A stretch of 37,263 nt of DNA from Planctomycetaceae bacterium (GTDB lineage: Bacteria; Planctomycetota; Planctomycetia; Planctomycetales; Planctomycetaceae): assembly GCA_019636285.1 (NCBI GenBank), contig JAHBXV010000052.1, positions 1-37,263 on the forward strand, written 5' to 3'. Shown one piece after another: positions 1 through 37,263 of this stretch. Under the pieces are notes generated by a model, which searched no databases, was not told the DNA's origin, and saw only the letters and a program-made list of their open reading frames with translations. The position numbers and the translations under genes are program-made. Each line of letters starts with the position of its first letter. Positions within the stretch are counted from its first letter, which is position 1.

Positions 1-60
1 CGTTACCTCTACGCGTTTCTGCAATTCACCGCGGACGGAATTCCCCCTGGGGATTTCTAG
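1..60 (+). CDS. C-terminal end of an unidentified protein (partial)
   Basis: Frame 1 is open from the window edge to a TAG at 58-60 and encodes 19 residues ending in PPGDF. The start lies outside the window, so no function can be assigned. The frame is supported only by its being open up to a stop that sits just before a strong hairpin at 94-129, as expected at the end of a transcription unit. Confidence 0.45.
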   Translation, partial: RYLYAFLQFTADGIPPGDF

Positions 61-93
61 GCCATATCGCTTTCGCGCAGTGAATTTTTCATG

Positions 94-129
94 CAACGCC
101 AACGTCAAACGAATCGGACGTTGGCGTTG
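94..129 (+). terminator. 13-bp perfect hairpin after the upstream gene
   Basis: The arms CAACGCCAACGTC (94-106) and GACGTTGGCGTTG (117-129) are perfectly complementary around a 10-nt loop. The hairpin lies 34 bp after the stop at 58-60. The downstream tract is only weakly T-rich (TATTTG), so this is a plausible but not classical intrinsic terminator. It could also be a protein or RNA-processing site. Confidence 0.45.
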
Positions 130-229
130 TATTTGCTGAATCTTCTGCTCTCGTTTGACTATCATGTCGTCCAACTGCACATTGCATTGGCCAGCGACCA
201 TTTCAGATTTATGCAGCGGAGAAGCAACA

Positions 230-421
230 GTGCAAAGGTCAGGGTTTCAGATTCTCTGTCGGGTAACTCGGCAGGTTGTGTTTGGATCTTTCGCGATCGT
301 CTGTCTGTCGGTATTTCTGGGTTGCGGCGGAGGCGCGCAGGAAAAAGGTGCCGAAGTCCCGCCAGACCCGAACGCTGCCGCCCCGCCGAAGTATGTACCA
401 CCTCAGCCGCTCACGAAGTAG
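230..421 (+). CDS. small lipoprotein, 63 aa
   Basis: A short secreted lipoprotein of unknown function. A hydrophobic stretch (FGSFAIVCLSVFLG) leads to a Cys followed by three Gly, a lipobox-like end of a type II signal peptide. The mature part is a Pro-rich tail of about 30 residues (PPDPNAAAPPKYVPPQPLTK). I chose the GTG at 230 because GGAG at 218-221 lies 8 nt upstream. The frame also has an ATG at 155, but it has no ribosome site and would put about 25 polar residues before the signal peptide. The lipobox has Phe at -3, which is not ideal. Proteins of this pattern (one signal peptide and a short Pro-rich tail) are common in planctomycetes and have no known role. It probably stands alone: a small hairpin follows it and the next gene starts 63 bp later. 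Confidence 0.6.
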   Translation: MQRSGFQILCRVTRQVVFGSFAIVCLSVFLGCGGGAQEKGAEVPPDPNAAAPPKYVPPQPLTK

Positions 422-422
422 T

Positions 423-443
423 CGCACATCTCATTGATGTGCG
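423..443 (+). terminator. 8-bp hairpin directly after the lipoprotein gene
   Basis: CGCACATC (423-430) and GATGTGCG (436-443) form a perfect stem around a 5-nt loop, starting 2 nt after the stop codon. No T-run follows, so a terminator role is only suggested by position. Confidence 0.35.
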
Positions 444-484
444 GGTTACCTGTCGCTAACGGTTTGATACGACTTGCTTGAAAA

Positions 485-1813
485 ATGGGGGAGAAACGGG
501 ATTTCACTCGATCCAGCGCTGGAATAGCCAGGAGTTGTTCCGTTGTCGAGTCGGGGCATCGTTTCCGAGTCTCGTTTTTGCGACGGCTGCCAACTTCTGT
601 ATGGCTGGCGATCGCCATAGTTGGCTCAGTTCTGTTGTTGATGGTCGGACTGTCGTTTGTTCGGTGGCACGTTCTGGCGGCAGCGCCGACTTCCGTGCAG
701 CAGGCGGAGCGTGCTCTCGGTCGAGGGGAAAATGCCCGTGCCCGAGAGTTGCTCCAGCGACTGCTTTTTTTTGATCCGAAGAACGATCGCGCACTTCTTG
801 TCACCGGCGTCAGTTTCAACGCAGACCGTCGATTTCCGGAGGCAATCGCTGTTCTCAGTCGGATTTCTGAGAACAGCGATGAATTTGAACAAGGCGGTGT
901 GGCTCTTGCCGCAACTCTGATCGTCGATGGCGACCTCGAGCGCGCGGAAGAGGTTTTGGCGCGAGTCATCCGTCGGTTCCCGCGATCGCGGGAACCCTTG
1001 GATCGACTCGTGCGCCTTTTTCTGCAGGAACTTCGACAGCGTGAGGCCATTGGCCTGTTAGAGAATCGCTGGCAACGGTTTCCCGATGATCTGTCCGTTT
1101 TGCCCGATCTCTTGGAACTGCAAGTAAAACAGGCATCGTCCCATCAACGTGTGCAGTTCCTGGAGACCGTGAATAAAAAGTATCCGCGTCAGGGACCAGT
1201 CGTTCTCGCGCTGGCTCGGGCCTACGGACTCATGGGGATGACGGACAAGGCGGAGGAGTGGTTCGAGGCCGCCGTCGAGTTACGGCCGAAGGATCGTCAG
1301 ACGCTGCTGACCAGAGCCGAGTTTGCACTTGAATTCGGTGACCTCGCCACCGCGAAAGCATTACTCGAATCTGACGAACTCTCGTCGAACAATCCCGAGA
1401 TAGCGCGGAGTGATCATTACTGGTGGCTGCGTAGCCTTGCTGCCGAGCAGAGCCATGACGATGAATCGGCCTTGAGGCATATTGCCCAGGCTCTGGCGAT
1501 ACGCCCGCGCGATGAACGTTATCTCCTCAAGCAGGCGGCGTTGCTCCGAAAGATGGGAAAACAATCGGAGGCGGCAGCTCTGTCGCAACATGCGGTCGAG
1601 CTTGCAGAAGTCCGCAAAAGACTGTTAAAGCTTTCGAATGACTTGGATCGAGACCGTCCCGTTCCGGATGACTGCCAGGAAATTGCCGAAGCGCTCGAAG
1701 TGCTTGGCGAGCCTTCCCAGGCAGTCGGTTGGCGGCGAATTCGGCAGGCGGTGCTCATCCAGGACTTAAACCGGTCTTTCGGGCCCGGGCGGCCCGTCGC
1801 GCAACCGGAGTAA
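485..1813 (+). CDS. membrane-anchored TPR protein (first of a paralogous pair)
   Basis: 442 residues. After a basic N-terminus, one membrane segment at about 39-62 (VWLAIAIVGSVLLLMVGLSF) anchors a large domain of helical TPR-like repeats. Examples are the pairs AERALGRGENARARELLQRLLFFDP and GMTDKAEEWFEAAVELRPKD, with the usual small and aromatic spacing. TPR domains are protein-binding scaffolds; no partner is known here. The C-terminus (LSNDLDRDRPVPDDCQEIA, later AVGWRR) matches the same segment in the TPR protein at 3604-4830, so the two are paralogues on either side of the FG-GAP gene. The next gene starts 7 bp downstream, which implies co-transcription. The ATG at 485 has no obvious ribosome site and the true start is not certain. 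A secreted or periplasmic scaffold role is inferred. Confidence 0.75.
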   Translation: MGEKRDFTRSSAGIARSCSVVESGHRFRVSFLRRLPTSVWLAIAIVGSVLLLMVGLSFVRWHVLAAAPTSVQQAERALGRGENARARELLQRLLFFDPKNDRALLVTGVSFNADRRFPEAIAVLSRISENSDEFEQGGVALAATLIVDGDLERAEEVLARVIRRFPRSREPLDRLVRLFLQELRQREAIGLLENRWQRFPDDLSVLPDLLELQVKQASSHQRVQFLETVNKKYPRQGPVVLALARAYGLMGMTDKAEEWFEAAVELRPKDRQTLLTRAEFALEFGDLATAKALLESDELSSNNPEIARSDHYWWLRSLAAEQSHDDESALRHIAQALAIRPRDERYLLKQAALLRKMGKQSEAAALSQHAVELAEVRKRLLKLSNDLDRDRPVPDDCQEIAEALEVLGEPSQAVGWRRIRQAVLIQDLNRSFGPGRPVAQPE

Positions 1814-1820
1814 AGCCGAG

Positions 1821-3617
1821 ATGGCCCGTCGATCAACGACCTTGACGATCCTCGTTCTCTTGTTGCTTGCGGGCGCGGCCATCATCGCGCTTCCATGGCG
1901 GCCCGACAAATCGTCTTCACGGTTGGAGCCCAATTCCGGCGCTGTGGACATTCCACGCTCAGCGGCGAGCCGTGAAGCAAACTCCCAGACGGTCGGCGGG
2001 ATTCGCTTTACGACAATGACCGCGGAATCCGGAGTCGATTTTACGTATTACGGTTCCCCGACTCCGCAAGCCTACATGACAGACCAGAATGGCGGAGGAG
2101 TCGCGCTGGTCGATTTTGATCGCGACGAACAGATCGATCTTTATTTCGTGAATGGTTCCGTCTTCGAAAATCCCTCGAATGAGCTCAATGCCTCCAATCG
2201 ATTGTTCCGTGCTCGTGGAGACTTCCGCTACGAAGATGTGACGATCGCCGCCGGTTTGAAAGCGCATAACTTCGGAATGGGGACGGCAGCGGGCGACTAC
2301 GATAACGATGGATTCATGGACCTATTCGTGGCCTGCTACGGCCGTGATCGCCTTTGGCATAACAACGGTGACGGGACATTTTCGGAGGTCACTGAATCCG
2401 CTGGCGTGGACTGCGAGTCGTGGGGCACTAGCGCCGCGATGAGCGATTTGGACGGCGATGGCTTTCTCGACATTTACGTCGTCAACTATGTCGAGTGGTC
2501 GCCGACAGAGCCGCTTTGCCATCCTGCGGATCACCCGGAGATTAACACGGTCTGCAGCCCTATGGAACGACCCGGACAGCCCGATGCACTCTACCGAAAT
2601 CTCGGCGATGGTCGGTTCGAAGAGACGGGGATGTCGGCCGGAATCGCCCGTGCCGACGGGAAAGGAATGGCCTTAACGATTGCCGACTTAGATGGAGACG
2701 GGTGGCCGGATGTCTATGTTGTGAACGATACGACGCCAAACTTTCTCTTTCGAAACCTCGGCAGCATGCGGTTCGAGGAAGTGGCGGCCGCTCAGGGAGT
2801 AGCGGTCAGCAATGACGGCGTCGTGGGTGCCGGAATGGGCGTGGGATGCGCGGATATTGATCGCAACGGGCGTCTCGATCTATGCGTGACGAATTTTCGC
2901 AATCAACTCAACGATGTCTACGCCAACATGAGCTACGGCGGCTTCGAGGCGGTTAATACGCCGATGGGCCTCGATCTGAAGTCCCGATCGCCCCTGGGAT
3001 TCGGGATCATTCTCGCGGATTTCGACATGGATTCATGGCCCGACATGTTCGTCGCGAACGGACACATCTGGGATCTGACTTCTCTCGGCTCGGGTTATGA
3101 ATACGAAATGACTCCGCAATTGCTGGCGAATCAAAAGGGGACTCGATTCACGGATGTCTCGGCATCCTCGGGAGAGTATTTCACCAGGCGCTGGCTCGGC
3201 CGATCCGCGGCTATCGGAGACCTGGACCACGACGGTGACAGCGACCTGGTCGTTACTCATCTGGGAGCCGTACCGGCGATCTTGCGGAACGATTCACGAC
3301 GAGCCAAGAAAAAGAGTGTGAGACTGGAACTGATCGGCCTTCGTGCGTCTCGACAACCGCTAGGAGCAACCGTCGCCTTGATCGACGAGGGGCAGCGATA
3401 CGTCGCGACGGTGCCGTCAGGGGGAAGCTTTCAGGCCAGTTTTGATCCCCAGGTCTTGTTCGCGTACGGTGGTCATGATGATCGGATTGAAGCTGTCCAG
3501 GTCCATTGGCCTGGAGGGAGTTTGGAAGAGTGGAAGGACGTGAGTGTTCAGTCGGGAAAGGTCTATTTGGTTCAAGGAACGGGTGTTTCCGGAACAGGTT
3601 CTCATGCGTCGCCCTAG
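1821..3617 (+). CDS. FG-GAP/VCBS repeat protein with ASPIC/UnbV C-terminal domain (CRTAC1-like)
   Basis: 598 residues. An N-terminal hydrophobic segment (about 8-25, TLTILVLLLLAGAAIIAL) acts as a signal or anchor. About seven FG-GAP-type blades follow, each with a calcium-binding loop such as DFDRDEQIDLYF, DYDNDGFMDLFV, DLDGDGFLDIYV, DLDGDGWPDVYV and DLDHDGDSDLVV. They should fold as an extracytoplasmic beta-propeller. The last 90 or so residues (RLELIGLRASRQPLGATV through the HWPGG motif) are an ASPIC/UnbV domain, the usual C-terminal partner of these propellers in planctomycetes and other environmental bacteria. The biochemical role of the family is not known; ligand or carbohydrate binding at the cell surface is a guess. 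It lies 7 bp after the first TPR gene, and its last 14 bp overlap the start of the second, so the three are probably one operon and may form one complex. Confidence 0.85.
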   Translation: MARRSTTLTILVLLLLAGAAIIALPWRPDKSSSRLEPNSGAVDIPRSAASREANSQTVGGIRFTTMTAESGVDFTYYGSPTPQAYMTDQNGGGVALVDFDRDEQIDLYFVNGSVFENPSNELNASNRLFRARGDFRYEDVTIAAGLKAHNFGMGTAAGDYDNDGFMDLFVACYGRDRLWHNNGDGTFSEVTESAGVDCESWGTSAAMSDLDGDGFLDIYVVNYVEWSPTEPLCHPADHPEINTVCSPMERPGQPDALYRNLGDGRFEETGMSAGIARADGKGMALTIADLDGDGWPDVYVVNDTTPNFLFRNLGSMRFEEVAAAQGVAVSNDGVVGAGMGVGCADIDRNGRLDLCVTNFRNQLNDVYANMSYGGFEAVNTPMGLDLKSRSPLGFGIILADFDMDSWPDMFVANGHIWDLTSLGSGYEYEMTPQLLANQKGTRFTDVSASSGEYFTRRWLGRSAAIGDLDHDGDSDLVVTHLGAVPAILRNDSRRAKKKSVRLELIGLRASRQPLGATVALIDEGQRYVATVPSGGSFQASFDPQVLFAYGGHDDRIEAVQVHWPGGSLEEWKDVSVQSGKVYLVQGTGVSGTGSHASP

Positions 3618-4830
3618 GCTGCTCGTGATCGGCGTTGTGGCGCTATTTCTCGCGGGACTCGGCTATCTCGTCGTGACGATGGCCTTGCGCCGAAACGCAG
3701 AGCAGGCCGTGGTACGCGCTGCCACTTTTCTGCAGCGGGGTGAAGTGCGGCGAGCCCGGGACGAGTTGCAAGATACGCTCCGGTTCAACCCCAGTCATCC
3801 AAAAGCTCTGCAGCTTGTTGGATTCAGTTATGCTCAACAGCAGAAATGGCCAGAGGCCATCGCCTATCTTGAGCGAATTCCACCAAATGTGACAGCCCAC
3901 GACGAATCGCAAATCCCTCTTGCTGCCGCGCTCATTGCTGATCGCCAATTGGAACGCGCGGAAGCCGTATTAGGGGCCCTGATCGAAAAAGACGCTGGCT
4001 CGTTGATGGCAGCCCGGATGTTGAGCGGCCTCTTGCTTGCGGAACTCCGTAAGGAAGAGGCTGTCGCGATTCTTGAGCAGTTCCTGCAGAACCGGGCCAA
4101 CGCCGAGCTAAGACCTGATGATCGGCTGCTCATTTTGCGGGATTTAATGACGGCGGAGTTCCATCCGCCGACCCCGGCCGAATGTCTGCCTACGTTGCAA
4201 GAGGCGTTTCGGAAAGACCAGCAGCAACCATCCGTGCGGCTGGCCCTGGGACAATGCGAATCGGATGCCGGGCACCTCGTCGAGGCGGAAGGCCATTTGG
4301 TCGCTGCCTTACAGCAACAATCTCACGATTGGCGATTCCGAGCCGTCGTTTGCCAGTTTCTCCTGGATGCCGGTACTTTCGAGGAAGCAGAGCGGGTTTT
4401 TCGCGCCGGCGACCAGGCTGTCGTTGAAGGCGGCAACGACCATCAGAAGTTCGAATATTGGACAATCAGGAGCCGCATTGAGGAGGCTTGCGAAGACGAT
4501 CTGAATGCACTGCAGTCGCAAGACCAAGCCGCCGCCATTCGCGTCTTGGGAAGAAGCGAAATTGCACGTCGGGGGAAGCTCTTGCGGCGTTTAGGTCGCA
4601 ATGACGAAGCCCAGTCAGTTCGAGAAGATGAATACAAGTTGGCCCGTAGCGAACTTCGTTTGTGGAATCTCTCACGGGACTTGGGTGTACGAGCTCCAAC
4701 GCCGGACGAGTGTGAAGAAGTTGCAGGGATGTACGAGGCTCTTAATAAGACGTACGGTGCTGTCGGCTGGCGGCGACTCGCAAGCCAACTTCAAAAAGCG
4801 GCCGCCCCCCGTACGGAGCTCGCTCTGTAA
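3604..4830 (+). CDS. membrane-anchored TPR protein (second of a paralogous pair)
   Basis: 408 residues from the ATG at 3604, which has a GGAA-type site about 9 nt upstream inside the previous gene. The frame extends upstream to an ATG at 3544, but that start would add 20 residues before the membrane segment and a longer overlap. An N-terminal helix (LLVIGVVALFLAGLGYLVVTMAL, about 5-27) anchors a TPR-type helical domain (AATFLQRGEVRRARDELQ, then WPEAIAYLERIPP). The architecture follows the protein at 485-1813, including the conserved end: LSRDLG, PTPDECEEVA and then AVGWRRL. I infer that the pair arose by duplication and now flanks and serves the FG-GAP/UnbV protein, for instance as two scaffolds in the same envelope complex. 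No catalytic motif is visible. No clear terminator was seen after the stop. Confidence 0.75.
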   Translation: MRRPRLLVIGVVALFLAGLGYLVVTMALRRNAEQAVVRAATFLQRGEVRRARDELQDTLRFNPSHPKALQLVGFSYAQQQKWPEAIAYLERIPPNVTAHDESQIPLAAALIADRQLERAEAVLGALIEKDAGSLMAARMLSGLLLAELRKEEAVAILEQFLQNRANAELRPDDRLLILRDLMTAEFHPPTPAECLPTLQEAFRKDQQQPSVRLALGQCESDAGHLVEAEGHLVAALQQQSHDWRFRAVVCQFLLDAGTFEEAERVFRAGDQAVVEGGNDHQKFEYWTIRSRIEEACEDDLNALQSQDQAAAIRVLGRSEIARRGKLLRRLGRNDEAQSVREDEYKLARSELRLWNLSRDLGVRAPTPDECEEVAGMYEALNKTYGAVGWRRLASQLQKAAAPRTELAL

Positions 4831-5119
4831 ATACTTGTCTTCCGATGCGCGAACCAGTTACGAACGAGTCTCCGCACATTGGGTTACGTAAGGTATGTCA
4901 GGTCGAACTGGCCTGCCCCCATTTTCGGTACCAGGGGTTGTGAGAGTTTGGGTTGGGAAACGCTGTACGGCTGGAGTGGAGGAGTTCCCTAAGTCGTAGG
5001 CGAAGGGAAGGTCCAGCGAGTCGTGATCCATCGGCTCGAAGACTCTCATCTCTCCTGGTGCATTTCCACCAAGGCTGGCCAGGGTAACATTCTCTGAACG
5101 AAAGAGGAGGGCCAGGCTC

Positions 5120-6313
5120 ATGACAGATCGTGTTTCCGAATCATCGCCACCGGTCGGGTGTTCCCGTCGAGTGGCTCTCAAACAGTGTGCGGCGGGTTTG
5201 ATTGCCGCCGGGGGGCTGACTTCAGTGACCTCGCAGCCCGTGGCGGCGGCATCCGCTCCAGCGCCGAAGATCGAGTCCCGGCCGGGGGTGAAGACTCGCG
5301 GCATTTACGGCGGATTCCCGAACGCAATCTTCGACCGAGGCCGCACTCCGGCCGACTATGGAATCAACGCCATCTGGGTGGGATCGGGCGGACTCAAGCA
5401 GGACGAAATCGACCGCTGCCACACGCTGGGGTTGAAGGTCTTCGCCGAATTCAACTCGATGCACTTCGCGGGCTATCTGAAGGACCATCCAGACGCCGCC
5501 CCGATCGGCACCGATGGCCGGCCTTCTCCGCCACCGCACGACTGGCAGGGCGTGAGCCCGTTTCACGTTGGCTACCGCAAAAACCGGATGGATGAGTTTC
5601 GCCGAGTGCTGGAGACGTTCAACATCGACGGCATCTGGCTCGACTACCATCATGCCCACGCCAGTTGGGAGCGGGACGAACCGGCAATGCCCGACACCGA
5701 TTTTTCCCCGGTCGCATTAGAGCAATTCACCAAGCAAACGGGCATCAAGCTCCCTGCCGATGTTTCCGAAGCGGCGAAGCTGCTGCTCGGAACCCATCGC
5801 GACGCCTGGACCCAGTTCCGCTGCGATGTTTTCACGGACTGGGTCTGCGAGTACCGCGAGATTGTCGATGCCGTTCGCCCCAAGGCTCTCCTGGGGACGT
5901 TTCACTGCCCGTGGTCGTCCGACGACTTCGACGGAGCGATTCGTCACAAGCTGGCGATCGACCTGCCGGCCCAGGCAAAGTTCATCGACGTCTTCAGCAT
6001 CATGCCCTACCACGCACGGTTCGGGCACCAGCAGGATCCGGAGTGGATCGCTCGGCAGACGCAAAGCCTCGGCAGGCTGCTGAATCTCAAGGGGACGCCG
6101 GACGAGAAGCAGAAGATCTGGCCGATCGTGCAACTCGCGGATTGGGGGCCAACCGTCGACGCCGAGCAGGTTCCGCAGATCCTGGACTATGGTACGCGGC
6201 TCCCCGCGACGGGTGTGATGGTCTTCCACTGGAGCGGCATCTCGCAGCAGTGGGACAAGGTCGAGTCGCTGGGGAAGGTTTATCGAGCGATGCAACCGGG
6301 CGTGTCGTCATAG
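5120..6313 (+). CDS. Tat-exported glycosidase-like TIM-barrel protein
   Basis: 397 residues. The N-terminus has a twin-arginine motif (SRRVALK, residues 15-21), then a hydrophobic region and an AAASA site, so it should be exported folded by Tat. The mature protein resembles the putative glycoside hydrolase group related to GHL10/DUF4015 and alpha-fucosidase-like barrels: INAIWVGSGG, LGLKVFAEFNSMHF, then IDGIWLDYHHAHASWE, where an Asp after the IWL strand is typical of a catalytic or substrate residue, followed by FSPVALEQFTKQTGI and later VFSIMPYHARFG. No substrate can be named. A strong ribosome site (GAGGAGG) lies about 9 nt before the ATG. The gene stands alone on the plus strand and overlaps the end of arsA on the other strand by 6 bp, tail to tail. 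The 289 bp upstream hold no convincing gene. Confidence 0.65.
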   Translation: MTDRVSESSPPVGCSRRVALKQCAAGLIAAGGLTSVTSQPVAAASAPAPKIESRPGVKTRGIYGGFPNAIFDRGRTPADYGINAIWVGSGGLKQDEIDRCHTLGLKVFAEFNSMHFAGYLKDHPDAAPIGTDGRPSPPPHDWQGVSPFHVGYRKNRMDEFRRVLETFNIDGIWLDYHHAHASWERDEPAMPDTDFSPVALEQFTKQTGIKLPADVSEAAKLLLGTHRDAWTQFRCDVFTDWVCEYREIVDAVRPKALLGTFHCPWSSDDFDGAIRHKLAIDLPAQAKFIDVFSIMPYHARFGHQQDPEWIARQTQSLGRLLNLKGTPDEKQKIWPIVQLADWGPTVDAEQVPQILDYGTRLPATGVMVFHWSGISQQWDKVESLGKVYRAMQPGVSS

Positions 6314-8143
6314 CGGTGCGGATTCCTCCGCGACTTCATCGCCCGACAGTTGCCAATTGACATCCTGTCTCGCCGAGGCGTGTTCATACATCGCCAGCAG
6401 TCGGCGCAGCCCGGTACGTCCCACCGGCGGTTCCGGCTGCCACGGGATGAGGGCGACTCGGGCGGCGTGCTCACCGACGACTTCGCGAATGAAGGTCCGT
6501 TCGGCGACCTGCCGTGACTTCAGCACCGGGTCGATCACCGGCAGCGGTGCCAGACTCTGATTGATGATCCACGCATACGGCTCAATCTCGGCACGGCGCA
6601 AATCCCGCTGAAGCTGGGCGGCCTCATGGACTGGGGTGGCTTCCGGCAACGTCACGACCAGCACGCGGGTGAAGGCGGCATCGCGCAGCCGAGGCAACAG
6701 GCGTTCGACCGATTCCGGCATCTGTTGGGCTTGGCGCGTCACCTCGCGATGGTAAGCCAGCGCGGCGTCCAGCAGCAGGATCGTGTGGCCGGTCGGAGCG
6801 GTATCGAGGACGACAAACCGGTCGCTCCCCTCCGCCACCGCCTCGGCGAAGGCTCGGAAGACCGCGATTTCTTCTGTGCAGGGGGATCGCAAATCTTCGG
6901 CCAGGAGCGCTTTGCCGGACGCATCGAGGTTGCCCCCGGATTCCCGCATCACCTGCTCGGTATAGCGGGCGGTTTCTCCGGCGGGATCAATCCGACTCAC
7001 CGTCAAATTCGGCAGGACATCACGATCAATTGTTGCCGATACGTGTGCTGCCGGATCGGTCGTCGACAGATGGACCCGGAACCCCCGTTCCGCCAGGGCC
7101 ACCGCCACGGCGGCGGCGACCGTGGTCTTTCCGACGCCCCCTTTGCCCATCGCCAGAATGACTCCATGTCCGGGGGCGGCGAGTTCGTCGATCAAGTGTC
7201 CCAATGTCGGTGGCAGCACCAGGTCGTCCGAGCCCGTCAACACGGTCTCGCTCGCAATCGCCCGATCGGTGCCGAGCGCGCGCAGAGCCGGTAAGCCCAG
7301 AACTCCGGCGCGGGAGAGCGGGATCACGGTTCGCGGGAGATCAAGAACTGTCTCGGGGATGTCGTCCATCGCGAGTTCGCCGCGGCGCTGCAATGCGAGG
7401 GCGAACGGATCGTCGCCATTCGCCGCTCGAAAGACGCCGTTGATGACCAGATGCTGATTCTGGACACCCAACCCCGCGAGTTCGCCGCTGGTTCGCGCGG
7501 CTTCGCGAAACGCGGTGACTTCCGGACGGGTGACCAACACCAGCGTCGTGACCTGCGGGTCGCCGAGCGCCCGGACGGTCTCCTGATACAACGCCTGCTG
7601 CGCCTGGAGACCGGCGAGCGGCCCCAGACACGATGTCCCGGTCGTGTTCGTTTCCATGAACCCGGACCAGGCTGACGGCAGGGTCAGCAGTCGCAGGGTG
7701 TGTCCCGTAGGGGCCGTGTCAAAAATCACATGGTCATAGTCGCCCGTCGCGGCCGGGTCACTCAGCAGCTTGGAGAATTCGTCGAACGCGGCGATCTCCA
7801 GCGTACAGGAACCAGAAAACTGCTCTTCCATGCTGGCCACGGCCTCTTGAGGGAGCAGCCCGCGGTAGGGGCCCACCATCCGCTCGCGATACTCGGCCGC
7901 CACCTGCTCGGGATCGAGGTTCATGGCGGCCAAGCCAGGGACGGCGGGAATCGGCGTGGGGTGATGCCCAAGCGTCACGCCGAGCACCTCGTCCAGGTTC
8001 GAGGCCGGATCGGTCGAGACGAGCAAGACTCGCTGGCCCGCATCGGCCAATCGCACCGCTGTGGCGCAGGCCACGGACGTTTTGCCGACGCCCCCTTTCC
8101 CGGTGAAGAAGAGATTGCGCGTGGGGTGTTCCAGGAATCTCAT
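6308..8143 (-). CDS. arsA: arsenite-stimulated ATPase ArsA
   Basis: 611 residues, close to the classical two-domain ArsA (about 580). It hydrolyses ATP on the cytosolic side of an arsenite efflux permease and receives As(III) from ArsD. Two P-loop halves are visible: GKGGVGKTS at 15-23 and GKGGVGKTT at 333-341, each with its own DTAPTGHT signal (142-149 and in the second half). The As(III)/Sb(III) cysteines are all present, at the same numbers as in E. coli ArsA: C113 (SGSCTLEIAAFDEF), C172 (TSCLGPLAGL) and C422 (RSPCTEEIAVF). I chose the ATG at 8143 because GGAGGG lies about 8 nt upstream; the frame extends further but only into the preceding gene. It starts 14 bp after the ArsM-ArsD stop and is the last gene of the operon. 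No ArsB or Acr3 permease is in the window, so its partner must be elsewhere or absent. Confidence 0.95.
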   Translation of the reverse strand: MRFLEHPTRNLFFTGKGGVGKTSVACATAVRLADAGQRVLLVSTDPASNLDEVLGVTLGHHPTPIPAVPGLAAMNLDPEQVAAEYRERMVGPYRGLLPQEAVASMEEQFSGSCTLEIAAFDEFSKLLSDPAATGDYDHVIFDTAPTGHTLRLLTLPSAWSGFMETNTTGTSCLGPLAGLQAQQALYQETVRALGDPQVTTLVLVTRPEVTAFREAARTSGELAGLGVQNQHLVINGVFRAANGDDPFALALQRRGELAMDDIPETVLDLPRTVIPLSRAGVLGLPALRALGTDRAIASETVLTGSDDLVLPPTLGHLIDELAAPGHGVILAMGKGGVGKTTVAAAVAVALAERGFRVHLSTTDPAAHVSATIDRDVLPNLTVSRIDPAGETARYTEQVMRESGGNLDASGKALLAEDLRSPCTEEIAVFRAFAEAVAEGSDRFVVLDTAPTGHTILLLDAALAYHREVTRQAQQMPESVERLLPRLRDAAFTRVLVVTLPEATPVHEAAQLQRDLRRAEIEPYAWIINQSLAPLPVIDPVLKSRQVAERTFIREVVGEHAARVALIPWQPEPPVGRTGLRRLLAMYEHASARQDVNWQLSGDEVAEESAPL

Positions 8144-8157
8144 GATGACCCTCCATT

Positions 8158-9465
8158 TCAACAGCAGTCGGTTTCGGCGCAACCGCAACCAGTACCGGTG
8201 GTGACTTTCGCTTGCTCGTCCCTCGCGCAGCAGGCACCCTCTGTGGTTTGTGCCGGACCGCCGCAACAGTCAGCGGCCAATACGGACAACGCGGGACTGG
8301 CCAATTGCGACAGCATTTCCCGCGACGGATAGCCACTGCGGCTGACAACTCGACCATCCACCAGGATCAGCGGCAGGCAGTCGGTTCCCTCCGTTGAGAG
8401 CAGTTGATGCACGGTCGCGTTCTGAATGAACTCCTGCGGCTGCTGGGCCAGGTTGTACCGCTCCACGTGATGGCCCTGTTCCTTCAACCAGTCGAGATCT
8501 GCCGCGAACCGGGGCAGGACCGGATCGACCGACGGACCGCAGATGCCCGTCGAACAACACATCGGCTTGTCGTAGACTTGAATCGTTTTCATGGTGGGCT
8601 CCTGCATGAAGTGATCGCTGGGCTTCAGAGCATGCACGCGAACGCTCGCGGCATACTGGTTGGCATCGAATTGCCGGAGCACCTCCGCCAGGCCGTCATG
8701 AACGGGCGAAGACTCCGGCGCTGTGTTCTCCGGGGAACAACATGGCCCTGACGAACAGCAACCACTGGCTCCCGCCTGGGCATACGCATTCAGATTGGCT
8801 CCGGTATCCTGCACGACGACAGCCTCGAATCCCGCCTCGCGCAGCAGTCGTTCGTAGTCGCTGATCGGAATCGCTCCGGCAATGCAGCCCACGTAAGCCT
8901 GCACATCGTGGACGACTTCTTCCGGCAAGGGTTGCTTCAATGCGATGTCGCTGACGACTAGCCGTCCGCCCGGCTTGAGCACCCGCAGGATCTCGCGAAA
9001 GACCCGCGACTTATCGGGCACAAGATTAATCACGCAATTGCTGATGACACAGTCGACCGACGCATCGGGCAGGGGCAACTGGTCGATCTGGGCCAGATGA
9101 AACTCGACATGCGTGGCCCCCACCTGCGCGGCTCCGGCTTTAGCCCGCGCGATCATGTCGGGGGTCATGTCGATGCCGATGGCCTTGCCGGTGGGCCCGA
9201 CACGCTTCGCAGCCAGCAGGACATCCAGTCCGCCTCCACAGCCGAGGTCGACAACAACTTCTCCCTCTCGCAAACCGGCCAGCGCCACCGGATTGCCACA
9301 TGACAGGCCCATGTTGGCTTGCGGAGGTAACGATGCGAGATCTTCGGCCGAATAGCCGAAAGCCTGGGCGACTGACCGCACGGCGGCCGATTCATTCGAC
9401 AGGTGACTCCGAGCGACGGCCCCGTACTGGTTCTGGACGACGGACAAAAGAGATTCGTTTTTCAT
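8158..9465 (-). CDS. arsM-arsD: ArsM arsenite methyltransferase fused in frame to ArsD arsenic metallochaperone
   Basis: 435 residues without an internal stop. Residues 1 to about 285 are ArsM, which transfers methyl groups from S-adenosylmethionine to As(III). They show the SAM motif [15 protein letters not shown] (71-85) and the three arsenic-binding cysteines at C56 (GLSCGNP), C144 ([10 protein letters not shown]) and C194 ([10 protein letters not shown]), followed by a Cys-rich tail (GCCSSGPCC). Residues 292-435 are ArsD, which hands As(III) to ArsA. Counted from M292, its cysteines fall at 12, 13 and 18 (MCCSTGICG), as in E. coli ArsD, and the tail carries vicinal pairs (DCCGG, ACCAR, DCC). 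I chose the ATG at 9465 because ArsM homology starts there; a GTG at 9531 overlaps the arsR stop and is an alternative. An internal ribosome site and ATG at 8592 could also yield free ArsD. The position between arsR and arsA supports both roles. Confidence 0.9.
8590..8603 (-). promoter_or_regulatory. internal ribosome site and ATG for free ArsD
   Basis: On the minus strand AGGAG (8603-8599) lies 6 nt before an in-frame ATG (8592-8590). That ATG is exactly where ArsD homology begins ([10 protein letters not shown]). This is a textbook translation start inside an uninterrupted frame, so separate ArsD could be made as well as the fusion. Actual use is inferred. Confidence 0.55.
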
Positions 9466-9527
9466 GCCGGCGTTCCATAAATCGTTGATCGTCGAAGGAC
9501 GATTGCAGTGGGCAAAAAAACTCGCCC

Positions 9528-9857
9528 TCACAGACTGGCGATCAGTGTTTTGAGTTCCTCGAGTTTCCCAGGGTTAATGCAGTAACAGACCTTGGGGCCG
9601 TCGACTTCTCCCTGAATCAAACCCGACTCCTTCAGAATCTTGAGGTGCTGCGAAACGGTCGACTGTGCCAACGGCAACTCGTCGACGATTTCCCCGCACA
9701 CGCACGCCGTTCTGCTAATCAACAGTCGCACGATTCGCACGCGGGCGGGATGGGCCACCGCCCAGGCCAACTGCGCCAACTGCTCGGCCGACGCATCGTC
9801 CGGAAGCATGACGCTTGACTCATCGCAGCACGGTAGTTGGGGCTTTCGCTTCGCCAT
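9528..9857 (-). CDS. arsR: ArsR-family arsenic-responsive repressor
   Basis: 109 residues, the usual size for a winged-helix ArsR/SmtB repressor. It represses the operon until As(III) binds. The helix-turn-helix is at about 55-80 ([27 protein letters not shown]), preceded by the metal-site motif CVCGE with C52 and C54, equivalent to the ELCVC site of classical ArsR. Extra cysteines sit near the N-terminus (C10, C11) and after the wing (C91, C93) and may add ligands. The ATG at 9857 has GAGGCGAGG just upstream. Palindromic sequence at 9871-9898, 14 bp before the start, is the likely operator. The gene ends 63 bp before the chosen arsM start, or overlaps it if the GTG at 9531 is used, and heads the arsR, arsM-arsD, arsA operon. 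Confidence 0.95.
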
Positions 9858-9870
9858 GACCTCGCCTCAA

Positions 9871-9898
9871 AATCGTTGATCTACGATATACGATATCG
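9871..9898 (-). promoter_or_regulatory. probable ArsR operator upstream of arsR
   Basis: Two overlapping inverted repeats are visible: ATCGT-N6-ACGAT at 9872-9887 and CGATAT-ACG-ATATCG at 9884-9898. They end 14 bp before the arsR ATG, as expected for an autoregulated repressor. On the minus strand the distal part reads CGATATCGTATATCG, nearly identical to the site in front of the padR gene. Confidence 0.6.
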
Positions 9899-10560
9899 GC
9901 CGAACCCTTGGTGGTCAATGACTCATTTCCGTCAGAGCGGTGGATTGCTGGGGTCGCCGCGGACAATGCGTCATCGAGGCCACTCTCAAGCTGGTGTCCG
10001 CAATCACGTTGCATCGTCCAATGCCTTTCGCGACACCGCGAATGTAGATTGGCCAACCTTTCCCTCCGGTCCATCCGGCGCGAGGTGCATCGTCTTTCCG
10101 CCGTGGTAGAGCCGACGGACTATTATCTTCCGCGGGCGGGTATCGCCGGCCTCACCTCCCATCCCGGCCTGTTTCTTGCGATGCTCCGATTGCGGCAACT
10201 CCTTGTCAAAAAAGAGCGTCCCGTCCTATTCGATCGACAGGAAGTTTGGCACTCCAGCGGTTTCGAGACGCTACGAGGCGTAAACCCGGAGCAGGGGGGG
10301 ACTGCAAAAAGGGTTCGGTCAGAGCGAGCGGTTGTCGCTTTCCCCATCGCTCGTTTCTTGTCAGAGTTGGTGTCAAATAAACGCTGGTGCGGGAAATCCC
10401 GTAGGAATCAGAAATTCCGCGAGCGAAGCCGACTCTGGTAGCTCACTGAAAAGAACGCCTCATTGTCCGCTGCTTTCGGTTCTCAATCGCAATTCTTTAC
10501 GATGACCCGTGGAACCGAAGGGCTACGACACTCTTCAACGCATCTCGAAGGCCATTCCGT
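9899..10560 (+). other. about 660 bp without a supportable gene
   Basis: Open frames exist on both strands (for example 9908-10441 plus) but none resembles a known family or has a ribosome site, and their composition is Arg/Ser-rich as in shadow frames. The stretch should hold the promoters of the arsenic operon and of the large kinase. A stem CGAGCG (10325-10330) with CGCTCG (10348-10353), followed by TTTCTT, could be a weak terminator-like structure. Degraded gene remains are possible but not identifiable. Confidence 0.4.
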
Positions 10561-13500
10561 ATGCAAGCCATCGAAGCAGCAGAAACCTATCAGACTGAAA
10601 TGACCGACCTGCTGTTGGCTCTCGTGGCCCTGAAGAAGGGAAAGCGAGAGATTCGTTTGCCGATTGCCTGGTCCGGTTTAGCCGGGAGAGTGGCTGACGC
10701 GTTCAATGAGGTTGTCGAACAGAACGAACGGATGGCGGATGAGCTCTCGCGATTGCGGCGTAGCGTCGGCAAAGAGGGAAAGCTCGGACAGCGGATGACA
10801 GTGGGGGATGTGAGGGGCTTCTGGGCGGAGTCGGTCGACTCGGTCAATGAGCTCATCAACGACCTCGTGCATCCTACGACGGAAACTGCCCGCGTAATCG
10901 GTGCCGTGGCACAGGGCGACCTCTCGCACACGATGGCTTTGGAGGTCGATGGAAGTCCGCTCCAAGGGGAATTCCTCCGCACCGCGGAAACCATCAACAA
11001 GATGGTCAATCAGCTCGGAGCGTTCGCGGCCCAGGTCACCCGCGTGGCCCGTGAAGTAGGGACGGAAGGCAAACTTGGCGGGCAAGCCGCGGTAAAAGGC
11101 GTTGACGGGATCTGGCGCGAACTCACCGACTCGGTGAACTCAATGGCCGGGAATCTCACCGGCCAGGTGCGCAACATCGCCGAAGTGACGACAGCCGTCG
11201 CGAATGGCGACCTCTCTAAAAAGATCACCGTCGACGTCAAAGGTGAGTTCCTGGAACTGAAGGACACCATCAACACGATGGTCGATCAGCTCCGCTCGTT
11301 TGCGTCGGAAGTCACCCGCGTGGCTCGCGAAGTCGGTTCGGAAGGGAAGCTCGGCGGCCAGGCCCAGGTGGAAGGTGTTTCTGGCACGTGGAAGGATCTC
11401 ACCGACTCGGTGAACTCGATGGCCGGTAACCTCACGGCTCAGGTGCGCAATATTGCCGCCGTGACGACCGCCGTCGCCAACGGCGATCTGTCGCGGAAGA
11501 TTACTGTCGACGTGAAAGGCGAAATTCTCGAGCTGAAGAACACGATCAATACGATGGTCGATCAGTTGTCGTCTTTCGCGGCCGAAGTGACTCGCGTCGC
11601 TCGTGAAGTGGGAACCGAGGGGAAACTGGGTGGACAGGCCGAAGTGAAAGGGGTCGCCGGAACGTGGAAGGATCTCACGGATTCGGTGAACTTCATGGCG
11701 TCGAACCTCACCAGTCAGGTGCGCAACATCGCGGACGTCACGACGGCCGTGGCGAATGGCGACTTGTCGAAAAAGATCACCGTCGACGTGAAGGGAGAAA
11801 TCCTCGAACTGAAGGACACCATTAATACGATGGTGGATCAGCTTCGTTCATTTGCCGCGGAAGTGACCCGCGTGGCCCGTGAAGTCGGTTCGGAAGGCAA
11901 GCTTGGCGGGCAGGCCGACGTGAAGGGTGTTGGCGGTACCTGGAAGGATCTGACCGACTCGGTGAACTTCATGGCCTCGAACCTCACGAGTCAGGTCCGC
12001 AACATTGCCGACGTGACAACAGCCGTGGCGAATGGCGACCTCTCGAAAAAGATTACCGTCGACGTCCGCGGCGAAATTCTAGAGCTGAAGAACACCATCA
12101 ATACGATGGTCGATCAGTTGTCGTCGTTTGCTTCCGAAGTGACGCGCGTCGCGCGAGAAGTCGGCTCCGAAGGGAAACTCGGGGGACAGGCCGACGTACG
12201 CGATGTCGCGGGGACTTGGAAGGATTTGACCGACAGCGTGAACATGATGGCCGGCAACTTGACCGGTCAGGTGCGAAACATCGCTGACGTGACAAAAGCC
12301 GTGGCGGCCGGCGACCTCTCCAAGAAGATCACGGTCGACGTGCGCGGCGAAATTCTGGAACTGAAAAACACCATCAATACGATGGTCGACCAGTTGCGTT
12401 CGTTTGGGGCTGAAGTGACGCGCGTGGCCCGCGAAGTGGGGACGGAAGGCAAGCTGGGTGGACAAGCCGACGTTCCCGGGGTTGCCGGAACCTGGAAAGA
12501 CCTGACGGACAACGTCAACTCGATGGCATCGAATCTCACCAGCCAGGTGCGGAATATCGCCGAAGTGACGACCGCCGTCGCGAACGGCGACCTGTCGAAG
12601 AAGATTACCGTCGACGTGCGCGGCGAAATTCTGGAGTTGAAAGACACCATCAACACGATGGTGGACCAACTCGGCTCGTTTGCATCGGAAGTGACGCGCG
12701 TGGCCCGCGAAGTGGGAACCGACGGCAAACTCGGCGGTCAAGCCAACGTGAAAGGAGTCGCCGGGACTTGGAAGGATCTCACCGACTCCGTGAACTTCAT
12801 GGCGTCGAACCTGACCAGCCAGGTGCGGAACATCGCCGACGTGACCAAAGCGGTGGCGACGGGGGACTTGTCCAAGAAGATCACCGTCGACGTGAAGGGC
12901 GAAATTCTCGAACTCAAAAACACCATCAATACCATGGTGGACCAGCTTCGCTCGTTCGCCGCCGAAGTGACGCGCGTGGCCCGTGAAGTGGGATCGGAAG
13001 GTAAGCTCGGCGGCCAGGCCGACGTTCGCGACGTCGCGGGCACGTGGAAAGACCTGACCGACTCCGTGAATACGATGGCGGGTAACTTGACGGGTCAGGT
13101 TCGCAATATTGCCGACGTGACGAAGGCCGTCGCGGCCGGCGACTTGTCGCGCAAAATCACCGTCGATGTGAAAGGCGAAATTCTCGAACTGAAGAACACG
13201 ATCAACGTGATGGTGGACCAGTTGGGTTCATTCGCGGCGGAAGTGACCCGAGTGGCGCGCGAGGTGGGGACGGAAGGCAAGCTCGGTGGACAGGCCGACG
13301 TGCAAGGAGTCGCCGGGACGTGGAAAGACCTCACCGATTCGGTGAACTCGATGGCGTCGAACCTGACCAGCCAGGTGCGCAACATCGCGGACGTGACGAC
13401 CGCTGTCGCGAATGGTGACCTCTCGAAGAAGATCACCGTCGACGTGAAGGGGGAAATTCTGGAATTGAAGGACACCATTAATACGATGGTGGATCAATTG

Positions 13501-16500
13501 CGCTCGTTCGCGGCGGAAGTGACGCGCGTGGCCCGCGAGGTGGGGACGGAAGGGAAACTCGGCGGGCAAGCTCAGGTCGAAGGGGTGTCGGGGACGTGGA
13601 AAGACCTCACGGACAGCGTGAACATGATGGCGGCCAACCTCACCGACCAGGTGCGCGGCATTGCCAAAGTGGTGACGTCCGTGGCGAACGGGGAATTGAA
13701 ACGCAAGCTGACCCTGGAAGCCAAAGGTGAAATCGCCGAGTTGGCCGACACGATCAACAGCATGATCGACACGCTCGCCACGTTCGCCGATCAAGTGACG
13801 ACAGTGGCGCGCGAGGTGGGTGTCGAAGGACAATTGGGCGGTCAAGCCAAGGTGCCCGGGGCTGCCGGGACGTGGAAAGCACTGACGGAGAATGTGAACC
13901 AGTTGGCCGACAATCTGACCCGTCAGGTGCGCGCGATCGCCGAAGTGGCGACGGCCGTGACGAAAGGCGATCTCACGCGATCGATCGCGCTCGATGCTCA
14001 GGGGGAAATGGCGGCCCTGAAAGACACGATCAACGAAATGATCCGCAATTTGAAGGACACGACGCTGAAGAATAACGAACAGGACTGGTTGAAGACCAAC
14101 CTGGCGAAGTTCAGCCGCATGTTGCAGGGTCAGCGCGACCTGGCCAACGTCGGCCGCATGGTGCTGTCCGAACTGTGTCCGGTCGTGTCCGCGCTGCAGG
14201 CGGAGTTCTATGTGCTCGACCAGGTGGAAGATGGAGGCCCCTGCCTGACGCTGCTGGGAAGTTATGCCTCGGAGGGACAACAAACGCTTGGCCAGCGCGT
14301 GGCGCTGGGGCAGGGGATTTTGGGCCAATGCGCGCTGGAACGTCGCAAAATCATTCTGGATAATCCGCCCGACACCTATCTACGCGTGTCGTCGGGACTC
14401 GGGGCCGCGCCGCCCCGCAGCGTGATGGTGTTGCCCTTGATCTTCGAAGGTCAGGTGAAGGGGGTGCTGGAGCTCGCATCCTTCGAGGGGTTCAATCCCA
14501 CGCACCATGCCCTGCTGGAGCAGTTAACCGAATCGATCGGCATCGTGCTGAACACAATCGAAGCGAACATGCGGACGGAAGGCTTGCTGCAGCAGTCGCA
14601 ATCGCTGGCTCAACAACTTCAATCGCGACAAGAGCAATTGCAGCAGACTAACCAGGAACTGCAAGAAAAGGCGCAATTGCTTGCCCAGCAGAACGAGGAG
14701 GTCGAACGCAAGAACAGCGAAGTCGAACAGGCCCGTCAGGAGCTCGAGGATAAAGCCAAGCAACTGGCGCTCACGTCGAAGTACAAATCCGAATTCCTCG
14801 CGAACATGTCGCACGAACTGCGGACGCCGCTCAACAGTTTGTTGATCTTGTCCGATCAGCTCAGTAACAATTCCGAAGGCAACCTGTCGCCGCGGCAAAT
14901 GGAGTTCGCCAAGACGATCCATTCATCCGGCAACGAATTGTTGATGCTGATCAACGACATTCTCGATCTCTCCAAAATTGAATCGGGAACGGTGGTCGTC
15001 GATGCCAGCGAGCTCAGAATCGATGACTTGCAGGCTTATGTCGAACGGACGTTCCGACACATCGCCGAAAATAAGAATGTCAGCTTCCACGTGCGCTTTG
15101 CCGAGACCCTGCCGCAAACGCTGTATACCGATGCCAAGCGACTGCAGCAGATCATCAAGAATTTGCTGTCGAACGCGTTCAAGTTCACGCAGCAGGGCCA
15201 CGTGACGCTGGCGGGGGAAACCGTCTCGTTCGGGTGGAGTGACGATAACGACAGCCTCAACCGCGCGGCCGAGGTCATCGCCTTCTCGGTGACCGATTCT
15301 GGAATCGGAATTCCAATCGATAAGCAACAGATCATCTTCGAAGCGTTCCAGCAGGCAGACGGCTCGACCAGTCGCAGATTTGGCGGCACCGGTCTGGGGC
15401 TGGCGATCAGCCGCGAGCTGTCTCGTCTTCTCGGCGGGGAAATCCGTCTCGCATCTATTCCCGGCCAGGGCAGCACGTTTACTCTGTACCTGCCCGCTGC
15501 CTTTTCCTCGGTCAAAACGCAGCGGCGGCAAGGAACTCCGGATTCCGGGATCGACCCGCGCTCCCACTCCCTCGGCGAATTCACTTTTGTGCCGGCAGTT
15601 GACAAGACGTCAGGCAACGACGGGGCCACCGCGGGTGACCGTCCTGCCGGTTGGCCGCCCGAGCAGTCACTTAATGAAGTCCCCAACGAAGTCGGAGATG
15701 ACCGTAACGACATCCTTCCCAACGATCGCGTGCTGCTGATCGTCGAAAACGATCAAGCCTTCTCGCGAATCCTTCTGGAAACGGCCCGCGAAATGGGATT
15801 CAAGGGGCTCGTGACGTCGATGGGGGCGACTGCGTTGACCATGGTTCGCGAATTTAAACCGCACGCCATCAGTCTCGACATCAACCTGCCGGATATCGAC
15901 GGCTGGCGAATTCTGGACCGTCTGAAGAACGATCTCTCGACGCGTCATATTCCCGTCTGCGTCGTGTCTACCGATGAGTCTCGCGGCTGGGCGTTTGCCG
16001 CGGGGGCCTATCTCTTCCTGGCGAAGCCGCTGCAGAATCGGCACGCTCTCGAGCGGATGCTGGAGCGAGTCAATGACTTTCTCGTTCGAAAAACGCATAC
16101 GGTTGTTGTTCACGAGCCGGACGTCGCGCAACATGATGCCTGGAAGGAGACGCTTTCTGGCGACAATGTGAACCTCAGCGTTTCCGCGGAGACGGAATCG
16201 ATTGCCAGTTTGCTGGGAGGGCGGAAAGTCGACTGTCTGATTACCACGGCGCCAACACCCGACCTCTGGAAGGAACTTCAGAAGGACGATGATGAAGTCG
16301 AGGGGTTAAGCCAGCGCATCCCCGTGATTGTGTACTCTCAACAGCACGAGGAGAATCATCAATTCAGTGCCGGACCGTTGCAGGGTGTCGTGCGTCAGGC
16401 GCGGAGCCTGGACCGGCTGCACGATCTCGCCGCGCTTCTTCTGCACGATAACGTCTCGCGACTGCCGCGCGAGCGGCAGAAGCTGGTGCGCGACCTGCAT

Positions 16501-16890
16501 GCCTCCAATCAGAATCTTCAAGGCAAGAAGGTTCTGATCGTCGACGACGACATGCGCAACATCTTCGCCCTGTCGACGGTCCTCGAAGAACACGCCATGA
16601 CGGTCGTGTCGGCCGACAACGGACGGGATGCCATTGCCTTGCTGCAGGATCAGGATGATGTCGACATCGTGCTGATGGATATCATGATGCCGGAAATGGA
16701 CGGGATGGAAACCATGCGCGAAATCCGAAAAATCGGCCGGCATAAGAATCTGCCGATCATTGCCGTGACTGCCAAGGCGATGAAAGGCGATCGCGAAAAA
16801 TGCATCGAAGCCGGTGCGTGGGACTATCTGTCGAAGCCGGTCGATGTGACGCAAATGATGGCCGCCCTGCGTGCTTGGCTGCGTCGGTAG
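10561..16890 (+). CDS. giant soluble poly-HAMP hybrid histidine kinase (Nik1/group III-like)
   Basis: 2109 residues with no membrane segment, so cytosolic. The order is: a short N-terminal helical part; about eleven 92-residue HAMP-type repeats (residues about 161-1165); a GAF domain (about 1200-1335, ending in [21 protein letters not shown]); a Gln/Glu-rich coiled coil; HisKA with the phospho-acceptor H1418 in [13 protein letters not shown]; HATPase_c with [10 protein letters not shown] (about 1534), DSGIGI and [10 protein letters not shown] (about 1609); a receiver with D1773 ([11 protein letters not shown]); a degenerate receiver-like segment (about 1841-1985) without the acidic site; and a last receiver with D2040 ([11 protein letters not shown]) and a KPVD end. 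Tandem HAMP arrays of this kind sense osmotic or related stress in fungal Nik1 kinases; the bacterial signal is unknown. The array here has more units than the five or six usual in Nik1. The next gene is another hybrid kinase, probably co-transcribed. Confidence 0.93.
11041..14052 (+). repeat. eleven tandem 276-bp coding units (92-residue HAMP repeats)
   Basis: The codons for RVAREVG recur exactly every 276 bp, at 11041, 11317, 11593, 11869, 12145, 12421, 12697, 12973, 13249, 13525 and 13801. Each unit reads through [42 protein letters not shown] and TINTMVDQL. The proteins of units 1-10 are nearly identical, while third codon positions differ freely. The last unit and the second half of unit 10 are the most divergent. 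Each unit probably holds two HAMP modules. Confidence 0.95.
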
Positions 16891-17041
16891 CCGAGGGGTG
16901 GAAGCGATCGACTGTTCAGCTTCGCGGCAAGCTGCTTGCGATAATGAACGCATGGCCTTACGTTTGAGCGAACAAAACGTGACGAACGACACCGCCTTGG
17001 CCGTACCGGCTCGTCTTGTCTTGCGGAGCGGAACCGACGAC

Positions 17042-19111
17042 ATGTCGCCCACTACCGACCAGGCCCGGATTCTGATCGCGGACGATCTGCCCGAGAACCG
17101 GCTCGTCTACGAGTCGGTCCTGTCGACTCTGGGTGAAAATCTGGTGCTCGTTTCCTCGGGGGCTCAGGCCCTCAAGCAGGTGTTGAATCATCAATTCGCG
17201 GTGATCCTCCTCGACGTCAACATGCCCGACATGAGCGGCTTCGAGACCGCCCGCCTGATCCGCGGACATCGGCGTTCCAGCACCACTCCGATCATTTTTC
17301 TAACGGCATTTGCCGACGAAGTTCGCACCGCGGAAGGGTATGCCAGCGGAGCGGTCGATTATTTGCCCACGCCGATCGTTCCCGAAATTTTGCGCGCCAA
17401 GGTGCGGGTGTTCGTCGAACTGTTCAAGATGCGGCGGCAAGTCGCCCAGCAGGCCGAGGATCGAGCTCGGCGCGATGCGGCTGAAGAGGCCAACCGCCAG
17501 TTGAAGTTTCTGGCGGACGCGGGCGCGGTGCTGGGAAGGTCGCTGGATTTTCTCGCGACGGCGAGGGATCTCGTGCGGTTGACCGTTCCGTTTCTAGCGG
17601 ACACCTGTCTTTTGAGCATTGCTCCCTCCATCGTCGCGGGGGAGACGTACTTCTTCGCGGAACGGACGGCAGCGACCGAGCCCAGACTCCGCGAATTGAC
17701 ATCGCGTGCCGATTTGCCAGCGGGATTTCAACTCGTCTCCGAAGCCGCATTCCGTCAAGAGCTCCAGTCCGAAGGGCCGCGCGCTCCCGATCTCATCCAT
17801 CACGAGGGAACCTCGTATTTATCGATTCCATTGGAAGCCCGTGGTCGCAGGTTCGCGGTGCTGACGATCGCGCGAGCGGAGGCCGATGGGGGGCTGACCG
17901 AGAGCGAAGCCACTTTGGCGGTGGCATTGGGTTCTCGTGCCGCGATGGCGCTCGACAATGCCGTCTTGCACGAAGAAATATTGAAAGCCGACCGGCAGAA
18001 GCTCGACTTCCTTTCCATGCTGGCGCACGAGCTGCGCAACCCGTTGGCGCCGATCTGTAACGCCGTGCAACTCATGCGGCACAATCCGCTGAATGGCGCC
18101 GATTTGCAATGGGTCGGCAGCGTCATCGATCGCCAGGCCAACCAGTTAGTGCGACTGGTCGACGATCTTCTCGATATCTCCCGCATCACCAGCGGGAAAA
18201 TTCGCCTGAACTTTCAGGTGATGGACGTCATGCGGGCGGTCCATCAGGCGGTAGAAGCCAGCCAGCCATTGATCGAATCTCGCAATCACCACCTGCTGCT
18301 CGCCGCGCCGACCGATCCCGTGTGGATCCATGGCGATCTGGCGCGGATGACGCAGGTTCTCACCAACTTGCTCAACAATGCGGCGAAGTACTCCGACGAC
18401 GGCGGCCAGATTCAGTTATGTGTTCAGGTTGAAGGTTCGCGCTGCATTCTGTCTGTCCGAGATTCCGGCATCGGCATCGCGCCGGAGATGCTCAAATCGG
18501 TCTTCGATCTGTTCACGCAGGCCGAACAAACGCTCGATCGTTCCCAGGGAGGATTGGGAATCGGCCTCACCATGGTCCGCAAATTGGTTGAAATGCACGA
18601 GGGAAGCGTTGCCGCGGAAAGTGGCGGGATTGGTCACGGATCGGCTTTTCACGTCAGCCTGCCCATCTGCGGCTCCGTTGAGACGACAGCCGATCCGCCC
18701 GCGGAAATGTTTCTCGACTCCCAGAATCAGCGGCATCTGGAGATTCTCGTAGTCGACGACAACGCGGATGCCGCGGACACCCTCGCCACGTTATTACAGC
18801 GGGCCGGCCATCGTGTTCGAGTCGCATACGACGGTCTGGCCGCGGTCGAAATGGCCAACTCCTTGGCGCCGGAGCTGGTGTTTCTCGACATTGGTTTACC
18901 GGGGCTCGACGGGTACGAGGTCGCCGCGCGCCTTCGTCGGGCGGACAGCACCCGCAATGCCGTGCTCATCGCCACCACTGGCTATAGCCAGTCGCGAGAT
19001 GCCGCTCGATCCCGACAGGCCGGCTTCGATTTACATCTCGTCAAACCAGTACGGCTGCATTCGCTGCGGGAAATCCTGCGTTCCGAGCAGGTGACGGTCA
19101 GCACCGAATAG
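17042..19111 (+). CDS. REC-GAF-HisKA-HATPase-REC hybrid histidine kinase
   Basis: 689 residues from the ATG at 17042, directly before the first receiver. ATGs at 16952 and 16871 are possible but have no ribosome site, and the last overlaps the previous gene. An N-terminal receiver (D58 in ILLDVNMPDMSG) can accept phosphate from another kinase. It is followed by a linker helix, a GAF-like domain (about 150-300), HisKA with H329 in SMLAHELRNPLAP, HATPase_c (NLLNNAAKYS about 441, DSGIGI, GGLGIGLTMV about 503) and a C-terminal receiver with D616 (LVFLDIGLPGLDG). No membrane segment is visible. It lies 151 bp after the giant kinase on the same strand, and an N-terminal receiver plus adjacency suggests that the giant kinase feeds phosphate into it. 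No DNA-binding output domain is present in either protein. Confidence 0.92.
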   Translation: MSPTTDQARILIADDLPENRLVYESVLSTLGENLVLVSSGAQALKQVLNHQFAVILLDVNMPDMSGFETARLIRGHRRSSTTPIIFLTAFADEVRTAEGYASGAVDYLPTPIVPEILRAKVRVFVELFKMRRQVAQQAEDRARRDAAEEANRQLKFLADAGAVLGRSLDFLATARDLVRLTVPFLADTCLLSIAPSIVAGETYFFAERTAATEPRLRELTSRADLPAGFQLVSEAAFRQELQSEGPRAPDLIHHEGTSYLSIPLEARGRRFAVLTIARAEADGGLTESEATLAVALGSRAAMALDNAVLHEEILKADRQKLDFLSMLAHELRNPLAPICNAVQLMRHNPLNGADLQWVGSVIDRQANQLVRLVDDLLDISRITSGKIRLNFQVMDVMRAVHQAVEASQPLIESRNHHLLLAAPTDPVWIHGDLARMTQVLTNLLNNAAKYSDDGGQIQLCVQVEGSRCILSVRDSGIGIAPEMLKSVFDLFTQAEQTLDRSQGGLGIGLTMVRKLVEMHEGSVAAESGGIGHGSAFHVSLPICGSVETTADPPAEMFLDSQNQRHLEILVVDDNADAADTLATLLQRAGHRVRVAYDGLAAVEMANSLAPELVFLDIGLPGLDGYEVAARLRRADSTRNAVLIATTGYSQSRDAARSRQAGFDLHLVKPVRLHSLREILRSEQVTVSTE

Positions 19112-19152
19112 AATATGATCGCCCGACCAGCATTTGTTTTTTCGTTTTTTGT

Positions 19153-19178
19153 CCGCATCGGCGATGAAAGCGATGCGG
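19153..19178 (+). other. 8-bp hairpin after the second kinase
   Basis: CCGCATCG (19153-19160) pairs with CGATGCGG (19171-19178) around a 10-nt loop, 41 bp after the kinase stop. The T-rich tract (TTTTTTCGTTTTTT) lies before the stem rather than after it on the plus strand, so it does not have the layout of an intrinsic terminator in either direction. It may be an attenuating or processing structure. Confidence 0.35.
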
Positions 19179-19235
19179 CGAATCTCGGCAAATTCTCACG
19201 GGCACGGACCTCGAGCGGCTCATATTGGTTGACTC

Positions 19236-19673
19236 ATGTCCGCATCCCTGCCATTCTTGGCAGAATATCGAGACTCTCTTGAGGCCAGATCGTTGAACGA
19301 GCCTTCAACTGCAGTCTGCGCTTTCATCAACGCTTACGTCGAGTCGATCGATCTCTTGCGGGTGTTGTTGCTCCTGGCTCGCGAACCGAATCGCGACTGG
19401 CGGGTACACGAAGTCGCAGCCGCCACGATTCTTTCGACGGAAAAAGTCCTGGCGCAGCTCCAGCGGCTGAATGCGAACGGCATGATTACCGTCGCGGGCG
19501 ATCCTCCCGAGACGTATCGATACGCCCCTCGCGCGGCCGAGTTTGACGAAATGGTTCAAGAACTGATCTACCTGGACGATCGACGGCCAGTCACGTTAAT
19601 CCGCCTGGTCTATGCTCGGAAATCGTCGTCGGCACAAGCGTTCGCTGATGCATTCCGCTTGCGGGGGAATTGA
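19236..19673 (+). CDS. small winged-helix-like protein, probable regulator
   Basis: 145 residues. The central part (DWRVHEVAAATILSTEKV, then LAQLQRLNANGMITVAGD) has the pattern of a winged helix: a helix, a turn, a second helix with LxxLxxxGMI, and a wing. That suggests a DNA-binding regulator, though without a recognisable effector domain. The last 35 residues (RPVTLIRLVYARK and on) are a helical tail. The gene is followed after 1 bp by two small membrane protein genes, the kind of trio in which a regulator precedes DUF5985 proteins. It comes 124 bp after two hybrid kinases that lack their own output domain, so it may act downstream of them, but there is no receiver in it to show this. No clear ribosome site precedes the ATG. 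Confidence 0.6.
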   Translation: MSASLPFLAEYRDSLEARSLNEPSTAVCAFINAYVESIDLLRVLLLLAREPNRDWRVHEVAAATILSTEKVLAQLQRLNANGMITVAGDPPETYRYAPRAAEFDEMVQELIYLDDRRPVTLIRLVYARKSSSAQAFADAFRLRGN

Positions 19674-19674
19674 C

Positions 19675-19932
19675 ATGGCAATCGCCGTTTTTGCACTCTC
19701 GGCCGTTACGGCGATTCTGTGCAGCAGCCTGCTGATTCGAGGCTATCGACGAAATCGCGTTCGTTTGCTGTTATGGTCGGGCGTGTGTTTCGCCGCGCTC
19801 GCCCTGGAAAACCTCGTGCTGATCGTCAACGAATACACGACCGTCGATTTGAATGCGTTCAGACTGCTGGTTCCGTTGATCGGGCTGATGGCCCTGCTGT
19901 ATGGGCTGTTGTGGGAAATTGACTCGCACTGA
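19675..19932 (+). CDS. small membrane protein, DUF5985-like (first)
   Basis: 85 residues from the ATG at 19675, with GGGGGAA about 5 nt upstream. Three hydrophobic segments are visible, at about 2-20 (AIAVFALSAVTAILCSSLLI), 29-52 (RLLLWSGVCFAALALENLVL) and 60-80 (LLVPLIGLMALLYGLLW). The length and pattern, with a charged RGYRRNR loop after the first helix, fit the DUF5985 family, whose function is not known. The start lies 1 bp after the winged-helix gene, and a second protein of the same type follows after 17 bp, so the three should be co-translated. The pair may form a hetero-oligomeric membrane unit. Confidence 0.7.
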   Translation: MAIAVFALSAVTAILCSSLLIRGYRRNRVRLLLWSGVCFAALALENLVLIVNEYTTVDLNAFRLLVPLIGLMALLYGLLWEIDSH

Positions 19933-19949
19933 CACGGGAGAATGCGCAA

Positions 19950-20252
19950 GTGGAGATTTTCCTGTGTGGAATGATTACAGCGTGCAACTGGGTGGCAGCG
20001 ACGATCTTTCTTCGATTCTGGCGTCAGACGCGAGATCGCCTGTTTCTGTTCTTCGCGTTGGCGTTCATCGTGTTTGGCTTCAGCCGGATGCCGCGCGCCT
20101 TTCTCGACCCGAATAGCGCTTGGGTCATCTATCTCTATGTGGTGCGTTTTGTCGCATTCGCGTCGATTCTCCTGGCGATTGTCGACAAGAACCTGCAGAC
20201 CGTGCAAACGCCACCGCGGAGCAACAACGATCTCGATACCAGGGCCGGTTGA
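19950..20252 (+). CDS. small membrane protein, DUF5985-like (second)
   Basis: 100 residues starting at a GTG with GGGAG 9 nt upstream. It has the same three-helix plan as its neighbour: about 3-22 (IFLCGMITACNWVAATIFL), 30-47 (RLFLFFALAFIVFGFSRM) and 58-80 (VIYLYVVRFVAFASILLAIV), with a charged RFWRQTRDR loop after helix 1 matching RGYRRNR in the first protein. A polar tail of about 20 residues ends the chain. It also fits DUF5985, whose function is unknown. It is the last gene of the run that starts with the kinases; a copy of the 45-bp repeat begins 27 bp after its stop. Confidence 0.7.
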   Translation: MEIFLCGMITACNWVAATIFLRFWRQTRDRLFLFFALAFIVFGFSRMPRAFLDPNSAWVIYLYVVRFVAFASILLAIVDKNLQTVQTPPRSNNDLDTRAG

Positions 20253-20279
20253 ATCAGGATGCTGCCGAGACAAATCTCC

Positions 20280-20324
20280 TTCGCAGGGGTTTCCGAATCG
20301 CTAACCGGGTTTTGACGGAAGTTC
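20280..20324 (-). repeat. 45-bp dispersed repeat, left copy (inverted)
   Basis: Read on the minus strand this copy matches 27339-27383 at 38 of 45 positions, with an identical 17-bp core TCCGTCAAAACCCGGTT and a second identical block TCGGAAACC. All seven differences are transitions. It lies between the DUF5985 genes and the Wadjet operon, facing the copy beyond jetD. Confidence 0.85.
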
Positions 20325-20513
20325 ATGGCTTACCACTAACTGCCGACCACCCCCAAACCGGAGAATGAGAATTGATGGGGATTGCGAGATCGGCACGCGC
20401 GAAACTATGATAGGAGCCGTAATACGATTCGCTTGGTTTCTTCGGGCCTTGCGCGTTGGTGGCACGTTTTGAAGGAGTGAGACTCGCCACGGCGATGAGC
20501 GGGAAGCTTCTTC

Positions 20514-21995
20514 ATGCGTCTTGGCAAACTCCTCGTCTATTTCGAGACTTCGCCAGCGCTCCACTTGCTTCGGGCTCGCAACGCGCCATTCGTTATTGAT
20601 TTTCTGGACCGGCAGTTCAAGCAAAACGGGCGGATCGCGATTCCCCATTCCGATCTGCTGGCCGGGTTAATCGGCTATCTCGAGGAATTGCGGGAAACCT
20701 ACCCCGACGTCCTCGGTGGGAAGCCCGACGCCTACATCAGCGATTGGTGTTCCCGCGACACCCGCTGGCTGCAGCGTTTCCTCGAGGCCGGTCGCGATGA
20801 ACCGGTCTACCAACTCACCCCTCATACCGAGGATGTGTTCAACTTTCTGGATCGCGTGCTCGACCAGGATCTGGGGTTCGTGGGGACGGAATCGCGCCTG
20901 AAACTCGTCATCGAAACGCTTTCCGATCTCGTCGTCGGTTCCTCCGATGATCCGGAAACCCGCCTGAGCCATCTCCGCGAAGAGCGAGACAAGCTGCAGG
21001 CCGAAATCGAGCAGATCGAAAAAGATGGCCAGATAGCCAAGTATCAGCCGGCCCAGATTCGGGAGCGCTTCTCGACAGCGGTGTCGCTGCTTCGCCAACT
21101 GCAAGGCGACTTTCGAGCGGTCGAGGACTCGTTTCGCGACATCACCACCCAGGTTCAGCAGCGCCAAATCGGCGGCCAGCAGACTCGGGGCAAGATTCTT
21201 GAATTCGCGCTGGACGCGGAAGACCTCCTGAAACAGGAAGATCAGGGCGTCAGCTTCTATGAGTTCGTCCGACTCATTCTTTCCCCGAGTCAGACCGAGC
21301 GGCTCGAGAAAATCATTCGCGAGGTCCGTCGAATTCCTGAACTCGCCCAGCAGCAGGACGGGCTGGATTCCGTCCGTAACATGATTACGCTGCTTCAGAG
21401 GGAAGCCGAAAAGGTCATGCGGACCAATCAGCGGCTATCCGCGACACTACGTCGACTGCTCGACGTGCGTGCCCATGCCGAACGTCAGCGGATCGCGAAG
21501 CTGCTGCGGGACATTCAGGTGCTGGCGGCGGATTATGCCGGCGCTCCGGACTCCACGGAAATCGGAATCTGCCTGGATCTTCAAATGGCCATCGATCTGC
21601 CGTTTCGGCGGACGTTCTGGGTCGAGCCCCCGCGATTTGCGTCGGTCGATCTCTCCGGCTATGAGCCAGACGCCGACGAGCGACGCACGGCATTCCAGCA
21701 GTTGGCTGGCATGAAGCGGCTCAACTGGCAGGAAATGCGTGATCGCATTCACCACATGCTCGCGATCGAGAACGCTCCGACGCTCGGCGAACTGCTTACG
21801 GTTCACCCGGCCGAGGCGGGCGTGATCGAGGTGATCGGCTACATCCAGATCGCCGCGGAAGATGGGCACCTGATCGAGCCGGGCGGCACCGAGACCGTCG
21901 TGCTGACGTCCGAGTCGACATCCGCCTCGTCCATCGTGGTCACGATTCCCCGAGTGACGTTCGTGCCCGAGAGGAGAAACGGTCATGCGAAGTGA
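20514..21995 (+). CDS. jetA: Wadjet subunit JetA (DUF3375, MksF/kleisin-like)
   Basis: 493 residues. JetA is the kleisin-type subunit that closes the SMC ring of the Wadjet anti-plasmid complex. The N-terminus (SPALHLLRARNAPFVIDFL, then IPHSDLLAGLIGYLEELR) is typical of DUF3375. It is followed by a long helical, coiled-coil middle (LREERDKLQAEIEQIEKDGQ) and a C-terminal part with GYEPDADERR and a tail rich in beta-strand residues. The ATG at 20514 has GGGAAG about 9 nt upstream and places the homologous region where DUF3375 proteins begin. Its last 11 bp overlap jetB, whose ribosome site AGGAG lies inside jetA. The 261 bp before it hold one copy of the 45-bp repeat and presumably the operon promoter. 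Identification rests on the family pattern and on the three partner genes. Confidence 0.9.
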   Translation: MRLGKLLVYFETSPALHLLRARNAPFVIDFLDRQFKQNGRIAIPHSDLLAGLIGYLEELRETYPDVLGGKPDAYISDWCSRDTRWLQRFLEAGRDEPVYQLTPHTEDVFNFLDRVLDQDLGFVGTESRLKLVIETLSDLVVGSSDDPETRLSHLREERDKLQAEIEQIEKDGQIAKYQPAQIRERFSTAVSLLRQLQGDFRAVEDSFRDITTQVQQRQIGGQQTRGKILEFALDAEDLLKQEDQGVSFYEFVRLILSPSQTERLEKIIREVRRIPELAQQQDGLDSVRNMITLLQREAEKVMRTNQRLSATLRRLLDVRAHAERQRIAKLLRDIQVLAADYAGAPDSTEIGICLDLQMAIDLPFRRTFWVEPPRFASVDLSGYEPDADERRTAFQQLAGMKRLNWQEMRDRIHHMLAIENAPTLGELLTVHPAEAGVIEVIGYIQIAAEDGHLIEPGGTETVVLTSESTSASSIVVTIPRVTFVPERRNGHAK

Positions 21996-22602
21996 CTACC
22001 CGGAATTTCGCGACTGGAGCGTTGCCGCCGTGCGGCTGATGCAAGGCGTCGTCGAACTGGAGGATGGTCGTCCCTGGCATTTGTTGCTCGCGAACAGTTC
22101 GCAGATCGAGCAGTACTTCGCGCGACTCGGATTGCAGCTCGTCATCGACGAATCGGAGGGCCTCGCGTATTTGAAGCAATTCTCCGAGGAAACACTGCCT
22201 CCGGGATATGAAGCGATTCCGAAACTGTTTCGATCGACACGGTTCAGCTTCGAGCAGACGGTCCTGTGCGTGCTCCTGCGCGACGCCCTGCGGCGATTCG
22301 AGGAGGAGGACACTCGCGATGACCGGTGCGTCGTCGAGGAGTCCGATCTGCTCGATCAATGGAAGGGATTCTTTTCGGGGCAGGGGGATGAAGTTCGCCA
22401 GCAACGAGACTTGCAGTCCGCGTTGAGAAAGCTGGACGAACTCGGCTTCGTGCGGCGATTCACCCAGGAACCGCCCAGTTGGGAAGTGCGCCGTATTCTG
22501 AAGGCCCGCCTCACCGCTGAAGACCTTGAACACCTGCAGCGGCAACTGCAATCGGCACTTGCAAACCGCGGCCGGAACGAAGTGCCGACAACGGAAATGT
22601 GA
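21985..22602 (+). CDS. jetB: Wadjet subunit JetB (DUF4194, MksE-like)
   Basis: 205 residues. JetB is the KITE/winged-helix subunit that binds the kleisin JetA in the complex. The features fit DUF4194: an N-terminal segment with LMQGVVELEDGRPWHLLL, then ESEGLAYLKQF, STRFSFEQTVLCVLLRDALRRFEEE, a central LDQWKGFF, and a winged-helix-like end (QSALRKLDELGFVRRF, then WEVRRILKARLTAEDLEHL). It starts inside jetA with AGGAG 8 nt before the ATG, and its TGA overlaps the GTG of jetC by 3 bp plus one, so translation of the three is coupled. No catalytic residues are expected in this subunit. Confidence 0.9.
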   Translation: MRSDYPEFRDWSVAAVRLMQGVVELEDGRPWHLLLANSSQIEQYFARLGLQLVIDESEGLAYLKQFSEETLPPGYEAIPKLFRSTRFSFEQTVLCVLLRDALRRFEEEDTRDDRCVVEESDLLDQWKGFFSGQGDEVRQQRDLQSALRKLDELGFVRRFTQEPPSWEVRRILKARLTAEDLEHLQRQLQSALANRGRNEVPTTEM

Positions 22603-25600
22603 ACGAACCTTTCAAAGCTGATGCGATCGGGGCCGCGATCATGGACCACCGCAATCGATTACCGTTCTCCGGGTCTCCCTCCAGAGGCTTTCGACTCCAC
22701 AAGGTCGAGCTCTGGAATTGGGGGACATTCGACGGTCACGTCTTTAGCGTCAGACCCGAAGGGCAGTCGACGTTGCTCATTGGTCAGAACGGGTCGGGGA
22801 AGTCGACGCTGGTCGATGCGATCCTGACATTGCTGGTCCGCCCAGGGGTCAGAAACTTTAACGTCGCCGCCGGAGCCAAAAAGCGGGAACGTGATGAACG
22901 CTCTTATCTTCTGGGAGCTTATGACCGAGGCAGCGATGACGACGGCCAGGGGATTCGTATCAAGTACCTCCGGCCGAAAGGGGAGCAGTACGCGGTCATT
23001 CTCGCCACGTTCCGCAACGATGACATTGGGACTCTCTTCACCGTCGCGCAGGTGCTGTATCTCGCGGGCGATCAAAGCGTCGAAAAGGTCTACTGCTACG
23101 CCGATGACGAACGATCGATTCAAGGCGACTTTGGTCAACTCGAGTCGACGGAGAGCATTCTCAAAGTTCTGAAGGGTCGTGGAATGCGGGCGACCCGGAC
23201 GTTCCAGGAATTTGAAGGCTGGTTCAGTAAGACAACCCGCGTGAAACCGAAGGCGATGGAGGTGTTCAACCAGACGGTCGCCGTCAAGGACATCCAGCGG
23301 CTGAACGACTTCATCCGCGATCACATGCTGGAACCCCATGACTGGGGAGAAAAAGTCGACCGCCTCCTCGGGCATTTCACGGAGCTCAGCGAAGCGCACG
23401 ATAGCCTCGTGCGAGTTCGGCAACAGCGGGATTTGCTCGAGCCGGTCGCACGGATCGGGGTGGAATACCGTCAATTCTCCGCAACACTGGAGAGAGCCGA
23501 ACGCTTGCAGACTGCGGCGGCGGCCTATTTCTCGCAGCGGATTGTTGAACTCTTTGCGCCGGCGATCGCGCGGAAGGGTGAGGAACTTCGGCTGATCGCG
23601 GCGAGAAAAAAGATGCTCGCCGAGGAGATTCACTCCGTTCAGGAGCGAGCCAGGTCGCTGCGCAACGAAATCGAGAACGCCGGCGGCGACCGGTTGAAGC
23701 AGATCCCCAACTTGATCGCCGTCGAGCGCGCCCATGCCGAGAACAAACGGAAAGCATTCGGTCATTTCCGCGAGGCGCTGAATCGGCTCGGCGAGACGGA
23801 CGAGATCGGCGACGACTTAAGTTATTCCACGCTCGTGGCGCGCATCCCGTCGTTGCAAGCAAAACTCCAGACAGAAGTCGATCAGAGGAACGTCGAGCTA
23901 GAGATGCTCGGCTTGGAACGCGCTGAGGCCCGACATCAGCTTGCGCCACTGCGAGATGAACTGGAGGGACTCAATCGGCGGCGAGAGAACATTCCCGAAT
24001 GGTGCGTTCAGCTTCGACAGTCCGTTTGCCAGGAATTGGGCCTGCCCCTGCGCGACTTTCCGTTCGCCGCGGAATTGATGCAAGTCGATCCGCACGCTCG
24101 GGACTGGGAAGCGTCGATCGAGAAAGTGCTCCGCAACTTCGCGCTCAGTCTCCTGGTTCCCGACAAGTACTATTCCCTCGTCGCGACTCATGCCGACCGT
24201 ACGCGGCTGGCGGCGCAGGGGCGCGGCCAGCGGTTGGTCTATCTTCGCATCGGCGAGCCGGCCCTGAATCGGGACCGGGGCGCGCCCGATCCGCGATCAT
24301 TGATTCACAAGCTGAAGTTTCGCGAAGGGCACGCCCTGTTGCCGTGGCTCAAGGCGGAACTCGCCGACCGATTCGATTACGCTTGCTGCGAAACGGTCGA
24401 GGAATTCCAGGAAAACCGCGGGCTGGCGATGACCTCGCAACGGCACGTCAAATCGGGCCGGCAGCGGCATGAAAAGGACGACCGCGAGCAGGTTGCAGAC
24501 CCGCGGAACTTCGTCCTGGGCTGGGACAACCGCGAAAAGAAACAGCGCATAGCCGCGGAAATCGAACGGCTCTCGCAACGAGATGCGGTGTTGACGGCGA
24601 ACATCGACAGTCTCAATGCCGAATTGACACGTGTACGTGACCGACTTGCGGCAATTACCGATGTCCAGCGAGTGACGAGTTTCGCCGAGATCGACTTCGC
24701 CGCGCATGAGCAGGAAATCAGCCAGTTGGAGGCCGAACGCCGGGAGATCGAAGAACAGTCGGACGAATTGCGATTGCTCAAGCAGCGGCTCCTCGAAGCG
24801 GAGACGAACGAGACGGCGCTGCGCGCGGTGAACGATCAACTCGTCGGCGATCAGCGCGTCCTGGAGAATCAGCTCGCCGACGCTAAGCGGCTCGTGGCGA
24901 ACGCCGAAAAGGATTTGCGGCAGCGAGTCAACGACGGGAGCCTCGCTGTCGATCGGCAGTCGTTTCTCGAACTCGACGCAGAGTTCGCCGAGCCGCAACT
25001 TTCGACGGACGACCTGTTCGAGCGCAAGGACCGGTTCCTCGTCGAGCAGGGAGCGCGCGTTCTCAAACTGCGGAAGCAGGTCGAGCCGATCCAGGTCCGG
25101 CTGATGGAATCCATGTCGAGATTCCTGCGCGCCTGTCCCGAGGAATCCTCCGACCTGCGTGCAGCGGTCGACTACCTCGCCAGTTTTCTGGGATTCCGAC
25201 AGCGGATTCTGGAAGACGATCTTCCCCGTCATGAACAACGGTTCAAGGATCGCCTCAATCAGAAGGTCATCGAGGAAATCGGATTGTTCCGCGGCGCGCT
25301 CGAACAGGAGCGGCGCAAAATCGAGGACAAGATCGAATTGTTGAACCACTCGCTCAAGAAGCTGGAATACCGGACGGGAACCCACATTCAACTGGAACCG
25401 CGTCAGATCCGGGATGCCGACATCACCGATTTTCAGGGCCGGTTGCGGGAATGCGTGGAGGGAAGTTTCGAGGACTCGGCCGAGGCCAACGAGGCTCGCT
25501 TCACCAGGATCAAGGAACTGATCGTTCGCCTGCGGGACGAAGAAAACCGGACGTGGCGCAACAAGGTCACCGACGTTCGCCGCTGGTTCGACTTTGTCGC

Positions 25601-26033
25601 CGTGGTGATTGATCGTCAGACGAACAAGGCAGTTTCGATTTACCAGGACAGCAGCGGACAATCAGGCGGCGAGAAGGCGAAGCTGGCATTCACCATTCTC
25701 GTGGCGGCGATTGCTTACCAGTATGACCTTGATCCCGAGCATCCGGTCAGCGATCGATTTCACTTCGTGGTGGTCGACGAGATGTTCTCGAAGGTCGACG
25801 ACCGGCATGCCGAGTACGCGCTCGAGTTGTTCAAGCAGTTTGGTTTGCAGGTGCTCATCGTGGCTCCGCTCGACGCCAAGGCCCGCGTCACGCAGCCCTA
25901 CGTGGGCTGCTACCTCCATGCCGTGAAAAAAGACGATCGGTCGGCGATCTTCGAGATGACGGCACGGGAATTCGAGGAATTCGCGAGCCACGAAGGAACT
26001 GACGGGCAACTGGCCATGTCGGTGGAATCATGA
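22599..26033 (+). CDS. jetC: Wadjet SMC-like ATPase JetC (MksB-like)
   Basis: 1144 residues. JetC is the SMC/Rad50-type motor that extrudes DNA loops and recognises small circular plasmids. The Walker A motif GQNGSGKST is at 62-70, after FRLHKVELWNWGTFDGH, the usual AAA_29 start. A very long Arg/Glu/Leu-rich coiled coil with a central hinge-like domain (about 470-600, VCQELGLPLRDFPFAAEL) follows. The ABC signature SGQSGGEK (about 1017-1024) and Walker B VVVDEMFSKVDD (about 1057) are intact, so the ATPase should be active. Translation starts at a GTG at 22599 that overlaps the jetB stop, with GGAA just before it. It ends in a 4-bp overlap with jetD. The four genes together are a complete Wadjet set of the DUF3375/DUF4194 type (type I arrangement). 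Confidence 0.93.
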   Translation: MNEPFKADAIGAAIMDHRNRLPFSGSPSRGFRLHKVELWNWGTFDGHVFSVRPEGQSTLLIGQNGSGKSTLVDAILTLLVRPGVRNFNVAAGAKKRERDERSYLLGAYDRGSDDDGQGIRIKYLRPKGEQYAVILATFRNDDIGTLFTVAQVLYLAGDQSVEKVYCYADDERSIQGDFGQLESTESILKVLKGRGMRATRTFQEFEGWFSKTTRVKPKAMEVFNQTVAVKDIQRLNDFIRDHMLEPHDWGEKVDRLLGHFTELSEAHDSLVRVRQQRDLLEPVARIGVEYRQFSATLERAERLQTAAAAYFSQRIVELFAPAIARKGEELRLIAARKKMLAEEIHSVQERARSLRNEIENAGGDRLKQIPNLIAVERAHAENKRKAFGHFREALNRLGETDEIGDDLSYSTLVARIPSLQAKLQTEVDQRNVELEMLGLERAEARHQLAPLRDELEGLNRRRENIPEWCVQLRQSVCQELGLPLRDFPFAAELMQVDPHARDWEASIEKVLRNFALSLLVPDKYYSLVATHADRTRLAAQGRGQRLVYLRIGEPALNRDRGAPDPRSLIHKLKFREGHALLPWLKAELADRFDYACCETVEEFQENRGLAMTSQRHVKSGRQRHEKDDREQVADPRNFVLGWDNREKKQRIAAEIERLSQRDAVLTANIDSLNAELTRVRDRLAAITDVQRVTSFAEIDFAAHEQEISQLEAERREIEEQSDELRLLKQRLLEAETNETALRAVNDQLVGDQRVLENQLADAKRLVANAEKDLRQRVNDGSLAVDRQSFLELDAEFAEPQLSTDDLFERKDRFLVEQGARVLKLRKQVEPIQVRLMESMSRFLRACPEESSDLRAAVDYLASFLGFRQRILEDDLPRHEQRFKDRLNQKVIEEIGLFRGALEQERRKIEDKIELLNHSLKKLEYRTGTHIQLEPRQIRDADITDFQGRLRECVEGSFEDSAEANEARFTRIKELIVRLRDEENRTWRNKVTDVRRWFDFVAVVIDRQTNKAVSIYQDSSGQSGGEKAKLAFTILVAAIAYQYDLDPEHPVSDRFHFVVVDEMFSKVDDRHAEYALELFKQFGLQVLIVAPLDAKARVTQPYVGCYLHAVKKDDRSAIFEMTAREFEEFASHEGTDGQLAMSVES

Positions 26034-27214
26034 TCGGCCCGGAGGAGATACGGCAGAAAGCCGCGAACCTGTATCCCGCGTTTCAATCGGCCTGGCTGGA
26101 TAACATCGCCTTCTTTCCGAGGGTGATTCCCTGCGACAAAACGGTCGACCCGAATCTGGCGGTCGCGATCGAATCCATTCACCGCTTGCGATCGCAATCG
26201 AAGGAGCAATTGGGGTATGGCTATTCGATCGAGTGGGAAGGGCGAAACTCCCGTACGCATGGCCGGAACCGGTTTCCCCGGAAAATCACCTTCGAAACGC
26301 CGCGGGATCTGCTGAAGCTCATCGGCAAGGAACACGAATTCGCTCGATTCACCGCTGCCGTGGAACGGATTCGTGAGCGCTATCCGCAATTGGTTCCCTG
26401 GATTCGGACGCACCGGAGTAACGTGGTCGATGCGGCTTCCGAACTCGATGGACTGCTGCATGTTGTTGACTACTTGATCGCTCACCCGCGCCCCGATCGG
26501 TTTGCCCGCGAGTTGCCGCTGCCCGTCGATACGAAATTCATCCAGCGCAATCGCCGCATCCTGCGGGCCTGGCTGGATCTCGTCCTGCCTCCTCATGCGA
26601 TTCGTGCCGATGAGGAGCACTTCGATCGGCGATTTGGACTGCGTTACGTGGAACCGCTGGTTTTCGTGCGGTGCCTGGACGAAGAAGTTCAGCGGCAGGC
26701 GAACTGGCCATGGAGCGATTGCGCGCTCCCATTGCACTCGCTGGCGGCGCGGCCCTTGATTGTCGAATGCGCGTTGATCGTCGAAAACAAGGTCAATCTG
26801 CTGACGCTGCCGCGAATCACGGGGGCGATCGCGATGGGCGGCCTTGGTGATGGCGTCCTCGACTTGAGGCATATTCCCTGGCTGTCGCGGATCCCCATCT
26901 GGTATTGGGGCGATCTCGATGTCAATGGATTCGAAATCCTGTCACGCCTGCGAACGATCTTTCCCCATGTGAAGAGCTTGCTGATGAGTGAGGAAGCGTT
27001 GCTGGAATGGCGGGAGCGAATCGGGGCACCGGGCAACGGACGGACAGGCGCGGAACTCCCGAATCTCGCTCCGGATGAGTCACGTGCGTTCCAGATTTGC
27101 TCGGCCGACAATCTGCGTATCGAACAAGAACGCATCCCGCAATTGATCGTGGAAACCCGCTTGAGGGAAGTGCTGTCGGCCTCGCGACCGGAGTCCCTTC
27201 GACTTGAAACTTAA
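26030..27214 (+). CDS. jetD: Wadjet nuclease subunit JetD (DUF3322/DUF2220, Toprim)
   Basis: 394 residues. JetD is the topoisomerase VI-like nuclease that cuts plasmid DNA held by JetABC. The N-terminal part (YGYSIEWEGRNSRTHGRNRFPRKITFETPRD) fits DUF3322. The C-terminal half has the Toprim-type acidic residues: a Glu in VENKVNLLTLP (about 250), Asp-x-Asp in YWGDLDVNGFEIL (D295, D297) and a later Glu in NLRIEQERIPQ. These should bind the catalytic metal, so the nuclease appears intact. The ATG overlaps the jetC stop by 4 bp, and a GGTGGAA site lies just before it. The gene is the last of the operon; 125 bp after its stop a copy of the 45-bp repeat begins. No accessory gene belongs clearly to the operon. 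Confidence 0.92.
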   Translation: MIGPEEIRQKAANLYPAFQSAWLDNIAFFPRVIPCDKTVDPNLAVAIESIHRLRSQSKEQLGYGYSIEWEGRNSRTHGRNRFPRKITFETPRDLLKLIGKEHEFARFTAAVERIRERYPQLVPWIRTHRSNVVDAASELDGLLHVVDYLIAHPRPDRFARELPLPVDTKFIQRNRRILRAWLDLVLPPHAIRADEEHFDRRFGLRYVEPLVFVRCLDEEVQRQANWPWSDCALPLHSLAARPLIVECALIVENKVNLLTLPRITGAIAMGGLGDGVLDLRHIPWLSRIPIWYWGDLDVNGFEILSRLRTIFPHVKSLLMSEEALLEWRERIGAPGNGRTGAELPNLAPDESRAFQICSADNLRIEQERIPQLIVETRLREVLSASRPESLRLET

Positions 27215-27338
27215 CCACGGAACCAAGTCTCGCGACGACAGCAATACATGCTTCCCCTCAACCTGATGAATGTGCAAACTCGCGGACTCCGGTGTCTGGC
27301 GGCATCGCGTCTGGATAGTTTCCTGGATTAGGATTTGT

Positions 27339-27383
27339 GAACCTCCGTCAAAACCCGGTTGGCGGCTCGGAAACCTCTACAAA
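27339..27383 (+). repeat. 45-bp dispersed repeat, right copy
   Basis: It runs from GAACC through the core TCCGTCAAAACCCGGTT to the TCGGAAACC block and ACAAA. It is the inverted partner of 20280-20324, 84% identical, on the other side of jetABCD. It also lies in the 5' part of the long frame that leads into the GH123-like gene, which argues that this part of the frame is not coding. Confidence 0.85.
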
Positions 27384-27408
27384 TTCAAAAGCAGCTCGGA
27401 CGTCCAGA

Positions 27409-27423
27409 GGGTTTTGACGGTTC
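27409..27423 (-). repeat. short inverted core of the same repeat
   Basis: GGGTTTTGACGGTTC reads on the minus strand as GAACCGTCAAAACCC, the beginning of the 45-bp repeat with 3 bases missing. With the copy at 27339-27356 it can form a stem with a loop of about 52 nt, the layout of paired REP-type elements. Confidence 0.7.
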
Positions 27424-27482
27424 GACATGACAGAATAACGAATTGGCGCGCCCCAACCACTTGCCCCGAAACGAGCTTCACG

Positions 27483-30122
27483 ATGACAAGATGTACTTGC
27501 GCCGGACTCCTGATCCTCGCGTGGAGCGCGACGGTCCGGGGAGAATCCGTGCGACTGCCGGTTGTCCAGGACAACTCCATCGTCATGGTGGACGGGGAAT
27601 GGTCGGAGAATGCCGGATCGAGCGGACGGATCCGGATCAAGGGGAACCAGCACATCGTCGCGATGAGCTTCGACTTGTCCGCGGTCCACGGAAAGACGAT
27701 CCGTAAGGCCGAACTGGTCTGTCACGCGTCGGCGGAAACGATTTCCGCAGTGTCGATATCCACGATCGCGACTCCCTGGGAGGAGATGCGATCCACGGGG
27801 CTGACGGCAGGAGTTCAAGGTATCGACGGGTGGGGCTATCCAGACGCCCGATTCCCCGCAGTGACGGGCGGAAACGCGTTCACGCTGGTTCACCAGACCG
27901 CGTCTGCCCCTCGGGACGGTGCGTATCATTGGGAGATTCCCTCCGACATGGTCCATGCCATGGCGTCGGGAGTCGCGTTCGGACTCGCGATTCACGAACA
28001 CGACGCCAACTACGGACGCAACCCGTCGATCTTCTCGCGCGAGCAGTCCGGCAAGCAGCCGTATCTGTCCGTCGAGTTTGATGACCAATCCGATGCCGCT
28101 CCGTTGCCGCCGACGGATTTGCTGCTGCTGCCCGTCGATGGCCACTCCGCCCGACTGACCCTCAAGTCCCCGGCACAGGGCTTTGCCTATCAGGTCGCCA
28201 TCGATGGGCAACCCTTGGGACGACAGAACATCCCGTTGGTGGGCGCGGGCAAGGCACAGACGATCTTCCTCCGTGATCTGCCCGATGCGGTGGCAAAGCC
28301 CGGCATGCACACGGTTCAGGTCCTCACGCTCAATCGAACCGGGCAGTCCGCGAAACCGGTAACCGTGCGGGGAAACCTGTTCAGTGTCGAGTCACCACGG
28401 TTACCAAAAGTGACATTGCCGCTTGCGATCACGCCCGCTGTTCCGGGGCTATCCATCATTCCGATCACCGACAAGTACGATCGAAATGGCCAGCCAGTGG
28501 GCGAATTGCCGGAAAACTATCGCACTCACAATTCGCTCTTCGATGGCCAACGCCTTCGCCTGACAGCGGCCGCTGGCGAAGTCGTCGGATTCCAGGTGCT
28601 CCTGCGGGGGAATGGAGAAGTTTCGCTGGAGTGCGGGCTGGAGCAGCTTAACTGTCGGGTCGACCGGTTTCGCGCTGTGTATGTTCCGGCGGAGGGTCGA
28701 CAGATTCCCGATCCACTCCTGCCGCTACGGGAAAAGATTCTATTATCGAGTGATACGGACGAGGCGGTCTTTGTCGATGTCTATGTTCCATTCGATGCCG
28801 CTGCCGGTGAGTACACCGGCAGGCTGATCGTCTCCGATGGTCGCGAGGTTCCAATCGCGCTGGCCGTACTGCCTGTCCGGTTACCACGGACGGCGTCGTT
28901 CCTGTGCGAGATGAACAGCTATGGGCTGCCGGACCATGTCGACACGTACTACGCGCTTCAGCAAGTGGCGTACGATCATCGAGTGCATGCGAACATTCTG
29001 CATTACTCCCATAACACCGCTGCTCCTGGCGCTCGCAAGAGCAACCTCGACATGAGGCTGCGCTCCGGGCGGCGGATGGACAACAAGCGGTACGATGCCG
29101 TTGAACCGGGCGCGAAGCAGGCCTTTTGGGAGGACTTCGTGGAAGCGTTCGGACCGTATCTCGATGGTTCCTGCTTTCAAGACGGTCATCGCGGTCCCAT
29201 CCCGGCACCGGGGTTCTATCTCACGTTTCATGAGAGTTGGCCGCTCAACTGCCGGGCCTACTTCAATGGCGATCTCGACGCGTATCGCGCGTTTGCCGAC
29301 CAACCGGTGTATGCCGAGACCTACGTCAACGTGCTGGCCGACTTCGCGCGAGTCGCGAAGTCCAAAGGCTGGACCGACACCGGGTTCCAGGTGTACTTCA
29401 ACAACAAGGGCTCGCTCGCCGAGATGCAGAAAGCCCCATGGATTCTCGATGAGCCGGCCGCCTTCTGGGACTATCGCGCGCTCCAGTACTATGGAGAACT
29501 GACGGATCGGGGCCGACAAGAGGCCGACGAGGTTCACATCGACTACCGGATCGATATCTCTCGTCCGGAGTATTGCCGGGGACAACTTGCCGGACGTCGC
29601 GATCTGTGGATTGTCTCGTCATCGGCCTTTCAAAATTATCGTCGGCTGGTCACCGATCGCATGGAACAGGATGGCTTGCGGGCCTGGGTCTATGGCACCT
29701 CGAATCCGGTTCACCAAAGTAACCGCCAGTTGCAGGCCTGGGCTCTCGATGCCTGGCGAGATGGCGCGACCGGCCTGGTCCCCTGGCAGACCGTCGACAA
29801 ATCCGGACAGGCGCTGCGGCAGGCCGATCAACTTGGACTGTTCATCTTCGACAAAGATGCCCAGGGAAACACGGTGATTCGTCACTCGACGCGCCTGAAA
29901 GCCTATCGCGAAGCGGAACAACTCATCGAATACCTGATCCTGGTGCAGCGGCGCCACCGCTGGTCGCCCAGTCAGATGAAGACATTCATCGACCACTATG
30001 TCCAACTGTCCGGTTCCGTCCGCAAACGGAACGATGACGACGCGGGGACGGCCGAGTACGACGGACCGGCGCTCCTGCGAATCGACGCCCTCCGGCTGGC
30101 CGCGATTGAACTGCTACGGTGA
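27483..30122 (+). CDS. secreted DNRLRE-domain protein with GH123/DUF4091-like domain
   Basis: 879 residues. A Sec signal peptide (about 1-20, TCAGLLILAWSATVRG) is followed by a DNRLRE-type beta-domain (about 22-200: LPVVQDNSIVMVDGEWSENA, FDLSAVHGKTIRKAELVC, ATPWEE), which in other proteins decorates secreted enzymes. Next come a linker and Ig-like region, then the large C-terminal part (about 330-870), where GEYTGRLIVSDGREVPIALAV leads into a barrel-like region resembling GH123/DUF4091 proteins. GH123 enzymes are beta-N-acetylgalactosaminidases using an Asp-Glu pair. The likely strand here reads GFYLTFHESWP, with His-Glu, so activity is uncertain. I chose the ATG at 27483 because it starts the signal peptide; the frame is open from 27270 but that part contains the 45-bp repeat. 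The gene stands alone and ends convergent to padR. Confidence 0.65.
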   Translation: MTRCTCAGLLILAWSATVRGESVRLPVVQDNSIVMVDGEWSENAGSSGRIRIKGNQHIVAMSFDLSAVHGKTIRKAELVCHASAETISAVSISTIATPWEEMRSTGLTAGVQGIDGWGYPDARFPAVTGGNAFTLVHQTASAPRDGAYHWEIPSDMVHAMASGVAFGLAIHEHDANYGRNPSIFSREQSGKQPYLSVEFDDQSDAAPLPPTDLLLLPVDGHSARLTLKSPAQGFAYQVAIDGQPLGRQNIPLVGAGKAQTIFLRDLPDAVAKPGMHTVQVLTLNRTGQSAKPVTVRGNLFSVESPRLPKVTLPLAITPAVPGLSIIPITDKYDRNGQPVGELPENYRTHNSLFDGQRLRLTAAAGEVVGFQVLLRGNGEVSLECGLEQLNCRVDRFRAVYVPAEGRQIPDPLLPLREKILLSSDTDEAVFVDVYVPFDAAAGEYTGRLIVSDGREVPIALAVLPVRLPRTASFLCEMNSYGLPDHVDTYYALQQVAYDHRVHANILHYSHNTAAPGARKSNLDMRLRSGRRMDNKRYDAVEPGAKQAFWEDFVEAFGPYLDGSCFQDGHRGPIPAPGFYLTFHESWPLNCRAYFNGDLDAYRAFADQPVYAETYVNVLADFARVAKSKGWTDTGFQVYFNNKGSLAEMQKAPWILDEPAAFWDYRALQYYGELTDRGRQEADEVHIDYRIDISRPEYCRGQLAGRRDLWIVSSSAFQNYRRLVTDRMEQDGLRAWVYGTSNPVHQSNRQLQAWALDAWRDGATGLVPWQTVDKSGQALRQADQLGLFIFDKDAQGNTVIRHSTRLKAYREAEQLIEYLILVQRRHRWSPSQMKTFIDHYVQLSGSVRKRNDDDAGTAEYDGPALLRIDALRLAAIELLR

Positions 30123-30255
30123 GCGATGATCGCGTCACGAACTCTCTTCACTTGGACAGGGCAGGGGAGAGGCAGAGTTTGAGACGGCGGCCACATCCGG
30201 CCGAGCATCATGCTGCTTCGGAGTTGACGAACACGGGTCATTCATCATGTTGGGG

Positions 30256-30290
30256 GATGGCAAGTCGTTTTCAGTCAACAACTTGCCATC
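30256..30290. terminator. hairpin between convergent genes
   Basis: GATGGCAAGT (30256-30265) pairs perfectly with ACTTGCCATC (30281-30290) around a 15-nt loop. It lies between the stop of the GH123-like gene (30122) and the end of padR (30336) on the opposite strand, so it may stop transcription from both sides. No T-run follows in either direction. Confidence 0.45.
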
Positions 30291-30335
30291 GGGCGGAGAG
30301 TGCCGCGAGCGGAGCAGGGTGGTTTGCAGCGACCT

Positions 30336-30662
30336 TCAGTGGGACGGACCTTCCTCGACGACTTCGCGAAACAACTCGCGCAGCTTCTCGCGGCCCTCGC
30401 GCAGCAGCTTCTCCCCCTTCTTGGTCGCCCGATAATTCTTGCGACGCTTCCCCTCCACGACCTCATCTTCACTCGTGAGATACCCTGATTCCGCCAGGTC
30501 GTGCAGGATGGGGTAAAGCGTGCCGGGGCTGAGTTTGTATCCGTGCCTGCCCAGTTCTTCGATCATTTCGACACCATAGATCGGCTCAAGGACGGCATGA
30601 TGCAGGATGTGGAGGCGCACGAACCCGCCGAAAAAGTGTTTCAGCAAATCGTCGCCCGCCAT
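30336..30662 (-). CDS. PadR-family transcriptional repressor
   Basis: 108 residues from the ATG at 30662, with AGAGGA about 9 nt upstream; the frame extends to 30734, but that part contains the operator. The sequence has the full PadR winged helix: LHILHHAVLEPIYGVEMIEEL, then LSPGTLYPILHDLAESGYL with the typical SPGTLYP motif, a basic wing (VVEGKRRKNYRATKKG) and a C-terminal dimerisation helix (LREGREKLRELFREVV). This is a small PadR of subfamily 2 type. Such proteins usually repress a neighbouring transporter and are released by a drug or phenolic ligand. It diverges from the RND efflux operon starting 130 bp away, with an inverted repeat between them, so it very probably controls that operon and itself. 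The ligand cannot be read from the sequence. Confidence 0.9.
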   Translation of the reverse strand: MAGDDLLKHFFGGFVRLHILHHAVLEPIYGVEMIEELGRHGYKLSPGTLYPILHDLAESGYLTSEDEVVEGKRRKNYRATKKGEKLLREGREKLRELFREVVEEGPSH

Positions 30663-30677
30663 TTGCGTCGTCCTCTG

Positions 30678-30695
30678 TATCGAAATACGATATCG
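30678..30695. promoter_or_regulatory. probable PadR operator
   Basis: TATCG-N5-CGATA (30678-30692) overlaps the palindrome CGATATCG (30688-30695), 15 bp before the padR ATG and 97 bp before the RND gene. A TTGACA at 30728-30733 could be a -35 element for the efflux operon, but no good -10 was found at the right distance. Confidence 0.6.
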
Positions 30696-30792
30696 TTTCC
30701 GGATAAACCACGAAGGCCGGCCGAGCTTTGACACCGGTCACTCGGTTGGGCACGCCAGAATCGCTCCTGCTTGATTCTACCGAAAGCTCGCC

Positions 30793-33700
30793 ATGAACCC
30801 CATCTCGTTCGCGCTGCGACGTCCATTCACGGTGATGGTTGCCGTTGTGGCGGTTGTGTTGGCGTGTTCGATGGCGCTTCGCCCGAAATGGGTCGATCAG
30901 TCGCTGCGAACGATCGGAGTCGAACTGCCGCTGCAGACGATGAAGGTCGATATTTTCCCGGCGCTCAACCTGCCGGTCATTTACGTGTGCCAACCCTACG
31001 GCGGAATGGACCCCGCCCAGATGGAGGGGCTGCTGACGAACTACTACGAGTATCACTTCCTCTACATCAGCGGCATCCACCACGTCGAAAGCCGGAACAT
31101 CCAGGGCATGGCCCTGATGAAGCTGCATTTCCACGCCGGGACCAACATGGCCCAGGCAATGGCCGAGACGATCAACTATGTCAACCGGTCGCGCGCGTTC
31201 ATGCCGCCGGGAACGGTTTCGCCATTCGTCATGCGGTTCGATACCGGCAGCGTCCCGGTTGGCTATCTCGTGCTGTCGAGCGAGTCGAAAACAGTCGGGG
31301 AAATCCAGGATCAGGCCCTCTTCAAAGTCCGGCCGATGTTCTCGGCTCTGCCGGGCGTCTCGGCTCCGCCCCCTTTCGGGGGAAGTTCCCGCACGATTGT
31401 GATCCGCGCCGACCCGGAGCGATTGCGGTCGTACAGCATCTCTCCCGATGAAGTCGTGACCGCGCTGGCCGCGGGGAACGTGGTGAGTCCGTCCGGGAAT
31501 CTGCATGTCGGGACCAGCTATCCCGTCGTCCCCACGAATGCTCTCGTCAAAGACATTCGCGACCTGGGCAGCATTCCCATTCGCACAAACCAGGGACCGC
31601 CGGTCTATGTGCGCGACATTGGCACGATCGAGGATGCGACCGATTTGCAGACGGGTTACGCGCTCGTCAATGGCCGTCGGGCCGTGTACATCCTCGCCAC
31701 GAAGCGGGCCGAAGCCTCGACGATGAGCGTGATCGACGAGATCAAGAAGGCTCTGCCCGCGATGCAGGCGGAATTGCCCGAAGACATCAAGGTGTCATTC
31801 GAGTTCGACCAGTCTCCTTACGTGACCAATGCCATCAACACGCTGTTTACCGAGGGCGTGCTGGGGGCCATCCTGACGGGGCTCATGGTCCTGGTGTTCC
31901 TGCGCGACTGGCGAAGCGCCCTCGTCGTCGTCCTGAACATTCCGCTCGCGATCATGGCATCGGTCCTGGGCCTCTGGTTGTTTGGTTATACGATCAATCT
32001 GATGACGCTGGGCGGGCTGGCTCTCTCGGTGGGGATTCTCGTCGACGAGGCCACGGTCGAGATCGAAAATATCCATACGCAGTACGCCAGGACGGATTCG
32101 ATTGCTCTGGCTGTAAGACTGGGAAATTCCGAGACGGCGATTCCGCGACTCCTCGCGATGCTCTGCATACTCGCCGTGTTTGTGCCTTCCTTCTTCATGC
32201 AGGGAGCGGCCCGCAATCTGTTCGTACCGCTGTCGCTGGCAGTCGGGTTCTCGATGATCGCCTCGTACATCCTGTCGAGCACGTTCGTCCCGGTCATGTC
32301 AGTCTGGTTGTTGCGAAACCACGGGCCGTCCCACACGCCCACTCGGAAGACCTTGTTTGATCGTCTTACGGGACTCTATGCGAGACTTCTGGGTGGGCTG
32401 GTCGCGGCGCGGTGGATCGTCGTGCCTGCCTACCTGGTCATTGCAGCGCTGATCGTGGTGGGTGTCGGGCTGAGACTGGGGGTTGAGATTTTCCCCAGTA
32501 CCGGGGTCGCTGAGTTTCGCCTGCGGTTTCGGGCGCCGGATGGAACGCACTTCGACACCACCGAGCATTACGCTCTGGGAATTCTCGATGCGATTGGCGA
32601 ACACGTCGGCAGAGACAATGTCGACATCACCCTCGGCTATGTGGGGACCATTCCTTCCAGCTTTCCCATCAACGGCGTCTATCAATGGTCTCGCGGACCC
32701 GAGGAGGGCCTGTTACGCGTTGCCTTGAAACATGGCAGCGGCATCAACACCGAGCGGGCCAAGGATGAACTTCGGACTCTTCTCGCGCGGCAATATCCGG
32801 AGTTGCGGTTTTCGTTCGAGCCAGCCGACATCGTCAGCGAAGTGATGAGCTTTGGTTCGCCGACGCCGCTGGAGATCGCCGCGCGAGGCGCGAACCTCGC
32901 GGAAAGTCGCGACTACATGCTCGCCGTGCAGAACGAACTGAAATCGATTCCCGCCCTCCGCGATGTTCAGATTGCCCAATCGCTGGACTACCCCACGGTG
33001 AACGTCGTTCTGGATCGCGAGAAAGCGTCGTACACCGGGACGACCGCGTCGCAAATCGCGCGGTCCGTGGTCGCCGCGACGTCATCCACCCGGTTCGTCG
33101 TCCAGAATTACTGGCCAGACCCCAAGACCGGCATCGGCTATCAGGTGCAGGTCGAGATTCCACAACCGGTCATGACCCAGCCCGAGGATCTGGCGACGAT
33201 CCCCGTCAACTATCGGGATGGTCATCCACTGTTGTTGCGGGATGTCGCTCAAATTTCGCCCGGGACCATGGCCGGCCAGTTCGACCGTTACAACATGAAA
33301 CGCGAGATCACGCTCACCGCGAACATCAGCGGTCAGGATCTGGGGTCGGTTTCCAGAGAGGTCAATCGCGTCCTGGAAAAGCTCGATGCCGAAGGCAAAC
33401 GTCCGAAAAGCGTCACGACCGAACTGCGGGGTCAGATCCCTCCGATGCGGCAGATCGTCAGCGGCCTGGGAGTCGGCCTGGTACTGGCGATTGTCGTGAT
33501 CTTTCTGCTCCTGACAGCGAACTATCAATCCCTGCGGCTGGCACTCACGACGGTCTCGACCGTGCCGGCCGTACTCTCAGGCGTGGTGTTAGCGCTGTGG
33601 GTGACAGGGTCGACGCTCAACATTCAGTCGTTCATCGGGGCGATCATGGCGGTGGGAGTGGCGATGGCCAACGCGATTCTGCTCGTCACCTTCGCGGAAG

Positions 33701-34032
33701 CCTCGCGACGTCGGAGCGGCGACTCGAAGGCGGGAGCCATCGAGGCGGGCGAACGGCGGCTGCGGGCCATTCTGATGACAAGCCTGGCCATGGGAGTCGG
33801 CATGGTGCCGATGGCGCTGGGTCTGGGAGAAGAGGGAGCACAGGCCGCGCCGCTGGGGAGGGCCGTCATTGGCGGACTCGCGGCTGCGACTGTTGCCACG
33901 CTGCTGGTGTTGCCTTCGGTCTTTGCACTCATCCAGCGACGCGCGCCTCAACGATCAGCGTCGCTGGACCCATTGGATACGCAGAGCCCGCAGTTTCGAG
34001 ACGAGGCCGTCCGACTGCTCGAAGCCGAGTGA
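30793..34032 (+). CDS. RND efflux pump permease (AcrB/AcrD/AcrF superfamily)
   Basis: 1079 residues, the normal size for an inner-membrane RND proton antiporter. It has TM1 at the N-terminus (PFTVMVAVVAVVLACSMAL), a large periplasmic loop with the porter segments, TM2-TM6 in the middle (GVLGAILTGLMVLVFLRDW, IPLAIMASVLGLWLFGYTINLMTLGGLALSVGILVDEATVEIENI), a second periplasmic loop and TM8-TM12. The TM4 motif has D418-E419 in place of the Asp-Asp of AcrB. In TM10 (AVGVAMANAILLVTFAEA) a Met (about 958) sits where AcrB has its relay Lys, as in some other RND branches, so the proton path must differ from AcrB. The substrate is not evident. It is the first gene of the operon behind the PadR site, and the adaptor gene follows after 52 bp. 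Confidence 0.92.
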   Translation: MNPISFALRRPFTVMVAVVAVVLACSMALRPKWVDQSLRTIGVELPLQTMKVDIFPALNLPVIYVCQPYGGMDPAQMEGLLTNYYEYHFLYISGIHHVESRNIQGMALMKLHFHAGTNMAQAMAETINYVNRSRAFMPPGTVSPFVMRFDTGSVPVGYLVLSSESKTVGEIQDQALFKVRPMFSALPGVSAPPPFGGSSRTIVIRADPERLRSYSISPDEVVTALAAGNVVSPSGNLHVGTSYPVVPTNALVKDIRDLGSIPIRTNQGPPVYVRDIGTIEDATDLQTGYALVNGRRAVYILATKRAEASTMSVIDEIKKALPAMQAELPEDIKVSFEFDQSPYVTNAINTLFTEGVLGAILTGLMVLVFLRDWRSALVVVLNIPLAIMASVLGLWLFGYTINLMTLGGLALSVGILVDEATVEIENIHTQYARTDSIALAVRLGNSETAIPRLLAMLCILAVFVPSFFMQGAARNLFVPLSLAVGFSMIASYILSSTFVPVMSVWLLRNHGPSHTPTRKTLFDRLTGLYARLLGGLVAARWIVVPAYLVIAALIVVGVGLRLGVEIFPSTGVAEFRLRFRAPDGTHFDTTEHYALGILDAIGEHVGRDNVDITLGYVGTIPSSFPINGVYQWSRGPEEGLLRVALKHGSGINTERAKDELRTLLARQYPELRFSFEPADIVSEVMSFGSPTPLEIAARGANLAESRDYMLAVQNELKSIPALRDVQIAQSLDYPTVNVVLDREKASYTGTTASQIARSVVAATSSTRFVVQNYWPDPKTGIGYQVQVEIPQPVMTQPEDLATIPVNYRDGHPLLLRDVAQISPGTMAGQFDRYNMKREITLTANISGQDLGSVSREVNRVLEKLDAEGKRPKSVTTELRGQIPPMRQIVSGLGVGLVLAIVVIFLLLTANYQSLRLALTTVSTVPAVLSGVVLALWVTGSTLNIQSFIGAIMAVGVAMANAILLVTFAEASRRRSGDSKAGAIEAGERRLRAILMTSLAMGVGMVPMALGLGEEGAQAAPLGRAVIGGLAAATVATLLVLPSVFALIQRRAPQRSASLDPLDTQSPQFRDEAVRLLEAE

Positions 34033-34084
34033 GTTGGGAGCGTTGCTCACCATTCAACAATCACATGCTGCGGAAAGAGAACAC

Positions 34085-35422
34085 ATGAATCGAAGATCGC
34101 TCGCCTCGCCGATGTGCTGTTGTCTACTGATCCTGGCAGGGTGTGGCCAGCATGGTTCGGAGCGGCATGGGGGCACGTCCGGTGAAGAAGCGCCGGCGCG
34201 CGCGACCGTTATCCAACCCCAACGTAAGCCCCTTGTCCGCCAGATCGAGCTCCCCGGGCGCGTCGAGGCGTACGAAGTGACGCCGCTGCATGCCAAAGCG
34301 ACGGGCTACGTGATCGAGATCCCCGTCGACGTGGGTGATGCGATTCGCGGTCCCAGCGGCGATGAGCCCGGAACCCTGTTGTGTGAACTGCAAGTCCCCG
34401 AACTCAAAGAGGAATTGGCCCAGAAAACAGCCGCCGTGGCGCAGGCCAACGCGGAAGTCTTGCAGGCTGACGCGAGCGTCAAAGTGGCCGAAGCTGCCGT
34501 ACGATCGGCCAGCGCGAAAGTCGCCGAGTCGAGAGCCGCCGTCGATCGGGAAGAGTCGCTGTACCTGCGTTGGGATTCCGAGTTCCAGCGCGTCTCGCAA
34601 CTCGCGGACTCGGGAGCGGTGACCAGGAAGGTCGCCGATGAAACCCGCGCCCAGCGTGATGCCGCCGATGCGGGTCGCAAGGAAGTCGCCGCGCGGATTG
34701 TTTCCGTGGAAGCCCAGCAACAGGAAATGGCCGCCAATCTCGAGAAGGCCAAAGCCGATGCCGTCGCTGCGAGATCAAGATTGGTCGTCGCGGAGGCCGA
34801 CGAACGGCGACTGGCGGCGATGGTTGACTACACCGTGATTCGTGCTCCCTTCGATGGAGTGGTTGTGGAACGCAATGTCCATACGGGGCATCTGGTGCAT
34901 TCCGGCGCGAGTCAGCAGAAGCCATTGTTCGTTGTGATGCGGACCGACCCGGTCCGCGTGATGATCGATGTCCCGGAAGTTGACGCGGTCCACGTGACGC
35001 CCAAGACCAAGGTGGAGATCAAGATCCCTTCGCTTCCCGGCAGTTCGCACGTCGGTACGATCACGCGGTCGAGTTGGTCGTTGAACGAAACGTCGCGAAC
35101 CATGTCGGCCGAGGTCCATCTCCCAAATGCCGAAACGGCCTGGCGTCCCGGCCAGTATGTCCAGGCGAAACTCACGACGGCTGAGATCGAGAACTGCCTC
35201 GCTTTGCCGAAATCGGCCATCGTCGTGCAGGACAAAGAGACGTACTGTTTCACTGTGAACAGCGATGGGAAAGTCGTTCGACTCCCGATTTCGCTGGGGC
35301 TCCAGGCTGGGACGGATGTCGAAATTCGCGAGGGCCTGTCGGGTAGCGAGCAGGTCATCAGCATCAATGCCGGCGCCTTTCGAGAAGGGCAGACCGTGGA
35401 GGCGGTTCCGGCGTCGAAGTGA
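34085..35422 (+). CDS. RND periplasmic adaptor lipoprotein (membrane fusion protein)
   Basis: 445 residues from the ATG at 34085, with GGAAAG about 8 nt upstream; the longer open frame overlaps the pump gene and lacks a signal. The signal peptide ends in LILAGC, a lipobox, so the protein is lipid-anchored. The order is that of HlyD/AcrA adaptors: a first barrel-sandwich half (LPGRVEAYEVTPLHAKATGYV), a long alpha-hairpin (about 105-245, Ala/Glu/Val-rich, DSGAVTRKVADETRAQRDAA at the turn), the second half with VIRAPFDGVVVERNVHTGHLV, a beta-barrel (KVEIKIPSLPGSSHVGTITR) and a membrane-proximal domain near the end. The long hairpin should dock to the outer membrane factor downstream. It links the pump at 30793 with the channel at 35605. 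Confidence 0.92.
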   Translation: MNRRSLASPMCCCLLILAGCGQHGSERHGGTSGEEAPARATVIQPQRKPLVRQIELPGRVEAYEVTPLHAKATGYVIEIPVDVGDAIRGPSGDEPGTLLCELQVPELKEELAQKTAAVAQANAEVLQADASVKVAEAAVRSASAKVAESRAAVDREESLYLRWDSEFQRVSQLADSGAVTRKVADETRAQRDAADAGRKEVAARIVSVEAQQQEMAANLEKAKADAVAARSRLVVAEADERRLAAMVDYTVIRAPFDGVVVERNVHTGHLVHSGASQQKPLFVVMRTDPVRVMIDVPEVDAVHVTPKTKVEIKIPSLPGSSHVGTITRSSWSLNETSRTMSAEVHLPNAETAWRPGQYVQAKLTTAEIENCLALPKSAIVVQDKETYCFTVNSDGKVVRLPISLGLQAGTDVEIREGLSGSEQVISINAGAFREGQTVEAVPASK

Positions 35423-35483
35423 TCGGCTGGAAGCTCGCCCTGACGCCGCCCGGACAACTTGCGCATCTTTCCCAGGCGGTATA

Positions 35484-35504
35484 GGCGGCCCTGCCGGAGC
35501 CGCC
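35484..35504 (+). other. GC-rich stem-loop between adaptor and outer membrane factor genes
   Basis: GGCGGC (35484-35489) pairs with GCCGCC (35499-35504) around a 9-nt loop in the 182-bp gap between the two genes. Such a structure could reduce read-through or stabilise the upstream mRNA. No T-run follows. The rest of the gap shows no gene. Confidence 0.35.
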
Positions 35505-35604
35505 GATCGGGGGGGACACGAGATCGCACTCAGAATCGCAATATCGACTTTCGATAATTCAACAAGAGGTTCCGCACGGGATGTAGTTCGCCAAGGATGG
35601 TCGG

Positions 35605-37248
35605 ATGGCGCCGAAACTCTTGTCTCCCCTGGCCGTGCTTGCCTTGTGCATCATCGGGTGTACTGCAGTTCCCGTGGGGCGGCGGAATGACGGCCTCGCC
35701 CAGCAGCCGACGAAGTCCGCGAGCGCCCCAGCTCCAATCGCCAATGCCGGTCATCTCCCGCCCCAAAAGCCCGCCAGTCCCGCGGACGACAGTCCCGTTT
35801 CCCTGGCATCGTCACCGACGCGGCGAGGCCAGATCGAAGCCTCTGACGAACAACTGACCCCAGTCAGTGCCGCGCGACCCGGTTCGCCGACGGATATCGT
35901 GATCGTCGCGAGCGCCGTCGAACCAGCCCCTCCGCCCCCCATTTCGACGGAGGTGGAAACCGGCGCCTACACGCTGAGTCTCAGCAATGTTCTCCATCTT
36001 GCGGATTCCCAGAATCCGAATGTCGCCGTGGCACGGGAACGCATTCACGAGGCATATGCCCGGGTCGAGCAGGCCGAAACGCTCTGGATCCCGTCGCTAC
36101 GCGCCGGATTGAACTACAACCACCACGAAGGATCGATTCAGGACGTGGCCGGTCGTGTCTTCAATACCAATCGCAGTTCGTTCTATGGCGGAATGGGAGC
36201 GAATGCCGTGGGGGCCGGTTCGCCCGCCGTGCCGGGGATCGTCGCGCAATTCCATCTGACGGATGCGATCTTCCAACCCAAAATCGCGGCTCACCAGGCT
36301 TCCGCGAGGCAGTTCGGAGCGACCGCGGCCCGAAACGATACGCTCCGCGATGCGGCGGTCGCCTATCTCGAACTGGTGCGTGCCGAACACGCACTGGCGA
36401 TTGCCCGAGAAGCGGTCGCCAATACGCAGAAGTTGACAGATCTCACGCGGCAGTACGCGGAAACCGGGCAGGGACTGCAATCCGATCACCAACGGTTGGA
36501 AGCCGAACTGGCGCTGCGGAAAGAGGAATTGGTGGCTGGCGAAGAGGGTGTGCAAGTCGCCTCCGCGCGTCTGGCGCAAGTGCTCCATGCCGATCCCTCG
36601 GTCGTCATTCAATCTGGCGAGCCGACCGTGATCCCGCTGCAAATCGTGACGCTGGATGGCGGACCGGCCTCGTATGTTGCAACGGGCCTGTCGCGTCGTC
36701 CCGAGTTGGCCGAACAAAAACACCTCGTTTGCGAAGCCGTCGAACGCCTGCGACGGGAAAAGTTCGCGCCGCTGGTCCCCAGTGTCTTGCTAGGGATGAG
36801 CTACGGCGGCATGGGCGGCGGATTCGGGAGTTCCATCGTCAATTCCGACGACCGCTGGGATGCCGACGCGGTCGCCTACTGGGAAATTCGCAATCTCGGT
36901 TTTGGCGAACGCGCCGCACGTAAGGAAACCAGTTCGCTCCAGCGACAGGCCCAGATGCGGGAACTGGCCATCCTTGATCTCGTGGCTCGCGAAGTGGCGG
37001 AAGCGCACGCTCAAGTGACGAACAGAGAGCAGAGGATTGAACTCACGCAACGTGGTCTTGAAGCCGCGCGGAAGTCCTATTCGCTGAACCTCCAGCGTAT
37101 CGAAAATGCGCAGGGGCTGCCGATTGAAACCTTGCAGTCGATTCAGGCCCTGGCGAACTCACAGCGCGCCTACCTGAATGCCGTCGTCGACTACAACATC
37201 GCTCAATTCGAACTCAGTCGCGCCATCGGGTGGTTCGTGGAAAGCTAA
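35605..37248 (+). CDS. TolC-like outer membrane efflux lipoprotein
   Basis: 547 residues. The signal peptide ends in LCIIGC, a lipobox, so it is probably lipidated. A disordered Pro/Ala/Ser-rich stretch follows (about 25-120), longer than usual for this family. Then come two outer membrane efflux (OEP) repeats: LSLSNVLHLADSQNPNVAVARERIHEAYARVEQAETLWIP starts the first, with long helices (TAARNDTLRDAAVAYLELVRAEHALAIAREAV), and the second has LAILDLVAREVAEAHAQVTNREQRIELTQRGLEAARKSY and ends in YLNAVVDYNIAQFELSRAIG, a typical closing motif. It should form the trimeric channel that completes the efflux complex. AAGGA lies about 9 nt before the ATG. It is 182 bp after the adaptor gene and on the same strand, so it is probably in the same operon. 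Confidence 0.9.
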   Translation: MAPKLLSPLAVLALCIIGCTAVPVGRRNDGLAQQPTKSASAPAPIANAGHLPPQKPASPADDSPVSLASSPTRRGQIEASDEQLTPVSAARPGSPTDIVIVASAVEPAPPPPISTEVETGAYTLSLSNVLHLADSQNPNVAVARERIHEAYARVEQAETLWIPSLRAGLNYNHHEGSIQDVAGRVFNTNRSSFYGGMGANAVGAGSPAVPGIVAQFHLTDAIFQPKIAAHQASARQFGATAARNDTLRDAAVAYLELVRAEHALAIAREAVANTQKLTDLTRQYAETGQGLQSDHQRLEAELALRKEELVAGEEGVQVASARLAQVLHADPSVVIQSGEPTVIPLQIVTLDGGPASYVATGLSRRPELAEQKHLVCEAVERLRREKFAPLVPSVLLGMSYGGMGGGFGSSIVNSDDRWDADAVAYWEIRNLGFGERAARKETSSLQRQAQMRELAILDLVAREVAEAHAQVTNREQRIELTQRGLEAARKSYSLNLQRIENAQGLPIETLQSIQALANSQRAYLNAVVDYNIAQFELSRAIGWFVES

Positions 37249-37251
37249 GAG

Positions 37252-37263
37252 CCTCCGTCAAAA
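37252..37263 (+). repeat. start of another copy of the repeat, cut by the window edge
   Basis: CCTCCGTCAAAA begins 4 bp after the stop of the outer membrane factor gene and matches the start of the copy at 27339 for 12 bases until the window ends. Whether the full 45 bp follows cannot be seen. If it does, the family is not confined to Wadjet. Confidence 0.6.

Follow-up and report, generated by a model that had tools for sequence, protein, structure and literature searches.

The joining of an arsenite methyltransferase (ArsM) to the arsenic chaperone ArsD in one open reading frame is confirmed by sequence comparison as real and conserved: after merging identical copies, a search for the same fusion in other genomes gave 24 distinct in-frame loci, including the one in the window (the whole stretch of 37,263 nucleotides analyzed here), a number that excludes a chance join. 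The original prediction had read both proteins from a single frame at 8158–9465, and these coordinates hold; the strand, which it had left unstated, is the minus strand. It had further proposed an internal start yielding free ArsD, and this start looks functional and under selection from its conservation among relatives, as detailed below.

Table 1. Coordinates of the arsenic gene cluster in the window and of the parts of its fused gene
Feature	Position	Strand	Details
arsM::arsD fused gene	8158..9465	-	435 codons + TGA
ArsM domain	8623..9465	-	residues 1–281: SAM methyltransferase + C-terminal helix/strand 254–281
Cys-rich ArsM loop CCSSGPCC	8737..8760	-	residues 236–243, partly low-confidence
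Inter-domain linker	8593..8622	-	residues 282–291; low pLDDT, varies among relatives
Shine–Dalgarno-like internal AGGAG	8599..8603	-	6 nt (CCCACC) 5' of the ArsD ATG
Internal ArsD start ATG (Met292)	8590..8592	-	in frame
ArsD domain	8158..8592	-	144 codons + stop; Cys12/13/18, Cys-rich tail
arsA, arsenical pump-driving ATPase	6308..8143	-	TIGR04291 784.6 bits, cut-off 650
arsR, ArsR/SmtB-family regulator	9528..9857	-	HTH_5 E 4.9e-14; NF033788 71.7 bits, cut-off 55

The fused gene and its genomic setting

The fused frame runs from ATG (9465..9463) to TGA (8160..8158) and encodes 435 residues, the minus strand being open over the whole span while the plus-strand frame holds several stops. Both halves scored above the curated NCBIfam cut-offs, with the arsenite methyltransferase model NF008823 matching residues 3–221 (282.6 bits, cut-off 263) and the ArsD model NF033727 residues 293–388 (127.5 bits, cut-off 90), and the Pfam ArsD model (PF06953) covered residues 292–405 (E 2.9e-41, 141 bits, cut-off 27). 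The arsenic-related cysteines are kept as had been predicted, namely Cys56, Cys144 and Cys194 in the ArsM part and Cys12, Cys13 and Cys18 of ArsD (numbered from Met292; residues 303, 304 and 309 of the fusion), and each of these positions is a Cys in 24/24 fused loci.

The AlphaFold model (56 sequences, mean pLDDT 85.5, pTM 0.67) predicted the two domains as separate confident folds connected by a low-confidence linker, their mutual orientation not being fixed by the model. Residues 254–281 were confidently folded after the methyltransferase (mean pLDDT 94 for 261–270 and 97 for 271–280), and alignments of unfused planctomycete ArsMs extend to about residue 284 of the fusion. Since residues 254–281 lie in the ArsM domain, the true linker comprises about ten residues, approximately 282–291; thus, within the boundary region originally placed at residues 245–292, the 282–291 portion stands as linker and the 254–281 portion does not. 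The pLDDT fell below 50 at 235–239, 286–288 and in the tail, 396–435. Among the best 50 matches listed in the structure search, all were to the methyltransferase part.

The gene order is arsR-arsMD-arsA, in which arsR is the first gene of the cluster and arsA, with GGAGG read upstream of its ATG, directly follows the fused gene. A scan for promoters and terminators found one promoter-like site (0.5 in shuffles) and one terminator-like site (3.4 in shuffles), which amounts to no signal. Adjoining the cluster, on the plus strand of the window (10561–16890), lies a gene for a 2109-residue hybrid histidine kinase exhibiting 11–12 HAMP repeats, GAF, HisKA, HATPase and two receiver stretches.

The window's genome harbors a single ArsM–ArsD; its next ArsM-like match reached 42.8 bits, and its one other ArsA_ATPase-family match was short (contig C56, 33.4 bits). 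The ArsD search of this genome found no second ArsD, and no ArsB was found in it. One Acr3 was detected on a different contig from the fused gene, near arsR-like and arsC-like frames (both labels read from translation). The genome's second arsenic cluster (L103, G000:C49) comprises an ArsR-like protein, an unnamed Cys-ended protein, an ArsC-like protein and the single Acr3.

Conservation of the fusion in Planctomycetota

The related-locus search with the window returned 75 loci. The ArsD searches spanned three overlapping sets of genomes. In the family, 53 of 170 genomes gave a match; in the class, 99 of 397 did, 98 of them over the cut-off; and in the phylum, 16 of 392, with 14 over the cut-off. 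Other phyla were covered by the close-relative scan only. Loci sharing an identical 100 nt of ArsD DNA were counted once, and the fused loci account for 24 of the 108 in the resulting ArsD catalogue; this is no random sample, many of its loci having been collected for their similarity to the window. Fusion candidates were chosen by frame length, a criterion that can miss split or short ones. The named fused loci all belong to Planctomycetota, and the fusion occurs in single-contig genomes (G001, G061 and G077) and in a named strain, Aporhodopirellula aestuarii ICT_H3.1 (L029); no further ArsM–ArsD was recognised outside the class among the 392 phylum genomes. Plasmid carriage was considered and rejected, as one place covering 80% of the query occurred in 0/2257 records with a match. 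The one new ArsD above the cut-off in a long frame (368 aa; L243, G596), from another family of the phylum, is followed by a domain resembling DUF2703 and a Cys-rich tail.

The linkers of the fused loci, taken as the stretch between the ArsM domain and the ArsD start, total 610 codons with 0 stops, and they range from 36 to 195 nt in nine length classes, each a multiple of three. Read in the +1 frame, these linkers contain stops in 20/24 loci. A stop or frameshift hidden between the domains, which had been named as a threat to the fusion, was found in none of the 24 loci. Nor did we find a relative with the same boundary followed by a stop, the one adjacent unfused pair (L041) having a different junction, out of frame. 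Near the C-terminus of L038, ArsD runs on in another frame, reflecting a frameshift or a sequencing error in this MAG.

An arsR lay upstream in 23/24 fused loci, not being seen in L038, and an ArsA match lay downstream in 23/24 (the L032 copy is cut by the contig end and that of L170 is in two pieces); in the remaining locus, L165, the contig leaves only 886 nt downstream. Acr3 was within the fetched stretch of 4/24 fused loci (L157, L166, L029 and L159).

The internal ArsD start

The AGGAG 6 nt before an in-frame ATG, from which a 144-residue ArsD would be read, is present in the window as originally described. An ATG at ArsD residue 1 was found in 22/24 fused loci; it is absent in L037 and L171, which also lack the Shine–Dalgarno (SD) sequence and carry TTG and GTG, respectively, as the third ArsD codon. 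We measured SD strength as the energy of the duplex with the anti-SD (kcal/mol), using the usual bacterial anti-SD, since no 16S, and hence no 16S tail of the host, was found in the window's assembly. The mean energy was −6.45 kcal/mol at the 22 internal ATGs versus −2.14 at 198 other in-frame ATGs (p 6e-9), next to −5.96 at 80 non-fused arsD ATG starts and −6.37 at 24 ArsM starts. An energy of −4 was reached by 18 of the 22 internal ATGs, 17% of the other in-frame ATGs and 81% of the non-fused arsD starts, while pairing was weak (−0.4 to −3.8) in a four-member group, L161–L164.

Resampling of synonymous codons reached the observed mean in 0/2000 draws, and in 5/5000 draws for a set of 17 genes filtered so that fourfold-site identity stayed below 0.5; with only the window gene the result was unremarkable, 22% of draws being as low. 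Likewise, KE, QE or EE residue pairs were encoded with AGGAG in 12/16 cases just before the start versus 5/41 elsewhere in the genes (Fisher p 1e-5). Pairwise agreement at fourfold sites had a median of 0.33 against 0.27 expected at random, which is near saturation, and therefore the AGGAG codon choices are close to independent; the loci share ancestry, and the near-saturation of synonymous sites removes that dependence only partly. The internal SD and start are thus conserved and stronger than background, with the exceptions of L037, L171 and the weakly pairing L161–L164. The predicted free ArsD gains from a start that looks selected and, because two fusions lack the ATG and the four-member group pairs weakly, loses its universality. 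In L037 and L171, devoid of both ATG and SD, ArsD therefore probably works within the fusion.

Origin of the fusion and decay of ArsM

The ArsM tree was built by a quick method from 72 rows, after removal of those that contained a stop or were too short or too weak. All 24 fused rows grouped in one clade (SH-aLRT 99) together with a single unfused row, G027, and two changes of the label "fused" suffice. The unfused ArsM of G027 (L176, 6027–6971) is nested within this clade; its tail, inspected by eye, ends in a CCGG..CC motif resembling the one that closes ArsD in fused relatives, such as an in-frame deletion of the ArsD core might leave. The same label required 14 changes on the ArsA tree (84 rows, with X placed where a row had a stop and seven loci flagged for one) and 14 on the poorly resolved ArsD tree (108 rows), as against 2 on the ArsM tree, with at least 6 and at least 3 of these, respectively, forced by the starred branches. 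The ArsD tree was dropped as a test of a single origin, having too few columns. Neighbors also differ by tree: the ArsA of the window pairs with L157, and its ArsM with L165 and L171. L037 and L171 have long ArsD and ArsA branches, and therefore an exchange of their ArsD–ArsA part, followed by in-frame rejoining, may have occurred.

Repeated loss of ArsM explains part of the 14 changes on the ArsD and ArsA trees, as the scars of such losses show, and exchange of the ArsD–ArsA part may explain some of the discord. Scanning up to 2000 nt upstream of ArsD (less on shorter contigs), we detected ArsM-like sequence at E<1e-5 in 9 of the 84 non-fused ArsDs, comprising the intact gene of L041 and eight scars; reversed sequence gave 0 matches at E<0.05, and the opposite strand gave 1 at E<0.05 and none at E<1e-3. 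Two further upstream matches, in L078 and L090, were weak (E 0.009). The methyltransferase core was wholly or partly deleted, with the ArsD behind it still open, in seven of the eight scars: L120 (= L172), L080, L224 (= L048), L174, L064, L194 and L095. In the eighth, L132, the upstream frame is broken and no more than 230 nt precede ArsD. Among the scar ArsDs listed (G029, G157, G160 and G064), the Pfam model was covered without a stop.

On the ArsA tree, several scars stand beside different fused lineages (L080 with L038, support 98; L064 with L030 and L031, 100; L174/L194/L235 with L161, 95), and L048/L056 form their own group (98) among plain operons. From these placements we read at least three putative separate losses of ArsM, with ArsD staying behind an existing start; wherever ArsM has decayed, the internal start must serve or be replaced. 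The scarred genome G029 holds two other near-complete ArsM matches, and the loss there was therefore bearable.

Relation to known arsenic systems

The window protein shares with ArsM/AS3MT (NF008823; solved structures 4fr0, 4fs8 and 5evj) the methyltransferase domain, with matches to ArsM entries in both sequence and structure, but it runs on into ArsD where known ArsM stops at about residue 284. ArsM is described in the passages cited as methylating As(III) (PMC5552862, PMC12607644), and Cys72, Cys174 and Cys224 of CmArsM are given as As(III)-binding (PMC5552862); the window's Cys56, Cys144 and Cys194, conserved in the fused loci, are putative counterparts of these. As in known ArsD (PF06953, NF033727; solved structures 3mwh and 3kgk), the window has the full domain, Cys12/13/18, a Cys-rich tail and arsA next to it; however, the known form is a separate protein, whereas here it follows ArsM at the C-terminal end of one chain and has a probable start of its own. 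ArsD is described in the cited passages as carrying As(III) to ArsA (PMC6205960, PMC2963123). The arsR-arsD-arsA clusters of related genomes keep the same order and near relatives of ArsA and ArsD, but have no ArsM before ArsD, some of them holding a decayed ArsM there.

Other arsenic proteins likewise carry a second domain in one chain: ArsR–ArsC, Acr3–ArsC, AqpS–ArsC and ArsN with ArsC or ArsD in the passages cited (PMC6205960, PMC6514093), ArsM–SelD in Naegleria (PMC5552862), and ArsM joined to another domain in the NCBIfam models for ArsM–AhpD and ArsM–DUF2284 selenoproteins, judged by model names only. None of these joins ArsM to ArsD, and the passages cited mention no internal start for them. 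We found no ArsM–ArsD fusion in the open-access literature searched, although it may be in print elsewhere, and such chains may already stand in protein databases with automatically assigned names. The parts are thus ordinary and the join unusual, the fusion being unremarked within the open-access literature searched.

Proposed function and alternative explanations

We consider it probable that the gene gives rise to a bifunctional ArsM–ArsD protein together with free ArsD (about 435 and 144 residues), coupling methylation to the handling of As(III) by ArsD and ArsA. The ArsM domain would methylate As(III) with SAM through Cys56/144/194, while the tethered ArsD would bind As(III) at Cys12/13/18 and deliver it to the ArsA encoded by the next gene. 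ArsA would presumably energize Acr3, because Acr3 occurs once in the genome and ArsB was not found there; this distant Acr3 fits the arsA operons with a transporter elsewhere in the genome that are described in a passage of PMC2963123. The fusion would put methylation and efflux loading at one site, As(III) on the tethered pair going either to methylation or to ArsA, and the internal start would supply extra, free chaperone. The sequences themselves show the fusion, its conservation, the gene order, the SD/ATG signal and the decay of ArsM with ArsD retained; we infer the occurrence of two products in the cell, the sharing of As(III) between the domains and the partnership with Acr3. More tentatively, and with somewhat less than even confidence, the gene may be a dual-output one in which As(III) is shared between methylation and efflux, the selected internal start sets the ratio of free to tethered ArsD, and this start lets ArsD persist where methylation is abandoned.

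If ArsD instead acted solely as a C-terminal domain, the internal SD and ATG would be left over from an unfused ancestor, which would suit the in-frame ArsD of L037 and L171, the weak pairing in L161–L164 and the fact that the genome of L171 (G421) shows no other ArsD. This we regard as unlikely, since the SD bases are retained more than codon choice would explain, although synonymous sites are near saturation, and ArsD outlives ArsM in several lineages; even in the two exceptions the GTG (L171) or TTG (L037) at the third ArsD codon may act as a weak start. The opposite proposal, a stop loss without consequence in which translation from its own start would supply ArsD and the long product would be minor or neutral, draws on the resemblance of the internal start to an ordinary arsD start and on the persistence of ArsD where ArsM decays; it seems more improbable still in view of the frame kept in 24/24 loci, the stop-free 610 linker codons set against the stops of the +1 frame, the nine lengths divisible by three, and the two loci that keep the fusion without an internal ATG. 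The window does come from a 113-contig assembly, but an assembly or sequencing artefact has a negligible probability and is effectively refuted for the group by the same frame in 24 distinct loci, the single-contig genomes and the strain of L029 included; a sequencing slip as the source of the fusion was ruled out on the same ground. Separate genes misread as one were also rejected, the only adjacent unfused pair, L041, having stops and an out-of-frame junction.

As(III) is usually portrayed as having two distinct fates, methylation and ArsD/ArsA efflux; that one conserved chain carries both suggests a coupling between them in these bacteria. With the fusion, it becomes possible to test whether the chaperone feeds ArsM or competes with it. 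The series of decaying ArsMs represents a natural deletion set for the way in which an internal start allows a bacterial fusion to be undone and, if the dual-output reading is true, the internal start would let ArsD survive the decay of ArsM in lineages abandoning methylation.
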